In this document: positions 1 to 64,000 of the stretch, one piece after another
Position numbering within the stretch: the stretch's first letter is position 1
Layout: every line of letters starts with the position of its first letter
DNA from: Chloroflexota bacterium
GTDB lineage: Bacteria; Chloroflexota; Anaerolineae; Aggregatilineales; J027
Reading direction: 5' to 3'
Length of the DNA stretch: 64,000 nucleotides
Assembly: GCA_013112715.1 (NCBI GenBank)
Contig: JABFGB010000004.1
Span: 186,001 to 250,000 of the forward strand
Program-made: the position numbers and the translations under genes
Notes under the pieces: model-generated
Databases searched by the model: none
Told to the model about the DNA's origin: nothing
Seen by the model: the letters and a program-made list of their open reading frames with translations, nothing else

Positions 1-960
1 GATTTGCCGTCCGGCGAAATACAGTATGGCAACCTGCCCCACCTGCGCGATCAGGAAGATCACCGGGAACAGCACCGAAAACGTGCGGGCCACTTTCATA
101 CCCTGATCGAACAAGTCATCAGTGGCGACATCAAAGCGTTTTTGCTCCAATGCCTCTCGATTAAATGCCTTCACGACTTTGACACCTGCCATATTTTCTT
201 GCAGGATGGTATTGAGACGGGACAGCTTGATTTGAAATTCGACAAATAGGGGCTGGCTGATTTTGCCAAACAGCATAAATACAACCAAAGCGACTGGCAG
301 AATCGGCAGTACAACAAGGGTCAGCTTGAAGTTCGTCAGCAGCAAAATGATGATTGTGCCGATCAGCAAAATGAGTGCTTGGGCTGTTAATACCAAACCC
401 TGCGCGATAAACAAACGCACTTTCTCCACGTCATCCGTAGCACGAATCATCAACTGCCCGGTCTGGTTCTGATCATAGTAACTGAACGATAGGCGTTGAA
501 TTTTGCTGAAAATCTCATTACGGAAGTCGAACGCGACCCCTTGTGAGGTTTTTTCTGCCATATAGGCTTGGACAAATGAAAACAACCCGCGTGTGGCCGC
601 GAACACAACGATAAATAGACCCGCTGCTAGGAGGGCGTTTTCCGCTCCACTTTGATAATCTCGTAGCTGACTAATGGTTTCCCCTGCTTGTTGTGCGGCA
701 GGGGCTTGGGCTTCAGCTGGCAATTCCAAAATGCGATCCGCCATGAGTTTGTTCGTAATGGCATCGGTCATATTTTCGACCAACTGTGGCACAGCCAACT
801 GTGCCAACGATGCAATCAACAATGCGCCATAAGCGATGAGTGTGGAACGACGTTGTTTAGCCAGATAGCGAATGGCACGCCCCAAACTGCCTCGGCTTGC
901 CTTTGACGAGTCGCCCCCCCGACGACTCCCTCCCCAATTTTGTGCTGCTTGCCCTTGCAA
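1..960 (-). CDS. ABC transporter half-exporter, transmembrane part (3' end outside window)
   Basis: An open frame of 320 codons runs from 960 to the window edge, so the ATPase half is missing from view. The visible part is a type IV exporter membrane domain of the MsbA/MdlB kind: a basic N-terminus, six hydrophobic stretches, and coupling-helix-like segments (SFSYYDQNQTGQLMIRATDD; NTILQENMAGVKVVKAFNRE). The best start is TTG at 960, preceded by GAGGAG at good spacing; I see no in-frame ATG near it. It lies 30 bp downstream of the TetR gene on the same strand and is probably co-transcribed with it. Its likely partner is the divergent exporter at 1788, with which it could form a heterodimer (inference). 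Substrate unknown. Confidence 0.88.
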   Translation of the reverse strand, partial: MQGQAAQNWGGSRRGGDSSKASRGSLGRAIRYLAKQRRSTLIAYGALLIASLAQLAVPQLVENMTDAITNKLMADRILELPAEAQAPAAQQAGETISQLRDYQSGAENALLAAGLFIVVFAATRGLFSFVQAYMAEKTSQGVAFDFRNEIFSKIQRLSFSYYDQNQTGQLMIRATDDVEKVRLFIAQGLVLTAQALILLIGTIIILLLTNFKLTLVVLPILPVALVVFMLFGKISQPLFVEFQIKLSRLNTILQENMAGVKVVKAFNREALEQKRFDVATDDLFDQGMKVARTFSVLFPVIFLIAQVGQVAILYFAGRQI

Positions 961-990
961 TTTGTTTTCTCCTCGGCTGGGCTATGGTTA

Positions 991-1590
991 TTAAGAACGT
1001 GGGGTGATCCCACGCAGGTAAAGTTGAATGACATGTTCAGCCATCTGAGCCGTTTCTTCTTCTGTCCAATTGGCCCGTTCTGGCATATGATGTTCGCTGA
1101 CGGACCCCTGTAACACAAACATAGCGCTGACCGCGAGCGGAGTTGGCAAAGTTGCTACGATTTCCCCGTTTTGTTTCGCGGTTTCGACGAGGGCATAGAG
1201 ACGGTTGCGGAGACGTTCTTGGTGTTCATTAAAAAGCGGACTGGCCTTGAGAATGGGAAAGATCAAGCCGAAATTCGCCATTCCCCCTTTGGCAATATGC
1301 CGCCGTTGCAGCATCATGCGCATGATGGTCTCAATACGTTCTAGGGCTGTACCTTGCAGCGGAGCATCAAATAGTGCCTCGATTTCTTCATGTCCTTGCA
1401 GCACTACTTTCACCAAGAGTTCATCTTTGCTGGCGAAATGTTGATATAGGGTTGGTTTCGAGACACCCACTGCCTCGGCCAGTTCATCCATATTGAAATT
1501 GACAAAACCGCGTTCGTACATTAGGTCACTGGCGACTTTTAAAATCTCGATCTCGCGCTGCCGTTTGGCCCGTTCTTTATAAGACACCAC
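991..1590 (-). CDS. TetR/AcrR family transcriptional regulator
   Basis: A 199-residue protein with a canonical TetR N-terminal helix-turn-helix at about residues 30-50 (MDELAEAVGVSKPTLYQHF) and a helical ligand-binding C-terminal half ending near residue 195. The start is GTG at 1590; a second GTG follows directly at 1587. It heads a minus-strand unit with the half-exporter at 1-960 and is divergent from the exporter at 1788. A promoter and an overlapping 35-bp imperfect palindrome lie just upstream. This is the usual layout of a repressor that controls itself and adjacent efflux genes. The inducer cannot be inferred. Confidence 0.93.
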   Translation of the reverse strand: MVSYKERAKRQREIEILKVASDLMYERGFVNFNMDELAEAVGVSKPTLYQHFASKDELLVKVVLQGHEEIEALFDAPLQGTALERIETIMRMMLQRRHIAKGGMANFGLIFPILKASPLFNEHQERLRNRLYALVETAKQNGEIVATLPTPLAVSAMFVLQGSVSEHHMPERANWTEEETAQMAEHVIQLYLRGITPRS

Positions 1591-1609
1591 ACTGCCTCTG
1601 GAAATAATT

Positions 1610-1644
1610 TTTACTGGAGAGTAGAATTTCTACTACTCAGTAAA
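1610..1644. promoter_or_regulatory. Probable TetR operator, 35-bp imperfect palindrome
   Basis: Two 17-bp arms (1610-1626 and 1628-1644) flank a single central base at 1627 and match at 14 of 17 positions. The inner six bases, GTAGAA/TTCTAC, are perfect. The site begins 20 bp upstream of the TetR start and touches the -10 box of the predicted tetR promoter, so a bound repressor would block transcription. Binding by this TetR is inferred from position. Confidence 0.65.
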
Positions 1645-1673
1645 TTTTATTGTCGAATAAGTTTAGTTGTCAA
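1644..1673 (-). promoter_or_regulatory. Predicted promoter of the tetR/half-exporter unit
   Basis: On the minus strand, TTGACA (1673-1668) is followed after 18 bp by TAAAAT (1649-1644), close to the sigma-70-type consensus. The predicted start site falls inside the palindrome at 1610-1644. Confidence 0.55.
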
Positions 1674-1728
1674 GAGGGGCATTCTGTCACTTTTCACGAA
1701 GCGGTCACTCGAAACCAATCCATTTCTA

Positions 1729-1741
1729 ACACGTATCGTGT
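1729..1741. promoter_or_regulatory. Short perfect inverted repeat upstream of the plus-strand exporter
   Basis: ACACG-TAT-CGTGT lies 47 bp before the ATG at 1788. It differs in sequence from the 35-bp palindrome, so it may be a second regulator's site or chance. Position is the only support. Confidence 0.3.
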
Positions 1742-1787
1742 AATGTTAAACATCGAAGATTCTGTACTTTGAGGACATCCAAATTTT

Positions 1788-3614
1788 ATGACCTCCACAC
1801 CTGAAACTCAGGCCAAATCATCCGAAAAATTCTCGGAAGTCGTGCGCTCGGTCAGTTGGCGCAGGCTACTAAGTTATCTCCGACCACACGGGGGGCGCAT
1901 GGTGATTGTGCTTATCACCCTTGCCATCACTAGTGTCATCAACGTTGGCTTTCCATTGGTGATTGTGCGCCTGCTAACTTCAGTTTTGAACGATGCCAGC
2001 TATAGCAAATTGAATACCCTTGCGGGAGCATTGACAGCCTTATTTTTCATTTCGGCAGCACTCAATTTTGTGCAGACGTATATGCTGTCGTATATCGGGG
2101 AAAAAATTGTCTTTGATATGCGAACCCAGTTGTATCGCCATTTGCAAAAGCTCTCGTTGGAGTTTTATGCCAATCGGCGGGTAGGCGAAATTGTGTCGCG
2201 CATATCCAACGACGTGACCAAAGTGCAAAATGTGCTGACCAACAGCGTTACCAGCCTTATCAATAACCTGATTACGCTGGTCGGCTCGATTGTGGTGGTG
2301 TTTGCGCTCAACCCCTCGCTGACGGGCTTTGTTTTGGGGTTGATTGTGGCCTTGCTGTTTATTGCGATTGTGTTTGGTCGGCCCTTTGAGCGCATGAGCA
2401 CCAAAGTGCAAGATGAATTAGCCGCCGCAACGACGGTTGCTGAAGAAGGCCTGCAAAACGTCCGCATTATCAAAAGTTTTGCCCGCGAAAATTATGAGGT
2501 AAACCGCTACGAAACCGCCATGCAGCGCACCTTCCGTCAATCAATGCGCTTGGTTTTGCTGCGTGGTCTGTTTGGTTCAACAATGGCCTTCTTGGGTTTT
2601 AGCTCCATCGCGGCGATTTTATGGTTCGGGGGACGCGAAGTCATTGCAGGCCGTTTGACCCTGCCGGAAATCAGCGGGTTTTTGATCTACGGGATCAGCA
2701 TCGCGGCAAGTTTGGGCAGTTTGGCAGGACTCTATACCGAATTTCGCAGCGCGATTGGAGCGGTCACACGGGTATTTGAAATTCTGGATACCACACCAAC
2801 CATCACCGATGCCCCCGATGCCCAAGACATGCCGCATATTGAAGGGCGCATTACCTTTGCCAACACCTCGTTCAGCTACGATGATCGTATGGCGGTGTTG
2901 AAAAACATCAGCCTCGACATCGCCCCCGGTGAAATTGTCGCGCTGGTTGGGCAGACAGGTGCGGGTAAGAGTACGGTTTTTAATCTCATTCCGCGCTTTT
3001 ATGACCCCACCGAAAATTCAGTGAAGATAGACGGTATTGATTTACGCAGCGTCAAACAGGAAAGCCTACGTCAGCAAATCGGCATGGTTCCACAAGAGAC
3101 TATCCTCTTTGGTGGGACAATCTATGACAACATCGCCTATGGTCGGTTGGATGCGACGGAAGCGGAGATTATTGAGGCCGCCAAAGCCGCCAATGCCCAT
3201 GATTTTATTACGGCTTTCCCGGATGGCTATCAAACGATTGTTGGGGAGCGTGGTGTGAAATTGAGTGGGGGGCAGCGCCAGCGTATTGCAATTGCGCGTG
3301 CCATCATCAAAGACCCACGTATTTTGCTGTTGGATGAAGCCACCAGTTCACTCGATAACGAATCTGAGGCATTGGTGCAAGAGGCGTTGGAACGGATGAT
3401 GCAGGGACGTACCACCGTCATGATTGCTCACCGCCTGAGTACGGTCAAGGTTGCCCATCGTATTATCGTTCTGGATCAGGGCGAGATCGTGGAAATGGGC
3501 ACACACGATGAATTGATGGCGCAAAACGGCCTATACGCCAAGTTATATACTATGCAGTTCCGCGATGGCGAAGCGCGTTTGGTGGCGGAATACCTCGGCA
3601 AAGTACCCGCCTAG
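1788..3614 (+). CDS. ABC transporter ATP-binding protein/permease (half-exporter)
   Basis: A full-length 608-residue half-exporter. Residues about 25-330 form a six-helix type IV exporter membrane domain and about 350-600 the ATPase. Visible motifs are Walker A GQTGAGKST (about 387), the ABC signature LSGGQ (about 491), Walker B ILLLDEATSS (about 511) and the H-loop in MIAHRLSTVK. All catalytic elements are present, including the Glu after Walker B. It is divergent from tetR and the other half-exporter, sharing a 197-bp control region. It probably exports lipids, peptides or drugs; MsbA/LmrA-like proteins cannot be told apart from sequence alone. Confidence 0.95.
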   Translation: MTSTPETQAKSSEKFSEVVRSVSWRRLLSYLRPHGGRMVIVLITLAITSVINVGFPLVIVRLLTSVLNDASYSKLNTLAGALTALFFISAALNFVQTYMLSYIGEKIVFDMRTQLYRHLQKLSLEFYANRRVGEIVSRISNDVTKVQNVLTNSVTSLINNLITLVGSIVVVFALNPSLTGFVLGLIVALLFIAIVFGRPFERMSTKVQDELAAATTVAEEGLQNVRIIKSFARENYEVNRYETAMQRTFRQSMRLVLLRGLFGSTMAFLGFSSIAAILWFGGREVIAGRLTLPEISGFLIYGISIAASLGSLAGLYTEFRSAIGAVTRVFEILDTTPTITDAPDAQDMPHIEGRITFANTSFSYDDRMAVLKNISLDIAPGEIVALVGQTGAGKSTVFNLIPRFYDPTENSVKIDGIDLRSVKQESLRQQIGMVPQETILFGGTIYDNIAYGRLDATEAEIIEAAKAANAHDFITAFPDGYQTIVGERGVKLSGGQRQRIAIARAIIKDPRILLLDEATSSLDNESEALVQEALERMMQGRTTVMIAHRLSTVKVAHRIIVLDQGEIVEMGTHDELMAQNGLYAKLYTMQFRDGEARLVAEYLGKVPA

Positions 3615-3621
3615 AAGATAT

Positions 3622-3664
3622 CTTAGCACGCTGATTTCGGTGTCTATGGGGTTGGTGTGCTAAG
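3622..3664. repeat. Inverted repeat at the convergent gene end
   Basis: CTTAGCAC (3622-3629) and GTGCTAAG (3657-3664) are perfect 8-bp arms around a 27-base loop. It overlaps the end of the minus-strand lipoprotein gene and follows the exporter stop by 7 bp. There is no clear T-tract, so terminator function is uncertain. Confidence 0.35.
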
Positions 3665-4087
3665 GTTCGTATATGTTGATTTTAGAACCGCAAATGCTAG
3701 GTATTTCTCGTTGTCTTCCCTTAGCTTCAAAATCCTTAAACGGTGATTTGGAAGGTCAACGGTATCTCCTTCAGAGACAACGAAACTTTGATTAAACTGA
3801 ATAGCCGGATCGGGATTCCAAATAAAAATGAGGATTGCTAATCTCTCTTGATTTTTCCCCATTTCATCCGTGTAAGGTACTTTTAAAGTATTGAAAACTG
3901 CTAGTGAGTAACCATCAAAATCTACCAGTGCGTTATCTACATTGGTAGTCAAATAATAAGTTTCCCCGGGTGTCAGAACAGGAGTTAGTGCAGGACGATC
4001 TTCGTTTTGTTGGCATGAGGTTATGGCAAAGGGCAAACAGCACACGACGGTAAAAAACAAAGTATACCTTGCCTGCAATCTAATCAT
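3644..4087 (-). CDS. Small predicted lipoprotein of unknown function
   Basis: I do not recognise the family. From the ATG at 4087 it encodes 147 residues: a signal peptide with a lipobox-like ITSC, mature Cys near residue 25, then a compact probably beta-rich domain with no familiar motif. The frame remains open upstream to 4105, but the 4087 start gives a normal signal peptide and overlaps the ATPase stop by 8 bp, which suggests translational coupling. The gene looks more AT-rich than its neighbours. Last in the importer cluster, it may be a surface accessory of it, but that rests on position only. Confidence 0.6.
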   Translation of the reverse strand: MIRLQARYTLFFTVVCCLPFAITSCQQNEDRPALTPVLTPGETYYLTTNVDNALVDFDGYSLAVFNTLKVPYTDEMGKNQERLAILIFIWNPDPAIQFNQSFVVSEGDTVDLPNHRLRILKLREDNEKYLAFAVLKSTYTNLSTPTP

Positions 4088-5138
4088 GGGTGTCAGCCCT
4101 TTCAAACCCTATCACAGCACCATTAATGGAAATTTTAACCTCTTGACCTTGCCTTATTGATATGGTCGGCCCCAATCTTGCTCGGAAAACTGATTGCTCT
4201 CCGCGTAACCGAAGCTCTACTATCTGGTCGTGACCAAAATAGGAAACTCTTTCTGCTTGGGCGTTGCCTGAATTGTCCGATACAGGTATAAGGCTGACAC
4301 TTTCGGGTCGAATCATCACCTCTACCCGTCCGCGCACTGGATTTTGGAGGGGCAGTCTTCCTAATGCACATTGCACGGTATCACCATCCGCCTCGCCCGC
4401 GATGAGATTGGCATCTCCGACAAATCGGGCAACGGTGGCTGTGGCAGGTAATTGATAGAGGACAGGGGGCGGCGCGACCTGTACCAACGCACCATCAAAC
4501 ATGACCCCGACCACATCGGCCAAACTCAGGGCTTCCTCTTGGTCATGCGTCACTAAGACGGTGCTGATGCCCGCCGTTTTTAAAATCTGCCGGACATCTT
4601 CGCGTACCTGCGCCCGTAAGGCGGCGTCCAAATTGGAAAATGGTTCGTCTAGCAGCATAATCGCCGGGGCAGGCGCTAAGGCCCGTGCCAATGCCACGCG
4701 CTGTTGTTGACCGCCGGATAATTGGTGCGGCATCCGTTTTTCCATGCCACTTAATCCGACCAATGTTAGAACTTCCTCAACCCGCTGTTTTTTGGATGGG
4801 CGCGTACCGTCCAAGCCGTAGGCGATGTTGTGCCACACGTCTAGGTGTGGAAACAGGGCATAATCCTGAAAAACCAAGCCCACGCGCCGCCGATTGGGGG
4901 GAAGCCATGTGTTTTCGGATGCCACCACCTGCCCGCCGATCTGGATGTTGCCGGAGGTCGGGGTTTCTAATCCTGCCATCAGGCGCAGCGAGGTTGTTTT
5001 GCCACAGCCACTTGGCCCTAACAGCGCAAAAAATTGACCGGAGTCGAGGGTAAAGGTCAGATCACGCACGGCGGCGGTTTTGTCAAACGTCTTGGTCACA
5101 TGCTCAGAAACAAGGGTGGGAGTTGGTGAATTAGTCAT
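4080..5138 (-). CDS. ABC transporter ATP-binding protein, FbpC/PotA type
   Basis: A 352-residue importer ATPase. Motifs: Walker A GPSGCGKTT, signature LSGGQQQR, Walker B IMLLDEPFSNLD and the switch His in LVTHDQEEA. A C-terminal TOBE-like extension of about 110 residues (RPESVSL region) is typical of the iron(III)/thiamine/polyamine group. The chosen start, ATG at 5138 (MTNSPTPTL), overlaps the permease stop by 8 bp; the open frame before it is permease coding sequence in another phase. With the two-domain permease upstream it makes an FbpBC-like importer. Ferric iron is the default guess, but sulfate or thiamine cannot be excluded. Confidence 0.92.
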   Translation of the reverse strand: MTNSPTPTLVSEHVTKTFDKTAAVRDLTFTLDSGQFFALLGPSGCGKTTSLRLMAGLETPTSGNIQIGGQVVASENTWLPPNRRRVGLVFQDYALFPHLDVWHNIAYGLDGTRPSKKQRVEEVLTLVGLSGMEKRMPHQLSGGQQQRVALARALAPAPAIMLLDEPFSNLDAALRAQVREDVRQILKTAGISTVLVTHDQEEALSLADVVGVMFDGALVQVAPPPVLYQLPATATVARFVGDANLIAGEADGDTVQCALGRLPLQNPVRGRVEVMIRPESVSLIPVSDNSGNAQAERVSYFGHDQIVELRLRGEQSVFRARLGPTISIRQGQEVKISINGAVIGFERADTHD

Positions 5139-6711
5139 TTTCAGGTTCAAGGATATAAATGAGCGATAGGGCCGAAACAATCACCAAGACCAGCGAAGGC
5201 GCGGCGGCACGGGCATAAAATAGCTCTTGGGTGGCTGACCAGATTTGGGTCGCCAGTGTATCATAACCAATCGGGGCAAGGATGCGCGTAGCAGGCAGTT
5301 CTTTCATGACAGTCAAAAAGACCAGCGCTACCCCCGCTACCCACCCTGAACGTACCAGTGGCACAGTAATCGTCGCCAGCACCCGTAATCGGTTTCGTCC
5401 TAATGTTAGGGCACTTTCTTCGAGATGCGGATTGACTTGCAGCATGGAGGCTTGCAGCGGGCCAAGCATCTCCGGCAAAAAGCGCACCAGATAGGCGAAA
5501 ATCAGCAGGGGTAGGGTCTGATACAAATCAAAAGCATAACGTGTGGCAAAAAATACTAGCGCAATCGCCACCACTACCCCCGGCAGGGCATTGCCTACAT
5601 ATGCCCCGAACCCCAACCAGCGGGATAATTTGCTTGGATAGCGCACCTGCATGACCGCCAGAGGTAGGGCAACTAATCCTGCCACGCCTGCCGTAATGCC
5701 TGCCAAACGCATCGAACGCTGTAAAGGGCCGAGCAGTTCATTAAACGTCTCGCCCCGCTCCAAGCCATTGATGAGCCAATAAAGGGTCACACCAATCGGG
5801 GCGATTAATGCCAACAGCACAATTACCCCACAAAAACCTTGAGCAGCGATTTGCCATTGCCCCAAGCGCAACCGTGGTGTGTTTTTGCGGGTACTTTGGC
5901 GCTGATAGGCTTTGGCGCTCCCCTCTATTCGGCGGGAAATCAATAGCAGCAGCGCCGCCAAAATGACCAATTCTAGCCCCAACATCGCCACCCGGTTATT
6001 ACGAAACGACTGCGAATTTTGGATATAGATATCGCGGGTGAGGGCATTAAAGCGCATAAAGGCCACCGCCCCGAAATCACTTAGGGTATAGAGGATAACC
6101 AGCAGCACACCCGCCTGAATTGAGGGCAGGAGTTGAGGCAGGGTGATTTTAAAAAAGGTTGCCCATGTCCCCCGCCCCAACATTTTAGAGGCTTCTTCCA
6201 ATTGGGGATCGAGGCCACGCAGTCCTGCCCGCACACTCAAAAAAATGTAGGGGAATGAAAATAGGCTGATAGAGAGCCATGCCCCGAAAAAACCGTAAAT
6301 GCTCGGCAGGCGTTCAACGCCGAAGTTTTCTAACCAACCCTGTACCATGCCTTTTGGCCCGAATGCCCCAATGAGCGCAAATGCCCCGACATAAGAGGGA
6401 ATCACCAGCGGCACGGTCAATAAAATTGTCCACCAACGTCGCCACCGTAAATCTGTCCGCACGACTAACCATGCCAGTGGCACAGCGATCAGGGTCGTAG
6501 TCAAGGCGACTGCTCCGGCTAGTGAAATACTGTTCCACAACACGCGCAGCTTGTTGGGTTGGGTGATATAGTCCCATCCGTCAGCAGTGTCGGAGGTGGC
6601 CCGCAGAATCAAATAGACCAGTGGCAGTGATAACAAGGCCACCAATAAAATATTGACGGCCCCTAATCCCATGATTCCCCATGCAGGTTGACGGCGTGTG
6701 GTGGGCGGCAT
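5131..6711 (-). CDS. ABC transporter permease, two-domain FbpB type
   Basis: A 526-residue membrane protein with about 12 transmembrane helices in two homologous halves. Each half has an EAA-loop that docks the ATPase: EEASKMLGRGTWATFF in the first and EESALTLGRNRLRVLA in the second. This fused permease is typical of FbpB and ThiP importers. The start chosen is ATG at 6711 (MPPTTRRQ), 5 bp after the stop of the small membrane protein; the longer open frame overlaps that gene. It is co-transcribed with the ATPase at 4080-5138. Confidence 0.92.
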   Translation of the reverse strand: MPPTTRRQPAWGIMGLGAVNILLVALLSLPLVYLILRATSDTADGWDYITQPNKLRVLWNSISLAGAVALTTTLIAVPLAWLVVRTDLRWRRWWTILLTVPLVIPSYVGAFALIGAFGPKGMVQGWLENFGVERLPSIYGFFGAWLSISLFSFPYIFLSVRAGLRGLDPQLEEASKMLGRGTWATFFKITLPQLLPSIQAGVLLVILYTLSDFGAVAFMRFNALTRDIYIQNSQSFRNNRVAMLGLELVILAALLLLISRRIEGSAKAYQRQSTRKNTPRLRLGQWQIAAQGFCGVIVLLALIAPIGVTLYWLINGLERGETFNELLGPLQRSMRLAGITAGVAGLVALPLAVMQVRYPSKLSRWLGFGAYVGNALPGVVVAIALVFFATRYAFDLYQTLPLLIFAYLVRFLPEMLGPLQASMLQVNPHLEESALTLGRNRLRVLATITVPLVRSGWVAGVALVFLTVMKELPATRILAPIGYDTLATQIWSATQELFYARAAAPSLVLVIVSALSLIYILEPEND

Positions 6712-6716
6712 CAGAT

Positions 6717-7067
6717 TTAGAGGGTGAGGAAATGACGGGCTGCCAGTAGCAGCCCCAGCGTTACCCCCCATGCGAGATAGCCCGTTCCCAAAACAGGGCC
6801 AATTGACCACCCGGCATTCACAGTCAGGGCTGTCACACCAATGAATACAACGGTGGGGATAATCCCGATAAATAGGCCCGTGCTAAATTCGCCCAATTTT
6901 TCGTGACTGTTGTCTTCAGCACTGTAGGCAATCCACAGGGCCAGCGGGACGTTCAACGGCATAGTGGCGGTAATGGCGGCGACGGTGCGCGAATATTGCC
7001 GCACGATGGCGACAAAAATGATAATGACAATTGAAATGATGACCGGGAGTATTTTATTCCAATCCAT
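6717..7067 (-). CDS. Small four-helix membrane protein, possibly GlpM/DUF3147-like
   Basis: 116 residues, almost entirely hydrophobic, with about four transmembrane helices (residues 6-22, 30-48, 60-83, 88-112). The pattern, including a conserved-looking Arg after helix 1 and the MPLNVP turn, resembles the small DUF3147/GlpM membrane family; this is a weak family guess. It sits between the binding-protein gene (22-bp gap) and the permease (5-bp gap), so it is very likely part of the importer transcript. Function unknown. Confidence 0.6.
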   Translation of the reverse strand: MDWNKILPVIISIVIIIFVAIVRQYSRTVAAITATMPLNVPLALWIAYSAEDNSHEKLGEFSTGLFIGIIPTVVFIGVTALTVNAGWSIGPVLGTGYLAWGVTLGLLLAARHFLTL

Positions 7068-7088
7068 GACCGACTTTTCAGATGAAGG

Positions 7089-7805
7089 TTAGCGAGTGGA
7101 GGCTATTGTACCTGACGAATTCTCGGATGGACGGTAGAAATTGTCGCTGTCATAAATTTGAGCATAACGGGGGGGAGTCAGGGATTCTAGGGCAGGTTGC
7201 CCGCTAGGAGCTTCAACGCCAAAGGTCAACAGCGAATAGACCTCAGCATTTTCAACCATTAATCGCTGCAAACGCATCCCGTAGACGGTCACGACAAATA
7301 ATTCGGCTAGGGGTTTGCTGTTGGAGGATTGGGCCATTGCTAGGGCGCTAATACTCAATTGGTCGCCGTCCAGATTGCCATGGAATCCCATCCAACGTCC
7401 GGCGGGGTCAACGTAATCCGGCAGAACATTCCACAGCGCATCGGCAGGCAGGGTGTCCAGCGACTGGCTTTCCATTGCCCCGACCAAATCCGCCACATTT
7501 TCAGCCAACACCAAATCGGCGTGCAAATTTTTCAGGGCATCGGAATTGAGATCGTCCGCAGCCACTGACTCGATTTGAACTGTCACGCCGCTGTCGGGCA
7601 TGGTTTGTTCAACCACTGCTTCAAATTCCGTCACCAACGGCGTCAACAAAGCCGTATCGCCTGTTGTCACAATCACCAACGTGTTGTCATTGGCTTCGGC
7701 AGTGGTCAATAAATGGGCAGTATTTTTGCCGGGTAGTGGAATGATAATAGCAGTGAGGGCGGCAGCGAAAATTCCACAACTCAGGACAGCACGGGGACGA
7801 AACAT
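7089..7805 (-). CDS. FbpA-like solute-binding protein, apparently internally shortened
   Basis: A secreted protein of 238 residues with an N-terminal signal-like helix. Residues about 45-145 follow the FbpA/ferric-binding pattern (LVIVTTGDTALLTPLVTEFE; then LPDYVDPAGRWMGF). The C-terminal 75 residues resemble the FbpA C-terminal end (PLAELFVVTVYGMRLQRLMV; LESLTPPR). The central lobe of about 100 residues that normally lies between these parts is missing; family members are about 330-350 residues. Start uncertain: ATG at 7805 or TTG at 7817, neither with ideally spaced Shine-Dalgarno. It heads the importer cluster. It may be a degenerate or specialised binding protein. Confidence 0.65.
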   Translation of the reverse strand: MFRPRAVLSCGIFAAALTAIIIPLPGKNTAHLLTTAEANDNTLVIVTTGDTALLTPLVTEFEAVVEQTMPDSGVTVQIESVAADDLNSDALKNLHADLVLAENVADLVGAMESQSLDTLPADALWNVLPDYVDPAGRWMGFHGNLDGDQLSISALAMAQSSNSKPLAELFVVTVYGMRLQRLMVENAEVYSLLTFGVEAPSGQPALESLTPPRYAQIYDSDNFYRPSENSSGTIASTR

Positions 7806-7960
7806 CAGGTTAATCAAGTTTCCTTACAACACTGTCTTGTACCAAAATTCACTTTCGCAGTATACGGCCTGCGGCAAGGCTCGACAATGGCATTCGTTAA
7901 TCCCCAACTTAACCTCCGCTATCGAAAAAAGTTAACCACGTTTAATTCTCTGCTGCAAAG

Positions 7961-7988
7961 TTGACGATATACCCCGACCTGCTATACA
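7961..7988 (+). promoter_or_regulatory. Predicted promoter of murJ, giving a near-leaderless transcript
   Basis: TTGACG (7961-7966), a 16-bp spacer, then TATACA (7983-7988). The ATG of the flippase gene is at 7998, only 9 bases beyond the -10 box, and no ribosome-binding site precedes it. Transcription would start at or within a few bases of the ATG. Confidence 0.55.
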
Positions 7989-7997
7989 CTCCCGCGC

Positions 7998-9632
7998 ATG
8001 ACAAACTCAACAACTCCTTCCGAAGTTTACGAAGAGAATGGCAAGGCGGGGCAGGCACTGTCGGGGCGAGAAATCGCACTGGCGACCCTCATTGTGATGG
8101 CCTCGTTTGTCCTCAGCGGCGTCTTGGGCCTTGTGCGCCAAATTGTCTTAGCCTCGACCTTTGGGGCAGGCCGTGACCTCGATGCCTTTTATGCGGCGCT
8201 GCGTCTGCCGGAAACTCTGTTTGTATTGGTGGCAGGGGGCGCATTGGGGTCGGCTTTCATTCCGGTTTTCTCGACTTTTTTGAACAAAGATGACATCCAA
8301 GGGGCATGGCGTTTGGCGAGCGCGGCCCTAACATTTGTGACGATTGCCGCCAGTTTGAGTGCCATCGTGGGCTTTATTTTTGCCACCCCCTTAGTTGAAA
8401 ATTTGCTCCTGCCCGAAGCCAGCCATGCCACCCAAGCCCTGACGGTTGAATTGATGCGGATTATGCTGGTCACGGTGGTGATTTTTGGCCTATCGGGTTT
8501 GTTGATGGCGATTCTCAATGCCCATCAGCACTTCGTTGGCCCGGCGCTTGCCCCCAGTATGTATAACATCGGCATCATTTTTGGGGCGATTTTTCTGACT
8601 CCCTCACTGGATATACGCGGATTGGCGTGGGGTGCCGTGATCGGGGCGGGATTGCATCTAGCCGTACAAATTCCGGTATTGCTTCGCTTGCCTAATTTCC
8701 ACCTCCAAATTTTGCCTAATCTACAAGTTCCCGGTGTGGGCGAAGTCCTCAAATTGATGGGGCCGCGCTTAATCGGGTTGATGGTGGTACAAGTTAATTT
8801 TTGGGTGAATATCGCCTTGGCAAGTGCGATGGATAGCGGCAGCATTACCGCATTGCAAACCTCCTTTGCCTTGATGTTTACCGTCTTGGGGGTTTTGGGA
8901 CAGAGCGTAGGGACGGCGGTTTTTCCATCGCTCTCGGCCTTATATGCCCAAAAAGATGAAGCCGGATTTCAGCGTACCTTCAACAATGCCCTCGCCAATG
9001 TATTGTTTTTGAGCATCCCTGCCGGATTGGGCATGATGATTTTGTCTGCGCCGATGGTGCGGGTGCTGTTTGAGCGAGGTGAATGGACGAGTGCGGATAC
9101 ATCGGCGACGGCATGGGCGCTCGTATTTTACGCAGTTGGACTGATGGGCCATGCTGCGCTCGAAATCTTGGCGCGTACCTATTATGCTCTGCATGATACG
9201 TGGACACCTGTGATTGTCGGCGGGGTGGCGATGCTGTTGAACGTGGTGTTTAGTTTGCTGTTTGTCCAAATCTTCGAGAGCCTCGGCGCGGACACGTTTT
9301 CGCATGGTCCCTATGCCGGATTAGCCTTTGCCAACAGTTTAGCGACGGCGCTTGAAAGCCTAACCCTGTGGCTGTGGTTGCGGCGCAAAATTCCAGCGCT
9401 GAATCCCCGTCCGGTTTTGCAGACTGCCAGTCGCACTGGATTAGCCGCGTTCGGCATGGTGGCATTCGTCTATGTATGGCTGAAGATGGGGGATGGATTT
9501 CCGGCATTGATTCAGCTTGTCGGCGGCATGGTGGTTGGCGCGGGCAGTTTTTTTGCGCTCGCGGTTGGATTAAAGGTCAAAGAGGCCAGCCATTTACCAC
9601 ATATGGTTATGGCTCGGTTCGGTAAGGCATAA
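7998..9632 (+). CDS. murJ: Lipid II flippase MurJ/MviN family
   Basis: A 544-residue multi-pass protein (about 14 helices) of the MOP/MATE superfamily. MurJ flips lipid II across the membrane for peptidoglycan synthesis. Family hallmarks: the N-terminal VLGLVRQIVLASTFGAGRDL, the LPETLFVLVAGGALGSAFIP segment and VLFERGEWTSADT in the middle. A short cytosolic tail precedes helix 1. It is the first gene of a plus-strand pair with the Nudix gene 10 bp downstream. A second member lies at 53733-55409, so the genome has at least two paralogues; which one serves peptidoglycan and which another polyprenyl-linked glycan is unknown. Confidence 0.93.
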   Translation: MTNSTTPSEVYEENGKAGQALSGREIALATLIVMASFVLSGVLGLVRQIVLASTFGAGRDLDAFYAALRLPETLFVLVAGGALGSAFIPVFSTFLNKDDIQGAWRLASAALTFVTIAASLSAIVGFIFATPLVENLLLPEASHATQALTVELMRIMLVTVVIFGLSGLLMAILNAHQHFVGPALAPSMYNIGIIFGAIFLTPSLDIRGLAWGAVIGAGLHLAVQIPVLLRLPNFHLQILPNLQVPGVGEVLKLMGPRLIGLMVVQVNFWVNIALASAMDSGSITALQTSFALMFTVLGVLGQSVGTAVFPSLSALYAQKDEAGFQRTFNNALANVLFLSIPAGLGMMILSAPMVRVLFERGEWTSADTSATAWALVFYAVGLMGHAALEILARTYYALHDTWTPVIVGGVAMLLNVVFSLLFVQIFESLGADTFSHGPYAGLAFANSLATALESLTLWLWLRRKIPALNPRPVLQTASRTGLAAFGMVAFVYVWLKMGDGFPALIQLVGGMVVGAGSFFALAVGLKVKEASHLPHMVMARFGKA

Positions 9633-9642
9633 GGGAGGCGTT

Positions 9643-10110
9643 ATGGCAAAAATTATTGAAGGCGAACGCATTGGGGCAGAAGCGCGTCTCAGCGTCGGCT
9701 GCTCGGCGATTGTCTATGACGATGCGGGTGAAAAAATTCTGTTGACCCGTCGCACGGATAATGGACAATGGTGTTTGCCGGGGGGCGCAATGGAGGCGGG
9801 TGAAAGCCTATCCGAGGCGTGCATCCGTGAAGTATTTGAAGAAACCGGGCTGCATGTACGGGTGTTACGCCTCATCGGAGTCTATTCCACTCCCCACCGC
9901 ATCATCCAATATCGAGACGGCAACCGCGTGCAATTGGTGGCCCACAGTTTTGCCGTAGATGTCATGAGTGGTGAACTCACCCTCAATAATGAAGTATCGG
10001 AATTTGGGTACTTTACTCCCGATGAAATAGCCCAGCTTGATCTGATGGAGCATCACCGCGAACGCATTACCGATGCACTGGAAGGCCGTGCGGCGACGTT
10101 TGTGCGTTAG
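9643..10110 (+). CDS. Nudix hydrolase
   Basis: 155 residues. The Nudix box is complete at about residues 48-70 (GAMEAGESLSEACIREVFEE then TGL), with the metal-binding REVFEE glutamates present. Nudix enzymes hydrolyse nucleoside diphosphates linked to another moiety. The substrate cannot be set; the RRTDNGQWCLPGG lead-in is common in MutT/ADP-ribose pyrophosphatase-like members. A strong GGGAGG lies before the ATG. It follows murJ by 10 bp in the same transcript, and its stop overlaps the stop of the convergent Cas4-like gene by 4 bp. Confidence 0.92.
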   Translation: MAKIIEGERIGAEARLSVGCSAIVYDDAGEKILLTRRTDNGQWCLPGGAMEAGESLSEACIREVFEETGLHVRVLRLIGVYSTPHRIIQYRDGNRVQLVAHSFAVDVMSGELTLNNEVSEFGYFTPDEIAQLDLMEHHRERITDALEGRAATFVR

Positions 10111-10658
10111 TCCTTCACCAACGATTCATCACATGTACTTTGGTGGCTGCATCCGAAACAGCGCCGCCGGATTTCATGCGAGCGATGTGGAGTGGTCGTA
10201 TGCTTTTTCTCAGACCGAATTTCCTCTAGGAGTTGCATCAGCGCATCAAACGCGGGTGGGTCATAGTCCACCTCAAAGGTACGGTCATTGTAGCGGACAA
10301 CTCCAAAGGGCGGCGGTACACGCAGCGTAGTTTCAATTAGCAGGCAATGTACCAAAATCTGGGCGACATGGCTGTCGTAAGGGGCATCCGGCGCATGTCC
10401 GATTTTGCGTAGAACAGGCACAGGGAGAGCATTGCGGTCAATCACATAATCGGGTCGGCCCGTAATCCCGTAATCATAAGAGACCAATTGGCGGTTCAGC
10501 CGTTCGGCATATTGGCCCTGATAAGTGACCTGTCCTTTGCCTATTCGACTCCTCCGATGCGCGTGCCGTCTAAATTTTCCTGTTCGGATTAACTCGTGAT
10601 CATACCACCATGCCCGCTGGCAATACACATAACGGGCGACCTCACTGGCAGTAATCAT
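10107..10658 (-). CDS. Solo Cas4/RecB-like nuclease fold protein
   Basis: 183 residues with the Cas4 arrangement: an N-terminal Cys in RYVYCQRAWW (residue 13), GRPDYVID (motif II Asp), a downstream Q in SHVAQILVHCLL (QhXXY-like position) and a C-terminal Cys cluster RRCFGCSHQSTC that with Cys13 would hold an Fe-S cluster. The expected acidic residue of the D/E-x-K motif is replaced: PVPVLRK has Leu where Glu is usual. Start taken as ATG at 10658 because homology begins there. No cas genes or CRISPR repeats are near, so a general DNA-repair or accessory role is more likely than spacer acquisition. Nuclease activity is doubtful. Confidence 0.78.
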   Translation of the reverse strand: MITASEVARYVYCQRAWWYDHELIRTGKFRRHAHRRSRIGKGQVTYQGQYAERLNRQLVSYDYGITGRPDYVIDRNALPVPVLRKIGHAPDAPYDSHVAQILVHCLLIETTLRVPPPFGVVRYNDRTFEVDYDPPAFDALMQLLEEIRSEKKHTTTPHRSHEIRRRCFGCSHQSTCDESLVKD

Positions 10659-10803
10659 TTCTTCGCGCTGATACGGCACGGCCAATCCTTTCCCGGCTTC
10701 AATAAAATCCCGCCTTTCATTTTGCCGCAGTCTAGGCCGCACTGTCAAAAGGTTTATAATGGGTACTAAATAAGTGCGTACTTGTGGAAGTGAGTTTGTG
10801 GGG

Positions 10804-13314
10804 ATGAAAAAGAAATTACGCGGCATTAAACGGGACGCGATTCAATTAGATTTTGATCTGTATCGCCTTGATGTACCGATTCGCGGCATTTCGGGCGCGA
10901 ACCTTAGTGTGATTGACCTATGGCCCGAAGGCGTGGACAAAACGATCCTATTCGTGCATGGCTACGCGGGTTGTGCCGAGACATGGGAATATCAAATTAA
11001 TCATTTCGCGCGGGATTATCGTGTGGTCGTGCCGGATTTGCGCGGACATGGACAGAGTGACGCGCCGTACACACAGTATACAATGGCGGAGATGGTCGAG
11101 GATTTGCATACCATTGTCGAGATGTTGAGTCTGCCGCCCACCTTTGTCTTGGTGGGTCATTCTTTTGGTGGCTCGATTTGCGTGGAATATGCCAATGCTC
11201 ATCCCGAACGTCTTGAAAAATTGGTCTTGATTGCCACCGCAGGCGAGTACCCTTTGCCGCGAGCCGCCGCGATGTTGAATCGCATCCCCACTGCATTGTA
11301 TCGTTTGGTGTGGGATTATCGCCCGCGCTGGAATGCCGAAATTCACGTCATGAAACGCATGATGTCGAATAATATGCGCCGCTGGCAGGGTTGGCCGCTG
11401 CTCCGTAATATCAAAACTCCGACGTTGATTATCACAGGAGAACGTGATAATTATTTCCCGCGTGCCGTTTTTGAAGAAGTCGGCAAGATGGTTCCCGGTG
11501 CGGAAATCTATGACGTGGGAGCGGCCAAACATAAAGTGCAGCTAGAGCGACATAACGCGGTTAATCGTGCTATTGAACGCTTTATCGAAGAAAGTAACCA
11601 GCGTAAATCGTGGCGTTCGATTGGCACACAAACGTTGGAAATCGCCAGTCGCCGCCCATGGCTTGCCAGCTATCACAAAGACCTGCCGCGTACAATTCCC
11701 ATTCCACGCCAACCCGTCCACCGGTTTTTGGAAAGTGCTGCCGATTGGCTGCCCAGGCAAAAGGCGGTGATTTTTTATGGCACAGTTTTGACCTATCACC
11801 AGTTGAATGAGCAGGTCAATCAATTTGCCCATACATTGATTGGCTTAGGGGTGCAGCCCAAAGATCGGGTCATGCTGGTGCTGCCCAATATCCCACAGAT
11901 GATTATCGCTTACTACGCGACCCTAAAAGTAGGTGGCGTGGTCGTCATGCCCAACCCCGATGCCAACACCGCCCAAATTGTCGAGAAAATTCAGCGCACC
12001 CAAGCAAAGGTCTTGGTTACACTCAATGATTTTATTGGGTTGGCACAATCCGCCAAAGAAAACACGGCAGTAAAATCCATCGTGTTCGCCGATATTCGTA
12101 ACGCCGTATCCGGGCATGTCTACAAACGCCTGTTGGCGCGTTGGGGTGAGGAACATGGCGCGAAAGACGAGAGCCAACTCGCCCAATTAGGCCACAACAT
12201 GGCTGCTTTAATGGCGGATGCGGTCAAGACCGAGCCAAAGGTCAAGGTGAGTTACAATGACCTTGCCGCGATTTTGTTTACGAGTGGCACAGTGGATGAA
12301 CCCAAAGGGGTATGCCTGACCCACCTCAATTTAGTGGCGAACGCGCTGCAAACCCGCCATTGGGTCCCTGATATTAAGTATGGACAGGAGACATTTCTGT
12401 CGGTACTGCCATTTTTGCACAGTTATGGCATGACCACCGCCATGAATATCCCGATTGCGATGGCAGCGACGATTGTTTTACTGCCAGTTTTTGAATTACA
12501 ACACGTGTTGGAGACGATTAAACAATATAAGCCAACCATTTTCCCCGGTGTGCCTTCGATGTATACCGCCATCAACCATGCACCGGATGTCCGCTCTTAT
12601 GGCTTGTCGAGCATTAAAGCCTGTATCAGCGGTTCTGCCCCTTTACCCGTCGAGGTGCAAGAGGAATTTGAAAAATTGACACGGGGTCATTTGGTGGAAG
12701 GCTACGGTTTAACCGAAGCTGGCCCAGTGACCCATGCCAATCCATTATTGGGGGTGCGCAAGGTTGGCTCGATTGGTATCCCGATTCCCAATACCGATGC
12801 AAAGATTGTGGATTTAGTGACGGGCGAAGATGTCCCTCCGGGCAAAATTGGTGAATTGGTGGTGCGGGGGCCACAGGTCATGCCGGGTTATTGGGGTGAG
12901 GACAAGACAGATCAAGATGCCGAATCGGTACTGAAGGATGGTTGGTTGTATACGGGTGATGTGGCAGTGATGGATACAGATGGCTATTTCCAAATTATCA
13001 GCCGCAAACGCGATACAATTATGGCAGGCGAATATAGTGTGTATCCCCGTGATGTTGAAGAAGTCCTCTATGAAAACAGTAAAGTCCTTGAAGCAGCCGT
13101 TGTCGGGGTTACAAGTGTCGGTAATGGACAAAAGGTGAAGGCGTTTGTTGTACCGCGTCCGGGGACGAGTCTGAGCAAAGAGGAATTGTTGGATTTGTGT
13201 CGCCGCCGCCTAGAAGCCTATGCGGTGCCGTGGGATATTGAATTTCGAGAAGAATTGCCGAAGTCATTTATCGGTAAGGTATTGCGCCGCCTGTTGGTGG
13301 AAGAACATCAATAA
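10804..13314 (+). CDS. Alpha/beta hydrolase fused to AMP-dependent acyl-CoA synthetase
   Basis: One 836-residue frame with two enzymes. Residues about 25-275 are an alpha/beta hydrolase: nucleophile GHSFGGS, acid Asp in TGERDNYF, and a late His in the AKHKVQLERH region. Residues about 300-836 are an ANL adenylating ligase: P-loop ILFTSGTVDEPKGV, GYGLTEAGPV, YTGDVAVMDTDGYFQI, and the C-terminal catalytic Lys in FIGKVLRRLL. It should activate a carboxylic acid, probably a fatty acid, to acyl-CoA; the hydrolase could release that acid. ATG at 10804 is preferred, with GGAAGTGAG about 10 bases upstream. The patatin-like lipase follows by 17 bp, suggesting a lipid turnover unit. Confidence 0.9.
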   Translation: MKKKLRGIKRDAIQLDFDLYRLDVPIRGISGANLSVIDLWPEGVDKTILFVHGYAGCAETWEYQINHFARDYRVVVPDLRGHGQSDAPYTQYTMAEMVEDLHTIVEMLSLPPTFVLVGHSFGGSICVEYANAHPERLEKLVLIATAGEYPLPRAAAMLNRIPTALYRLVWDYRPRWNAEIHVMKRMMSNNMRRWQGWPLLRNIKTPTLIITGERDNYFPRAVFEEVGKMVPGAEIYDVGAAKHKVQLERHNAVNRAIERFIEESNQRKSWRSIGTQTLEIASRRPWLASYHKDLPRTIPIPRQPVHRFLESAADWLPRQKAVIFYGTVLTYHQLNEQVNQFAHTLIGLGVQPKDRVMLVLPNIPQMIIAYYATLKVGGVVVMPNPDANTAQIVEKIQRTQAKVLVTLNDFIGLAQSAKENTAVKSIVFADIRNAVSGHVYKRLLARWGEEHGAKDESQLAQLGHNMAALMADAVKTEPKVKVSYNDLAAILFTSGTVDEPKGVCLTHLNLVANALQTRHWVPDIKYGQETFLSVLPFLHSYGMTTAMNIPIAMAATIVLLPVFELQHVLETIKQYKPTIFPGVPSMYTAINHAPDVRSYGLSSIKACISGSAPLPVEVQEEFEKLTRGHLVEGYGLTEAGPVTHANPLLGVRKVGSIGIPIPNTDAKIVDLVTGEDVPPGKIGELVVRGPQVMPGYWGEDKTDQDAESVLKDGWLYTGDVAVMDTDGYFQIISRKRDTIMAGEYSVYPRDVEEVLYENSKVLEAAVVGVTSVGNGQKVKAFVVPRPGTSLSKEELLDLCRRRLEAYAVPWDIEFREELPKSFIGKVLRRLLVEEHQ

Positions 13315-13331
13315 GAAAAGGAGAGTTAGGA

Positions 13332-14213
13332 GTGCGGCCCAGAATTGGCTTGGTTTTAGGGGGGGGAGGAAGTCGGGGTTTGGCTCATATCGGGGTGTTA
13401 GAAGTCCTAGCACGCGAACGTATCCCGATTGATTTGATTGTTGGCACCAGTATGGGGGGGATTATTGGAGCGCTTTTTGCATTTGGCATTTCACCCCACT
13501 TGTTAGCCAAACGCCTAGCTTCACTGCGGGGAACCACCCTGTTTAGTATGAATCTGTTCAGCGCCCGTGCCCGTCAGCGAAATATCGAGACTCAACTGAG
13601 TGAGGCCCTCCAAGATAAAACATTTGCCGATCTGAAAATCCCGCTCACGGTGATGACGGTGGATATGGTCAATGGGCGTGAAGTGCCGATTTCCGAGGGG
13701 CCATTGATTCCAGCCCTGTTAGCGACTAGTGCCGTACCTGCGGTGTTCCCACCTGTCGAAATTAACGGAATGCAGTTGTTGGATGGCGGGGTGATTGACA
13801 GCCTTGCGACCCACATCGCGTTTGCACATGGCGCGGAACGGGTCATCGCCGTAGATGTCTATCCACCACTCGAAATTGAGACCCCTTGGGTTGACCCGAT
13901 GAGCGCAATTATGGGCTTTCAGCTTCCTTTTGGATTAGTAGGGACTACGGGCCTGCAATCCAGACCACCAAGCATGTTAGCCTCAATCTGGCGGGCCACC
14001 CGTGTTATGGCGTGGCATCTCCATGAGGAGCGCCTTCACCATCATGCGCCCCATGTACTGCTGAGACCTGCGGTTAATGATTATGGGTCGCTAGATTTTC
14101 GGGATGTGCAAGGGCCGATGTCGGCTGGGATTGAAGAAACAGAGCGCCATCTTGATGAGATACGCGCCCTGTTTGAAAAGCCGACCTATCGCATGAGTGA
14201 GTTAGTGGATTAA
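13332..14213 (+). CDS. Patatin-like phospholipase family protein (RssA-like)
   Basis: 293 residues starting with GTG at 13332, preceded by GGAGAG. It has the full patatin signature: oxyanion-hole loop GGGGSRGLAHIGV, nucleophile GTSMGG, and catalytic Asp in LLDGGVIDSLAT. These enzymes hydrolyse acyl esters of phospholipids using a Ser-Asp dyad. Cytoplasmic, with no signal peptide. It follows the hydrolase/acyl-CoA ligase fusion by 17 bp, so released fatty acids could be activated by the neighbour (inference). Its stop overlaps that of the convergent M23 peptidase gene. Confidence 0.92.
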   Translation: MRPRIGLVLGGGGSRGLAHIGVLEVLARERIPIDLIVGTSMGGIIGALFAFGISPHLLAKRLASLRGTTLFSMNLFSARARQRNIETQLSEALQDKTFADLKIPLTVMTVDMVNGREVPISEGPLIPALLATSAVPAVFPPVEINGMQLLDGGVIDSLATHIAFAHGAERVIAVDVYPPLEIETPWVDPMSAIMGFQLPFGLVGTTGLQSRPPSMLASIWRATRVMAWHLHEERLHHHAPHVLLRPAVNDYGSLDFRDVQGPMSAGIEETERHLDEIRALFEKPTYRMSELVD

Positions 14214-15595
14214 GAGGTGATGTTTGGCACGGCGAACAGAATCATTGGATGAACTTTTTTGGCCGTACCCCACTGATCGCCCACTGCCACTTCGATGTGC
14301 AAATGCGGGCCAGTTGAGTTCCCAGTGTGGCCCGTCGCGCCAATGACCATTCCGGCGGCAATTTTTTGATTGACCTGCACATCCATTCGACTGAGGTGGG
14401 CATACAACACAAAGACAGCGTTCGAGGTTTTGCCCCCATTGAGCAGAATCTGTTCTTGGATGGAACGGGGCAGGTCTTGAAATTCATGGCGGACAATGAT
14501 GTGATTGCCATACCCAAAGCCCCAACCCGGATCAGAAAAAATCTGATTACGCTCCGCCTCATTTTTCGGCTTAATATTCGGCTGTTGGGCAGTGCATTTG
14601 GTGCAGACGTGTGCCCTAAATACTGTCGCAGGGGCAGCCATCCGCAATTCCATTCCAATCGTCGCACCGAAATCCATACCCGGATGTCCTGCCTTGAATC
14701 CCTGTGTAATGGTTGCAGCGACGGGGGCGGCTAGTCGGTCATCGCCGGTCAAGGTCGCACAATTGCCGATGAGTGTCACTAGATCGGAACGGACAAACGC
14801 ATCCTGCCCTCGAAAATTGACCTTTATCCAGCGGAATCCATCGGCTTGGGCAGCGGTCACTTCTTTGACAGTCATAGATTCGCCTGCGGTCGCCGTCCCT
14901 ACCAATTTTGATGTGGAGGTGGCCTGTGCCCGCACATTGATTTGGGGCAACCCTACTACCGCTTGGCAATCCCCGCTGGTTGTAGAGGTGGTGCTGGTCG
15001 TCGTCGTAGTTGAAGAGGCGGTTTCATGGCTGGCGGGGTCAAGACAATCCCCTGTAGTGCGTAACAAATCTTGGCGTATCCACCCCTGTTGACCCTGAAA
15101 ATCAAGGCCGAACCAGCGAAAACCGCCACTGTCAGGCGTCGAAACCGATTTCACTGCAAATTTTGTGCCCCGCAAAACCATACCCAATGTTCCACTGGCA
15201 CTGGTTGGTTCGCGCCGCACATTGGCTGCTGCTACCGAGACCTCCGCCTGACAATCACCTGTCAATACGATAGGTTGTGAGGCGGTAGTCGTGGTCGCTG
15301 GGGTGGTAGAAGTAGTAGAGGTGGTGACATTAGATGGGGTAACGGTGGTACTTAATGTCCCTAAATCTGCACAATCCCCACTTAATTGCACCAAATCACC
15401 GCGCACCCATCCCTGAAGCCCATTGGCAGGCACGGTGACCTTAACCCAGCGAAAATTCTGGGCGTCCGGGTCGGTGACTTGGTGAGCCGGCGCACGCTTG
15501 CCCAGCGTTAACACTCCAACTACGCCGCTCGCGGTGTTGGGTTGAAGTCGTACATTTGCGGAATCTGCTACGATGATTGCTTCACAATTCGCCAT
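14210..15595 (-). CDS. Triple SH3b-domain M23 metallopeptidase
   Basis: 461 residues. Three SH3b repeats (about residues 3-65, 95-165, 185-255) each open with a CxA/CQA element followed by NVR and close with a second Cys (GDC, GDC, GNC). They are separated by Ser/Thr-only linkers. The C-terminal 190 residues are an M23 (LytM-like) domain: HPGMD (His and Asp zinc ligands) and GPHLHIEV (HxH). It should cut or bind peptidoglycan. Start is ATG at 15595, with AAGGGGG upstream. No signal peptide is visible, which is odd for a cell-wall enzyme. The PLD-like gene lies 19 bp upstream on the same strand. Confidence 0.88.
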   Translation of the reverse strand: MANCEAIIVADSANVRLQPNTASGVVGVLTLGKRAPAHQVTDPDAQNFRWVKVTVPANGLQGWVRGDLVQLSGDCADLGTLSTTVTPSNVTTSTTSTTPATTTTASQPIVLTGDCQAEVSVAAANVRREPTSASGTLGMVLRGTKFAVKSVSTPDSGGFRWFGLDFQGQQGWIRQDLLRTTGDCLDPASHETASSTTTTTSTTSTTSGDCQAVVGLPQINVRAQATSTSKLVGTATAGESMTVKEVTAAQADGFRWIKVNFRGQDAFVRSDLVTLIGNCATLTGDDRLAAPVAATITQGFKAGHPGMDFGATIGMELRMAAPATVFRAHVCTKCTAQQPNIKPKNEAERNQIFSDPGWGFGYGNHIIVRHEFQDLPRSIQEQILLNGGKTSNAVFVLYAHLSRMDVQVNQKIAAGMVIGATGHTGNSTGPHLHIEVAVGDQWGTAKKVHPMILFAVPNITS

Positions 15596-15614
15596 AAAAA
15601 CCCCCTTCTTCAAA

Positions 15615-16844
15615 TTAGGAACAATTTAAATCAGATGCGGTTGGCACGACAGCCCGCGAATCGTTGTAGAGCTTGTCAAACTGAGCAGTATATTGTTGGG
15701 CCAGTTGTGCATCATAAATGATGAGCATGTTTTCACTGTTTTGCTCGATGGCATTCTTGCTAAAGTTAAACGATCCCGTCACGACGATTTGGTTGTCAAT
15801 AATAATGACCTTGTGGTGCAGGGTTTGAGGATTACCGTCCTGTTTGACCGGGACACCCGCGCAAGCTAATGGACGCATCGCCCCTTGAAGGCTACCGCGT
15901 GCTTCAAACAGGGCCATCACATCTACCCCGGCATTTTGACGGCTAATCATAGCGTTGGCGAGTTCATCAATCGTAAAGCTGAAGGCCATCACACGTACCG
16001 ACGACGTTGCGTTGTTTACCAAATCTACAAGGCGCTGTTCGATCACGTTACCATCTTCGGGTGAAAAGTAATTTTCGACTCGTACCCCATTGATGGTTAG
16101 GATTGGGTTGGGGGTATCCCGGCTGTCATCGCGGGCATTAAAAACCCTATCCGTAAACATCTCCTCAAATTCGGCAGTGTAATTTTGTGCCAATTGGGTC
16201 GAACGGATAAACAATGCGTTATTGTTATTGTTATAAACATCGTTGCGTGTAAAATTGGTCGAACCCATCCAGACTGCTGATCCGTCAATCACCAAAAACT
16301 TGTGGTGCATAAAGGCGCTGCGTTCATCGCTGACAATCGGAATTCCAGCGTCGGCTAATTGACCCGCAAGACTGTCCTCATCTTCTATCGCATACTCATC
16401 ATCCAGTACCAATCGCACCTGCACCCCGCGATTTTTGGCATTAATTAGCGCTTCCACCACACGCGGCAAATTGATTTCGTACATTGCCCCATCGAGTGTC
16501 TTGGTTGCGCTGTTGATGGCGTCTACCATCGCGTTTTCCATCGGGGCGTTGACTTGGCGGCTGACATCGTTGGTGTTGATGGGTTCAGTAAAATTGAAGT
16601 TATACCATGAACTGCCCGGTGTCGTATTATCTACTACAACGGGATTTTCATTGTCTGTCCCGTTATTATCATTCTCGGTGGTTTCTTCCTGATTGAGGAC
16701 ATCAATGCCGAGTACGTATTGCGCGAATAAGACGATGGCTAGAATGACGATAAAACCCAAAACGCTTGTTGTTGAACGTTTGGAAGAATTCTTGGAAGGA
16801 CTTTTGGAACGGCTTCGGGTACTCTTGGTAGATTTTTTGGTCAT
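15615..16844 (-). CDS. Membrane-anchored phospholipase D-like protein
   Basis: 409 residues. A very basic Ser/Lys-rich N-terminus is followed by one transmembrane helix (about residues 28-48), an Asn/Thr-rich linker and two PLD half-domains. Both HKD motifs are intact: MHHKFLVIDGSAVWMGSTNF and LHHKVIIIDNQIVVTGSFNF. Two-HKD proteins cut phosphodiester bonds in phospholipids or, in the Nuc group, DNA; the domain sits on the outer face here. The pattern of paired VMAFSFTIDELA segments is common in secreted PLD-family proteins. Upstream of the SH3b/M23 gene and possibly co-transcribed with it. Substrate unknown. Confidence 0.9.
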   Translation of the reverse strand: MTKKSTKSTRSRSKSPSKNSSKRSTTSVLGFIVILAIVLFAQYVLGIDVLNQEETTENDNNGTDNENPVVVDNTTPGSSWYNFNFTEPINTNDVSRQVNAPMENAMVDAINSATKTLDGAMYEINLPRVVEALINAKNRGVQVRLVLDDEYAIEDEDSLAGQLADAGIPIVSDERSAFMHHKFLVIDGSAVWMGSTNFTRNDVYNNNNNALFIRSTQLAQNYTAEFEEMFTDRVFNARDDSRDTPNPILTINGVRVENYFSPEDGNVIEQRLVDLVNNATSSVRVMAFSFTIDELANAMISRQNAGVDVMALFEARGSLQGAMRPLACAGVPVKQDGNPQTLHHKVIIIDNQIVVTGSFNFSKNAIEQNSENMLIIYDAQLAQQYTAQFDKLYNDSRAVVPTASDLNCS

Positions 16845-16872
16845 GCTGTGATTTCCCTAATCAGTACGTTCA

Positions 16873-17370
16873 TTAAAAACCCAATTTCTTGGTAAATTTG
16901 CGTAAACCACTCGTCGTTTCATCTTGAGGAGGCGGTTCAGGTGTATCGGTTATTGGAGGTTCGCTTGGGCTATAGGCCGCTAAGATCCGCTGCAATACGT
17001 CCATATTCGAGAGAGTGTGGTCATTAATCGCGGCTGCCAATGCGGTAATTTGTTCGGCTGAGATTGTCGGCCCACCGATGACCGCGCTGTGCTCCATCTG
17101 GCCCTGCAATTTTTCGGTGGCCCATTCCGGTTCGGGATGTTCATGGCGGCGTGTTACCATGCGGCCTATCCCCGACAAAAAGCGAGTCAATGAACCCCGT
17201 TTGGTTTCGGCATCGGCATCATCGGCAACGTTCGCGCCAACCTGCTCCGCTAATTTGAGTGCCCAATCAATCAACACTTGGGCTTCGGTATCGTTCAAGC
17301 CATCGGTCATGCTGGCGTTATCCAACACAACTGCCCGAAATTGTTCCGCATAGGGACTTACCTCCGCCAT
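16873..17370 (-). CDS. Hypothetical protein, helical, Pro-rich C-terminus
   Basis: Not recognised. 165 residues from ATG at 17370, chosen because GGAGG sits 4 bases upstream; the longer frame would extend to 17466. The first 65 residues are acidic and helical, a middle part contains ISAEQITALAAAINDHTLSN, and the C-terminus has a Pro/Glu-rich tail followed by a basic KFTKKLGF end. Soluble, no signal peptide. It lies 28 bp upstream of the PLD-like gene on the same strand and may belong to that unit. Confidence 0.6.
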   Translation of the reverse strand: MAEVSPYAEQFRAVVLDNASMTDGLNDTEAQVLIDWALKLAEQVGANVADDADAETKRGSLTRFLSGIGRMVTRRHEHPEPEWATEKLQGQMEHSAVIGGPTISAEQITALAAAINDHTLSNMDVLQRILAAYSPSEPPITDTPEPPPQDETTSGLRKFTKKLGF

Positions 17371-17512
17371 ACAACCTCCATTTCGGCTACCCTGCGCTCC
17401 CTTCTCAGGGAGTATCGTACACCTTGCGCGGATTTGCAAAATCGTTTCAAGGCCTTGCCCACTCATGTTACTATTGCAGGCGGATTGCCCAAACAGGAGT
17501 TAAGGCCTAAAA

Positions 17513-18307
17513 ATGTATCACGGTCGGATGATTAGAGCGAACCAAGAGGCATTAAATAAACTCGACCCCACCGCCGAGCCACTGGCCCATGCGCGGATTC
17601 AATATGAACTAGGCAATCTGTATGCTGACCTTGCCCAAATTGAAGCACCGACGGTTAATTTGGGTCTGGCCCGTGATGCCTATGAATCGGCCTTGCAGCA
17701 CTGCCCACCCGAATTATCCCTCGTGGATTATGTGCTGATTCAAAACAGCCTCGGCAATTTGTATATCCTGCTGTCAGAAATCGAAACACGGCTAGAAAAT
17801 TTGCAGAAGGCCGTTCATGCTTTTGAAGCGGCCTTGCAGCACATCAATCCACAAACTAGCAGCGGGGTTTATGCCGCTGCCCAAATCAATCGGGGGCATA
17901 TTTATACCCTGTTGGCTGAGATTCGAGACCGCGACCATTATCTGAATTTGGCGCTAACAGCTTATGACCAGGCCCTGCTATATTGTCCGCCGGGGCAAGT
18001 GGCCTATGCGACCCTGCAATTTGGCTTAGGGAATGTCTGTCGCCAATTGACCCAAAACCGCTCCCAAAATCTGCAACGAGCGCTGACGGCCTATCAAGAA
18101 GCCCTGCAAATCTATACGCCGCTGGATGCGCCCCTGCCCTATGCCATGACACAGGGCAATCTTGGTCTGGTATATCAGGCTTTAGATGACCTGCCTGCTG
18201 CGATTAGCTGTTGGAAAGAGGCGGCGGGAGTGTTGATAGCGTTTGGCGCAATGGATGAAGCACAGATGTATTTGGAGCAGATTGCTGCTGTGGAAGCTGG
18301 TAAGTGA
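17513..18307 (+). CDS. Tetratricopeptide-repeat protein
   Basis: 264 residues made almost entirely of about five TPR-like repeats of roughly 50 residues. Each has a Gly-Asn-Leu or equivalent core (LGNLYADLAQIE, LGNLYILLSEIE, RGHIYTLLAEIR, LGNVCRQL, LGLVYQALDD) and a following A-[YF]-x-x-A-L helix. TPR arrays are protein-binding scaffolds. Repeats longer than 34 residues suggest the CHAT/Fis1-like long TPR type. No enzymatic domain, no signal peptide. Start ATG at 17513 with AGGAG upstream; 17528 is a second possibility. Adjacent to the convergent OmpR-type regulator. Partner unknown. Confidence 0.8.
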   Translation: MYHGRMIRANQEALNKLDPTAEPLAHARIQYELGNLYADLAQIEAPTVNLGLARDAYESALQHCPPELSLVDYVLIQNSLGNLYILLSEIETRLENLQKAVHAFEAALQHINPQTSSGVYAAAQINRGHIYTLLAEIRDRDHYLNLALTAYDQALLYCPPGQVAYATLQFGLGNVCRQLTQNRSQNLQRALTAYQEALQIYTPLDAPLPYAMTQGNLGLVYQALDDLPAAISCWKEAAGVLIAFGAMDEAQMYLEQIAAVEAGK

Positions 18308-18310
18308 TCG

Positions 18311-19045
18311 TTAGCGGTTGCCGTCACTAGATTTTTTGGCCTGCTCAATCTGCCATGCCTTTAAATCAAGCAGATAACCCACCCCGCGCATCGTTTTGAT
18401 ATACAGTGGTTTGCCGGGATTCTCTTCTACCGCCTCTCGAATCCAGCGGATATGTACATCCAGCGTGCGGGTATCCCCCATATAATTGGTTTCCCAGACT
18501 TTCGACATCAAGTGCCCCCGCGCCAGCACCTCGTTGGGGTGGTGCATAAATTCTTCCAGCAGGGTTGCCATTTTAGGGGTCAGCCGATATTCACCCTTGT
18601 GAGTAATCAGCATATTGCGCTGAAAATCAAGTTTAAACGGGCCGACATCTATGGTGTTGGATTGTTCGATGGGAGTGGACAAGAAACGTTCTATACGGTT
18701 GATTAGCTTGCGGGGGGTAAATGGCATAGGCAGGATCACATCCGCTCCACTCCGAGTTTTCTGACCCGATTCCGGTGGGGGGATGATATGAATAATGGGT
18801 AAATGGGGAGCATGTCGGCGCAGCGATTGGCAAACGCGAATGCCAGTCGTTCGCATTGAGACCGAATCTAAAATAGCGACAGCGGGGTGGTGTTCGACAG
18901 CAACATCAACAGCCATCTTTGCACTGTGAGCAAGACAAACCTGATAACTGCGGCGCAGGACGATGGAGAAGGACGATTCCGGCACCTCGCTCGGTTTTTT
19001 ATTGTTTTGTTTGCTTTCAATCAGCAGCACTTTTGGCTTGTCCAC
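18311..19045 (-). CDS. OmpR-family winged-helix protein with degenerate receiver domain
   Basis: 244 residues. The C-terminal 100 residues are a clear OmpR/PhoB DNA-binding domain (LTPKMATLLEEFMHHPNEVL; DVHIRWIREAVEEN; TMRGVGYLL). The N-terminal 120 residues have a receiver-like fold with the putative phospho-acceptor in VAILDSVSM. The two acidic residues expected after strand 1 are replaced (LLIESKQ) and the conserved Lys is replaced by Met (PMPFTPRK). So phosphorylation is doubtful and it may act as an atypical, constitutive regulator. GTG start at 19045. No kinase gene adjacent. Confidence 0.88.
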   Translation of the reverse strand: MDKPKVLLIESKQNNKKPSEVPESSFSIVLRRSYQVCLAHSAKMAVDVAVEHHPAVAILDSVSMRTTGIRVCQSLRRHAPHLPIIHIIPPPESGQKTRSGADVILPMPFTPRKLINRIERFLSTPIEQSNTIDVGPFKLDFQRNMLITHKGEYRLTPKMATLLEEFMHHPNEVLARGHLMSKVWETNYMGDTRTLDVHIRWIREAVEENPGKPLYIKTMRGVGYLLDLKAWQIEQAKKSSDGNR

Positions 19046-19278
19046 CAGTCTGACTCGCTTTCATGAGCGACGGTTTAGTGTATACCATGTGGTTGATAAA
19101 ATCGGGAGGGTCGAGCACCCAACTTGGTTGATGAGAGCATTATATCCAACTTTAGTGCCTTCCCAAACTTAGCAACTGGGCAACATGAATAAGACCATCC
19201 GTTCTAAGCCTGCAATTTGACGACACTTGCGGCATAATCGAACAGGATAAATTTTATTTTTTGGAGATCAAATACTAG

Positions 19279-20445
19279 ATGCAGACAACACCCCAAGCTG
19301 TTTTGGCACGTCTATCCAAAGAGTGGCAGCATATCCGCAATGGCCTGACTGTTGAGAAAATCTTGAATCAAGCGATTGCAGTGCAGCAAATTCCTGCTCC
19401 AACTTTTGCCGAAACCAAGCGGGCCGATTATATACAAGAGCAATTTCAATCATTGGGGCTGTATGATGTCTGGCGTGATGGCTTGGGAAATGTCTATGGC
19501 TGGCTAGAACCGAACGGACGTAACCGCACGACCATTATCCTCTCTGCCCATCTCGATACCGTTTTTCCACTGCAAACAGATTTAACCACCCGCCAAGAAA
19601 AAACGCGCGTCTATGGGCCGGGGCTGGGGGATAACAGTTTGGGGGTAGCGGGATTACTGCTGGTCGCCGAAATTTTTCTCCGCGAAAAACGGACATGGCG
19701 ACACTCGATTTGTTTTGTTGCCAATACACGCGAAGAAGGGTTAGGCAATTTAGATGGCATCCGCGCCCTATTAGATTACATCCCTCCCCAACAAATTATC
19801 GGGGCAATTGTGATTGAAGGTATTGCATTGGGGCGGGTGTATAACGGCGGGATTGCGGTGCGCCGTCTGAAAATTACCAGCCATGCTGAGGGTGGTCATA
19901 GTTGGCTGCACTTTGGTCGTCCCAGTGCGATTCATGGCCTAGTCCAACTATGTGCGGACATTACCCGGTTGGAGGTGCCCTATACACCACGCACCACCTT
20001 TAATATCGGCGTGATTGAAGGGGGACATTCGGTTAATTCCATCGCGTCCGAGGCAGTGTGTTTGCTCGATTTGCGTTCGACGGAATTAGCGACGCTTGAA
20101 AAACTGGAAGAACGGGTACGAGACTTAATTGAGCGGTATAGTCAAGACGGCCTGACTTTTGAAGTGAGTATCGCAGGCAACCGACCTTCTGGTCATTTAC
20201 GCAGCGAGCACCCGCTTGTCCAATTGGCACTGGGCGCACAGGCCGAAATTGGGATTGCGGCGGGGTTGGAAAGCGGCAGTACCGACGCCAATATGTTCTT
20301 GGCGCACGATGTCCCGGCGGTGGTCGTGGGTATCACACAGGGCGGCAATGCACACCGTCAAGATGAATTTATTGAGACACGTTTATTGAAGGATGGTCTG
20401 TGGCAGTTGGTTTTGTTGCTCGCAGCGGCATCAGAGACACTCTAG
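19279..20445 (+). CDS. M20-family metallopeptidase
   Basis: 388 residues with the M20 di-zinc pattern: SAHLDTVFP (zinc His and nearby Asp), GPGLGDNSLG (bridging Asp), NTREEGLGNLDG (catalytic Glu pair), and a late His in GGNAHRQDE. The dimerisation domain inserts around residues 190-300, including SHAEGGHSWLHFG. This family covers tripeptidases (PepT), carboxypeptidases and amidohydrolases; the sequence looks most PepT-like. Cytoplasmic. Start ATG at 19279 after TTGGAG. It is a single gene, convergent with the Roadblock gene with only 6 bp between stops. Confidence 0.88.
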   Translation: MQTTPQAVLARLSKEWQHIRNGLTVEKILNQAIAVQQIPAPTFAETKRADYIQEQFQSLGLYDVWRDGLGNVYGWLEPNGRNRTTIILSAHLDTVFPLQTDLTTRQEKTRVYGPGLGDNSLGVAGLLLVAEIFLREKRTWRHSICFVANTREEGLGNLDGIRALLDYIPPQQIIGAIVIEGIALGRVYNGGIAVRRLKITSHAEGGHSWLHFGRPSAIHGLVQLCADITRLEVPYTPRTTFNIGVIEGGHSVNSIASEAVCLLDLRSTELATLEKLEERVRDLIERYSQDGLTFEVSIAGNRPSGHLRSEHPLVQLALGAQAEIGIAAGLESGSTDANMFLAHDVPAVVVGITQGGNAHRQDEFIETRLLKDGLWQLVLLLAAASETL

Positions 20446-20451
20446 GATAGC

Positions 20452-20874
20452 CTATTTTTTCTCCGCAAACCCAAGAATTTCCTTAATTTCATCGCAGGCT
20501 CTTGACGCGGCGTAGAGCAGCATCCCCGGTTTGGTTTCTTTATCTACTAAGACTGCCAACATCGCCTCGCCTGCCGGATACACAATCATGACCCCTGCCT
20601 CGGCGAACATCATCAAGCGTTCCAGTTCGCCCTGTGCCAAACGACGTAGGGTGCGTTGGGCCAAACCGACGAGGGTCGCCGACATCGCTGCGACTTGGGG
20701 GCTGCTGGTGGGATGTTCGTCATAATTTTCATCATCAAAAGCGGGAAAAGCTGAAACGAGTAGACCGTCGAAATTCACAATGACCGACGCTTTAACACCC
20801 GACACCGCCAGATGGAGCTTACGCAGTGTTTTTTCAAGGCTTTCGCTGCGGTATTCCTGTGTATTGGCCGTCAT
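20452..20874 (-). CDS. Roadblock/LC7-domain protein
   Basis: 140 residues from ATG at 20874 (MTANTQEYRSESL), with GAGG upstream. The fold pattern of the Roadblock/LC7 superfamily is clear: a helix, VKASVIVNFDGLLVSAFPAF, then a long helix with MSATLVGLAQRTLRRLAQGE and the strand pair MMFAEAGVMIVYPAGEAMLA. Bacterial members (MglB-like) usually act as partners or GTPase activators of small GTPases. No GTPase gene is next to it here, so the partner is unknown. It sits upstream of nothing on its own strand and may be single. Confidence 0.85.
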   Translation of the reverse strand: MTANTQEYRSESLEKTLRKLHLAVSGVKASVIVNFDGLLVSAFPAFDDENYDEHPTSSPQVAAMSATLVGLAQRTLRRLAQGELERLMMFAEAGVMIVYPAGEAMLAVLVDKETKPGMLLYAASRACDEIKEILGFAEKK

Positions 20875-21023
20875 GGAAGAAACCTCACAGTTGGCTAGAA
20901 ATAGGGATGTGGCAAATGAATTTGCGTTGGAGGCCACAAACAATATTCAGTATAGCGTATGTCTAAATTGGCTTTCAAGCAACAGGACTTTTTTACCGGA
21001 TTTTTACACTCTTCACCGGGAGA

Positions 21024-21503
21024 TTATGACCGTTTACCCTCCAATTGATCCAAACGTTGCTTGGGCAGTGATTTGGTCGGTGGAATTGTGACCAGCGGTG
21101 GTGCGGTGGTTTGAGGTGATAACGGCGGGATTTCTAGTGGGCCATTCAAATCTTGCAGGCGTACCGTACCGGGGGTCAGATTAAAGGCCAGATGGCAATA
21201 GGTTGGCACTGTGATGGTAAATTCGCAGCGTGAGAGCAATCCTAACAGTCGCCGCCGCCGTGCCACCACATAGACCCCTGCCTCGTCTTGTTCCACAACT
21301 AATCGCATCCCGAATCCGGCATATAGACTGGCGTGTAGTTCAACATGGTCAAGGTCATGGTAATGCACCGTCACTTGGCATTGGCTGGCCCGCACAAACA
21401 CGGTGACAGGTGGCCTAACCGGAAAAACGCGCAGTAGTGTACGCGGGCGAAGTTTGATTTTTGGTTCGGCGGCGGGTGATGGGGCAGGAATGAGATGATT
21501 CAT
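21024..21503 (-). CDS. Hypothetical beta-rich protein
   Basis: Not recognised. 159 residues. The N-terminal 30 residues are Pro-rich and basic, the middle is a series of short strands (TVHYHDLDHVELHASL; GVYVVARRRRLLGLL; EFTITVPTYCHLAFNL), and the C-terminus has a Pro/Thr-rich tail. The order resembles the beta-solenoid DUF4097-like adhesin fold, but that is a weak resemblance. No signal peptide. It is 17 bp downstream of the alpha/beta hydrolase on the same strand, so co-transcription is likely. Confidence 0.5.
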   Translation of the reverse strand: MNHLIPAPSPAAEPKIKLRPRTLLRVFPVRPPVTVFVRASQCQVTVHYHDLDHVELHASLYAGFGMRLVVEQDEAGVYVVARRRRLLGLLSRCEFTITVPTYCHLAFNLTPGTVRLQDLNGPLEIPPLSPQTTAPPLVTIPPTKSLPKQRLDQLEGKRS

Positions 21504-21519
21504 GCAGCAAAGTATCCTT

Positions 21520-22284
21520 CTACCATTTTGTTGTGGGTGATTCTACCCAGCGGAGGATGGCTTGTGCTACTTCCTGCGGACGCTCCATCGGCATTTTATG
21601 ACCTGCCCCCTCAATTTTGACCAATGTACTGTTTGGGATTTGTGCCGCCAAGTTTTCACTTAATGCAAAAGGCGTCATCTTGTCCGCTCCACCGCCAATA
21701 ATCAGGGTGGGCGCTTGGATTTTGGCGACGGTATCCGACAAATCGTATAGGCTGCACGCCACAAAATCGCCATAAGTGACAGAAGATGGGGTAGCGAGTA
21801 ACTGTTTGCGTCCGATGCGGCGCAGGTCATCGCCTGTTTCTTTGGCCCATTCCCATTTGGTAATCAATTCGACGGCGGCGGGGTAATCGTTCTTGATGGT
21901 CTCGAGTAGGGACGGATTAACCCCTAATTTCACCCCTGTACCAACCAAGATAATACCTGCCACCCGTGCGGGCATGGAAACCGCTATTGTTTGGGCAATC
22001 GCACCCCCCATGCTGTGTCCGGCGATAATGGCTTTTTCGATTTTGAGCGCATCCATGAATACCTTGATGCTCTCGACATAGGCGGTGACACTCTGATAAC
22101 CCGCCCCTTCCGATTGACCGTGCCCCGGTAAATCCACTGCTAGGACACGCATATCAGGCAGGCGGCGAATCTCGGCTGCCCAACCGCTGTGGTCAACCCC
22201 CGCCCCATGCACCAAAATCAGTGGCGGATAGGGCGCGAGGGGTTCATCTTTTTCAGCATAAAACAGGGTGGATACAAAAGGCAT
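21520..22284 (-). CDS. Alpha/beta hydrolase
   Basis: 254 residues, a complete single-domain alpha/beta hydrolase. Oxyanion motif LVHGAGVDHSGW, nucleophile Ser in AGHSMGGA, acid Asp in IIGGGADKMTPF and catalytic His in GAGHKMPMERP are all visible. The small cap is typical of esterases and C-C hydrolases; substrate not predictable. ATG at 22284 has GGAGAGGG a few bases upstream. It lies 12 bp downstream of the beta-CASP nuclease gene on the same strand. Confidence 0.9.
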   Translation of the reverse strand: MPFVSTLFYAEKDEPLAPYPPLILVHGAGVDHSGWAAEIRRLPDMRVLAVDLPGHGQSEGAGYQSVTAYVESIKVFMDALKIEKAIIAGHSMGGAIAQTIAVSMPARVAGIILVGTGVKLGVNPSLLETIKNDYPAAVELITKWEWAKETGDDLRRIGRKQLLATPSSVTYGDFVACSLYDLSDTVAKIQAPTLIIGGGADKMTPFALSENLAAQIPNSTLVKIEGAGHKMPMERPQEVAQAILRWVESPTTKW

Positions 22285-22295
22285 TTTGCCCTCTC

Positions 22296-25235
22296 CTATA
22301 CGGTAATTACCAACTGATACCCTGTCATCTCTTCAAACACCTGCTGGATTTGGGCCACATCGTTTTCATCCGGTTCACCCGCCACCGCGAAGGCCACTTC
22401 ACCGCGATCTACATGAATGCTAGGCCCTTTACGAACGGTCAAATTGGCTTGACGTACCAACTGTTGGGCGACCTGTAAAATGGCGTTTTGGTTGGGGTGG
22501 GGATGAATTGTCAGTTCATAGCCCGTTTGCTCGGCTAACTGCTGAATGGTGTCCAGATGCCGACTGCCGACTTGGGGCGAAATGAACGATAACACAATCG
22601 TCCCTTGTTTGAGGCTGGTTTTATAGAGGCCGTAGGGTTCAAGGGCCTCTTTAAGCACCCTATAGGCCGCATTGATTTCCATTTGGGTATTGCTGGCGGG
22701 CGACTTGCTGGTGCCGACGTTGGCAGCGGGGGCATTATTATCCCCTTTGACATTGAGCAGCAAGCGGAAACCCGTCAGGTCTTCATAGTTCTGTATCAAG
22801 ATCGCTGGGTCGCTTAGTCCGCTGATTTCCGCGCCGACCTCGCCTTTATCAATGAAAAACGATGGGCCTTTGACAATCTGGGCGCCGAAGGGCAGCAGTT
22901 CAATCAGGGCCGCGCCGAGGGCTTGTTGATTGACATCGGGCGAAATGATTACTTCCCATTTTGTCAATTCCGCCAGCATCTCAACTTGTTCACTATAGAG
23001 TTCGGTGGCGCGATTGGGGAAATCGAAATAGAGCGTCAACTGCTTGCGTAGGGTATCCATCCCTGCTTTTCGCAGACGAGCCTCTGGTGGAAATGCGGCT
23101 ACAGCCGTTTTGCGGGCGATGTTCATTTCCATCGGTTCTTCGGCCTGCGCTTGCAAGGGCAGCAGCTTGCCTTCGACGTTATTGGCCCCGTCTTTCGCCA
23201 GCGATAACACTACTGCCAGCAGTGCCGTCATGGGGTGGACATCCTCTGGTAAATTAGCAGGCACAAGTGTCGTCGGGTCAATCGGTTGAGCGGCCCGCAC
23301 CAGCGTTTGGCGTTTATCGAACGGGAGCAGCTTATCACGGATGGTCTCGGCTTGTTGCAGCATGGCATTCAGCGTCGCAATCCGCCCCTTACCTTCCATC
23401 TTGGGTGCGTCGTCCATTTTGCCGATCACCCATAGCAGGGCATCACCGAGGTAATTGCGTCCCTTCGCTTTGAGAGCCGTTGCCTTAAAAGAATCAATCG
23501 CGGCTTCTTCCACAATGCCCACACGCGGCTTGCCATTGACATCACGCAGTACCACAATTTTGCCCACAATATCAGGATAGGCCGCCATAATAGCACGTTG
23601 ACGTTGGGTACGTTTGACCTGCTCTTCACTGCGGACTTTATAGGTGTGCGTCCGCCGCCAATCCGCCGCAAAATAGACCCCATCGGTTTCTAGGACGGCG
23701 TTGGCTTCACTGGCGCGGTTTTCATCCCCCCACCATGCGATGGCGAGTTCACGGGAACTAAAATAACTTCCCGCCGATTCCTTGAGCGATTCCCATAATA
23801 GCGCGGGGTTGAGTGGACGGGCTTCCCCACCTTTTTTCAGTGCGCCCAATGCCCAAGGCCGTGCCGCGAATTTCATTTCGATGCTGCGACCTGAGACAGG
23901 CATATGGACATGCTTACCCCGTTCGCGTAAATGGGCCGCGAGGGTGCTGCGTGCGCCGGGGTCGCCGTGTACCAATGCGACATGTTCTGCTCCCAATGAA
24001 TCGGCAATCGTCAATAGCTCGGAATCATCCGCATGGGCCGATAGCGAATAGGTGCCGATTTCACAGCGGAGCGACACCGAAGCATCATCAATGCGCAGTG
24101 TGACTTCCTGACCCTCTTGGCGCTCTTTGACCATGCGCTGGACAAAGCGTCCCGGGGATTCTTCATCCTGATACCCGGTCAGGAAAATAGCGTTGCGTTC
24201 ATCATCCGCCAACCAGCGCACAAACGCCGCCGATGGGCCACCCGTGAGCATCCCACTGCTTGCCACGACAATTGCAGGCCCTTCGGAACGGGCGATTTCT
24301 TCACGCTGGACGGGGCTTTGTACGGCTTTGACATTTTTGCGGAAAAATAAATCTTCCTCACCCGCCAATTTAACGGTTTTTTCCGGCAGCAGGTCTCGAA
24401 ATTGATTATAGCTACGGCAGACGGAACGTACCATACCATCGGCCCACACGGGCGCGTCAATTTCATCCCGAAAGTTCAACAAGATTTGCAGCACTTCTTG
24501 GGCGCGACCCAATGCAAACGCCGGGATGATCGCTTTGCCGCCGCGCTCAACCACGCCCTTGAGGGTTTCAATGAGGCGTTTTTCCTCCGCCGAACGATTG
24601 GCATGAAGTTTGCCACCATAGGTGCTTTCTAAGACCAAAAAGTCGCTTTTGACACGCGGCAGATTGGCTTTGACGACTGCTCGTTGGGAAGTCATCGAAA
24701 GGTCGCCAGACATGGTGAGGATACCCTCGTCGCTTTCAATCACCAGTGTCGCCGCGCCGAGAATATGCCCCGCCGGATGGTAGGTCACTTGCAGACCATC
24801 GCCTAGGCGCACGGGCTGGCGAAATTCCACCAGTTGAAAGGCATCCAACAGGCGCTGCACGGCGATTTCATCAAACAGGGGGAGTTCGCCTTCTTCCTCA
24901 TGCCGATTTTTCATTATCATCTGCGCGTCGGCTTGCAGCACCCGTACCAAAGCGAGGGTCGGGGCGGTGGCGATGACGGGGACATGCGGATACTGCTCCA
25001 AAATCAGGGGCAGTGCGCCGGTATGGTCGGTGTGGGCATGGGTGACGAGCAGATAATCTGGCCCGCCTGCCTCACTGACTTGGCGCAAATCCGGCAGTTG
25101 ATCGCTTTCGATGCCGCGTGTTGACCTACTGGAAATACGAATCCCAGCGTCTACCAATAAACGTTTGCCAGAGATTTCGATTAATGTACTGCTGGCGCCG
25201 ACTTCATCCGCGCCGCCCAAAAAGGTTAACTTCAT
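22296..25235 (-). CDS. Beta-CASP metallo-beta-lactamase-fold RNA nuclease with long C-terminal extension
   Basis: 979 residues. Residues 1-450 are a CPSF73/Ysh1-type beta-CASP nuclease: TFLGGADEVGAS, zinc motif THAHTDHTG, then HILGA, TMSGD, the beta-CASP insert with ALGRAQE, GMLTGGPS, and YSLSAHADDS. This group processes RNA ends and decays RNA. The 530-residue extension is unusual. Its last 220 residues contain two copies of a module (about 725-829 and 875-979) sharing VKGPSFFIDKGEVGAEISG / RKGPSIHVDRGEVAFAVAG and a (D/E)xTG(F/Y) ending. The repeated module could bind RNA in KH-like fashion, but this is inference. ATG at 25235. Confidence 0.9.
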   Translation of the reverse strand: MKLTFLGGADEVGASSTLIEISGKRLLVDAGIRISSRSTRGIESDQLPDLRQVSEAGGPDYLLVTHAHTDHTGALPLILEQYPHVPVIATAPTLALVRVLQADAQMIMKNRHEEEGELPLFDEIAVQRLLDAFQLVEFRQPVRLGDGLQVTYHPAGHILGAATLVIESDEGILTMSGDLSMTSQRAVVKANLPRVKSDFLVLESTYGGKLHANRSAEEKRLIETLKGVVERGGKAIIPAFALGRAQEVLQILLNFRDEIDAPVWADGMVRSVCRSYNQFRDLLPEKTVKLAGEEDLFFRKNVKAVQSPVQREEIARSEGPAIVVASSGMLTGGPSAAFVRWLADDERNAIFLTGYQDEESPGRFVQRMVKERQEGQEVTLRIDDASVSLRCEIGTYSLSAHADDSELLTIADSLGAEHVALVHGDPGARSTLAAHLRERGKHVHMPVSGRSIEMKFAARPWALGALKKGGEARPLNPALLWESLKESAGSYFSSRELAIAWWGDENRASEANAVLETDGVYFAADWRRTHTYKVRSEEQVKRTQRQRAIMAAYPDIVGKIVVLRDVNGKPRVGIVEEAAIDSFKATALKAKGRNYLGDALLWVIGKMDDAPKMEGKGRIATLNAMLQQAETIRDKLLPFDKRQTLVRAAQPIDPTTLVPANLPEDVHPMTALLAVVLSLAKDGANNVEGKLLPLQAQAEEPMEMNIARKTAVAAFPPEARLRKAGMDTLRKQLTLYFDFPNRATELYSEQVEMLAELTKWEVIISPDVNQQALGAALIELLPFGAQIVKGPSFFIDKGEVGAEISGLSDPAILIQNYEDLTGFRLLLNVKGDNNAPAANVGTSKSPASNTQMEINAAYRVLKEALEPYGLYKTSLKQGTIVLSFISPQVGSRHLDTIQQLAEQTGYELTIHPHPNQNAILQVAQQLVRQANLTVRKGPSIHVDRGEVAFAVAGEPDENDVAQIQQVFEEMTGYQLVITV

Positions 25236-25256
25236 CGTCTATGATTCTTTCCGTTG

Positions 25257-26543
25257 TTATTTAATCTGACATGCCCCAAAACTGGGCGGGTCGGGCAACC
25301 AACAGGGAGCACCTGTTTCATTTAAGATGGCCTGCAATTCGGCAGTGGCTTCAATGAGCACCGTCTGAATATTCTCCCCGTCAATCACAATTCGCAAGAA
25401 GGTATCGCGGTAAATTTGATTCACATCATTGGCCCGATCCCCCAAGCCGACGGGTGATAATCCTGCAATTGTGTCAGGGGCGCTGCTCATGATGCTGACC
25501 GCAGTGGCTTCTTTGACAATCCCTTCAGGCAGACTGGTGAAATTGAGATTATTGATGACCGGGAAAAAGCCTAATTCTGTTAATATTTGACCTTGAACTT
25601 CAGGCGACAGCAAATAGCGGATTAAATCTTCCGCGCCATCGGGATTAGGCGCGTTTTGGGGAATTGCCAGACCCACAATGATCCCCATATAAGCCCGTCC
25701 GGCTGGCCCGGCTGGTGCTGGGAAGGCTACAAATTCGTCGGGCCGTTGCTGAAACGCATCTACCAACCGTGCCACATGGTCAAACGCAATCCATACATCA
25801 CCCGAAAGCAGCGGTTCGTGCATAAAGCTATAGGTGAGCGAATCCGGGTGTATATAGGGCCAAAGATCATCACGCACAAATTCAAACATACTGACGGCTT
25901 CGGGACTACGAAAATTTGTAACCATGCCGCCCGTAAAAGAAGGATATAAATACCCCTGAACAAAACGGTGCATCAAGCCATCTACCGGAAAGCCAATTTT
26001 GGCCTCGCCTGTTGCTGCGTAGATATTTTGTCCCCATTCCGCCAATTGATCCCATGTCAGGGCGTTGATGTCTGCTCCCTCTGGCAGATAGGGCAGGGCT
26101 TTGACATTGGCCGCCATTAGGAAGGTCGCCAACATCCAAGGAATATAGTATTGGTTGTTGGCTGTGCCCAACTGTCCAAACTCTTCAAAATCATCAATGA
26201 CATCGCTTTCGGCGTCAATCTCACGCAGTAGACCGCTGAGATTGGTCAGATATTCATTTTCAGCGAGGGTGGGGAATGTGCCATGCAGTGCCCCCACCAC
26301 ATCAATCGTGCCTTCACCCATCGCGGCTTCGGCGTCCATCATATTCAATAAGGGAATTTCTTCCTGACCAATGAATTCGACATCGCCATAACCCACCAAG
26401 ATTTCGCGGAATTTAACACCTTCTTCAGCCGTATTAAATTGGGTAGAAACAAACCGAACGCGACTGCCCTGCCCGTAGCTCGGCATTGTTCCGATCAGAA
26501 GAAAAAAGATCAATAGAATAAGGGGAAAGCGTTTTTTGCCCAT
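25257..26543 (-). CDS. Extracellular solute-binding protein, family 1
   Basis: 428 residues with an N-terminal signal peptide (LILLIFFLLIGTMPSYGQG). The mature protein fits family-1 (sugar/oligosaccharide) binding proteins: an N-lobe with FREILVGYGDVEFIG, the ALTWDQLAEWGQNI segment, GDVWIAFDHVARLVDAF, and the late SPEVQGQILTELGFFPV stretch. No lipobox Cys is seen, so it may be held by another means or released. There are no permease or ATPase genes next to it, so it is an orphan binding protein. A region about 22 bp upstream of the beta-CASP gene. Confidence 0.85.
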   Translation of the reverse strand: MGKKRFPLILLIFFLLIGTMPSYGQGSRVRFVSTQFNTAEEGVKFREILVGYGDVEFIGQEEIPLLNMMDAEAAMGEGTIDVVGALHGTFPTLAENEYLTNLSGLLREIDAESDVIDDFEEFGQLGTANNQYYIPWMLATFLMAANVKALPYLPEGADINALTWDQLAEWGQNIYAATGEAKIGFPVDGLMHRFVQGYLYPSFTGGMVTNFRSPEAVSMFEFVRDDLWPYIHPDSLTYSFMHEPLLSGDVWIAFDHVARLVDAFQQRPDEFVAFPAPAGPAGRAYMGIIVGLAIPQNAPNPDGAEDLIRYLLSPEVQGQILTELGFFPVINNLNFTSLPEGIVKEATAVSIMSSAPDTIAGLSPVGLGDRANDVNQIYRDTFLRIVIDGENIQTVLIEATAELQAILNETGAPCWLPDPPSFGACQIK

Positions 26544-26741
26544 GCCTTATAAACTCCTTGAATCGGCCCTAATTATATATGGTTCAGCATGGATGTGCTG
26601 TGGTCTTTTCTGATAAAGCGTCGCCTTGCTCCATAAAGCTCCCAGTATTTAGGGGGATAGACCCGACAAGCGATTTTTTCACCGTCCATCCCCGACATAA
26701 AAAATGTACTGCCAAATGAGACGGGTAAAGGATCCAAGATC

Positions 26742-27029
26742 ATGACACTTCAAAATCGCGCCCAACTTCGTTCCATGCCCTTCAATTTAACCACATCCCA
26801 GATGGAATCAGTGGTTGAGCTGGTTGAACTGAAACCCCATCGAAATGCCTTCATTGAGGCCAATTCACAGCAGTTGGTCGTTATTGATGGGGCAGCATGG
26901 GTAACGATGAATGGCGAAGATTATGTGGTCAAAGCTGGTGATTTTTGCGTGCTCGCTCCCGGCAAAGATCGGTTTCCGGTTTGTGTGTCGCCATTGGGTG
27001 GCAAACCTGTCACCTATGCCTTGAAGTAA
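26742..27029 (+). CDS. Small cupin-fold protein (DUF2917-like)
   Basis: 95 residues. The pattern VVELVELKPHRN... GAAWVTMNGEDYVVKAGDFC follows the short single-domain cupin class called DUF2917: strand, GxxWVTxxGE, then a GDFxVL turn. Metal-binding histidines typical of true cupin enzymes are absent, so a binding or structural role is likelier than catalysis. ATG at 26742 with AAAGGA upstream. Single gene with its own terminator downstream. Confidence 0.7.
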   Translation: MTLQNRAQLRSMPFNLTTSQMESVVELVELKPHRNAFIEANSQQLVVIDGAAWVTMNGEDYVVKAGDFCVLAPGKDRFPVCVSPLGGKPVTYALK

Positions 27030-27061
27030 ATACCTGTTCTCCAATTCATCTGCCATTATCT

Positions 27062-27092
27062 GAAAAGAGCCGAACTTAGCTCGGTTCTTTTC
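27062..27092 (+). terminator. Intrinsic terminator after the small cupin gene
   Basis: A 12-base arm at 27062-27073 (GAAAAGAGCCGA) and the complementary TCGGTTCTTTTC at 27081-27092 surround a 7-base loop; one G-T pair. The T-rich right arm forms the U-tract. Confidence 0.7.
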
Positions 27093-27117
27093 AATTGATT
27101 GAACCCCTAAGATACTC

Positions 27118-27146
27118 TTGACAGCCCTAATTCGTTCTGGTATCTT
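27118..27146 (+). promoter_or_regulatory. Predicted promoter of tRNA-Asn
   Basis: TTGACA (27118-27123), 17-bp spacer, TATCTT (27141-27146). The tRNA begins 22 bases downstream of the -10 box. Confidence 0.6.
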
Positions 27147-27168
27147 TTCCCATAGCATAGTTTGATAT

Positions 27169-27240
27169 TCCTGAGTAGCTCAATGGCAGAGCAATCGGCT
27201 GTTAACCGATGGGTTGAAGGTTCGAGTCCCTCCTCAGGAG
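27169..27240 (+). tRNA. tRNA-Asn (anticodon GTT)
   Basis: The acceptor arms TCCTGAG/CTCAGGA close a cloverleaf with D-stem AGCTCAATGGCAGAGC, anticodon stem ATCGG/CCGAT around the loop CTGTTAA, and T-arm GGTTCGAGTCCC. The anticodon is GTT, read for Asn. Discriminator base G73 follows at 27240; CCA is not encoded. This G is what the T-box upstream of aspS would be expected to pair with. Confidence 0.96.
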
Positions 27241-27277
27241 CTTGTTTTAAAAATTAGATTTTCTTAAAAAATTCTAG

Positions 27278-27317
27278 CAGAAACCCCGGTTATACTTAAA
27301 CACACCGGGGTTTTCTG
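27278..27317. terminator. Bidirectional terminator between tRNA-Asn and convergent gene
   Basis: CAGAAACCCCGG (27278-27289) pairs with CCGGGGTTTTCTG (27305-27317), with one unpaired base and a 15-base loop. The T-run supports termination of the tRNA transcript, and the A-run on the other side does the same for the minus-strand gene ending at 27321. Confidence 0.75.
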
Positions 27318-27320
27318 TTT

Positions 27321-28205
27321 CTATGGAATTGCAAGGCGGGCTTGTATCCATTCAGCCATGCGCTGTGGCAGTTCCGGTTGATTTATCAACAAACTAGTCC
27401 CGCGTCCACCACTGCTGTAGCGCTGCCAAAAATGATCGCCGCCAAATGCCCCATTCAGTTGCTCTGCCACTGCCGTTCCAAATTCATCATCGTCTGCACT
27501 GACAATGAACAAACTGCGATTACCTAGTCCCACAGGATTCATTTCCAGAGTGCTAGGTTGTGGACTCAAAGCAATAACACTGACGCAGTTTGTCATTTCT
27601 GCACAGGCTGCCACTGCCAAGTTCGCCCCTGTGCCTGCGCCAATTAGTGCAACAGGATTGGGGGAGACCAGCCCTAAGCGTATACCCGAACTGATAATGG
27701 CCTGTATATCACTAACAACCAATGCCCAATCTACTGAGCCACCACTGTTTCCATAGCCCCGCTGATCCGGGACAAATACGTTATAGCCCAATGCTTGGAG
27801 TGGGATGGCAAAATCTGCCCACTCCTCACCATCTTTTTCATCATCGTGCAGGAGCAGGATAATCGGGGACTGCGATGACCTGCCTGCATAAAAAACAAAT
27901 TGTAGCACCGTGCCATCGTCTGCAACGGCTTGGAGCGGCAAAACATCCAGAGTCGGCAGCGGGGTTGGAGTCTGGGCTGGCTGACTAGGTTCACCTTCAC
28001 CCGCTAGTGCCGCACTCGTTGGGTCGCTGCGACCTACTGAGACATCTTGGCGCTCGGTGGGCAAGATTGGGTCAATGGTTTTGCTCGGTTGCATAACCGG
28101 TTCGGTAGGTGTTGGGGTAGCAGGTGTTTCGCAGGCGCTTATCAGCAGCCCTAGCGCCAATATCATCGCCCCTGCCAAAAGATAGATGGATTGTTTTGCA
28201 CGCAT
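27321..28205 (-). CDS. Lipoprotein with alpha/beta hydrolase fold lacking the nucleophile
   Basis: 294 residues from ATG at 28205, with AAGGG upstream. A lipoprotein signal ends at LLISAC, followed by a TP-rich linker (ETPATPTPTEPV). The folded part resembles an alpha/beta hydrolase: LLLHDDEKDGEEWADF, VFVPDQRGYGNSGGS, and a nucleophile-elbow region GAGTGANLAV. The Ser of GxSxG is Gly, so hydrolysis by the classic mechanism is not expected. It may be a binding lipoprotein on the outer face. The longer upstream frame to 28361 has no signal-peptide logic and was not used. Confidence 0.82.
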   Translation of the reverse strand: MRAKQSIYLLAGAMILALGLLISACETPATPTPTEPVMQPSKTIDPILPTERQDVSVGRSDPTSAALAGEGEPSQPAQTPTPLPTLDVLPLQAVADDGTVLQFVFYAGRSSQSPIILLLHDDEKDGEEWADFAIPLQALGYNVFVPDQRGYGNSGGSVDWALVVSDIQAIISSGIRLGLVSPNPVALIGAGTGANLAVAACAEMTNCVSVIALSPQPSTLEMNPVGLGNRSLFIVSADDDEFGTAVAEQLNGAFGGDHFWQRYSSGGRGTSLLINQPELPQRMAEWIQARLAIP

Positions 28206-28305
28206 CAGAATACCCTTGTTTATTAAAGCAAAACGGGGCTTGAGTGTGGTTGACACCCTGCCCCCGTTTATTTCTCGATTGGTGTTTGGTACGACGCCCA
28301 GAAAT

Positions 28306-28905
28306 TTAGCGCGTCCAGACTTCTTCAACCCCACCGTGCTGAATGGTGATTTTTTCTTCAATTAGAAAATCCAGCGCGGTATCAAAATCGGAGAAGCGGA
28401 TATTACTAATCCATGCCTTGTGATAAATCCAGCGGCGGGTCTCGACCCCTTCGTCCAATGCAATAATGGCTACGGTACGAGTGGGCAGCCGCGTGCCCCG
28501 TGCCGCAACCGTTTCGCGTGTCCAACGATTAAATGCCAGATTAGAATCCTGCTGTACCATCTTGGTAACGACAATGGCTGGGAAATCCATGCCGACGGGT
28601 TTGCCATCTTCCATTTTCAGACTATATGAACTGAGGCCAGAGACCGCAAAAATGCCAGTAGCGCGTTCACCATCAATTTCGACCACAAATTCATTGGAGG
28701 AAAGACTATCTACGCTAGAAATACCTGCCGTGCTGCCAACCGCTTGCTGCTGATAGAACTCGGTTTGGGGGGCGGGCTGATGTTGGGCAGCGGGTTGTTG
28801 ATAATACTGAGGCTGCTGCTGTTGGTATTCGGGTTGTTGTGGATACTGCTGCTGCGGATACTGTTGACCGGGTGGTGGTGTGTACCCTTGATATTGATCC
28901 GTCAT
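28306..28905 (-). CDS. Tail-tube-like protein with Gln/Pro/Tyr-rich N-terminus
   Basis: 199 residues from ATG at 28905 (AGGAG upstream). Residues 1-60 are low complexity, rich in Gln, Pro and Tyr. Residues 65-199 resemble the phage T4 gp19/contractile-system tail-tube family: FVVEIDGERATGIFAVSGLS, a middle FNRWTRETVA, and a C-terminal WIYHKAWISNIRFSDFDTA followed by EEKITIQHGGVEEVW. No sheath, baseplate, AAA+ or other injection-system gene is in the window, so it is an orphan. The family call is a pattern match without alignment. It might be a tube-like assembly protein recruited to another role. Confidence 0.62.
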   Translation of the reverse strand: MTDQYQGYTPPPGQQYPQQQYPQQPEYQQQQPQYYQQPAAQHQPAPQTEFYQQQAVGSTAGISSVDSLSSNEFVVEIDGERATGIFAVSGLSSYSLKMEDGKPVGMDFPAIVVTKMVQQDSNLAFNRWTRETVAARGTRLPTRTVAIIALDEGVETRRWIYHKAWISNIRFSDFDTALDFLIEEKITIQHGGVEEVWTR

Positions 28906-28963
28906 GATTATGCTCCTAAAAATTAGCAACTTTTTGCCTGATTTCTACCCTGACCATTTAGCG

Positions 28964-28993
28964 AGTATACACTAGCCTGACAATGACCGACAA
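28964..28993 (-). promoter_or_regulatory. Predicted promoter of the tail-tube-like gene
   Basis: On the minus strand TTGTCG (28993-28988), an 18-bp spacer, and TATACT (28969-28964). It is 59 bases upstream of the ATG at 28905. Confidence 0.5.
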
Positions 28994-29025
28994 ACTCGGT
29001 TTGTATAAGTTAGCCGATTGAATAC

Positions 29026-29053
29026 TTGTGGTTAGAATTTTGTACGCTATAAT
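29026..29053 (+). promoter_or_regulatory. Predicted promoter of the PA14/SH3b gene
   Basis: TTGTGG (29026-29031), 16-bp spacer, TATAAT (29048-29053). It implies a 5' leader of about 150 bases before ATG at 29210. I see no recognisable leader element in it. Confidence 0.5.
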
Positions 29054-29209
29054 GTTGCCCTGCTCTTGGCGGGTTCATACCTGACAAGACTTGCGCTTTA
29101 GTTTGTGCCGATGTATTCTCAAAATATGGTCAAGGTTGACATTATGACTACAGCATTCATCGCAAATAATGGCGCTGCTTTTGGGAATTAAAACTTAAGG
29201 ATACGTCAC

Positions 29210-30205
29210 ATGCAAAAATGGACAGCATTTATCCTCTCAGGCCTACTAGTGGTAGCCTTCCTTTTTGGTTTATTGGTCAAACCGAGTGACAGTCAAGCAA
29301 ATTTAACCACTCCTTGGCGTGCGACCTATTTCGACAACACTGAATTACTAGGTAGCCCCATTGTCACCCGCAACGAACGCAATCTAAACTTCAACTGGGC
29401 TTCCAACAGCCCCGACACCCTGCTGCCTGCTGATCAATTTTCAGCCCGCTGGACAGGGACGTTTACCTTTGAAAGCGGTCAATGGCAGTTTTCGGCAGGT
29501 GCGGATGATGGTATCCGTCTGTGGGTAGATGACGAATTGGTGATTGATCAGTGGCAACCTAAAGGTGATTTTACCATCTACAGCGTGCAGAAAACCCTCA
29601 AGGGGGGCGATCATAATCTGCGTGTTGAATACTATGACGCGGGTGGCTTCGCGGGCGTCTCGGTAGACTGGGAGCCGGTGAGGGCGGCTCGTCCGGCCTT
29701 GCAAGCGACGATTACCCCCGTTCCGGCTGGCCCGATTGCCAACGTTGGCGCGGATATTCTGAATGTTCGAAGTGGCCCCGGCCTGCAATTTACCCGTATC
29801 GCGCAGATTTTCCTCTATCAACGCTTCCCGATTCTGGGCAAGACCAACGACGAATCATGGCTGTTGATTGACCTCAAAGATGGTCGCACGGGTTGGGTAT
29901 CGAAACGCTTTATCGCTGTGAGCGGGACGCTTTCGACTGTACCTGTTACCGATCAACCCCAAAGTGACCTGTTTACGGGGGTCACGGGGGTAGCCTTCGC
30001 GGAATTGAATATTCGCAATGGCGCAACTAGCCGTGCCGAAATCATTGGCCTGCTACCCCAAGATGCTGACTTCACGGTGTTGGGTCGCAACAATAACGGC
30101 GCATGGTATTACATCAGCTATCAAGGTGTACAAGGCTGGGTCTACTCGCCCTATGTTGGTCTCCCAGCGGGTATCAAACAGTATGATATTCCGGTTGTGA
30201 AATAA
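29210..30205 (+). CDS. Secreted protein with PA14 and two SH3b domains
   Basis: 331 residues. A signal peptide (ILSGLLVVAFLFGLLV) is followed by a PA14-like carbohydrate-binding domain (about 35-160, with ARWTGTFTFESGQWQFSAG and GIRLWVDDELVIDQW), then two SH3b domains (about 175-240 and 255-320: ILNVRSGPGLQFTRIAQI and ELNIRNGATSRAEIIGLL). It likely binds glycans and the cell wall outside the cell; no catalytic domain is visible. ATG at 29210, with AAGGA upstream. A clear terminator follows. Confidence 0.9.
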   Translation: MQKWTAFILSGLLVVAFLFGLLVKPSDSQANLTTPWRATYFDNTELLGSPIVTRNERNLNFNWASNSPDTLLPADQFSARWTGTFTFESGQWQFSAGADDGIRLWVDDELVIDQWQPKGDFTIYSVQKTLKGGDHNLRVEYYDAGGFAGVSVDWEPVRAARPALQATITPVPAGPIANVGADILNVRSGPGLQFTRIAQIFLYQRFPILGKTNDESWLLIDLKDGRTGWVSKRFIAVSGTLSTVPVTDQPQSDLFTGVTGVAFAELNIRNGATSRAEIIGLLPQDADFTVLGRNNNGAWYYISYQGVQGWVYSPYVGLPAGIKQYDIPVVK

Positions 30206-30229
30206 CCGACATCCCATAAACATGAAAAC

Positions 30230-30258
30230 AAAAAAGGCGGCTCAACACCGCCCTTTTT
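30230..30258. terminator. Bidirectional terminator between PA14/SH3b gene and aspS
   Basis: AAAAAGGCGG and CCGCCCTTTTT flank a 7-base loop (CTCAACA). It gives a T-tract on both strands and sits between two convergent genes. Confidence 0.8.
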
Positions 30259-30280
30259 CATTTCTAGGCATATCTGAAGA

Positions 30281-31597
30281 TTAGGGGGTTAGGCGGTGGA
30301 TGTCACGCGGGAAGAGCGTCGCTAGCCGAATATTATCCAGATTGCAAAGTTGCATCACAAAACGTTCTAGGCCGATGGCGAACCCTCCGTGCGGTGGCAT
30401 CCCATACTTAAACGCCTCGAAATATTTCTCAAAGGGTTCAAGCGAATAGCCGCGTTTTTGGGCCGAGTTGATGTAGTCCTCGTACCGATGCAAGCGCTGG
30501 CCCCCCGTCACCAATTCCGTCCCACGAAACAGCAGGTCAAACGAATTGCTGAATTCAGGTTCTTCAGGATTCGGGTGGGTATAGAAGGGACGCTTTTTCA
30601 TCGGATAGCCCACCACAAACACGAAATCGCTGCCATAGGTATCCAACGCCCATTGCCCTAGCAGGCGTTCATGTTCAGGCGTCAAGTCTGGCTCACCGAT
30701 GGCATCTGTTACACCATATTTTTCCGTTAACATCACTTGGGCTTCGTGGAAACGGATATGGGGGAAGGTCTGCTTTTCAGCATCATGGGCGACTTTGGGC
30801 ATGACCACTTTTAGCGCAGCCAGTTCGGGGGCATAACAAGCGGTAAGGTGATTCAAAATCCCTTCAATCACCTGCGCCAACAAGCGCATAACCGTGAAGT
30901 GGTTTTCGATGAAGCCAAATTCTACGTCAAGGCTGACATATTCGTTGGCATGGCGACGGGTCGAATGTTTTTCGGCGCGAAAGACAGGCCCGACCTCAAA
31001 TACACGCTCAAACACGCCGACCATGATCTGCTTATAAAATTGGGGGCTTTGGGCAAGATAGGCCATCTTGTCAAAATGTTCCACCGCATAGACCTCCGCC
31101 CCGCCTTCGGTTGACGACGCGACCAGTTTGGGGGTCTGAATTTCAGTAAAATCCAACCCGGCAAGGGTCGAACGGAAACCTTGCATAACTCCCGCCGCCA
31201 GCTTCAAGACCGCCCGTTTTTCTGGATTGCGATGCCCGACGACGGCATGGTCAAGAAACACGGGGAGGGAGGCGTTAATCTGCTTTTTGTTGATTTCGAT
31301 GGGGGGCGGTTCGGCGATGGGGGTAATGACACGCACCTGAACCTCATGCAGTTCAAAACCACCGGGGGCAGGCGGCGCGGCGATAACTTTGCCTTCAATT
31401 TCGATGACTGATTCGACGGCGAGACCCTCCAATGGGGCAAGTTCGGCAGGGGTAAGGACACTTTGGGCAATGCCAGAACGATCGCGCAGGACGAGGAAAT
31501 TGACTTCCCCCAGCGCTCGCAGGATGTGTAACCACCCTTGCAATCGGACTCTTTCACCCACATGCGCCCCAATTTCTGCGGCTAATGTACGTTGCAT
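30281..31597 (-). CDS. aspS: Aspartyl-tRNA synthetase, archaeal type (probably non-discriminating)
   Basis: 438 residues, the length of archaeal-type AspRS rather than the 590-residue bacterial form. The N-terminal OB-fold anticodon domain (GWLHILRALGEVNFLVLRDR) is followed by class II motif 2 (FRAEKHSTRRHANEYVSLDV), the TELVTGGQRLHRYE amino-acid-binding loop, and motif 3 GMPPHGGFAIGLERFVM. In this branch the residue matching His in GWLH is linked to tRNA-Asn tolerance, so it may charge both tRNA-Asp and tRNA-Asn (inference; a GatCAB amidotransferase elsewhere would then be needed). ATG at 31597 with AAGGAG upstream. Controlled by the T-box at 31657-31885. Confidence 0.9.
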   Translation of the reverse strand: MQRTLAAEIGAHVGERVRLQGWLHILRALGEVNFLVLRDRSGIAQSVLTPAELAPLEGLAVESVIEIEGKVIAAPPAPGGFELHEVQVRVITPIAEPPPIEINKKQINASLPVFLDHAVVGHRNPEKRAVLKLAAGVMQGFRSTLAGLDFTEIQTPKLVASSTEGGAEVYAVEHFDKMAYLAQSPQFYKQIMVGVFERVFEVGPVFRAEKHSTRRHANEYVSLDVEFGFIENHFTVMRLLAQVIEGILNHLTACYAPELAALKVVMPKVAHDAEKQTFPHIRFHEAQVMLTEKYGVTDAIGEPDLTPEHERLLGQWALDTYGSDFVFVVGYPMKKRPFYTHPNPEEPEFSNSFDLLFRGTELVTGGQRLHRYEDYINSAQKRGYSLEPFEKYFEAFKYGMPPHGGFAIGLERFVMQLCNLDNIRLATLFPRDIHRLTP

Positions 31598-31656
31598 CTG
31601 CGACTTAAACTCCTTCTACGGCTCTATTTGTTTGCACCACACGAATACCAGAGAAA

Positions 31657-31885
31657 CAAAAACGCCCAATCATCCATTCAAGGACGAGTGGGCGTGAATG
31701 CTCGTGGTGCCACCTTGATTTATCGCCGCCTACCAGCGTGCGACCTCACTGAGTTCTAAATTCTTCAGAAAATTTAATAACTCGGCGCGATAACGGGCGC
31801 ACCCGACCCTGAGTTACTCCATTCCCATTCTCAATTTGATTGCTGACACAGGGCTAAAGCCACCGTGCTGAAATTAGTTAACCTA
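31657..31885 (-). promoter_or_regulatory. T-box leader (tRNA-sensing riboswitch) of aspS
   Basis: On the minus strand the T-box core AAGGTGGCACCACG lies at 31716-31703. It is followed by a terminator hairpin, ACGCCCA (31695-31689) pairing with TGGGCGT (31668-31662), ending in a T-run at 31662-31658. Upstream is an S-turn-like GGAGTAACTC and stems (TAACTC...GAGTTA) as expected for Stem I. The bulge TGGC matches a tRNA ending GCCA, that is, discriminator G as in tRNA-Asp and the tRNA-Asn at 27169. I did not settle the specifier codon, nor the exact Stem I start. Uncharged tRNA should promote read-through into aspS. The stretch 31886-32095 upstream shows nothing I can name. Confidence 0.85.
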
Positions 31886-32095
31886 ATTGAAAATGCGTGC
31901 CTGTTTCACTCTGGCAACTCCGGCGTGTCTTTCGGAAAGGGCAACAGGTGGTATTCTCAGCGGTGACCACTCTCTGGACTGTGCAAACTTTCGTACTTTT
32001 CGCCATCAACGTCTTAAATTTTTAAAATGTGTGTTACTACGCTACAGGAAAATGTGTCCTGACTCAAGCATCAGGTTTGTGCATTTGTTCAAAAT

Positions 32096-33073
32096 TTACT
32101 TGGGTATATCATATCCCGACCACGATTGTTTAGGCCATTTATCTAAAACGGGTCGTAAGCCAACCCAGCCACCTACACCTTGTAGAGGAATAATGTGTTG
32201 AAAGGGTGCCCATTGTGGATCAACTTCTTTGGGGTGTCTCCCTTTTAAGCCTCGATATACTAGGTTTCCATTGAATTGGTACCCTCTTCTAGACGCTTTT
32301 ATTTCATGGTGCTTTCCGCCATATTCATAGGCAATCGTCTGCAATTCAGTCGGTACTGTGACGAGTTCAGGCAGCCCACCTACCATAGCCCAAACCCCAT
32401 AGGGACTTACCCCAGCTGGATAAGCATCTACAGGGGGTTTCCCATCCGAACACATTTTGGGTGTATACTGACGATAAGAAAAGAATCCGGCATTTGGATT
32501 CCAGACATTCCCCCAAGGATATAAACGGCCGTCTGTCCCTCTTGCAGCTTTCTCCCATTCGTAAACCGTTGGTAAACGTGCGCCTAACTGTTCGCAAAAC
32601 CGCAATGCTTTTTCGGTTTGAACCTCTGCTGCACAGCGGGTATAGGCATAATTCTTGTATTTCTCAGGATTTATGGTTTCAGGTTCTTCCAAAGTTCCCG
32701 GCAATTCGGAGGGATTTTGGCCTTTTATCCTAAATAACTTATACTGATTGTTGGTAATAGGATAACGGGCAATATAGAATTCCTTGAGCCAAATTCGTTT
32801 TTGCTCATAAACCCCATTGAACCGCCAATAATGAATTTGATCCGGGTACTCAAATCCAAAAACCGCAATTTCTTCGTCTCTCAACGCCTCGACGGTTGCC
32901 AATTTACCGATGGCACTATCAATTAAATTTTGTTCATGGCGAGGCCGTTGTGAGTAGTTAACAAGTTCTTTCAATTGCTCACGGAGCATTTTTCGATGTT
33001 CTTCCAAAAGGCCAAACAGAAATTCGCCTTCTGGAATACGTACCCAATAATCAGGATGAAAAATGGTTCGCAC
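32096..33073 (-). CDS. SUMF1/FGE-fold protein without catalytic Cys
   Basis: 325 residues. The middle and C-terminal part fits the formylglycine-generating-enzyme (SUMF1) domain: the N-terminal half has EFYIARYPITNNQYKLF, then GARLPTVYEWEKAARGTDGR, LYPWGNVWNPNAGFF, and YPAGVSPYGVWAMVGG. The C-terminal segment, normally with a reactive Cys pair and GFR, has GWVGLRPVLD and no Cys. A formylglycine-forming reaction is therefore not expected; a ligand-binding (C-type lectin-like) role is plausible. GTG start at 33073, 2 bp after the hflX stop. It looks more AT-rich than its neighbours, possibly acquired. The N-terminal 90 residues are unassigned. Confidence 0.8.
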   Translation of the reverse strand: MRTIFHPDYWVRIPEGEFLFGLLEEHRKMLREQLKELVNYSQRPRHEQNLIDSAIGKLATVEALRDEEIAVFGFEYPDQIHYWRFNGVYEQKRIWLKEFYIARYPITNNQYKLFRIKGQNPSELPGTLEEPETINPEKYKNYAYTRCAAEVQTEKALRFCEQLGARLPTVYEWEKAARGTDGRLYPWGNVWNPNAGFFSYRQYTPKMCSDGKPPVDAYPAGVSPYGVWAMVGGLPELVTVPTELQTIAYEYGGKHHEIKASRRGYQFNGNLVYRGLKGRHPKEVDPQWAPFQHIIPLQGVGGWVGLRPVLDKWPKQSWSGYDIPK

Positions 33074-33075
33074 GC

Positions 33076-34362
33076 TTACACATCCGGTGAGGTAGACTCA
33101 CAGAACTGCTCGACCCGCTGGACGGCCCGTGCTGGCAAATGGGCTTCAATGAGTACCCCCTCTTGGGTATGCTCCTCACGATCCACCACGCCGCGCGTAT
33201 GAATCCACGACAGCAATTCGCCTTGACTATAGGGCAGCAGCACCCGAATCGGTACAAGGGTGGTTTTCATCACATCTTCTACCGCTTGCAGCAATTCTTG
33301 GATACCCATTTTTTCGAGGGCCGATACCCCCACAATCGCGCTATAACCAAGTCCAGCAAATTTCTCGCTGTCGGGTTTGCCGCCCTCGACCATATCAATT
33401 TTGTTGAGGACTAGAATCTTAGGGATGCGCGGCACGTCAATTTCGGCCAGTGTATCCTCGACGGCCTCAATTTGCTGCATCAGATTGGGATGGGTCGCAT
33501 CTACCACATGCAGCAATAAATCGGCCTCAGTGATGCCTTCCAATGTGGCCTGAAATGCCGCGATGAGAGTGGTCGGTAGCTTTTGAATAAATCCTACCGT
33601 ATCGGAAAACAGCACAGCTTTGCCCCCCGGCAAAACGGTTTTGCGCGTCGTTGGGTCAAGCGTGGCAAACAACTGATTGGCGACATAAATATCCGACCCA
33701 GTTAATGTATTCAAAAGGGTAGATTTGCCCGCGTTGGTATAACCCACCAATGCAATGACGGGTAGCCCCGCTTTTTCGCGCTGTTGGCGTTGGCGCTGAC
33801 GATGGCCACGCACATTTTCCAAATCAACTTTGAGTTTGCTGATGCGGCGACCTACTTCGCGGCGGTCAACTTCCAATTGTGTTTCACCCGGCCCACGCAA
33901 CCCGACCCCAGCATTCCCACCACGTCCACCGCCACCGCCTGCCTGACGGGCAAGGTGTGTCCATTGACGGGTCAAGCGTGGCAGACGATATTCGTACTGG
34001 GCCAATTCGACCTGTAAACGGCCTTCGTGCGTGGTGGCGTGTTGGGCAAAAATATCGAGGATCAGCGCCGAACGGTCAAGCACTTTGATGTTTTCACCGA
34101 ACGCTTCTTCCAATTCACGTTGGTGGCGCGGCGAAAGTTCATCGTCAAAAATGACCACATCGGCGGGTAATTCGGTAATCGTCTCTTTGATTTCTTCGAC
34201 CTTGCCGGGGCCGATAAACGTACCGGGGACAATGCGATTGAGCCGCTGACTGGTTTGGCCCACCACAACCATGCCCGCCGTATCCGCCAGCAATTTGAGT
34301 TCTTCCAGCGAATCCTGCACAGAAAGCAAGGGGCGCGATCCACGCAGTTCAATCCCGACCAA
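33076..34362 (-). CDS. hflX: GTPase HflX
   Basis: 428 residues from TTG at 34362. The HflX N-terminal domain (about 1-180, with the Gly-rich GGGGRGGNAGVGLRGPGETQ) is followed by the GTPase domain: G1 VGYTNAGKSTLLNTL, G2 Thr region, G3 LFSDTVGFIQKLP, G4 VLNKIDMV, and a C-terminal domain. HflX binds ribosomes and rescues stalled ones. Fifteen further in-frame codons lie upstream (ending in ERAFLVG, normally part of HflX), reaching ACG at 34407 with AAGGAG 9 bases before it; no ATG/GTG/TTG fits there. The true start may be that ACG. Downstream of the aminotransferase gene in a likely operon. Confidence 0.9.
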   Translation of the reverse strand: MVGIELRGSRPLLSVQDSLEELKLLADTAGMVVVGQTSQRLNRIVPGTFIGPGKVEEIKETITELPADVVIFDDELSPRHQRELEEAFGENIKVLDRSALILDIFAQHATTHEGRLQVELAQYEYRLPRLTRQWTHLARQAGGGGGRGGNAGVGLRGPGETQLEVDRREVGRRISKLKVDLENVRGHRQRQRQQREKAGLPVIALVGYTNAGKSTLLNTLTGSDIYVANQLFATLDPTTRKTVLPGGKAVLFSDTVGFIQKLPTTLIAAFQATLEGITEADLLLHVVDATHPNLMQQIEAVEDTLAEIDVPRIPKILVLNKIDMVEGGKPDSEKFAGLGYSAIVGVSALEKMGIQELLQAVEDVMKTTLVPIRVLLPYSQGELLSWIHTRGVVDREEHTQEGVLIEAHLPARAVQRVEQFCESTSPDV

Positions 34363-34477
34363 AAAAGCCCGTTCGGTGAGGCTGTCTGTATTGGTGTATT
34401 TAGCCGTAAGCCTTTACTCCTTACTCTTGCGCGAATGTTGTGAAGGATGGGTTATGACGACCCACCCCGGTTGATTT

Positions 34478-35659
34478 TTAGGAATTCCACCAGCGAATGA
34501 GTGTATCAAGGGCCTGATCTAGCACATTGTCCGGTATACCCAGACTCATACGGACATACCCGCGCCCATCTTCACCATAAATCGAGCCTGCCGCCATCGA
34601 AATTCCGGCCTCCAGCAGGCAACGATCCGTATAACCCACATCATCACCATCTTGTACCCTTGCCCATACATAGAGCGACCCACGCGGCGGTGCATCAATT
34701 TCTAGGCCGATTTGTGGTAGAGCAGCAATGATTTTATCCCGACGAATGGCATAACGCAGGTTGCGTTCTGCAATCCATTCGTGCGGGGTCGTATCAAGCG
34801 CGGTGATTCCTGCTTCATAAATAGCGTGGAAGTGACCGCTGTCTACATTGCTTTTGACTTTTAACAGGGCCGCCAATGCTTCGGCATTCCCGACTGCTGC
34901 CCCCAGTCGCCAGCCGGCCATATTATGCGATTTCGACAGGCTCATAAACTCAATGGTGATGTCTTTTGCCCCGTCTGGTAGCAATGCACTCGGCGCAATC
35001 GGTTCCCCATCATAGACCAACTCAAAATAGGGATTGTCGGAACACAGCAGGATGCCATATTTACGACAAAACGCGACGGCATTTTCATAGTATTCTAGCG
35101 AGGCCAATGCCCCGGTAGGATTATTGGGGTAATTCAGCCACAACAGTTTGGCCCGCTGGCGGATGTCTTCGGGAATATCTTCCAGCACAGGCAAGAAATT
35201 CGTCTCGGCCCGCATTGGCATAATATAGACTTCGGCCTCCGCTAATTGTGCGCCCATCGCATAGGCGGGATAGGCCAAGCTGGGTACGAGCACCACATCG
35301 CCCGGCCCAACCATCGCCAGCATAAAATTGACGATGCCTTCTTTCGAGCCAATCAGTGGCAGGACTTCGTGTTCTGGGTCTAATTTAATGCCAAAGCGGT
35401 TGTCATAGTAACGCGAGACGGACTTACGAAAAGCTGGCGTGCCTCGATACCCGGCATAGCCGTGTTTATTTGGCTGGCTGGCAACGGTGGCAAGGGTCTC
35501 AATCACAGCACTTGGCGGCGGCAGATCGGGACTGCCCATATCCACTTGAATAATCTCGCGGCCCTGCATCCGTAATTCATGCAACCGCTGTCCGATGATG
35601 GCAAAGGGATAGTCGGGTAGATTCTCGACCCGCGCAGCAAGGGAGAAGTTTTTGATCAT
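34478..35659 (-). CDS. PLP-dependent aminotransferase, class I/II
   Basis: 393 residues of the fold-type I aminotransferase family. Visible: N-terminal QVDMGSPDLPPPSAVIETL, the PLP-ring region LLWLNYPNNPTGAL (Asn that binds PLP), the active-site Lys in MSLSKSHNMAGWRLG, and the C-terminal Arg in GYVRMSLG. It is of the LL-diaminopimelate/aspartate group; which amino acid is used is not settled. Its start overlaps the stop of the M28 peptidase gene by 4 bp, so they are translationally coupled. ATG at 35659. Confidence 0.9.
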   Translation of the reverse strand: MIKNFSLAARVENLPDYPFAIIGQRLHELRMQGREIIQVDMGSPDLPPPSAVIETLATVASQPNKHGYAGYRGTPAFRKSVSRYYDNRFGIKLDPEHEVLPLIGSKEGIVNFMLAMVGPGDVVLVPSLAYPAYAMGAQLAEAEVYIMPMRAETNFLPVLEDIPEDIRQRAKLLWLNYPNNPTGALASLEYYENAVAFCRKYGILLCSDNPYFELVYDGEPIAPSALLPDGAKDITIEFMSLSKSHNMAGWRLGAAVGNAEALAALLKVKSNVDSGHFHAIYEAGITALDTTPHEWIAERNLRYAIRRDKIIAALPQIGLEIDAPPRGSLYVWARVQDGDDVGYTDRCLLEAGISMAAGSIYGEDGRGYVRMSLGIPDNVLDQALDTLIRWWNS

Positions 35660-36723
35660 TGTGCCTCGACTTGTAAGACTCCGGTTTGAAGTAAATACAT
35701 CTCTACGACACTGCCTACCCGATCTAAGCTGTTCGCACTCAACTTATCCAGTGTGTCGGCAGTGGTATGCCAATAGGGATAGTCAAAATCAATAATGTCT
35801 ACTGCTGGGATGCCCTGTTCGATAAACGGCAGATGATCATCAGTTATGGTGTAACGAGGTTCTGCGACGAATTGGTCGGCAAAACCTAATTCAGCCGCTA
35901 ACTGCCAGAGTGCCGCTGTGTATTCAGGGGCATTATTGATTGAATTACGCTCGTAATAGAATGTTTGCCCGACTTTTTCCGTTTCCATATTCAAGCCGAT
36001 ATATTCACGATCTGTATCGGCCTCACCCACCATATCGAACAAAATCATCAGGTTAAAGTTTTCGGGCGCGACCCCCAATTGGTCGAGATGGCTTGCCATA
36101 TAACGCGACCCCAAAATCCAATCCCAGCCGGGGATACGTCCGTTATCTTCCGCGTCGAAAAATACCAACCAGATTTGATTATTTTCGGTAATTGCATAGT
36201 GGTCATTGACCATTTCTGCCATTTCCAATAACACGGCGGCGCTGCTGGCGGCGTCGTTTGCACCCAGCACCGGATCGCCTTGTAACAGTGGGTCGGGGTC
36301 ATTGTCGGCAATCATGCGGGTATCATAATGCGAGGCCAGCATGGTAATGGGGCCTGTGCCGCGCTTGGCAATGATATTCCGCACCGAATAGGTCTGCCCG
36401 TTGGCATCATAGGGAAATTCTTGGGTTACGACTTCCCAACCCGCCGTCTCAAGGGCTTCAATAATGGCGTTCCCTGTTTTGGTGAGGGCTTCGCTCCCCA
36501 CCGGACGTGGGCCAAACTCGACTTGCATAGCCGCAAATTCCAATGCCCGTTCACCATCAAAATACGGCGGCGCTTCAGTCGCTTCATCGGTAGCAGCGGG
36601 GGTATTCTCTTGCGCCCGCACGGGTTTGGGATCATTGGAATCATTTTGGAGGAGCACTACTCCAATTATGACCATACCACACAATACGAGCATTAAAACC
36701 AGTAAACGAGTTCCTTTTGACAT
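35656..36723 (-). CDS. M28-family zinc aminopeptidase, membrane-anchored
   Basis: 355 residues. An N-terminal hydrophobic helix (LLVLMLVLCGMVIIGVVLL) anchors the protein outside. The zinc ligands of M28 peptidases are present: LASHYDTR (His, Asp), VLGANDAASS (bridging Asp), FFDAEDNG (Glu/Asp), ILFDMVGEAD, and a C-terminal His in YPYWHTTADT. It should cut N-terminal residues from extracellular peptides. Downstream of trmFO by 15 bp and overlapping the aminotransferase start, so likely co-transcribed. Confidence 0.92.
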   Translation of the reverse strand: MSKGTRLLVLMLVLCGMVIIGVVLLQNDSNDPKPVRAQENTPAATDEATEAPPYFDGERALEFAAMQVEFGPRPVGSEALTKTGNAIIEALETAGWEVVTQEFPYDANGQTYSVRNIIAKRGTGPITMLASHYDTRMIADNDPDPLLQGDPVLGANDAASSAAVLLEMAEMVNDHYAITENNQIWLVFFDAEDNGRIPGWDWILGSRYMASHLDQLGVAPENFNLMILFDMVGEADTDREYIGLNMETEKVGQTFYYERNSINNAPEYTAALWQLAAELGFADQFVAEPRYTITDDHLPFIEQGIPAVDIIDFDYPYWHTTADTLDKLSANSLDRVGSVVEMYLLQTGVLQVEAQ

Positions 36724-36738
36724 ATACGAGAAGTTCCT

Positions 36739-38082
36739 TTAGTTGGTTGGAGAGAGTATTGCAAAACCGTGTTCGGCGGCATACTGCTCAAGATCATGCA
36801 GCGCCCGATTGACATAGGCCATCTTGCGCTTCTGTTTATCTTTAATGAGATCAGGAAATTTGGGCAGCAAATCAAAATTTGCCTTCATAGGTTGGAAATA
36901 TTTAGGTTCGGCATGAGTAACATAATGGCACAATGCGCCGATCATAGTGGTGTTGGGGAGCGTCCACAGCGCCTTGCCATTTAGCCAATTAGCGGCGTTT
37001 AAACCTGCCATTAGTCCGGTAGCGATATTGCCTGCATAGCCTTCTACACCTGTGATTTGCCCTGCAAAAAATAAATCCTCCCGTGTTCTAAATTGCAAAG
37101 TAGGATGTAGCAAACTAGGGGAGTTGATAAATGTATTGCGGTGCATCTGACCGAGCCGTGAGAACTTGGCATTTTCCAAGCCGGGTATCATGCGGAAGAC
37201 CCGTTCTTGTTCGGGCCATTTCAGATTGGTCTGGAATCCAACCAGATTATAAAGCGTGCCTGCCAGATTATCCTGACGAAGCTGGACAACCGCATAGGGG
37301 CGCTTGCCAGTGCGGGGGTCAAAGATTCCAACCGGACGCATCGGGCCAAACGCGAGGGCTTTTTCACCCCGACTGGCGATTTGTTCGACAGGCAGACAGC
37401 CCTCAAAAAAATGAGGGTCTTCCTGTTCAAAGTCGCGCAATTGAATGCGCTCTGCCGAAAGCAGGGCCGCAACAAACGCCTCATATTCGTCTTTGTTCAT
37501 CGGGCAGTTGATATAATCGCCCTCTTCGGTGTCACCCCGTCCCCACCGATTAGCCCGAAACGCGATGTCCATGTTGATTGAATCACCCGTAATCAGCGGG
37601 GTCAGTGCATCGTAAAAATAGAGATATTCTTCACCTGTCAGTCGTGCGATATCCGCAGCCAATGCCGGGGAGGTCAATGGCCCACTGGCGATGATGGTGG
37701 GTTCATTGGGGATTTGGGTGACTTCTTCGCGGATCAGGGTGATGCGTGGATGGGCTTGAATCGCGCCTTCGATCTCATCGGCAAATTTTTGACGATCCAC
37801 CGCCAATGCCCCACCTGCTGGAACGGAGGCGGCTTCGGCAGCACGCATCAACAGCGAACCCAAACGGCGCAGTTCATTTTTTAGTAAACCAGAGGCGCGG
37901 TCAGGTAAATCCGACCCTAACGAGTTGCTGCACACCAATTCACCCAACCGATCTGTCATATGGGCCGGGGTGGTTTTCTTGGGGCGCATCTCATACAAAA
38001 TCGTATCAATGCCTTGTTCGGCGGCCTGCCATGCGGCTTCTGAACCCGCCAATCCGCCCCCAATGATGTGCAATACTGGCAT
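36739..38082 (-). CDS. trmFO: tRNA m5U54 methyltransferase TrmFO (folate/FAD-dependent)
   Basis: 447 residues. The FAD-binding [17 protein letters not shown] at the N-terminus, followed by [20 protein letters not shown] and CSNSLGSD, and the C-terminal [20 protein letters not shown], are the TrmFO signature. The enzyme adds a methyl group from methylenetetrahydrofolate to uridine-54 in the tRNA T-loop. Full length for the family. It heads a minus-strand run (M28 peptidase, aminotransferase, hflX) and is divergent from the LCP gene with a 122-bp gap. Confidence 0.95.
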
Positions 38083-38204
38083 TCGACTATGTGACCTATA
38101 CCTTATTCCAATGTTTAAGGTTATTTTACTGCGGTTGGCGCAGATTGCCTACGCCGTTATATGATTTGGGACAGTATCAGACATTTTTGGACACTTTGGG
38201 TTCT

Positions 38205-39839
38205 ATGGCATCCTCAAAAAAATCTTCACAATCAGGTCTGGTTATCTTGATAAGTTTAGCCGTGGTCGGCCTTGTGGCGGGGCTATTTGCAGTGGCCTAT
38301 GCGTGGCGGGTACGCGAACTGCGACAAACTGACAGCACCTCTACCGCTGATGCCATTAATCAAGGTCTAGCGCAATTGGATGCCACCCAAACCTCATTTG
38401 CGATTGCGGCGGCCTATACCAGCACGCCGATTCCCTCTCATACCCCATTGCCACCAACACTGACTTTTACACCAAGTGCTACTGCTACTGTGACATTGAC
38501 AGGTACACTGACGCCGACCCTGACCCCAACACCGACGGACACCCACACGCCGACTGCCACCTTTACCGAAACTCCTACACCAACCCACACGCCAACTGTA
38601 ACTGAAACACCCTCCCCTACGTTGACGCCTTCTATCACACCAACGCTGATTCAACCTAGCCTTATCCCGACATCGGTTGAGGGGGTGATTCCAACGGGTG
38701 AAGATGATACCTTGACGGTTTTGCTGATAGGCAGCGATAAGCGCCCCAATGATCCCGCCTATCGCACGGATGTCTTGGTGATTGTGCTCGTCAATAAAAC
38801 ACGCGGCACAGTCAATATGTTGTCTTTACCCCGCGACCTTTATGTGTATATTCCTGAATATGGCTATGACCGCATCAATACGGCCTCACAGCATGGCGAT
38901 TTGATGGATTATGACGGCGGTGGCACAGCCCTTTTGAAAGATACGATTGAATACAATTTGGGTATCACGGTTGACCGCTACGCCAAAGTCAATTTCAGTG
39001 GGTTTCAGAGTATCATTGATACACTGGATGGGGTAGATATTGTCGTAGACTGCCAATTGGAGGATTACCGCCTCAAAGCCGACGACCTCAACCCCAATTT
39101 ACCCGCCAATTGGATTTTGGTCACATTGACCCCCGGCTTGCATCATATGAATGGCTCAACCGCTCTGTGGTATGCCCGTTCGCGTGCCACCACCAGCGAC
39201 TTTGATCGCAACCGCCGCCATCAATTGTTGCTGCGAGCAATGTGGCAGCAGTTCCAAACCCAAAATATGTGGGACACCATTCCCGATTTGTGGAATGAAT
39301 TTCAGAATACAGTGGATACCGATCTGTCGCTGGACGAAATTTTGTCGCTGGTCTCCATCGGAGCGAACCTCAATCCTCGATTGATTGAAAGCCATTATAT
39401 CAGCCATAACGCCGTGACCGATTTCACAACCAATCAAGGCGCGATGGTCTTAAAAATGCGACCTGCTGCTATCCGCCAAATTGTCGAAGAATTTTTGACG
39501 CCCCCCACCGAAAATCGTCTGTTCCGCGAAAATCCTCGCATCGAGATTATGAACGCCAGTGGAGTTGAAGGCATGGATGTCGTGGCGCAGGAACGTTTGG
39601 CGTGGGAGGGGATCGTCGCCACCATCCATTCAGAGGCTGTTGAGGAAATCGCCGAGCAGAGTAAGATTTATGATTTTACGGGCGACACCAAAGGCAGTAG
39701 CGTAGACGTGTTGGTACGGGCGATGGGGCTGCAAAATTCGGATGTGATTGTTGAGCCAGACCCTGACCGCACCGTAGATTATCGGGTTGTTTTGGGGCAG
39801 GCCTATTATCCATGCACGGGATTGCCGCAGGTAGAATAG
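38205..39839 (+). CDS. LytR-CpsA-Psr (LCP) family protein with TP-rich stalk
   Basis: 544 residues from ATG at 38205 (MASSKKSS), since homology starts at the transmembrane helix (about 10-32); the longer frame to 38091 is less likely. After the helix comes a stalk of about 80 residues made almost only of Thr, Pro, Ser (repeating TPT/TPTL units), then an LCP catalytic domain (about 175-375: [58 protein letters not shown]) and a LytR_C-like end (about 430-540). LCP enzymes attach glycopolymers to the cell wall. The catalytic Arg and Asp residues are present. Confidence 0.92.
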
Positions 39840-39846
39840 AGACTTA

Positions 39847-40221
39847 CTAATCTTCGGGTTCGGAAACTGAGCGGCGAATTCGATAGCGATTCGGTTTTAC
39901 AACAACCAATACTCCACGTAATTCGTCTCGATACAGATCAGCAAGTGCTTGCTTAAGAGTTTCATTGAGCGCTTTTTCATCGGCTAGACGGTAGCGGAGG
40001 ATAATTATTCCAGCATAATTTTGGGGTGGGTAGTTCAGAATATTCGAAAAATCGGTGTCTACCGTCAGCAGAACCGCATCAAGCGAAGTGGCAAGTGCCA
40101 AAACATCAGGGTCGTCGGAATCCGGTTTGATATGCTCTCGTAGTAAATAAACTTGATATCCCCATCCCACCATCAATTTAGCATATAAATCAGGCACACA
40201 ATGATCAAGTAGGATGCTCAT
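39847..40221 (-). CDS. DUF5615 PIN-like protein, probable toxin
   Basis: 124 residues. The pattern ILLDHCVPDLYAKLMVGWGY, DSDDPDVLALATSLDAVLLT, TVDTDFSNIL fits DUF5615, a PIN-nuclease-like family with acidic residues at Asp6, Asp35/Asp37 and Asp55/57. It overlaps the stop of the DUF433 gene by 4 bp in the same transcript. Such DUF433-DUF5615 pairs are widely described as toxin-antitoxin modules; toxicity is not demonstrable from sequence. Confidence 0.85.
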   Translation of the reverse strand: MSILLDHCVPDLYAKLMVGWGYQVYLLREHIKPDSDDPDVLALATSLDAVLLTVDTDFSNILNYPPQNYAGIIILRYRLADEKALNETLKQALADLYRDELRGVLVVVKPNRYRIRRSVSEPED

Positions 40222-40466
40222 GCGACAGGAATTATATCCTCATCTCGTACTACTTGACTTGCATATTCGAGACAAGCGCGGATATCTTCCGTTGTAATGT
40301 CTGGATAATAGTTTGTGATGATTTCGTCAAACGATTTGCCTCCCGCCAACAAATCAAGGATTAGATAAACCATAATCCGAGTGCCAGCAATCCGAGGTTT
40401 GCCATGACAAACTGTGCGCGAAACCACAATACGCGGGTTGAGATAGATTTCTTCGTTGGTAGCCAT
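40218..40466 (-). CDS. DUF433 protein, probable antitoxin
   Basis: 82 residues. DUF433 signature: NPRIVVSRTVCHGKPRIAGT, RIMVYLILDLLAGGKSFDEI, YPDITTEDIRACLEYA, a helix-turn-helix-like small domain. It is translated just before the DUF5615 protein with a 4-bp overlap, the usual antitoxin-first order. It probably binds DNA and its partner; autoregulation is typical of the class but not seen here. Confidence 0.86.
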   Translation of the reverse strand: MATNEEIYLNPRIVVSRTVCHGKPRIAGTRIMVYLILDLLAGGKSFDEIITNYYPDITTEDIRACLEYASQVVRDEDIIPVA

Positions 40467-40509
40467 TCAAAATTCCCTTCTCTCTATCGCTTCCATTCTA
40501 AGGCAGACT

Positions 40510-41775
40510 TTATGTCCCGGCGAGTTCTTCCGAAAATTGCAGATACTTCTTGATTTTATCTAACCCCTCGGCGTTGGATGGGGCAAGATCAACCGCTTGG
40601 CGATAGGCTTGGGCGGCTTTGTGATAATGCTCTAGCGCGAAATGGGCATTCCCCAAGACATTAAACACCCGATAGTCGCCAATCCATTGCATATCCGATT
40701 CGGCGGTTTCCAAGAGTTTATCTATTGAAGCGATCACTTTTTCATATTGGCGCATCCGATAATGACAGCGGGCGATTTGATAATGCACATTAACCGCCAG
40801 TGGATGCAGAGGATTAAAAACCAGACACGTTTGATAGGCTTCGACGGCCTGCTCCGATTTCTCTAATTTGAAATAGAGATCACCCATCGTTTCGTAGACG
40901 CGGCTCCATGTCACATCCACCCCCAATGGGCGTTTGCTGGTTTGCAAAAATTCTAAGAGATGCTCAAGCGCCTCATTTTCCCGGCGGGGGATCAGTGCCA
41001 AAATTTCACCAACAGCAAGATGGGCTTCGGTCAAAGCTTCACGGTAATTGGGCGCACCTGTATCTAAAGCATTGAGGGCTTTGGAGGCCGCTGTCAATGC
41101 CGCTTCATAATCCCCTAGTTCACGTAATACACGACTGCGTAGGATATGCACCTGTACCAGCCACGCAGCATTTTCGCCTGTTGGATAAACATCAATAGCT
41201 CGATCTAAATAATCAAGGGCTTGGGTCACTTGGCGCTGCTCGTACATTGCAATAAAGCCGAGCCGTTCGTAACAATAGGCGTGCAGGGCATAGGGGCGGC
41301 GTTCGCGGCGTAGGCTCTCTTCAAAATCGGCAATCGCTTCATCTACGCGGTTTTCGCTTAAATAAATCCGTCCACGTTGATAAAATACCCACCCACGCTG
41401 CTTAAAATGCGGGTGGCGGGTCAATATCTCGTTGTAATATTCGAGTGCTCGGTCAGTATCGCTGCGAACGGCAAAACCCAACTCCGCCAGCATGAACCGC
41501 GCTAAGTGAATATCCCCCAGTGTCATTTTGACTTCGGGCATCTCTCCCAATGACGGCGCGAGGGCGATCACTTCTTGGCTGTCCTCAAGGGCTTCGTCAG
41601 GGCGTCCATTGAGCAATCGTACCCGTGCGCGACGCAGTAACAATTGGGCACGTAAATCAGTCTGGGTATCAGAACGCAGCAGTCGTGCAATATGTAGCTC
41701 GGCCTTACGTAGGTCATTGGCTTCAAGTGCCTGATCAATCACTTCAAGTTGCGGAAATGAGGCTGTATTGAGCAT
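40510..41775 (-). CDS. Tetratricopeptide-repeat protein
   Basis: 421 residues from ATG at 41775 (MLNTASFPQLEV); the longer frame to 41985 extends over the control region of the divergent kinase gene and adds no repeat. It is a chain of TPR units with the typical W/L/G/Y/A/F/A pattern, for example QRGWVFYQRGRIYLSENRVD, VYETMGDLYFKLEKSEQAVE, ALDYLDRAIDVYP and VFNVLGNAHFALEHYHKAAQ. No enzymatic domain, no signal peptide. Probably a protein-protein scaffold; partner unknown. Confidence 0.88.
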   Translation of the reverse strand: MLNTASFPQLEVIDQALEANDLRKAELHIARLLRSDTQTDLRAQLLLRRARVRLLNGRPDEALEDSQEVIALAPSLGEMPEVKMTLGDIHLARFMLAELGFAVRSDTDRALEYYNEILTRHPHFKQRGWVFYQRGRIYLSENRVDEAIADFEESLRRERRPYALHAYCYERLGFIAMYEQRQVTQALDYLDRAIDVYPTGENAAWLVQVHILRSRVLRELGDYEAALTAASKALNALDTGAPNYREALTEAHLAVGEILALIPRRENEALEHLLEFLQTSKRPLGVDVTWSRVYETMGDLYFKLEKSEQAVEAYQTCLVFNPLHPLAVNVHYQIARCHYRMRQYEKVIASIDKLLETAESDMQWIGDYRVFNVLGNAHFALEHYHKAAQAYRQAVDLAPSNAEGLDKIKKYLQFSEELAGT

Positions 41776-41908
41776 ACTTACATCGGTTTCAGAACTCAAA
41801 CCTGCCGGGCTGGGAAAGCAGTACGGATTGGAATAATCTGACAGCCTATACGATACTAAAGTTTGGCGTGTTGTGGAATGGTTGTTAAATTTTGACGTAA
41901 ATCTTGCA

Positions 41909-41938
41909 TTGATGCACAATTGCCATTGTAAGTATAAC
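41909..41938 (+). promoter_or_regulatory. Predicted promoter of the PfkB kinase run
   Basis: TTGATG (41909-41914), an 18-bp spacer, and TATAAC (41933-41938), 30 bases before the ATG at 41968. A short palindrome TGCAT-TG-ATGCA overlaps the -35 region. Confidence 0.5.
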
Positions 41939-41967
41939 ATTCCTTTGGTGGGAAGGTGGTGACAGCC

Positions 41968-42903
41968 ATGCAAGACGAGGGTCATGTGCTGGTAATCGGT
42001 GCAGCCGGGTTCGACATCAAAGGCTATTCGTATGCCCCGCCGCAGGCTGGGACTTCGAACCCCGGACGGGTGAGCAGTAGCTTTGGTGGTGTCGGACGGA
42101 ATATCGCGGAAAATTTGGCCCGCCTTGAAGTCGAGGTCATTTTGCTTTCAGTGGTTGGGGATGACTCGCAAGGCGATTTGATTATGGCCCATGCCGCTGC
42201 TGCCGGGGTGGATGTCACCCATGTTCTGCAAATTTCGGATGGACGCTCTGGTAGTTATATCGCCATCATGGACGACAGAGGAGATTTGTCAGTAGCAGTT
42301 AGCGATTACGACATTATGCAGCGCCTTGACCCTGAATATATTCAGCAAAAAGCCGCCTTGTTTGCGGACGCGAGTATGGTGGTTACGGATCTAAACATCA
42401 GCGCGGAGGCTGTCGCCAAAATTGTGGAACTGTGTGATGCACATGATGTGCCGCTGGTAGTAGACCCGACTTCGCCTGCACGAGCTGGCAAAATCCGCCC
42501 ATTTTTGGATAAGGTCTATCTGATTACACCCAATGGGGCTGAGACCGTGCCCCTTTGCGACATCCCTGACCCGTCGCAAGATATTGCCCTTTCGGTACAA
42601 GCGGCAAAACGGATTGTCAGCAGTGGGCCTGAAATTGTCATTGTCACGTTGGGCGAAAATGGGGTAGCCTATGCGAACCCCAACGAAGCGGGACATATTC
42701 CGGCACGCAAGTCTGAAGTGGTAGATTCTACAGGTGCGGGAGATGCGTTGACGGCAGGGGTGATTTTTGGACTTGCCAACGAACTCAGTTTGGATGAAGC
42801 CATGCGTTTAGGAGTGACAGCGGCTTCCTTGACCCTCCGCAGCAGGGAGTCGGTAGTACCAGAACTGACACCCGATTTGCTTTATGAGCATTTGATTGTC
42901 TAA
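41968..42903 (+). CDS. PfkB-family carbohydrate/nucleoside kinase
   Basis: 311 residues from ATG at 41968 with GGAAGGTGG upstream; a GTG at 41956 is the alternative. Ribokinase fold: the first signature (GRVSSSFGGVGRNIAENLAR) and the second, VDSTGAGDALTAGVIFGLAN, which has the anion hole and catalytic Asp (GAGD). The opening VLVIGAAGFDIKGYSY is like pseudouridine kinases, so a nucleoside substrate is possible. Neighbours (endonuclease III, kinase) give no hint of pathway. Cytoplasmic. Confidence 0.88.
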   Translation: MQDEGHVLVIGAAGFDIKGYSYAPPQAGTSNPGRVSSSFGGVGRNIAENLARLEVEVILLSVVGDDSQGDLIMAHAAAAGVDVTHVLQISDGRSGSYIAIMDDRGDLSVAVSDYDIMQRLDPEYIQQKAALFADASMVVTDLNISAEAVAKIVELCDAHDVPLVVDPTSPARAGKIRPFLDKVYLITPNGAETVPLCDIPDPSQDIALSVQAAKRIVSSGPEIVIVTLGENGVAYANPNEAGHIPARKSEVVDSTGAGDALTAGVIFGLANELSLDEAMRLGVTAASLTLRSRESVVPELTPDLLYEHLIV

Positions 42904-42924
42904 AGTGAAACTTATTAAGCAACT

Positions 42925-43635
42925 ATGACGCAATCATCGAATAACGACAAAATAACAGCCGTTCGTCGCGCTCATTATCGCCGCATAGCTGATCAATTGG
43001 AGACGTTGTATGGCTATCCTGAATGGCGTCCTGCCTTGCCACCACTGGATGAACTGGTTAGCACAATTCTGAGTCAAAATACCTCGGATACCAATCGTGA
43101 CAAGGCATTTTTTGCTCTCAAAGCCAAATTCCTCGATTGGGAAAGTGTACGGGATGCCCCGGTTGAATTAATTGAAAGCATCATTCGACCTGCGGGATTG
43201 TCCAAACAAAAAGCTCCGCGCATCCAAGCAGCATTACACTATATCACTGAAAAACGGGGCACGCTGTCTTTGGATTTTTTGAAAGATTTGTCGGTGGCGG
43301 AGGCTAAGGCGTGGTTGACCTCTATGAATGGTATTGGCCCCAAAACCACTGCGATTATTTTGCTCTTTGCCTTCAACATCCCGGCCTTTCCGGTAGATAC
43401 CCATGTGCATCGTGTAACCGGACGGTTGGGGTTGATTGATGAAAAAACCAGTGCTGACCGTGCCCATGATGAACTAGAGGCCATTATTCCCGCCGATGAA
43501 TTTTATCCGGCCCATCTTAATATTATTCGGCACGGGCGCGAGGTTTGTAAGGCACGTAAGCCTCTATGCGAACGCTGCCCCTTAACTTCCGATTGTCGCT
43601 ATTATCAGCAGGTGGTGGAGAAACCACATGGATAA
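42925..43635 (+). CDS. Endonuclease III-like DNA glycosylase
   Basis: 236 residues of the HhH-GPD superfamily. The helix-hairpin-helix SMNGIGPKTTAIILLF contains the Lys position of bifunctional Nth, and the catalytic Asp is in FPVDTHVHRVTGRLGL. Four cysteines in CKARKPLCERCPLTSDC hold a 4Fe-4S cluster (C-x6-C-x2-C-x5-C). It removes damaged pyrimidines and nicks the abasic site. Starts 21 bp after the PfkB gene, and its stop overlaps the next gene's start by 8 bp, so it is part of an operon. Confidence 0.93.
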   Translation: MTQSSNNDKITAVRRAHYRRIADQLETLYGYPEWRPALPPLDELVSTILSQNTSDTNRDKAFFALKAKFLDWESVRDAPVELIESIIRPAGLSKQKAPRIQAALHYITEKRGTLSLDFLKDLSVAEAKAWLTSMNGIGPKTTAIILLFAFNIPAFPVDTHVHRVTGRLGLIDEKTSADRAHDELEAIIPADEFYPAHLNIIRHGREVCKARKPLCERCPLTSDCRYYQQVVEKPHG

Positions 43636-45523
43636 TCAAGAAAACCCGACCAATGGCTTGGCTGGTAAAGAGTTGGAGGCCGCGCTTGCTACAGCACGCC
43701 AAAATATAACTTTGCTGCGAAGCCAGCTTCGGACGGGCAAAATTAATGCCCAATATTTTGACCAGCGGCTTGGCTCACTGGAAGAATTGCTCGACCAAGT
43801 GCAAGCCGAACGCAAAAACACCATTCAACAAAAGCGAGTGGCGGCCCTCTATGAAGTCGGCAAGGTCATTGGCTCGTCGTTGAATTTACAGACGGTACTT
43901 GACCAAGTGATGGACGCCATTATCCAGCTTTCAGGGGCCGAGCGTGGTTTTTTGATGCTCCTCGATGATGATGGTAATCTGGCGGTGCGCGTTGCTCGCA
44001 ATTTTGACCAAGAGACCTTGCAAAGTGATGAAATCGCCTTTAGCCGTACCATCACGCGCCAAGTCTTTGAAACTGGTGAACCCGTCGTCACCACCAATGC
44101 TCAAGAAGACCCCCGGTACGCCGGGCAGGTCAGCATCATGATTCATGGGATGCGGAGCATTATGGCGACGCCCCTGCGGGCACGTGGCAAAAATACAGGG
44201 GTGGTCTATGTGGATAATCGTATCAAGACAGGTCTGTTCTCCGACGAAGACCTAGAAGTTTTGGCGGCATTTGCGGCCCAAGCAGCCGTCGCCCTTGATA
44301 ATGCTCGTCTCTACAGCGAAACAGACGCCGAATTACAGGCCCGCCTTGAAGAACTACGCATTTTGCAATGGATTGACCGCCAGCTAAACGAAAAACTCGA
44401 CTTGCAGGCTGCCATGAAACTGACCCTCGAATGGTCGTCGCGCCTGTGTGATGCCCAAAGCGCGAGTATGGGCTTTTTGGATCGGGAGGCCGGGGTGATT
44501 AGCCTCGTGGCAAATTATGGCGAGGAGAATGAATTTTCGCAGACACCCCAACTGCCCTTGACGCATCCCCTCATTGCACAGGTACTCGAAATGGAATCGG
44601 CGGCATTGCAATTATCGCCGACTGGTGCATCCCCCCATACGACCTTATGTGTGCCGGTGCGCCGCGAAAATAATATCATCGGAGTGGTGTTGTTTTCGGC
44701 TAATCGAGCCGACGCCTTTGACGTGGACGCACAAGAATTGGTTTCGCGCATGGCTGACCGTGCCGCGATTGCCATTGAAAACGCCCGTTTGTATGATGCC
44801 GTCAAAGCTGCTGACAAAACAAAGTCGGAATTTGTCGGTTTTGTGGCTCACGAACTAAAAGTCCCGATGACCAGCATCAGCGGTTATGCCTCACTGTTGG
44901 GGATTGTCGGTCAACTCAGCGAAAAGCAGCAGGAATTCGTCAAAACTATCCAGAACAACGTGCAGCGGATGCGAATGCTGGTAGATGATCTCAATGACAT
45001 TACCCGCATTGAAACAGGCCAACTTCGTATGGCAATTGAACCCGTAAAATTATCAGAAGTGGTTGAACAGGTCAAAACGGATGTGATGGCCCAGATTACC
45101 GAACGTAATCACACCTTTGTTGAGGAAATTGAGGTGAATCTGCCTCTTATCAGTGCGGATTCCAGCCGTGTTCTGCAAATTTTGCTCAACCTTTTAAGCA
45201 ATGCCTATAAATACACTCCCAATGGCGGCAAAATTACCCTATCGGCCAAACGCGATGGTGAGAAAGTCAGCGTCAGTGTGAAGGATACCGGGGTGGGTAT
45301 AGCCCCCGAAGATTTACAAAAACTCGGCACAAAGTTTTTCCGCACGTCGAATACATTGGAGCAGCCGGGTTGGGGGCTTGGATTTGCCATCACCCGCAAT
45401 TTGATTGATTTAATGAAGGGCGAACTTACCATCGAAAGTGAGGTGGGAGTTGGCAGCACCTTCACTTTTACACTACCTGTCGCGGAAGAAACACAAGCGG
45501 CGACTTCTGAGAAAGCCAGTTAA
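43628..45523 (+). CDS. Sensor histidine kinase with two GAF domains
   Basis: 631 residues. An N-terminal coiled-coil-like region is followed by two GAF domains (about 65-220 and 240-390), a HisKA dimerisation domain with phospho-acceptor His in FVAHELKVPMTSISGY (about residue 409), and an HATPase with N-box LLNLLSNAYKYTPNG, G1 KDTGVGIAPEDL and GWGLGFAI. No transmembrane segment, so a cytosolic sensor. No response regulator gene is adjacent. Overlaps endonuclease III by 8 bp. A second kinase of similar type lies at 46383. Confidence 0.93.
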   Translation: MDNQENPTNGLAGKELEAALATARQNITLLRSQLRTGKINAQYFDQRLGSLEELLDQVQAERKNTIQQKRVAALYEVGKVIGSSLNLQTVLDQVMDAIIQLSGAERGFLMLLDDDGNLAVRVARNFDQETLQSDEIAFSRTITRQVFETGEPVVTTNAQEDPRYAGQVSIMIHGMRSIMATPLRARGKNTGVVYVDNRIKTGLFSDEDLEVLAAFAAQAAVALDNARLYSETDAELQARLEELRILQWIDRQLNEKLDLQAAMKLTLEWSSRLCDAQSASMGFLDREAGVISLVANYGEENEFSQTPQLPLTHPLIAQVLEMESAALQLSPTGASPHTTLCVPVRRENNIIGVVLFSANRADAFDVDAQELVSRMADRAAIAIENARLYDAVKAADKTKSEFVGFVAHELKVPMTSISGYASLLGIVGQLSEKQQEFVKTIQNNVQRMRMLVDDLNDITRIETGQLRMAIEPVKLSEVVEQVKTDVMAQITERNHTFVEEIEVNLPLISADSSRVLQILLNLLSNAYKYTPNGGKITLSAKRDGEKVSVSVKDTGVGIAPEDLQKLGTKFFRTSNTLEQPGWGLGFAITRNLIDLMKGELTIESEVGVGSTFTFTLPVAEETQAATSEKAS

Positions 45524-45530
45524 AACGATT

Positions 45531-46364
45531 ATGACTCATCTCATCCTTTCCCCCCATGCCGATGACGCCGTATTAAGCTGCGGCGGCTTGATGTATACCC
45601 TAAAACAAGAGGATGAAGCAGTTGAAGTCTTGACCTTGACCGTCGCAGATGTTCCTTATCCACCTCCTAATAGTCCGGTGGTGTTAGACCTGCATCCACG
45701 TTGGGGTTTGGGTGATAATCCCTATATCGTGCGTCGGGCTGAAGATCAAGCCGCCGTCGAACGCTTGGGGGCAAAAATTGTTTTTGGCGATTGGCTGGAC
45801 GCGATTTATCGGCTGGATGCCAATGGGCAAGCCTATTATCCAAGCTATGATTCATTGTTTGCCGAAATTCACCCCGACGACCCAGTACTCAAGTTGGTGC
45901 TGGATTATCATCAAAGGGCCGATCTCAAGGCTTTGTATATTCCCCTAGCGGCAGGCAATCATGTGGATCATCAACTGGTACGGAATTTAGCCATACGCGG
46001 CTTGCAAGGGACGCCCCCGCATTTCGAGGTCTATTTCTATGAAGAATATCCCTATGCCGCCGAAACCAATGAAGTGCTGCATTTCCATTCCGGCGACAAA
46101 CCGCGTTTGTATGGCAGCACTGCCGTTCAAACCGCTCTTAAGACCCTACCCAGCCCTGCCTCACCCACTGTGCGAGCTTTTGATGAAGCGGCACTCAAGG
46201 CAAAAATAGAAGCAGTGGCCTGTTATGCCTCGCAGATTAGTAGTTTTTGGAATAGCACCAGTGAAATGGGCCAAAATGTGCGCGAATATGCCCGCTTTGT
46301 GGGTGGTAGTGCGGGTATCGAATTTGGCGAGCGCCTTTGGGCTTTAAATACGAATAGCCAATAG
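45531..46364 (+). CDS. PIG-L family deacetylase (LmbE-like)
   Basis: 277 residues from ATG at 45531, 7 bp after the kinase stop. Zinc motifs SPHADDAVLSCGG (His, Asp-Asp) and AAGNHVDHQLV (His) are intact. The family deacetylates N-acetylglucosaminyl compounds, such as GlcNAc-phosphatidylinositol or bacillithiol/mycothiol precursors; which substrate applies is not clear. The longer upstream frame overlaps the kinase gene and was ignored. It sits between two histidine kinases. Confidence 0.9.
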   Translation: MTHLILSPHADDAVLSCGGLMYTLKQEDEAVEVLTLTVADVPYPPPNSPVVLDLHPRWGLGDNPYIVRRAEDQAAVERLGAKIVFGDWLDAIYRLDANGQAYYPSYDSLFAEIHPDDPVLKLVLDYHQRADLKALYIPLAAGNHVDHQLVRNLAIRGLQGTPPHFEVYFYEEYPYAAETNEVLHFHSGDKPRLYGSTAVQTALKTLPSPASPTVRAFDEAALKAKIEAVACYASQISSFWNSTSEMGQNVREYARFVGGSAGIEFGERLWALNTNSQ

Positions 46365-46382
46365 ACAGGGAGAATCTAACCA

Positions 46383-47135
46383 ATGTCTGACCAAACCCCC
46401 CCGCCTGCCCCAACAACGGAGAATGCCCCAACGGTAGCCTCTGTTGAAGATATGTATATGAAGTTTATTTCGGTCATGGTGCATGAAATCCGCAAGCCAA
46501 TGACCAGCATACGCGGTTATGTAGATATGCTGGATAAGCGCTTGGTGGGTGAACTCAATGATATGCAGGGCCAGTTCATCTCTACCGTCCGCAATAACGT
46601 CCTAAGCATGGAGCAGCTTGTCACCGACATCAGCGACATTAGTAAACTCCGGGCTGGGCGTCTCAAAGCCGAACCCAAGATGGATGTGGCGAAAAATGTG
46701 TTGTTGGAAGTCGAAAAAAAACTGGCCGAACTCGCCACCCAACGTCAGCACGCCTTCGAATTTGATATTCCACAGGGACTGCCCATATTGAACATTGATA
46801 AAACCCGCTACACCCAAGCGATCATCAAGCTTGTGGATAACGCCATTAAATACACCAATCCCGGTGGCACGATTAAGATTACGGCTTCGGCTGTCCCAGA
46901 AGGGTTGCAGGTGTTAGTGGAAGATAATGGCGTGGGGATGCGACCAGAAGAATTAGCTCGTCTCGGTGAGCTATTTTTCCGGGGGGATGACGAAATTGTC
47001 CTCAACACCAAAGGCTATGGCTTAGGCATTCCGATTGCGATGGAATGTGTTAAACTCTGTGGGGGACGTCTCTTTTATTCAAGCGAAAAAGGCGTCGGTA
47101 GTAAATTTGGCATTGTCGTGCCGGCCATGAGCTAA
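46383..47135 (+). CDS. Short histidine kinase without sensor domain
   Basis: 250 residues: a short Pro/Thr-rich start, then HisKA with FISVMVHEIRKPMTSIRGYV (His about residue 34) and HATPase with KLVDNAIKYTNPGGT, VEDNGVGMRPEEL, and KGYGLGIPIA. There is no input domain, so it must be driven by a partner or by other kinases. The HisKA region resembles that of the GAF kinase at 43628, suggesting duplication. Cytosolic. No response regulator nearby. Confidence 0.9.
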   Translation: MSDQTPPPAPTTENAPTVASVEDMYMKFISVMVHEIRKPMTSIRGYVDMLDKRLVGELNDMQGQFISTVRNNVLSMEQLVTDISDISKLRAGRLKAEPKMDVAKNVLLEVEKKLAELATQRQHAFEFDIPQGLPILNIDKTRYTQAIIKLVDNAIKYTNPGGTIKITASAVPEGLQVLVEDNGVGMRPEELARLGELFFRGDDEIVLNTKGYGLGIPIAMECVKLCGGRLFYSSEKGVGSKFGIVVPAMS

Positions 47136-47176
47136 ACACTTAGTCATTTACAAAATATGCTTAGGGAACAACGATC

Positions 47177-48295
47177 GTGAAATTCAATCCCTCACAACTG
47201 CTCAACATCCAAAATTTGCTAATTTTTCTTCCCATCGCGTTGCTGGGGAAATATGTTCTGGATTTGGATGATGTCCCTGTATTTATCTTGGCAGCATTGG
47301 CGATCATCCCCCTTGCCAAATTAGTTGGGGAGGCCACCGAAGAGTTAGCCCATTATATGGGTGAAACATGGGGCGGCTTGTTGAACGCCACATTGGGAAA
47401 TGCAGCCGAACTGATTATCACGATTTTTGCATTAGAAGCGGGTAAGGTCGAGTTGGTGCGGGCCAGTATTGTCGGCTCGATTCTCGGCAACTTGCTGCTG
47501 GTCTTGGGTCTCTCTCTTTTGGTGGGTGGCATCAAGAATGGCCTCCAAAGTTTTGATCGTAAGGCCGCTTCGATCAATGCCACAATGGTTATTCTCGCGT
47601 TTATGGCGATGGCTGTCCCCTCGTTTTTTGACCGGGCGGTCATCGGCAAAGACCCTTTGATTGTGCATGACGCCCCCGCTGCCGCTGATGCCGCAGGGCG
47701 TGAGTTGCTGTTTACCGAGGGGATTGCCGTCATTTTGATTGCCCTATACGCCTTGAATGTTCTGTATACCTTCGCCAGCAAAGACAAAACGACACCCGTG
47801 ACACATGAACCCGCCGAGGTGCATCATGCGCGATGGTCAAAACAGACGGCGTTGATTGTATTAGGGCTTGCAACACTCGGTATCGTGCTGATGAGTGAGA
47901 CGCTGGTGGGAGCAGTCGAGGGGGCGACCCATGAACTCGGCCTCTCGGAATTTTTCGTGGGTATCATTATCGTGCCGCTCATTGGTAACGTCGCGGAACA
48001 TCTCGTGGCGGTGCAGGTGGCCTTTAAGAATAGAATGGATTTGAGCCTTGCCATTTCGTTTGGGTCAAGCCTGCAAATCTCGCTGTTTGTCGCCCCGGTG
48101 TTAGTATTCATCAGCCTGCTGTTTAGCGAAAACCTACTGCTGGTCTTTAATCCTTATGAACTCATTTCACTAGCAGTAGCCTCGTTTATCGCGGCGCATG
48201 TGGCCCAAGACGGGGAATCCAATTGGTTAGAAGGGGCGATGTTACTTGCCCTTTATGCGATTATCGGGCTGGCGTTTTTTGTCCTGCCCAACTAA
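47177..48295 (+). CDS. Ca2+/H+ antiporter (Cax family)
   Basis: 372 residues with about 11 transmembrane helices. Both alpha-repeat motifs of the CaCA superfamily are present: GNAAELIITIFALEAGKVEL (c-1) and GNVAEHLVAVQVAFKNRMDL (c-2). It exports calcium using the proton gradient. GTG start at 47177. It is 41 bp after the short kinase and 15 bp before proline dehydrogenase in a plus-strand run. Confidence 0.93.
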   Translation: MKFNPSQLLNIQNLLIFLPIALLGKYVLDLDDVPVFILAALAIIPLAKLVGEATEELAHYMGETWGGLLNATLGNAAELIITIFALEAGKVELVRASIVGSILGNLLLVLGLSLLVGGIKNGLQSFDRKAASINATMVILAFMAMAVPSFFDRAVIGKDPLIVHDAPAAADAAGRELLFTEGIAVILIALYALNVLYTFASKDKTTPVTHEPAEVHHARWSKQTALIVLGLATLGIVLMSETLVGAVEGATHELGLSEFFVGIIIVPLIGNVAEHLVAVQVAFKNRMDLSLAISFGSSLQISLFVAPVLVFISLLFSENLLLVFNPYELISLAVASFIAAHVAQDGESNWLEGAMLLALYAIIGLAFFVLPN

Positions 48296-48310
48296 GAAAT
48301 CTAGGAGATC

Positions 48311-49237
48311 ATGTTTCGTACTACCTTTCTTTACCTATCAAATGCGGGCTGGTCACGGAAATTTGTTACCAACTTGGGATTGGCACGGAAGGCCGCGCGG
48401 CGTTTTGTGGCAGGCGAGACCTTAGAAGAAGCCGTTGAGGCCGCCCGTGAATTAAACAAAAAAGGGTTGCTGGTGTCTCTCGACCAGCTTGGCGAAAGTG
48501 TGCATAACGAGCAACAGGCCAATCGTGCTACTGACGAGTATATTGGCCTAATGGAGGCCATCAAAGCCAATGAGCTACGTGCGAGTTCCTCGGTCAAGCT
48601 GACACAACTAGGTCTCGACATCAGCGACGACCTGTGTCTGAACAATATGCGTCGCCTGCTGACCAAAGCCAAAGAACTCAGTGTGACGGTCACGATTGAT
48701 ATGGAAAGTACGGCTTATACAGACCGCACGATTCAAATTTTCCGCACGTTGCGCCAAGAATTTGACAATGTAGGCACGGTCATTCAAGCCTATCTGTATC
48801 GCAGTGAAGCCGATATGGAGCAGTTAGCCGCCGAGGGTGCGCGGGTGCGCCTGTGCAAAGGGGCATATAAAGAACCTGCCGACAAAGCCTTTCCGCAAAA
48901 AGCTGATGTGGATGACAATTACGTCAAACTTGTCCATAAATACATGACCGCCGAAAATATTCAACATGGGGCCTATTTGGAGGTCGCCACGCATGACCCC
49001 AAAATGATTGACGCGGCCCGCCAGCACGTTACCAAACACAATATCTCGGCGGACAAATTTGAATTTCAGATGCTTTATGGGATTCGTACCGCAACTCAAT
49101 TGGAATTGGCTCAACAGGGCTATCAGGTGCGGGTCTATGTCCCTTATGGCACAGAATGGTATCCCTATTTCATGCGTCGGTTAGCCGAGCGTCCCGCCAA
49201 CGTCTGGTTCATTGCCAAGAACTTTTTTACCAAGTAG
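48311..49237 (+). CDS. Proline dehydrogenase (monofunctional)
   Basis: 308 residues, a single-domain PRODH TIM barrel. Motifs: TIDMESTAYTDRTIQIFRTL, QAYLYRSEADME, RLCKGAYKEPA, and the closing VPYGTEWYPYFMRRLAERPA (flavin- and proline-binding). It oxidises proline to pyrroline-5-carboxylate using FAD. A P5C dehydrogenase, the usual next step, is not adjacent. GGAG is 10 bases upstream of ATG at 48311. Confidence 0.94.
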   Translation: MFRTTFLYLSNAGWSRKFVTNLGLARKAARRFVAGETLEEAVEAARELNKKGLLVSLDQLGESVHNEQQANRATDEYIGLMEAIKANELRASSSVKLTQLGLDISDDLCLNNMRRLLTKAKELSVTVTIDMESTAYTDRTIQIFRTLRQEFDNVGTVIQAYLYRSEADMEQLAAEGARVRLCKGAYKEPADKAFPQKADVDDNYVKLVHKYMTAENIQHGAYLEVATHDPKMIDAARQHVTKHNISADKFEFQMLYGIRTATQLELAQQGYQVRVYVPYGTEWYPYFMRRLAERPANVWFIAKNFFTK

Positions 49238-49245
49238 AACGTCTT

Positions 49246-49998
49246 ATGCAAGCAACCCTTCAAGATAAAGTGGTGTGTGTTACCGGAGCGGCCCGGCGAG
49301 TAGGGCGAGCCATTGCGTTGGCCTTTGCTGCCGAGGGTGCTCATGTCATCATTCACCACAGCGCCTCGGATGCCGAAGCTGAACTCACCGCTAAAGAGGC
49401 GCGGGCAATGGGGGTTGTGGCGTTGGTGGTCAAGGCCGACCAGTCGCAACCCGATCAAGTGGCCCGGATGTTTCAAACCATCCACGATCATTATGGTCGT
49501 CTGGATGTGATGGTCAACAGTGCCGCGAATTTTAGACGCACGGATTTGCTGGACATCTCATATGAGGAATGGCAAGAGGTCATCGGTGTCAATTTGACCG
49601 GCCCATTCCTCTGTACCCAACACGCCGCCCGCTTGATGATTGATAGCGGGGCGGGCGGGGCGATTATCAATATTGGGGATGTCGCGGGTCAGCAGCCATG
49701 GAAGACACGACCGCATCACAGCATCTCTAAAGCAGGGGTTATGATGCTGACCAAAGTCAGTGCCCTGTCTTTAGGCGAGCATAACATTCGAGTTAACTGT
49801 GTTGTGCCGGGGCCTGTGCTCCCGCCTGTCGGAAGCGGTCCTGAGCTTTGGCAGCGGCTTGCGGAACAATCTCCGCTAAAACGCAATGGCGACCCCGATG
49901 ATGTAGCCCGTGCGTGCGTTTTCCTTGCCACCAACGACTTTGTTACAGGCACAATCCTTTCGGTAGATGGCGGTGAAGGTATCAACAGTGGACGCTAG
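49246..49998 (+). CDS. SDR-family oxidoreductase with His in place of catalytic Tyr
   Basis: 250 residues from ATG at 49246, 9 bp after proline dehydrogenase. A Rossmann nucleotide-binding motif TGAARRVGRA (TGxxxRxG, as in pteridine reductase-like members) and NSAANF are present. The canonical YxxxK reads HSISK here (Tyr to His), with Lys kept. A C-terminal SVDGGEGINSG closes the fold. Substrate unknown; the missing Tyr makes the usual mechanism doubtful. Frame was read from the sequence directly. Upstream part of the frame to 49156 overlaps proline dehydrogenase. Confidence 0.85.
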   Translation: MQATLQDKVVCVTGAARRVGRAIALAFAAEGAHVIIHHSASDAEAELTAKEARAMGVVALVVKADQSQPDQVARMFQTIHDHYGRLDVMVNSAANFRRTDLLDISYEEWQEVIGVNLTGPFLCTQHAARLMIDSGAGGAIINIGDVAGQQPWKTRPHHSISKAGVMMLTKVSALSLGEHNIRVNCVVPGPVLPPVGSGPELWQRLAEQSPLKRNGDPDDVARACVFLATNDFVTGTILSVDGGEGINSGR

Positions 49999-50015
49999 TA
50001 GGAAGTTCGATTTTC

Positions 50016-50921
50016 ATGCAACCCCCATACCGACAACAAGCCCGCCAAGAATGGGATCAAGCCTATCGTAAGGCTTATTGGGGCAACCTGCTCCGTACTT
50101 TGCAAGGACGACAGGTAGACCTCCTAGATTTCAATGAGATTTCGCATCGCCTCCATCTCACCAGTTCCATCTATCGCGGCGTACAGGTCGTTCCGCTCGA
50201 AAAAATCGTCGGAAGCGTAGGCCGCTATAACGATTTCAACCGTGCGTTTTTGCCACGCAAGAAAGCGATGCAGGAACGTTGGCAAGCAGTAGCGATGATG
50301 TACCTGAATCCTTCCAGTCGCGGCCTGCCGCCCATCGAACTGTTCAAGGTCGGCAATCTGTATTTTGTGCGCGATGGTAATCATCGAGTATCAGTGGCGC
50401 GTCAGCTAAAAATCCACGATATAGAAGCCTATGTATGGGAATATCCGGCGGTGCTGCCCCTGACAGGTGGCAAGGACTCGGTGGAACGGGTGCTAATGGA
50501 GAGTGAACGCGAGGTCTTTTTGCAGCACACCCAATTGGACACCCTTTGTCCCAGTCACGGCATCTATCTCACCCTACCCGGTGGCTATACCGAATTGCTG
50601 GGCCAAATCAGCCGCTATCAACAAGTGCTCTCACGGATAGACGAGCAGCCTATCCCCTATGAGGAGGCTGTCGTCGCGTGGTATGAAATGGTGTATGAAA
50701 CCACCATTGGTATTCTCAGAAAAACAGGGGTCTTTGACCAGTTTCCACGCCGCACCCCCGCCGATTTTTATGTTTGGATAAGCCAGCATCAACGTGACCT
50801 GCGGGAATGTTACGGTAGTAAAGTGATGGTACAGGACGCCGCGTTTGATTTTTCCGAAACCCACAAACGCAAAGGCCTACGTGGTCTCATTTATCGGTTG
50901 CGTGTCCGGCTAGGAGCATAA
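50016..50921 (+). CDS. ParB/Srx-fold domain protein of unknown function
   Basis: 301 residues. Residues about 50-140 contain a ParB N-terminal-like segment: VQVVPLEKIVGSVGRYNDF, LPPIELFKVGNLYFVRDGNH and RVSVARQLKI. The DGNHRVSVAR box is typical of ParB-superfamily nucleotide-binding domains. The rest is basic and not recognised. No signal peptide or other known domain. It lies between two SDR genes (18 bp and 4 bp gaps), so it is part of the same run. Could be a DNA-binding or CTP-binding regulator, but not proven. Confidence 0.65.
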   Translation: MQPPYRQQARQEWDQAYRKAYWGNLLRTLQGRQVDLLDFNEISHRLHLTSSIYRGVQVVPLEKIVGSVGRYNDFNRAFLPRKKAMQERWQAVAMMYLNPSSRGLPPIELFKVGNLYFVRDGNHRVSVARQLKIHDIEAYVWEYPAVLPLTGGKDSVERVLMESEREVFLQHTQLDTLCPSHGIYLTLPGGYTELLGQISRYQQVLSRIDEQPIPYEEAVVAWYEMVYETTIGILRKTGVFDQFPRRTPADFYVWISQHQRDLRECYGSKVMVQDAAFDFSETHKRKGLRGLIYRLRVRLGA

Positions 50922-50924
50922 AAA

Positions 50925-51689
50925 ATGGACTATCCCCGTTTCGACTTGACTGAGCAAGTAGCGATTGTCACCGGAGCGAGCAAAGGCATTGGTTATGGCT
51001 TGGCAAAAGCGTTGGCCCACGCAGGGGCAAAAGTCGCCGTTGCCGCCCGTGATCTGCCCGCTCTCCAAAAATTGGCATGGGAGATTGAGGAGGAAGGGGG
51101 TACAGCCTATCCGCTTGAATTGGATGTGCGCGATGTCGCCCAAATTCAGCCCGCTTTTGAGCGTGTGGCGGCCCATTTTGGTAAACTCGACATCGTGGTC
51201 AACAATGCCGGATTAGGCGCAAATCACGCGGCTGTAGATGTCACTGAGGCCGATTGGGACGATATGATGAATGTCAATCTTAAAGGATTGTTTTTCTGCT
51301 GCCAAGCTGCTGGACGATTGATGTTGCCTAATGGCTATGGACGCATCATCAACATGAGTTCGCAGGCCAGTGTAGTTGGCATTCGTGACCATGCGGTGTA
51401 CTGCGCTTCCAAAGGGGGCGTTAATCAACTGACTCGCGTCTTGGCCCTTGAGTGGTCGGCGCGTGGAGTAACGGTCAACGCGGTTGGCCCGACCTTCATT
51501 TATACCCCCGGCACGGCGGAACGGCTGGACAATCCTGAATATCGAGCGGGAGTCGTGGCGAGGATTCCAAGCGGTCAGGTGGGCACGATTACCGATGTGG
51601 CGGGCGCGGTGATTTATCTGGCATCTCCAGCAGCAGCCCTTGTCACGGGAACGGTTCTGTTGGTAGATGGTGGTTGGACGGCCCAATAA
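50925..51689 (+). CDS. SDR-family oxidoreductase
   Basis: 254 residues with the complete classical SDR set: TGASKGIGYG (cofactor), NNAGLGAN, and YCASK (Tyr-Lys catalytic pair). The closing VDGG is present. NAD(P)-dependent; the fold resembles gluconate 5-dehydrogenase/3-oxoacyl-reductase-like members, but substrate is open. ATG at 50925 is 4 bp after the ParB-like gene. Its stop abuts the convergent CoA-transferase gene with no gap. Confidence 0.9.
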   Translation: MDYPRFDLTEQVAIVTGASKGIGYGLAKALAHAGAKVAVAARDLPALQKLAWEIEEEGGTAYPLELDVRDVAQIQPAFERVAAHFGKLDIVVNNAGLGANHAAVDVTEADWDDMMNVNLKGLFFCCQAAGRLMLPNGYGRIINMSSQASVVGIRDHAVYCASKGGVNQLTRVLALEWSARGVTVNAVGPTFIYTPGTAERLDNPEYRAGVVARIPSGQVGTITDVAGAVIYLASPAAALVTGTVLLVDGGWTAQ

Positions 51690-52865
51690 TCAGCCGAACA
51701 GACCATCGGTCTGCATTTGTTCAATCTCAGCGTTTGTATACCCCACCTCACCCAAAATTGCGGCGGTATGCTGTCCTAATGCCGCCCCACTGAAGCGATA
51801 TTTGGGCGGGGTCGCTGAATATTTAATGGGGTGGGCAATTTGGGGTAGCGTGCCATTCTCATTCGGCACTTCGATAATCATTTCCCGTGCATGTATCTGC
51901 GGATGCTCGGTCATCTCGGCCAGATTTAGGACGGGTTCGACGCAGACATCCAACGGGTCGAATATTGCCATCCATTCGGCTACGGTCTTGGTAAGTATCA
52001 CTGCCGCAATTTCATCGCGTACCTGTCGCATCGCTGGCCCGGCATGGGTATAGCGTGGGATAAGGTCAGGCCGCCCAATTGCTCTGCAAAATCCCTCCCA
52101 AAACTGCGGCTCTAGGGCGCTGACCGACAGATAACGCCCATCGGCTGTGCGATAATACCCATAATGTGTACCGCCATTCAGCATCCAGCTTTCATAGCTT
52201 GGCAGTTCGCCCCCACCTAAATAATTCGCCCCTGCCAGCGCATTCCACGCAACGGCTCCATCGAGCATTGAGACATCCAAAAACTGCCCTTCACCCGTAT
52301 GTAACCGATGAATGACCGCGCCCAAAATCGATACGGCTGCGCCAAATGACCCGCCGCCAATATCCGCGATTTGCGTCCCTTGTGGAAATGGCCCTGTGTC
52401 CATTCGCCCCGAATGGCTCATCAGGCCCGACAGTGCCAGATAATTGTTGTCATGCCCGGCTCGATCTCGAAATGGCCCGGTCTGCCCATATCCTGTGATT
52501 GCACAATAAATCAGCTGAGGATTAGCTTGTTTTAATGCGGTGTAGCCTATCCCTAAGCGATCCATTACACCGGGGCGGAATTGCTCTACTACAATATCAT
52601 GGGTCTGCACCAATTTTTGGATGAGGACACGTGCGTGAGGATGTTTTAGATTGAGTGCCAACGAGCGTTTGTTGCGATTTAGCGTGGCATGGGCAGCCGA
52701 ATGTTTGCCTGCCATTGGTGGCGTTTCGCGTAAAATGTCGGGGCGATTAGGAGCCTCGATACGAATAATATCGGCTCCCATATCGCCTAACAACATGGTG
52801 GCAAATGGGCCGGGGAGCAGGGTCGAAAAATCTAAAATTTTGAGCGAGGTCAATGGGCCAGTCAT
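51690..52865 (-). CDS. CaiB/BaiF-type family III CoA-transferase
   Basis: 391 residues. The family III CoA-transferase hallmarks are visible: LKILDFSTLLPGPFATMLL at the N-terminus, ALNLKHPHAR, GYGQTGPFRDRAGHD, and the catalytic Asp in LDVSMLDGAVAWNA (D of VDVSM-like position). It moves CoA between carboxylates. With the SDR of the 3-hydroxyacyl-CoA type upstream at 52933, it suggests an acyl-CoA or branched-chain pathway (inference). ATG at 52865. Confidence 0.93.
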   Translation of the reverse strand: MTGPLTSLKILDFSTLLPGPFATMLLGDMGADIIRIEAPNRPDILRETPPMAGKHSAAHATLNRNKRSLALNLKHPHARVLIQKLVQTHDIVVEQFRPGVMDRLGIGYTALKQANPQLIYCAITGYGQTGPFRDRAGHDNNYLALSGLMSHSGRMDTGPFPQGTQIADIGGGSFGAAVSILGAVIHRLHTGEGQFLDVSMLDGAVAWNALAGANYLGGGELPSYESWMLNGGTHYGYYRTADGRYLSVSALEPQFWEGFCRAIGRPDLIPRYTHAGPAMRQVRDEIAAVILTKTVAEWMAIFDPLDVCVEPVLNLAEMTEHPQIHAREMIIEVPNENGTLPQIAHPIKYSATPPKYRFSGAALGQHTAAILGEVGYTNAEIEQMQTDGLFG

Positions 52866-52932
52866 AAAAAACGCCTATTTTGGGGGAAAGGGGGCAAGTT
52901 GAGAAACTCACCCCAATTTTTAAGTGGATGAC

Positions 52933-53697
52933 TTATTTGGGAGCCATACGAATTGCGCCATCTAAGCGGATGACTTCGCCATTTAGCATTTCATTTTCTA
53001 TGATGGCCTGCGCGAGATGGGCGTATTCTTCGGGGCGACCCAAACGCGGCGGGAATGGCACTTGCTGACCAAGCGAGATACGGGCCTGCTCAGGCAAACC
53101 AGCCATCATCGGGGTGTCGAAAATGCCGGGGGCGATGGTACAGACGCGAATCCCCGCACGGGCAAATTCACGGGCAATCGGTAGCGTCATCCCGACTACC
53201 CCACCCTTCGAGGCGGAATAGGCCGCTTGCCCAATTTGACCATCGAAGGCTGCGACGGAAGCCGTGTTGATAATCACCCCGCGTTCGCCTGCTGCGTTCG
53301 GAATATTTTCCATCATGATTGTGCCCGCCAATCGGATGACATTGAAGGTTCCAATTAAATTGACGCGGATCACCCGTTCAAATTTGGCAAGGGGCAGCGG
53401 GCCTTCTTTACCAACCGCACGTTCGGCAGTGGCGATTCCGGCGCAGTTGACCGCAACCGTGATCCCGCCTAATTCTTTGGCGACTTCAATCGCATTCAAA
53501 ATGTCGTCTTCACTGGTGACATCGGCTTTGACTGCCCGCGCCGCACTGCCCAATTCTTTGGCGATGGCCTCGGCTCGTTCGTAATTCACGTCGGCAATCA
53601 CAGCCTTGCCCCCCGCACCGATAAAACGCCGCACGCACGCTTCCCCCAGACCGGATGCGCCGCCCGTTACTAATGCAATCACGGATTGAATTTCCAC
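52933..53697 (-). CDS. 3-hydroxyacyl-CoA dehydrogenase, SDR type (HSD10-like)
   Basis: 254 residues from GTG at 53697, with AGGAGG upstream; the longer frame to 54027 overlaps the next gene and lacks meaning. Full SDR motifs: [21 protein letters not shown]. The pattern with [20 protein letters not shown] and [14 protein letters not shown] matches the type II 3-hydroxyacyl-CoA dehydrogenase group. It oxidises 3-hydroxyacyl-CoA with NAD. It is 67 bp upstream of the CoA-transferase gene in the same direction, so a shared transcript and pathway are likely. Confidence 0.9.
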
Positions 53698-53732
53698 AAA
53701 AATCCCTCCTAAAAGTAAAAAACTAAATAGCG

Positions 53733-55409
53733 TCAGCCTGCTTGGATTCGCTTTAGACGCCGACCCGCAAACTGCATAAACCAACGCAGTTCTTGTAATC
53801 CCCCCAGATAACCGACTGCGATAAAGACCAGAATCCCAACAGTCCCCGGCCCTACTACCAATAATAACTCGTGAATGACGGTGCCACTGCCGATGATTTT
53901 TTCCATGCCCCAAAATACAACAAAGCTGCACAGTGCCATAATGCCTGCCGCCACCAATGCGCGACTCGTAGTGCGGAACAGATGTTGTCCATGCAATCCT
54001 TTGATGCGCCGTCGCAGCAGCCACCACGAGATGCTGGTATGCACCATATGTTTGACAGAATCGGCGATCATCAAACTGTAAAAACTATAGTGGTCTAATA
54101 GTAACAAGGCCGTGACCATATAGGCAATTAAACTCACCAAACCGATCAGGGCGGGTGTCAGGGTATCCTGTTGGGCATAGAAGGCAAAGACCAGCAGTAG
54201 GTCTATTGCGGCGAATGGCAGCCCAATCAGATATAGACGCAGGGCTAACGAAGTCGCGTCTGTATCGCTGGCGGTAAATGCTCCATGCTGAAACAGCAGC
54301 GCCACCACTGGGGTTGCCAACACAAATAAGCCGAACGTGGCGGGCAGAATCAACGTGATCGCCAGCCGTAGCCCGAACCCCAAGGTGTTCTTGAAAGCGT
54401 CCAGACCTTCATTGATAGCGCGTGCGGCCTGCTGTGAGAGGGTTGGCAATACCGCAATGGAGATGGCGGTTGCCACCAAGCCATGTGGAAACTGAATGAG
54501 GGTGGTTGCCCAATCCATATAAGAAATATTGCCTTCCCCCGTCCGTGAGGCGAGGTTGTAGCTAAAGGGGCGGTTAATTAGCACATCTAGCCCCAGCGAA
54601 GCCAGCACCGGGATATACAACAGGCCAATGGTGCGTACTCCCGGATGCGACAATGCCCCACGTAATTTAGGCCGCAGGGGGGCATCCCGTAAATCGGGGT
54701 ATTGGATAGCAAGCTGCACCACTGCCCCGATCAACCACCCCACTGCCGCAGCGGTAATTCCTAATTGGCGCTCAAAAATAATGGTCGAAGCCACAATCGT
54801 GCCATTAAAGACCGTCGCAGCAAAGGCAGGCAACCGAAAACGTTTAAGGCCATATAACATCCCCGACACTACTGCGAATAAGCTCAAAAATAGTAGCGCT
54901 GGGGCGGTTACACGCAGCAAATCTGTAGCGGTACGAATGGTTTGATCGGAGGCTTCCCCGCCGACCAATCGAATAATCAAGGGCGCTAGAATTTCGAGGC
55001 CGAGAATCATTATCAGCAGGGCGACGGTCACAAGTCCCAACAGCAAATTGACTAGTTCCCATAATTCGCGCCGATTTTCACGTCCGGCATAGTCACTAAG
55101 GACGGGTACAAGGGCCGAATTGACATGCCCACCAATTAGCAAGTCATACAGACTACGCGGCACGATGATCGCAATTTTGAAAGCATCTACGGCGGTGCCT
55201 GCCCCAAACAAATAAGACAGGATCATCTCGCGGGCCAGCCCCAACACCCGGCTGCTGATGTTGCCGAGTGCAATCAATCCAGTCGCACGCGCGACACTGG
55301 AGGTTTCGTGAGATGTATCGGAAGTGGGTAGGTTAACAGATGCAGTTGTGGAATTGCCGTCAAGGACATTTTCTGCAATAGGTGTCATCGCTTCCTGTTT
55401 TAAACCCAT
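53733..55409 (-). CDS. MurJ/MviN family flippase, second paralogue
   Basis: 558 residues from ATG at 55409 (GGAG 10 bases upstream); ATG at 55388 is an alternative. About 14 helices of the MOP superfamily. Family segments include [40 protein letters not shown], and the middle [21 protein letters not shown] 40-residue polar start precedes helix 1. The first paralogue is at 7998. This one is between an SDR gene and the GH13 enzyme and may export a different lipid-linked glycan (inference). Confidence 0.9.
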
Positions 55410-55537
55410 GACGGCAAGACTCCATTGACCAATACGACTCCTAACAAGACTGCCGCATTGTACAGGACAACCAGCAGTCAGGCTAGAGGGTCGGCTGGAA
55501 TCAGTGGCGGATACGCGGTTGATTAGACGGGGATGCG

Positions 55538-57493
55538 TCAGCTTCGTTTGGTAATCCACATATATTGATAGGGTGCGAGGGTGATATCATTGGGCGGTGC
55601 TTCCCCGCTAATCAAATCCACCACATTGCGGCTGAGACTGTTTGCCGCTAAGAGATTAGGCGTCGGGGTTTGGGGGTGTTCACTAAAATTGGCTAATACC
55701 AATACCCGTTGGGCCGTATCTACACCTCGCAGATAACCCAAGACATGCGGATTGTCGGTATAGACCAGTTTCATCTTGCCCCCTGCCAGCGACGGCAGTG
55801 ATTTTCGCAGTTGAATCATCTGCAAGAAGCGGGAGTAAATCCGTTCTTCCAGTGTTCCAGCCATATGACGTTTTTCGCGCTGTTCCCAATCGGCTTTGGG
55901 ACGATGTACCCAGCGATTATCGAGCGCCTTGAAGGGGTCGTTTTCATAACTATAGTCGTTAATCATGCCGATTTCATCATTGAGATAAATCAATGGAATG
56001 CCACCAATACTGATAATCACACTATGAATGAGCAGCAGTCGTCGGATGGCAAGGTCAAGACTAACCTCGTCGTTCTCATCAAGGGCCGTTTCAATCCCGC
56101 ACAATGAGGCTGCCATTCCACTAATGCGACAGTCGCCAGTACGTGGGTTGTAATTAAAAGGTAGGCCACGTGCAAAACTGCCTTCAAATTGGCCTATATA
56201 AAACGCATTTAGAAATCGGCGGTGGTCATAGCCATTCATACCGAGTTGGGCCGCGTCCTCATCAGCAAAACCCCAACCGATGTCGTCATGCACCCGCACA
56301 TAATTGACCCATGCACAGCCAGTTGGGATTGCAAAGCGTTTTGCCAGTGCATAATTCAACATATTCACCTTGCGGGTCGCCAGCGCATCCCACAGCAACA
56401 CCATCAACAGGGGATGGTAGGAAATACGGCATTCTTGCCCCACAAAATCCCCCATCCCAAAATATTTTGCGACATCATCGGGGTGAACAATGGCCTCGGA
56501 TTTGAATTCCATTGCGGGGGCAGTGATTTGCATCAGGGCATAGAACGCTTGGATCAGCATATGGGCTTGCGGCAGATTTTCGCAGGTTGTCCCTATCTCT
56601 TTCCATGTAAACGCCACTGCATCCAACCGCAGGATTTCCACGCCCTGATTGGCTAAAAACATCATCTCACCTAGCATCTCGCGGAAAACCACCGGGTTGC
56701 GATAGTTCAAATCCCACTGGAAAGTATTAAATGTCGTCCACACCCATTTTTCGATTTCGGGCCGATAGGTATAACTCCCCGGCGCTTGTTCTGGGAAGAT
56801 TTCACGCAGATTGCGTTCATATAAATCGGGCAGGGTACGGTCTGGGAACATTAAATAGTAACTTTGATAATGCGAGTTACCTGCCAGCGCCTTGAGCGCC
56901 CATTCATGTTCGTCCGAGGTGTGATTAAACACAAAATCAAGCACCAAGCTGATCCCATGTTTGCGGAATTCGCGTGCCAACTCTGCTAATTCTGTCATTG
57001 TGCCGAGCTTGGGGTCTACCTCACGAAAACTGCTGACCGCATAGCCCCCATCATTATTTTTTTCGGGACAGCGGAACAAAGGCATCAGATGGAGATATGT
57101 CAGGCCCAATTCTTTGAAATAGGGGATTTTGCTGTGGATGCCTGCGAGGTTTCCGGCGAATAAATCCACATAACATACCCCGCCTACCATCTGTTCACTG
57201 TGAAACCAATTGGGATTCTTGAGCCGTTCCGTATCCAACTGTTTTAGATCATTGGGGCGCTCGACATAATATTTTGCGGCGGTCAGCAATATTTGTTCCA
57301 GATGATAGAAAAAATCATATTGTTGTCCATAAAGCTGGATGAGTAGTTCCAAAATCGCGGGTAAACGATGTTGCAGGCGATCCAAAAAGACGCGTTGTTG
57401 TTTGTCGGCGAGGGTGTGGATGGCCTGCTGAATTGAGGGTAGCAAGCGGTCATAGGTCAAGGCAGATTGTTGGTGTAACCAATGTTTATCCAT
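55538..57493 (-). CDS. Amylosucrase-like GH13 enzyme
   Basis: 651 residues from ATG at 57493 (GGAG 9 bases upstream). GH13 regions: DFVFNHTSDEHEWA (region I), GVEILRLDAVAF with nucleophile Asp (II), EFKSEAIVHPDDV with acid/base Glu (III) and VRVHDDIGW (IV). The length, the WTTFNTFQWDLNYRNPVVFR stretch and the helical N-terminal domain match amylosucrases. These make glucan from sucrose; close relatives include sucrose hydrolases, so specificity is not certain. Cytoplasmic, single gene in its unit, with murJ2 downstream. Confidence 0.9.
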   Translation of the reverse strand: MDKHWLHQQSALTYDRLLPSIQQAIHTLADKQQRVFLDRLQHRLPAILELLIQLYGQQYDFFYHLEQILLTAAKYYVERPNDLKQLDTERLKNPNWFHSEQMVGGVCYVDLFAGNLAGIHSKIPYFKELGLTYLHLMPLFRCPEKNNDGGYAVSSFREVDPKLGTMTELAELAREFRKHGISLVLDFVFNHTSDEHEWALKALAGNSHYQSYYLMFPDRTLPDLYERNLREIFPEQAPGSYTYRPEIEKWVWTTFNTFQWDLNYRNPVVFREMLGEMMFLANQGVEILRLDAVAFTWKEIGTTCENLPQAHMLIQAFYALMQITAPAMEFKSEAIVHPDDVAKYFGMGDFVGQECRISYHPLLMVLLWDALATRKVNMLNYALAKRFAIPTGCAWVNYVRVHDDIGWGFADEDAAQLGMNGYDHRRFLNAFYIGQFEGSFARGLPFNYNPRTGDCRISGMAASLCGIETALDENDEVSLDLAIRRLLLIHSVIISIGGIPLIYLNDEIGMINDYSYENDPFKALDNRWVHRPKADWEQREKRHMAGTLEERIYSRFLQMIQLRKSLPSLAGGKMKLVYTDNPHVLGYLRGVDTAQRVLVLANFSEHPQTPTPNLLAANSLSRNVVDLISGEAPPNDITLAPYQYMWITKRS

Positions 57494-57637
57494 TAAGGAA
57501 ATCTCCAAAGGGTGTGCCATAATCGTTGCTATTTTATAACGCCGATTTGGAAAATAGGGGAAGGCCAATCATGAAAGGGGGGCTTTAAAGGGGCAAGGCT
57601 CTATCGCCTGCCCCGCTTGCCGCACATGGGGAGTCAC

Positions 57638-57874
57638 TCAAGCATTGGCTGTACTAAACCACTTCATCAACCGCTGGACCACACTGCGTTTAGCCGTTTG
57701 CTGGTCTAGTTCACGCTTCAGTTGGGTGGTCAGGATAGCAAGCTCTTTGGATGTCATCCGTGCGCCATTCACCAAAACCCAATCATTACCAAGATCGCTC
57801 AGTTCACTTGGGTTACGGCGATACAATGCTAGATAAGTAGTTTGATAGTCAGTCATGACCTGTTGAACATCCAT
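57638..57874 (-). CDS. Small hypothetical protein
   Basis: Not recognised. 78 residues from ATG at 57874 with GGAGGG 5 bases upstream. It is largely helical, with a mixed charged surface (NDWVLVNGARMTSKELAIL) and a basic C-terminal end (AKRSVVQRLMKWF). No signal peptide. The upstream start at 57889 is less supported. It sits between the CDP-alcohol transferase and the GH13 gene. Confidence 0.55.
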   Translation of the reverse strand: MDVQQVMTDYQTTYLALYRRNPSELSDLGNDWVLVNGARMTSKELAILTTQLKRELDQQTAKRSVVQRLMKWFSTANA

Positions 57875-57995
57875 ACGTGCCCTCCGCAATAAAGGTCACA
57901 TCTTGCCTAATACAATCTCTATTTTTTGGAATTATAGCATGAGATGGCTTTAATGCGACCAGATTTGGACTTTTTTCATGAAGTCTTCGGATTGT

Positions 57996-58652
57996 CTAAT
58001 GACTTTCTTCCTGCTGCTCAACTTTTTGCGCTTGGCAAAGATTCCAAACGTGCCAGAATCGTTGTAGTGCGGTGAACTGTGTACCAAAAGCTAAGATTAT
58101 CAAGCCAATCGTCACCGCATCGCCCCAAAATTCACCGACAGCGAGTAAGGTCAATAGAACGACGGTGCGTTCCATGCGGCTGAACAAACCAATCTTACAT
58201 TCAAACCCCAACCCTTCAGCCCGTGCTCGTGTATAGCTAACCAGATAAGCGCCGATGAGGGCGAAGAGGGCCAATGTCACAATCAGGTCATCGTCTTTCC
58301 GCACACCATACACTACGAGCGCGGCGAACAGTGCTCCATCCGCATAACGGTCAAGGGTAGAGTCCAAAAATGCCCCGAACGGACGTGGGCCGGGCAGCAT
58401 CCGCGCTACAGCACCGTCGAGGGCGTCGAGCGGGAGGCTGAGAAGCAACAAAACTGCCGCAATGAGAAGTTGATCGTCGGTGATGAAATAAGCAGCTATG
58501 GCGGCTAATATTAGTCCTAGTAAGGTAATAAAATCGGGATTAACCCCTAAGTTGTGTAATAACTCAGCAATGGGTTTCACGACTCCTGCCGTTAACTTAC
58601 GCATCCGGTCACTTAAAGTCACGGGCGAGGTGGGTTGAGTTTCAATCGTCAT
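57996..58652 (-). CDS. CDP-alcohol phosphatidyltransferase
   Basis: 218 residues with about six membrane helices. The family motif is complete in DGAVARM followed by GAFLDSTLDRYAD (DGxxAR...GxxxDxxxD), the divalent-metal and CDP-diacylglycerol binding site. Such enzymes make phosphatidylglycerophosphate, phosphatidylinositol phosphate or related lipids; the alcohol is not predictable. ATG at 58652. It lies just upstream of tRNA-Pro on the opposite strand. Confidence 0.93.
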   Translation of the reverse strand: MTIETQPTSPVTLSDRMRKLTAGVVKPIAELLHNLGVNPDFITLLGLILAAIAAYFITDDQLLIAAVLLLLSLPLDALDGAVARMLPGPRPFGAFLDSTLDRYADGALFAALVVYGVRKDDDLIVTLALFALIGAYLVSYTRARAEGLGFECKIGLFSRMERTVVLLTLLAVGEFWGDAVTIGLIILAFGTQFTALQRFWHVWNLCQAQKVEQQEESH

Positions 58653-58676
58653 GGTCTTCGCTCTTTCAGGTAAGCC

Positions 58677-58705
58677 TTTACAGGGTAATTGAAGTTTGCT
58701 ACACT
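58677..58705 (+). promoter_or_regulatory. Predicted promoter of tRNA-Pro
   Basis: TTTACA (58677-58682), 17-bp spacer, TACACT (58700-58705). The tRNA begins 9 bases beyond the -10 box, a normal distance for a stable RNA. Confidence 0.6.
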
Positions 58706-58714
58706 ACCCCCATT

Positions 58715-58792
58715 CGGGGCGTAGCGCAGCCCGGTTAGCGCGCTGTGTTCGGGACGCAGAGGTCCCCGGTTCGAATCCGGGCGCCCCGACCA
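58715..58792 (+). tRNA. tRNA-Pro (anticodon CGG)
   Basis: Acceptor arms CGGGGCG/CGCCCCG, D-arm AGCGCAGCCCGGTTAGCGC, anticodon stem CTGTG/CGCAG with loop TTCGGGA, and T-arm CCCGGTTCGAATCCGGG. Anticodon CGG reads Pro codon CCG. Discriminator A at 58789 and encoded CCA at 58790-58792. Confidence 0.97.
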
Positions 58793-58800
58793 ATTTTACT

Positions 58801-58960
58801 GCATGAACGTGCCTTTTGTCACGGTTAGGGGTTCCAAATTGACCCTGATTTATCTGACTGGAAGGCACTTTTGCGTTTTGACCAACCATCCATAAATGGT
58901 TGGAATCAACCCACATTACCTATAAGGCTGAAATGGCGATGAGGTAGTGTGGGTTTTTTG
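58801..58960 (+). ncRNA. Candidate structured RNA downstream of tRNA-Pro
   Basis: Three nested features in 160 bases: GTGCCTT (58809-58815) pairs with AAGGCAC (58862-58868); CCAACCAT (58882-58889) pairs perfectly with ATGGTTGG (58896-58903) around a 6-base loop; and a long stem AACCCACATTACCT (58908-58921) pairs with AGGTAGTGTGGGTT. The last ends in a T-run. No open frame fits. It could be just the tRNA trailer and terminator or a small RNA. The rest of the gap to 59195 shows nothing I can name. Confidence 0.35.
58908..58959 (+). terminator. Intrinsic terminator after tRNA-Pro region
   Basis: AACCCACATTACCT (58908-58921) and AGGTAGTGTGGGTT (58942-58955) form a 14-bp stem with one mismatch, followed by a T-run to 58959. 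Confidence 0.75.
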
Positions 58961-59195
58961 TTCGTTCCCCTTGTCTCCTTCATTAGTCTCATGCTCACGA
59001 TCTAATCAAACAACATTCTATAGCCATCACCAAGAGAATCGCAGAACCGCGCCATAATCTATTGACAGCGGTAAACTTAGCATACCAGTGGAGGATTGGG
59101 TACATTTGAGTGACCGTTTTTTAAGTCTTTTTAAAGAACTTGATGATGTCTAGCAGGCGGCATGTCATCATCAAACTATACAGGGTAAAAGTATC

Positions 59196-60452
59196 ATGAT
59201 TCACGCAATCGCCCCCCAAAGTACCATCCTAGCGGATGACGAAATTCTCAATACCCTACAGCATGGTCTGGGAGGGCAATTTACCAACGCGAGAGTGCTG
59301 GTGCTGATTCCCGACCACACCCGCACGATTCCCCTGCCGCTGCTGTTTCGAGGTGTGACGACCGCCCTGCACGACACCCAACGGCTCGATTTTATGGTAG
59401 CGCTCGGAACACATCCAGCCTTGAATGAAGCCTCGTTAAACAAACTGGTCGGCATTACAGCGCAAGAACGGACGAGTCAATTTAAACATATTGGCCTGCT
59501 TAACCACGAATGGGACAATCCGAATGCCCTGACTACGCTTGGCACGATTCAAAAAGCCCAAATTCAGGAGATTGCAGGGGCGGTCTGGCATCCATCGCTC
59601 GGTGGGGATGTAGCTATTCGGATCAACAAGCGTATTTTGGATTACGACCATTTAGTAATTCTCGGCCCAGTTTTTCCACATGAAGTTGTTGGGTTTTCCG
59701 GCGGGGCCAAATATTTGTTTCCGGGGATTTCCGGGCCAGAGATGATTAACGTCACGCATTGGCTTGGTGCGCTCATTACCATTTTGGATACCATTGGCGT
59801 CAAGAATACCCCAGTGCGAGATGTCATCAACGTTGCGGCAGCCTGTGTGCTCAAGCCGATTACGCTGATTGCCCCTGTTGTGGTCAAAGAAGGGATTGCC
59901 GGGTTGTTTATTGGTGACCATCTCACTGCGTGGAGTGCGGCGGCGGATTTATCGTCCGAGCGTCATATCATCTGGGTAGATAAACCATTCAAGCGTGTGC
60001 TGTCGGTTGCCCCGCCGATGTACGATGAATTGTGGACTGCCGCTAAAGCCATGTACAAGTTGGAACCGGCGATTATGGATGGCGGTGAGGTGATTGTCTA
60101 TGCCCCTGAACTGGTGGTGGTGAGCCATGTACACGGCAAATATATCTATGAAGCAGGCTATCATGTGCGCGATTTCTATCTCAAGCAGTGGGAGAAGTAT
60201 GGGCATATTCCACTAGGGGTACTGGCACATGGCACGCATCTTCGTGGAAGTGGTGTGTATGAAAACGGCGTTGAAAGGGCACGTATTGACGTTATCCTAG
60301 CGACCGCTATTCCGGCGGAAGATTGTGCCGTTTTATCGCTAGGCTACCAGAATCCCCACGCCATCAACGTTGAGGATTGGCAGAGACGTGAGGATGAAGG
60401 TATTTTGTATGTACCCAAAGCGGGGGAAATGCTCTATAGGGTTCGTAGATGA
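59196..60452 (+). CDS. LarA-like (DUF2088) lactate racemase-family protein
   Basis: 418 residues. The LarA N-terminal motif LIPDHTRTIPLPLLFR (DHTR), the VALGTHPALNE strand, and the middle HEVVGFSGGAKYLFPGISG region are characteristic. LarA uses a nickel-pincer cofactor made by LarB, LarC and LarE to racemise 2-hydroxyacids. None of those genes is near. The closing part has THLRGSGVYENGVERARI, found in this superfamily. It may be a relative with another substrate. ATG at 59196. Single gene. Confidence 0.88.
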   Translation: MIHAIAPQSTILADDEILNTLQHGLGGQFTNARVLVLIPDHTRTIPLPLLFRGVTTALHDTQRLDFMVALGTHPALNEASLNKLVGITAQERTSQFKHIGLLNHEWDNPNALTTLGTIQKAQIQEIAGAVWHPSLGGDVAIRINKRILDYDHLVILGPVFPHEVVGFSGGAKYLFPGISGPEMINVTHWLGALITILDTIGVKNTPVRDVINVAAACVLKPITLIAPVVVKEGIAGLFIGDHLTAWSAAADLSSERHIIWVDKPFKRVLSVAPPMYDELWTAAKAMYKLEPAIMDGGEVIVYAPELVVVSHVHGKYIYEAGYHVRDFYLKQWEKYGHIPLGVLAHGTHLRGSGVYENGVERARIDVILATAIPAEDCAVLSLGYQNPHAINVEDWQRREDEGILYVPKAGEMLYRVRR

Positions 60453-60553
60453 TTTGTATCTCAAAGATATCAAACCCACCGCCTTACCGAATTGACAATG
60501 CCTGTAGTAAGGGGTGAGGAGGCGTCGCTCATTAACCCTAATATTCTGGCTAT

Positions 60554-61360
60554 TCATTCTCCAAGTAGCTTTTGGAGCGTCTCAAGACCTAGCGTGATGG
60601 CAATCACTCCCCCAATGGAGATATAGTGTGCATAGGGAAGAGCAGCCAATTGTTGGCTTGATTGGCGACGTAATCGTTGGTAAATCAAAAAGGCAATGGC
60701 ACCCAGTGCGCCTAGTTCAATGGCTATGATGGTGGCAAAAATCATCAAGCGCCAGCCACAAAAAACACCAACCATTGTGGCTGCCGTGATATTGCCCCAT
60801 CCAAAAGCATCCCCAGCCCTTTGATTAGCAACCGCCGCAAAAAGCAATCCACCTACATACATCAAGAAAAAGATGCCAAAACCAAGCCCTGCTCCAAGCG
60901 CTGCCTCTAACAAGCCACCTGTGCCGGGTAGCAGACTGGTTAGCAGACCAAGGACAATCCCACGTAGCACAATCAATGCAGGAACCGCATAATTTGCTGA
61001 TGGTGTACGAAGGTTGATCACACCCATGAGCAGCGCTAAATAGATAAATACTAACGCCCGCAGCAAAGCAAAACTAAAGCCATAGGTCAAAAGACATAAC
61101 ACCGCCAAACTTCCGAAAAGGAGTTCTTGAAAAGGAAACCATAAAGTGCGGGATTTCATGAAGTCTAGGGTTTCAGCACCCAACAATTGTTGGAGAAAGG
61201 GTGCTCGGTTCACCCATTCAAGGTTTTGCCGAAAGAAGCTACCAGAACGGTATTCCAGCGAATAACGCTTGAGCACTTGCAGTACAAACATATCGCCAAT
61301 GCTCGCCGTCATGGTAGCGGAGAGAAAAACTTTGAGTGCTAACTCAGGCGAAATGCTCAT
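60554..61360 (-). CDS. Multi-pass membrane protein downstream of TIR-NACHT gene
   Basis: Not recognised. 268 residues from ATG at 61360, with AGGGG upstream and 13 bp after the stop of the TIR-NACHT gene; GTG at 61369 is an alternative. About six or seven hydrophobic segments (for example LLFGSLAVLCLLTYGFSFAL, ALVFIYLALLMGVINL, FGIFFLMYVGGLLFAAVAN, LGALGAIAFLIYQRL). The Gly-rich turn GLLTSLLPGTGGLLEAALGA is striking. It is probably co-transcribed with and functionally tied to the TIR-NACHT protein, for example as a membrane effector or anchor. No homology claim. Confidence 0.7.
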   Translation of the reverse strand: MSISPELALKVFLSATMTASIGDMFVLQVLKRYSLEYRSGSFFRQNLEWVNRAPFLQQLLGAETLDFMKSRTLWFPFQELLFGSLAVLCLLTYGFSFALLRALVFIYLALLMGVINLRTPSANYAVPALIVLRGIVLGLLTSLLPGTGGLLEAALGAGLGFGIFFLMYVGGLLFAAVANQRAGDAFGWGNITAATMVGVFCGWRLMIFATIIAIELGALGAIAFLIYQRLRRQSSQQLAALPYAHYISIGGVIAITLGLETLQKLLGE

Positions 61361-61373
61361 ACGGCCCACCCCT

Positions 61374-64000
61374 CTAACGGGTTAGAAAATATACTGATCC
61401 GATGATGATGACGAGTATGATAAGCATGAAAATGACAATTTCGGGGCGATGGGTTCTCTGGGGGTTTATTAATCGTTCTACCGTCGCCCACATATCGCGT
61501 TCTGGTGGGATAGCATCGGTTATTCCCAAATCCAATAGACCATGATAGGCTCCTTGCCGCTTGCCGATGTCCATTTGATAATCCCCTAAGATGCTTCGCA
61601 ATTGGGAAACAATCTCAATTCGCTGAAAACTATTGGTGGGTTGCAGCTTGATGATGTGTACTAAGGCCCTAATAACGCTTCGATATTCCACTTCTGCCAA
61701 GTCTCTATCGATAAGCATCGCCCGCAACGGTTCAATTGCCTGTGGGCTACCACGATCCGCTAAGGCTTGGCTTGCTTGAAGGCGGGTGTTCTCAGCCCTT
61801 AGCATGAGGATAAGTTCGGATTCGTCCCGTACTGGCAATACCAAGCCATTTTCAATTGTCGTTCGAGTCAGTTCGCCGATGGAAAAATCGTAGGCGATCT
61901 GTCCAGATAATTGGGCCAAAATCCGCTCGGCTGTCTCATTACGGATATGCCGTAGGGCCGCGATATTCGGCTGGATAATTTGTAGATTGATAAATCGCTC
62001 TATACGCGGAATGGTCAAGGCATAGAGGCGGAAGAAAAGCACAGTAGCTGCCCCGCCAAGTAAGACCATAATTCCAAGTCCCAATGCGGTGGTTTCATTT
62101 GACGAAACCCATTGTTCCAATATCCCCAATGGGCTTAACCATACAATGGTGAGCATCAGCATCAGAAGCAGCCATGGCAACAGGCGCGGGAGCACTATGC
62201 CCCATCGGTAAATACTTTGATGTAATGGCGCGACATAACGATCCATCTGCTGGGTTGGAAATCCTTCAATATTGCTTAGGCATAGCGCACCAAGCTGCTT
62301 GTCTTGCCGCCAAACTTCATCAACAAATCGGCTGACTTCCTGTCGCCGCGTGGCGGGTTGATTGTCATCGGCCTGATCTTGCACCAGACCGCTCATAATA
62401 GCAATAATTTCGTGCCAGTGGCTATCGGCAATGTGTTTTTCTAGTGTTTGTCGGGCAGTCTTGCGTGTGGCTGGGGAAACATAGCGGGCAGCATCATGGT
62501 CAAATACCGACCAGCTTTGTTGTAAGAGAAAGGCCGCTGCAAAATATTCCTGCAAGGTCTGATGCCAAAAGCGTATGGTATCGGGGGTACTGACGGAAAC
62601 GAGTACACGATCACGCAATAATTCCGCAACGACGGGTGTTAAGTCATTTGGATTGATAAGTTTATAATGGGGTGGTCGTTTAGCATTGCTGCTCGCAAAG
62701 TGCTGAGGGTCGGCGGCTGTGGCACTTTGGAAAATTTCACGAACCCTTTGGATGGGCAGTTCCAAACCTTCAGCTTTCATCGCATATCCCAAGTGTTCCG
62801 ACAATCGGTGTTTGTCCTCCAGCCAATACTGGCGTTGGACATCTTCGGTGGTGGGCAGTTCCCATTCCCCCAGCAAGCCACGTGCCAAGCGTGCCAGAAG
62901 TTGGCCTCGACTGAAGGGAAATCTGCCGCTGGCATGTTGGTAAACCATGATCATCATCAGTAACAACAGCGGGTTCACAGCTAATTGTCGGATCTGCAAA
63001 TTTTCGGCTAGGATTTGGAGAAGTGATTGGCGTTCAGACTCCTTTTCCAGATAACACGCTAGATAGGCTTCGACATCGTGTGGGTAGGTCAGTTCCATTA
63101 ATTCAAAAACAGGCCACGACGTCCCACCCATCTGAAAATTATAGGCACGCGAACTGATGAGAATCAGGTGGTTAGGATGTTGACGTACAAACACGCGCAG
63201 ACCATCTAGGAATTGTATGAGGTGCTGCTCACCTAATTCATTTAAACCATCCAACAGCAGGACGAGCGAATATTGGGCCAATAGCTGTTCAAAATCATCG
63301 AGGCGTATTTCCGCCCCATGTCGTTGAGCGGCATCTTCCAGTAGACCGAGAATGCGTTCATAGGAACTGCGGCCATCAATAGCCGTAAAGTGGGGCAACC
63401 AAACAAAGATAGGAACAGGTTCATGGGTACTGGCAGGATATGCAGCGATGAACCCCCGCGCAAAACGGAGAGCCAATTGCTTAAGGGCGGTGGTTTTGCC
63501 AGAGCCGGGTTCGCCGATCAGTACCATGCGGCGATAATGCTTAACGGCCTGTTCCACGCTGAATTTCTGATGTGGAGTTTGGGTTCCGCCTTCTGATATT
63601 GTTCGTAGCCGAACCCGAATATCATAGGATGGGTTGCTATTGACCTGTAGCTCAAAATAGGGCTGTTGTGTCCAATCTGCGAAGTCTGGTTCTTGGATGA
63701 GATTGGTGACATAGTTCAGCACTATCGCTTGAACGGATCGCTCGTCTTTATCCGGGAGATTTTGTAGACCTAATGCGACAGCAACGGCCTGTAGCTGTCG
63801 GTTAGCTGAACGATAATAGGGAAGCTCTTGGAATTGAGAAATGAAGGCTTGCCCATCGTAGTTATCGAGTTGCGCTACGACCAGCGGCAGGATTTTGAAA
63901 GATGGTTCACTTTCAAAACGGCTTTGGGCAAGCTGAATTTCTTTGAGTACCCATTCGGAGTTTACAGAAAGGGGGGAAAGTATGACGAGGAAGTGGGTAC
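61374..64000 (-). CDS. TIR-NACHT protein with C-terminal membrane segments (N-terminus outside window)
   Basis: The frame is open from the stop at 61374 to the right edge, giving 874 visible residues; the 5' end is missing. The first 92 residues are the C-terminal half of a TIR domain: FLVILSPLSVNSEWVLKEI, with a Glu in the position of TIR NAD-hydrolase catalysts, then FKILPLVVAQLD. A NACHT NTPase follows: Walker A MVLIGEPGSGKTTAL and Walker B LVLLLDGLNELGE. Next come a helical region, two membrane helices (near LPRLLPWLLLMLMLTIVWL and GLGIMVLLGGAATVLFF), a HEAT-like stretch and a C-terminal helix (IVIFMLIILVIIIGSVYFL). Internal GTG at 63722 is not the true start. TIR-NACHT proteins are NLR-like immune NTPases; membrane anchoring here is unusual. 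Confidence 0.87.
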   Translation of the reverse strand, partial: THFLVILSPLSVNSEWVLKEIQLAQSRFESEPSFKILPLVVAQLDNYDGQAFISQFQELPYYRSANRQLQAVAVALGLQNLPDKDERSVQAIVLNYVTNLIQEPDFADWTQQPYFELQVNSNPSYDIRVRLRTISEGGTQTPHQKFSVEQAVKHYRRMVLIGEPGSGKTTALKQLALRFARGFIAAYPASTHEPVPIFVWLPHFTAIDGRSSYERILGLLEDAAQRHGAEIRLDDFEQLLAQYSLVLLLDGLNELGEQHLIQFLDGLRVFVRQHPNHLILISSRAYNFQMGGTSWPVFELMELTYPHDVEAYLACYLEKESERQSLLQILAENLQIRQLAVNPLLLLMMIMVYQHASGRFPFSRGQLLARLARGLLGEWELPTTEDVQRQYWLEDKHRLSEHLGYAMKAEGLELPIQRVREIFQSATAADPQHFASSNAKRPPHYKLINPNDLTPVVAELLRDRVLVSVSTPDTIRFWHQTLQEYFAAAFLLQQSWSVFDHDAARYVSPATRKTARQTLEKHIADSHWHEIIAIMSGLVQDQADDNQPATRRQEVSRFVDEVWRQDKQLGALCLSNIEGFPTQQMDRYVAPLHQSIYRWGIVLPRLLPWLLLMLMLTIVWLSPLGILEQWVSSNETTALGLGIMVLLGGAATVLFFRLYALTIPRIERFINLQIIQPNIAALRHIRNETAERILAQLSGQIAYDFSIGELTRTTIENGLVLPVRDESELILMLRAENTRLQASQALADRGSPQAIEPLRAMLIDRDLAEVEYRSVIRALVHIIKLQPTNSFQRIEIVSQLRSILGDYQMDIGKRQGAYHGLLDLGITDAIPPERDMWATVERLINPQRTHRPEIVIFMLIILVIIIGSVYFLTR

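Follow-up and report, generated by a model that had tools for sequence, protein, structure and literature searches.

What kind of domain fills a 530-residue C-terminal extension of a bacterial β-CASP nuclease, and what would it do there? This question is raised by a gene on contig JABFGB010000004.1 of a Chloroflexota bacterium (GenBank assembly GCA_013112715.1; 5.55 Mb in 76 contigs). It lies in a stretch of 64,000 nucleotides (positions 186,001 to 250,000 of the contig), referred to here as the window. The minus strand from 22296 to 25235 of the window is one uninterrupted 979-codon open reading frame (ORF), and stops interrupt the plus strand over the same interval. Four relatives, with 97, 97, 92, and 97% identity, are Anaerolineae or Chloroflexi MAGs. 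The first-pass annotation saw in this gene a β-CASP RNA nuclease with a duplicated C-terminal module, possibly a two-fold RNA-binding domain, and its estimate of 530 residues for the extension is exact (residues 450 to 979). The features of the gene, in window coordinates, are as follows.

22296..25235, minus strand: whole gene, β-CASP nuclease with a predicted C-terminal KH-like array, 979 aa (ORF)
23886..25235, minus strand: MBL/β-CASP/RMMBL catalytic core, residues 1-450 (Pfam, conservation, alignment to PH1404)
23634..23807, minus strand: predicted winged helix, weakly RNase II-like, residues 477-534 (model; Pfam below cutoff)
23418..23561, minus strand: run of five predicted strands that may form a small barrel, residues 559-606 (model)
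22752..23141, minus strand: module 1, two predicted KH-like units, residues 699-828 (family profile)
22944..23126, minus strand: predicted KH-like unit 1, residues 704-764 (models; hhalign of family half 1 to aCPSF1 KHb)
22749..22928, minus strand: predicted KH-like unit 2, residues 770-829 (models; half-half match)
22302..22700, minus strand: module 2, two predicted KH-like units, residues 846-978 (family profile)
22506..22676, minus strand: predicted KH-like unit 3, residues 854-910 (models)
22302..22490, minus strand: predicted KH-like unit 4, residues 916-978 (models)

The assignment to the β-CASP RNA nucleases is borne out by the core. The Beta-Casp, RMMBL, and Lactamase_B domains all score above the Pfam cutoff in residues 1 to 450, and alignment to PH1404 reveals MBL motifs 1 to 4 as well as β-CASP motifs A, B, and C, with His as motif C (motifs as defined in the sections of PMC3095777 used here). 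Residues D29, H66, H68, D70, H71, H157, D178, E203, H401, and H423 are either invariant or conserved to 90% or more among 26 aligned members. In the PDB, the sequences closest to the core are aCPSF1, Cas14, CPSF73, and INTS11, followed by TTHA0252, with RNase J far behind. The protein scores 261.5 bits with NCBIfam TIGR03675, below the cutoff of 580.2 bits for aCPSF1/FttA (arCOG00543), and its core starts at residue 1 or 2, so that there is no N-terminal KHa-KHb pair and the protein does not have the aCPSF1/FttA layout. In a quick, unrooted core tree of 61 rows, computed without bootstrap, the Chloroflexota family forms one side of a branch with SH-aLRT support of 99. A further branch of the same tree (SH-aLRT 98), which includes only two aCPSF1 rows, parts Cas14 and the TTHA0252-like proteins from aCPSF1 and the family. 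CPSF73 and INTS11 were left out of this tree, rows that were more than 85% identical or had a short core match were dropped, and L157 and L158 were assigned to the family by core similarity, with their modules unchecked. Judging from sequence, the gene product is most likely a bacterial zinc-dependent β-CASP ribonuclease of the CPSF73/aCPSF1 kind, which would cleave RNA.

Between the core and the array lies a basic region (residues 451 to 695; pI 9.3). In it, the winged helix matches wH_RNase_II in the window protein (E = 0.0076) and in three relatives (E = 0.0024 to 0.013), i.e., in 4 of the 10 proteins scanned, always below the cutoff, and the five-strand region is followed by predicted helices (residues 616 to 681). 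This basic region with its weak winged helix may add an RNA contact.

The internal duplication of the two C-terminal segments holds well. Residues 725 to 836 and 869 to 979 align with a Smith-Waterman score of 119 and 31% identity over 107 columns (approximately 728-829 and 873-979), whereas none of 2,000 shuffles reached this score (mean, 26.1; standard deviation, 4.6; maximum, 51; z of about 20). When the same protein was scanned with 110-residue windows, the best 25 pairs all overlapped these two segments. The predicted secondary structures of the segments correspond to each other; unrelated folds were not found. The motif and the ends by which the first-pass annotation recognized the repeat are there, as GPSFFIDKGEV and GPSIHVDRGEV and as DLTGF and EMTGY, respectively, although the spacing from the motif to the following (S/A)G is 4 residues, not 5. 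Its segments of approximately 105 residues proved too short: the repeated unit comprises about 131 residues, with an extra helix and strand in front. The module profile built with relatives has 133 positions, places the window copies at residues 699 to 828 and 846 to 978, and detects only these two copies in the genome (E up to 1).

Each module can itself be divided. The two halves of the module profile match each other with a probability of 93.7% and a score of 34.8 (maximum of 200 shuffles, 19.0). Searching the profile of the entire module against itself gave no off-diagonal match, so the case for duplication within the module is carried by the split comparison. In addition, three of the four-module proteins (L106, L108, and L110) end with one extra half (profile positions 2-66, 3-72, and 3-66), as one would expect with the half as the unit; L105 and L113, likewise with four modules, have no terminal extra half. 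In the module tree, which has 133 columns for 121 rows and leaves many forks open, copies group by position within lineages (24 changes versus 73.5 in shuffles), which indicates that the duplications are old rather than products of recent slippage. On the sequence evidence, each module is an older internal duplication of two α-β-β-α-β halves, so that the tail would hold four. The duplication behind the term "two-fold" is real, but the count was too low: there are four predicted KH-like units here and up to nine in relatives.

The KH assignment comes from sequence profiles and from predicted structures. Sequences of the aCPSF1 KH domains were obtained through a PDB search and compared with the module halves by profile-profile alignment (hhalign). 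Half 1 matched aCPSF1 KHb with a probability of 94.7% and a score of 38.5 over 66 ungapped columns; by the same method, the known relatives KHa and KHb matched each other at 87.1% and 32.2. When the columns of the aCPSF1 KH pair were shuffled 200 times, the score did not exceed 15.9, with a best probability of 2.6%, and the reversed pair scored 6.2. Half 2 alone did not match aCPSF1 (probability of 1% or less), and its link to KH runs through half 1 (93.7%) and is not direct.

The AlphaFold model of residues 690 to 979 (36 sequences; pLDDT, 87.6) has a low pTM of 0.48; this value accompanies a linker, modeled with low confidence, that joins the two modules (model residues 142 to 159). It shows the order helix-strand-strand-helix-helix-strand followed by helix-strand-strand-helix-strand, twice over, with units 1 and 3 carrying the longer form and units 2 and 4 lacking one short helix; the full-length model (26 sequences; pLDDT, 84.4; pTM, 0.52) agrees. 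The reference order of type II KH elements, which is predicted for units 1 and 3, was taken from sections of PMC3095777. In a Foldseek search of 350,542 PDB chains with the tail model, the top seven rows of 889 matches were FttA/aCPSF1 chains (9bct, 2ycb, 3af5, and 2xr1; E = 1.2e-6 to 6.2e-5). The top three rows of VIA-align place module 1 (model residues 13 to 148) on FttA/aCPSF1 residues 4 to 146, which span both KH domains, with Z scores of 8.1, 8.0, and 7.8 and rmsd values of 10.6, 8.8, and 8.8 Å. Z scores near 8 are only modest, and the high rmsd over the KH pair is consistent with a changed angle between its domains. Single units align, for instance, with archaeal NusA2 (1.8 Å over 57 residues; Z of 6.9) and a 40S ribosomal protein chain (about 2.5 Å over 62 residues; Z up to 7.7). 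The type III secretion ring proteins PrgH and YscD are also among the Foldseek and VIA-align matches; the absence of other folds from the VIA table was not taken as evidence.

Searched against PDB sequences, the module profile yielded nothing below E = 0.17, and the best row was an enzyme not known as KH. Pfam gave no significant KH name in 36 members, CinA_KH being the best (E = 0.066; 2 of 36). The best Pfam match of any kind in the modules was GSPE_N1E (E = 3.8e-5 at best), and this name (2 of 36 members), together with Phosphonate-bd (5 of 36), DUF3105 (3 of 36), and DUF1525 (3 of 36), was set aside as weak, none covering most members. The double-stranded RNA-binding domain has the order α-β-β-β-α, which the predicted elements do not fit. 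Between the two folds that had been proposed for comparison, profile and fold matches speak for KH, and the element order speaks against dsRBD. By profile and model, the tail would consist of four type II-like KH units, with homology direct for half 1 and by way of half 1 for half 2.

Among 249 genomes of the class, 12 matched the tail alone as the query; among 251 of the phylum, 15 did (E ≤ 1e-3, own genome included). With the module profile, the class of G358 had members in 13 of its 47 genomes, the class of G303 in 24 of 150, and the class of G465 in 2 of 29. The module is spread over several classes of the phylum, and the nuclease genes carry 2 to 4.5 copies: two in most, three in L052, L056, L063, L064, L107, and L111, and four in L055, L059, L105, L106, L108, L110, and L113. 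Among 68 module-bearing ORFs, 57 contain all or part of the β-CASP core and 4 contain a PHAX domain instead; the remaining 7 are five contig-end fragments, an additional frame of one PHAX gene, and a single short match. By set, the first 30 ORFs include 29 with the core or part of it and a contig-start fragment (L061). The second 31 include 28 with the core or part of it, two PHAX fusions (L126 and L130), and a short match in a frame otherwise noncoding in appearance (L116). The last 7 are two PHAX fusions (L184 and L185), the second frame of L185, and four ORFs at contig ends (L182, L183, L186, and L187). In L107, L125, and L132, the core and the tail are in two overlapping frames and were left so; these genes and L185 may reflect a programmed shift, decay, or an assembly error. 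No neighboring gene family was common to more than 5 of 30 loci.

The four PHAX fusions link the module to a different set of proteins. One module is combined with PHAX_RNA-bd (Pfam ID PF10258) in L126 (G568; E = 5.5e-19) and L130 (G606; E = 4.9e-20), and two modules are combined with it in L184 (G595; E = 8.2e-16) and L185 (G601; E = 2.8e-18; gene over two frames). These bacterial PHAX proteins share the module with the nuclease family but have no detectable nuclease core. Elsewhere, the partner of PHAX_RNA-bd is an RRM, as in a fusion from the same genome as the window (L134; G000:C17, ORF 1189-2046, plus strand; E = 1.1e-19), or a cold shock domain (L147, 1009-2145, minus strand; L148, 1105-2226, plus strand). 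By eye, the C-terminal region of the latter two resembles that of other PHAX proteins, with no Pfam hit. In 251 genomes (the same ones by handle), modules were found in 15, PHAX in 13, and both in 7, giving Fisher p values of 8e-7, or 7e-6 when the own genome is omitted, in a test that ignores kinship, with 4 of the 7 belonging to one family (f68). Of 29 nuclease loci, whose flanks are of unequal length, 3 (L056, L074, and L076) have a PHAX gene at a distance of 2.2 to 7 kb. In the first of these (G453:C653), the nuclease gene has three modules and is followed about 2.2 kb downstream by the PHAX gene; that genome has four PHAX loci. The literature searches turned up no function for bacterial PHAX-domain proteins. 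Of the independent hints that the module handles RNA, its fusion to the RNA-binding PHAX domain is the best.

We favor, with a probability of roughly 0.6, the reading of this protein as a zinc-dependent β-CASP RNase whose four type II-like KH units would capture single-stranded RNA for cleavage by the core. Each tandem KH-like pair would be the equivalent of KHa and KHb in archaeal aCPSF1/FttA; the array would hold several short single-stranded stretches and feed the strand to the MBL/β-CASP active site, presumably helped by the basic winged-helix region between the two. Such an enzyme could have a role in mRNA 3'-end formation or turnover.

Other α-β-β-α-β domains serve as assembly surfaces, and it is possible, if not probable, that these units no longer bind RNA and mediate dimerization or docking to RNA polymerase, the ribosome, or another RNase. 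The matches to the ring proteins PrgH and YscD point this way, as does the lack of conservation of GXXG, which, counted by alignment columns, is found in the strand-helix loop of half 1 in none of 132 modules, in the corresponding region of half 2 in 3, and anywhere in the module in 21. The only GXXG of the window modules, GEVG, is at the start of a strand. These modules are acidic (pI 4.6 and 5.2; the median of the 132 is 5.8, and four archaeal KH stretches range from 5.2 to 8.8), which speaks against loose, charge-driven binding. The first loop of Chloroflexota modules has a common FPxxAxxRY motif (P in 98%, A in 83%, R in 70%, and Y in 64% of 132), retained in part in the window copies (FPNRATELY in module 1 and SPQVGSRH in module 2). 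The archaeal proteins bear on both sides. In the sections consulted, Silva 2011 judged that KHa of aCPSF1, a domain without GXXG, does not bind RNA (PMC3095777). However, in the 2024 cryo-EM complex of FttA, as described in parts of PMC11616081, both KH domains, KH1 included, touch bases of the RNA, probably preferring U, and the core does the cutting; part of another paper reports that the KH domains of Methanococcus maripaludis aCPSF1 are needed for U-tract binding (PMC8716108). Since KHa lacks GXXG, yet KH1 of FttA contacts RNA, the missing motif does not exclude binding. Also against a mere assembly surface, the module is fused to PHAX in four genomes, in the place that an RRM or a cold shock domain takes elsewhere, and PHAX is commoner than chance in module-bearing genomes, kinship being ignored.

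The likeness to KH might instead be convergent, an unrelated α-β-β-α-β unit having been amplified in Chloroflexota. The failure of half 2 to match KH profiles, the middling VIA Z scores, and the alignment of other α/β domains would all fit, but we consider this unlikely: the ungapped 66-column match of half 1 with KHb exceeds that between KHa and KHb, shuffles fall far below it, and FttA/aCPSF1 chains occupy the top seven Foldseek rows in the library of PDB chains searched. Because the PDB sequences closest to the core include Cas14 of type VII CRISPR, a defense-type RNase with a tail recognizing foreign RNA was also considered and appears highly improbable. Cas14 groups with the TTHA0252-like paralogs and not with the family (in the quick tree, on a long Cas14 branch), and tblastn with the tail had no match in either 72,556 plasmid records or 50,697 phage records.

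An extension of the favored RNA-capturing reading starts from FttA, the archaeal transcription terminator. A bacterial counterpart would use its C-terminal KH array to grip nascent RNA while the nuclease ends transcription or forms mRNA 3' ends, perhaps with PHAX-domain partners; we regard this as speculative and rather doubtful. To our knowledge, FttA-like factor-dependent termination by an RNA-cutting nuclease has not been described in bacteria. The Chloroflexota enzyme and the archaeal proteins (MTH1203, PH1404, and Thermococcus kodakarensis FttA) share an MBL/β-CASP core and tandem type II KH pairs, predicted in the former. However, the archaeal pair is single and N-terminal, according to sections of PMC3095777 and PMC11616081, whereas the Chloroflexota pairs are C-terminal, number two to four and a half, do not conserve GXXG, and are separated from the core by an inserted winged-helix region. 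In the part of the paper used here, Silva 2011 described the tandem of KH domains as unique to MTH1203 and orthologous proteins (PMC3095777). A search of the literature by title and the beginning of the abstract, with subscription papers mostly outside it, returned no KH-bearing bacterial β-CASP nuclease.

These comparisons suggest that Chloroflexota built their own multi-grip version of an FttA-like enzyme, in which KH pairs apparently related to the archaeal ones are on a bacterial nuclease, at the opposite end, and multiplied two to four and a half times. The range of copy numbers offers a natural series in which the number of putative RNA grips could be compared with substrate choice in CPSF73-type nucleases. 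The module itself, a domain unnamed by Pfam in most members, is now linked to bacterial PHAX-domain proteins.

RNase J belongs to the same MBL/β-CASP superfamily as the window protein, but its PDB chains score far lower, and their alignments are confined to roughly the first 97 to 238 residues. The TTHA0252-like RNases have the same kind of core but end after about 470 aa without a tail and fall on a separate side of the core tree. The genome studied here encodes such a tail-less paralog, 29% identical, outside the window and approximately 32 kb from the nuclease gene (L002; G000:C4:174848-176185), and four other genomes of the genus carry the nuclease gene and a TTHA0252-like paralog on one contig at similar spacing. 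In some members of the class, a ParB_N-like domain follows the KH-like array (L069:10612-12081, E = 3.6e-6, over the cutoff; L071:10319-11767, E = 5.3e-5, under it), with 5 of 26 members matching at an E value of 0.01.

Follow-up and report, generated by a model that had tools for sequence, protein, structure and literature searches.

A bacterial TIR-NACHT protein with predicted C-terminal membrane helices and an adjacent A24-like pseudoenzyme gene

At one end of a 64,000-nucleotide stretch of DNA (G000:C4:186001-250000, hereafter the window; the genome, G000, has 5.55 Mb in 76 contigs, and its relatives are Anaerolineae/Chloroflexi MAGs), a reading frame on the minus strand appeared to join part of a TIR domain, a NACHT switch and membrane helices. 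Does a single protein carry all of these parts, how unusual is such a layout, and what might the protein do?

Results

One reading frame spans the TIR domain and the NACHT switch

The initial annotation had continued the gene beyond a GTG at 63722 by 92 in-frame residues, up to the window edge, and had seen in them the C-terminal half of a TIR domain, taking an upstream stop or frameshift, or a failed TIR profile search, as evidence to the contrary. The extension was correct: upstream of its stop at 61374 the frame contains no other stop, running past the GTG at 63722 as far as the edge (61374-64000, minus strand, residues 63-936 of 936). The contig runs on beyond the window, and the full ORF (C4:247374-250184) encodes 936 aa beginning MMPTSPRVFISHTTRDRRDRR..., its ATG lying 184 bases past the edge (the equivalent of window position 64184). 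Neither a stop nor a frameshift separates TIR from NACHT in this completed ORF, and the added sequence turns the half domain into a full N-terminal TIR. Three orthologues have an in-frame stop 54 nt before the start, which fits the 954-aa open frame in the window genome; 954 open codons would arise by chance with a probability of about 6e-22 at this composition. A candidate promoter (TTGGTA-18-TATACT) is found 5′ of the gene in all four carriers, chance matches of this kind being common.

Pfam TIR_2 matches residues 8-109 of the full protein (1.2e-16, 61.7 bits against a curated cutoff of 28), and Pfam TIR also matches (8.5e-6); the C-terminal part of the domain occupies 63858-64000 of the window (minus strand), and the Cat1 TIR matches at 5.8e-8. 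The predicted catalytic glutamate of SEWVLKEI sits in a C-helix WxxxE motif (WVLKE; W78 and E82, the latter at 63939-63941, minus strand) that aligns with that of Cat1 and other solved bacterial TIRs. Most bacterial TIRs depend on this C-helix glutamate for their NADase activity (PMC11374754), and the closest solved relatives by PDB sequence matches are the enzymatic Cat1, AbTIR and TIR-APAZ proteins. The predicted TIR chemistry of the protein has good support from its sequence. Cat1 (CRISPR-associated), AbTIR and TIR-APAZ/SPARTA share with it the TIR fold and WxxxE, but their activation modules differ. The whole genome yields 28 TIR_2 and 9 NACHT matches.

The NACHT assignment is likewise well supported, since PF05729 matches residues 218-346 (63147-63533, minus strand; 1.4e-6) with 28.7 bits, over the curated cutoff of 26.7, and the Walker A (GEPGSGKT, residues 224-231, 63492-63515) and Walker B (LLLDGLNE, residues 309-316, 63237-63260) motifs, both on the minus strand and reported intact before, proved invariant in the orthologues of four species. 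A FWHQTLQEYFAA motif (EYFAA; residues 539-550, 62535-62570, minus strand), aligned with FYHQLMQEYFAA of the relative L048, closes the NACHT-associated helical region. PADLOC and NCBIfam antiphage models gave no full-length match, only TIR or P-loop pieces, and the EruA model scored 41.7 bits against a cutoff of 1000. In the NACHT tree the protein clusters, with moderate support (94/81), not with the other TIR-NACHT proteins of its genus but with NACHT proteins bearing cNMP-binding and TPR domains. Three large proteins of the latter kind (L067, L069 and L075) have a C-terminal stretch that looks cyclase-like by eye, and their pre-NACHT motif EDPDF/Y..W recurs in the window protein as QEPDFADW.

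A conserved hairpin, a tail helix and a HEAT-like segment follow NACHT

Hydropathy confirms three hydrophobic helices where C-terminal membrane helices had been predicted, all on the minus strand: two form a hairpin (residues 663-681, 62142-62198, and residues 700-718, 62031-62087), and the third (residues 916-934, 61383-61439) is a candidate tail anchor. The hairpin region (residues 656-723) is 93% invariant among four species as against 54% for the fast-evolving tail helix, so that the hairpin does more than a greasy anchor would and is under sequence-specific constraint; the tail resembles a simple anchor. The loop at 684-697 has no K/R and two D/E, the segment after the second helix three K/R and one D/E, and the segment before the third helix four K/R and three D/E; from this charge pattern we infer that the TIR, NACHT and HEAT-like segments lie inside, with the hairpin loop and the last residues outside.

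The HEAT-like segment of the initial annotation (residues 786-905, 61470-61829, minus strand) fared less well. Pfam HEAT_2 reached 16.7 bits on the full protein, under its cutoff of 27.7, and although the top Foldseek matches of the region were mostly ARM/HEAT repeat proteins, none had an E below 0.2. The model of the C-terminus, usable for the helical repeat part only, shows paired helices (pLDDT about 72-81), and profile comparison detected no HEAT relation between the C-terminus and L048 (probability 0.3%). The full-length AlphaFold model (pLDDT 40, built from four near-identical rows) is unusable. We therefore call the stretch HEAT-like rather than HEAT, a weakly supported name.

The downstream gene encodes an A24-like pseudoenzyme

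The initial annotation missed the gene that follows, which encodes a polytopic protein resembling A24 (prepilin) peptidases (60554-61360, minus strand; 268 aa from the ATG at 61360, or 271 aa if translation starts at a GTG at 61369). Its ATG lies 13 nt past the TIR-NACHT stop, and a Shine-Dalgarno sequence (AGGGG) overlaps the TAG stop in 4/4 carriers, an arrangement from which we conclude that the two genes are probably translationally coupled.

Catalysis by A24 enzymes depends on a pair of aspartates. Prepilin peptidases belong to the diaspartyl proteases of the GxGD type (PMC2947513), and the downstream protein aligns with these type IV leader peptidases over the A24 region: its Pfam A24 score falls below cutoff (E = 2.4e-4, 21.9 bits against 26.5), but it is 32-38% identical to A24 paralogues of the genus (E down to 8e-21), one of which passes the Pfam cutoff. 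Both catalytic aspartates are, however, missing in all four species. The first is replaced by Asn119 (271-aa numbering; 61013-61015, minus strand; VINLR for VIDLE), or by Ser in CFX5, and the GxGD aspartate by Asn193 (60791-60793, minus strand; FGWGN or FGRGN). We aligned 32 further A24 homologues of the genus and class: all 32 keep the GxGD aspartate, and in almost all the first is visibly present too, with local misalignment in some. With both aspartates lost and a dN/dS of 0.08-0.17, we class the protein as a pseudoenzyme that is under purifying selection.

Between the CFX5 gene (L035:10816-11628) and the window gene (60554-61369) dS is 0.75, with neighbouring genes at 0.29-0.39. The CFX5 copy may have been swapped for a divergent allele, likewise catalytically dead, as sequence divergence suggests.

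The gene pair is stable within one genus

Orthologues of the TIR-NACHT protein occur at the same locus in three of four sister species (G002, G003 and G004, with 93, 93 and 91% identity), and the order mazG, TIR-NACHT, A24-like gene, larA-like gene is kept in the four carriers. The remaining species, G001, lacks both TIR-NACHT and the A24-like gene; its locus is rearranged, and because this rearrangement affects the mazG neighbourhood no clean empty site was found there. The dN/dS of TIR-NACHT (0.13-0.17) indicates purifying selection and is near that of its neighbours.

We found no TIR-NACHT orthologues in other genera, whether among 396 genomes drawn class-wide or among the 84,980 species genomes scanned for close relatives, and none on plasmids, phages or viral contigs, plasmids giving three NACHT-region matches at 23-26%. 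The C-terminal module gave two weak partial matches outside the genus, and among 191 genomes drawn from the phylum only the window's own.

The surrounding genes are mazG, rpsI, rplM, truA, a larA-like gene and a CDP-alcohol transferase, and no defence-island context was seen in the gene neighbourhood. The larA-like gene (59196-60452, plus strand) encodes a relative of LarA-superfamily nickel-pincer enzymes that matches a hexonate epimerase model at 2e-47, well under its cutoff, and a tRNA gene (58715-58789, plus strand) lies just upstream of it.

TIR-NACHT proteins with membrane helices probably arose more than once

The initial annotation could not name the domain arrangement. In part this was too strong, given that the genus also carries TIR-NACHT-HEAT (L048, L049), TIR-NACHT-FGE-sulfatase (L052) and TIR-NACHT-4TM (L050, L051, L092) proteins, but the C-terminal module of the window protein was, in the searches described above, nearly confined to the genus. 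Variable C-termini are typical of STAND sensors, and those of the genus's TIR-NACHT relatives vary between HEAT, FGE-sulfatase and TM. The protein with the FGE-sulfatase domain is encoded at L052:8871-11600 (G003:C35).

L048 and L049 resemble the window protein in domain order (TIR-NACHT-HEAT, the last part being HEAT-like in the window protein), and L048 is 25% identical to it over residues 1-555. They differ in that their HEAT regions match Pfam strongly (8e-22 and 1e-187) and that no comparable TM hairpin separates their NACHT region from HEAT. Among the ORFs called at the fetched loci, no A24-like partner was noticed. The unrelated TIR-NACHT-4TM proteins (about 740 aa; L092 is G000:C1:125360-127576) also combine TIR, NACHT and C-terminal TM helices. 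Their NACHT domains, however, belong to a clade far from that of the window protein (100/100), and their helices precede an F-H..L.EYFA motif whereas those of the window protein follow its EYFA motif. From clade and helix placement together, it is very likely that TIR-NACHT-TM layouts arose at least twice in this one Anaerolineae genus. Nearly all class-wide relatives of the 4TM proteins keep NACHT-TM and differ at the N-terminus; by eye, some of these swapped N-termini resemble cyclase or kinase domains. An ORF near the 4TM gene of G001 (L050:1-1515) has a start that looks DUF4062-like by eye.

Discussion

The type of receptor encoded here is already known, and each principle of the mechanism proposed below has precedent. 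bNACHT proteins are tripartite single polypeptides with an N-terminal effector, a NACHT switch and a C-terminal sensor (PMC12169576), and the window protein has the same order, from which we infer that its C-terminal module is the sensor. The central NACHT, N-terminal effector and C-terminal putative sensor are shared with, for example, bNACHT25, whose effector is a PD-(D/E)XK nuclease rather than a TIR (PMC12169576); relative to bNACHT25 the window protein adds the TM hairpin, the tail helix and a paired membrane pseudoenzyme. What is unusual is the layout of TIR, NACHT, TM hairpin, HEAT-like segment and tail helix, together with its combination with a pseudo-A24 gene. No description of a TIR-NACHT-TM protein combined with a pseudo-A24 was found in the open-access literature, and the term "TIR-NACHT" is absent for a bacterium from the open-access literature searched.

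Starting from what can be read in the sequence (a single ORF, its domain order, motifs and helices, the gene pair, the loss of the A24 aspartates and purifying selection), we favour, with reasonable though far from full confidence, an NLR-related NACHT STAND receptor, kin to immune receptors of animals and plants, at the inner membrane in which a change in the membrane or in a partner releases a TIR NADase, probably in phage defence or regulated death. The TIR, NACHT and HEAT-like segments would be cytoplasmic, tethered to the inner membrane by the conserved hairpin and the C-terminal tail helix, and the resting NACHT would be ADP-bound and monomeric. The hairpin/HEAT-like region would sense a change, most likely through the co-translated, dead prepilin-peptidase-like membrane protein, whose binding to the receptor is suggested by gene order alone. 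Once triggered, NACHT would bind ATP and oligomerise and so bring the TIR domains together; the assembled TIRs would hydrolyse NAD+ or produce a cADPR-type signal, and the loss of NAD+ or the signal would lead to growth stop or cell death in the style of abortive infection. Counting against this reading are the absence of a full-length antiphage model match, the grouping of the NACHT with cNMP-binding/TPR proteins and the low confidence of the HEAT-like and full models.

The pairing of the two genes bears on a simpler account, in which the protein is a single-gene bNACHT-type defence whose TM helices serve purely to anchor it, linkage having kept an unrelated A24-like gene next to it. The published description of bNACHT proteins as tripartite single polypeptides (PMC12169576) agrees with it, as does the greater divergence of the CFX5 A24-like gene relative to TIR-NACHT (80% vs. 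91% identity; dS 0.75 vs. 0.36). It has to explain, however, why the 13-nt junction with its Shine-Dalgarno sequence over the stop is conserved in four genomes, why both genes are absent together from G001 and why an otherwise useless pseudoenzyme is retained under purifying selection, and we regard it as a serious but unlikely alternative.

Defence is the likeliest role of the favoured membrane receptor, but the locus shows no island context, and the role may be a housekeeping envelope signal. For a defence gene TIR-NACHT is unusually stable and vertically kept, which counts against the defence reading. The protein might instead be a membrane switch for envelope stress or for pilus or secretion assembly, in which the TIR would make a signal or act as a scaffold and the pseudo-peptidase would read the prepilin pool. 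The housekeeping location, vertical retention in four of five species, a dN/dS near that of the neighbours and the cNMP-binding and TPR domains on the nearest NACHTs in the tree all point this way, but conflict systems typically pair effector and switch in just this way, as a TIR with intact WxxxE on a NACHT, and the genome has 28 TIR_2 matches; on balance we find this switch doubtful. That the hairpin is a second effector, the TM helices forming a pore on oligomerisation with the TIR as co-effector, would account for a 93% invariant region that exceeds what hydrophobicity requires, but is very improbable with only two helices plus a tail.

The favoured receptor also admits a more specific and quite speculative form, to which we give little credence: the A24-like protein may be a decoy, a dead copy of a host prepilin peptidase located beside a membrane TIR-NLR, such that a phage or competitor weapon acting on the pilus machinery or on the decoy would make NACHT fire and NAD+ be destroyed. 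If true, bacteria would have their own counterpart to the guard/decoy scheme of plant NLRs. More generally, the locus makes it possible to test a case in which a bacterial NLR would read the cell envelope, with a dead enzyme retained as its likely sensor or regulatory subunit.
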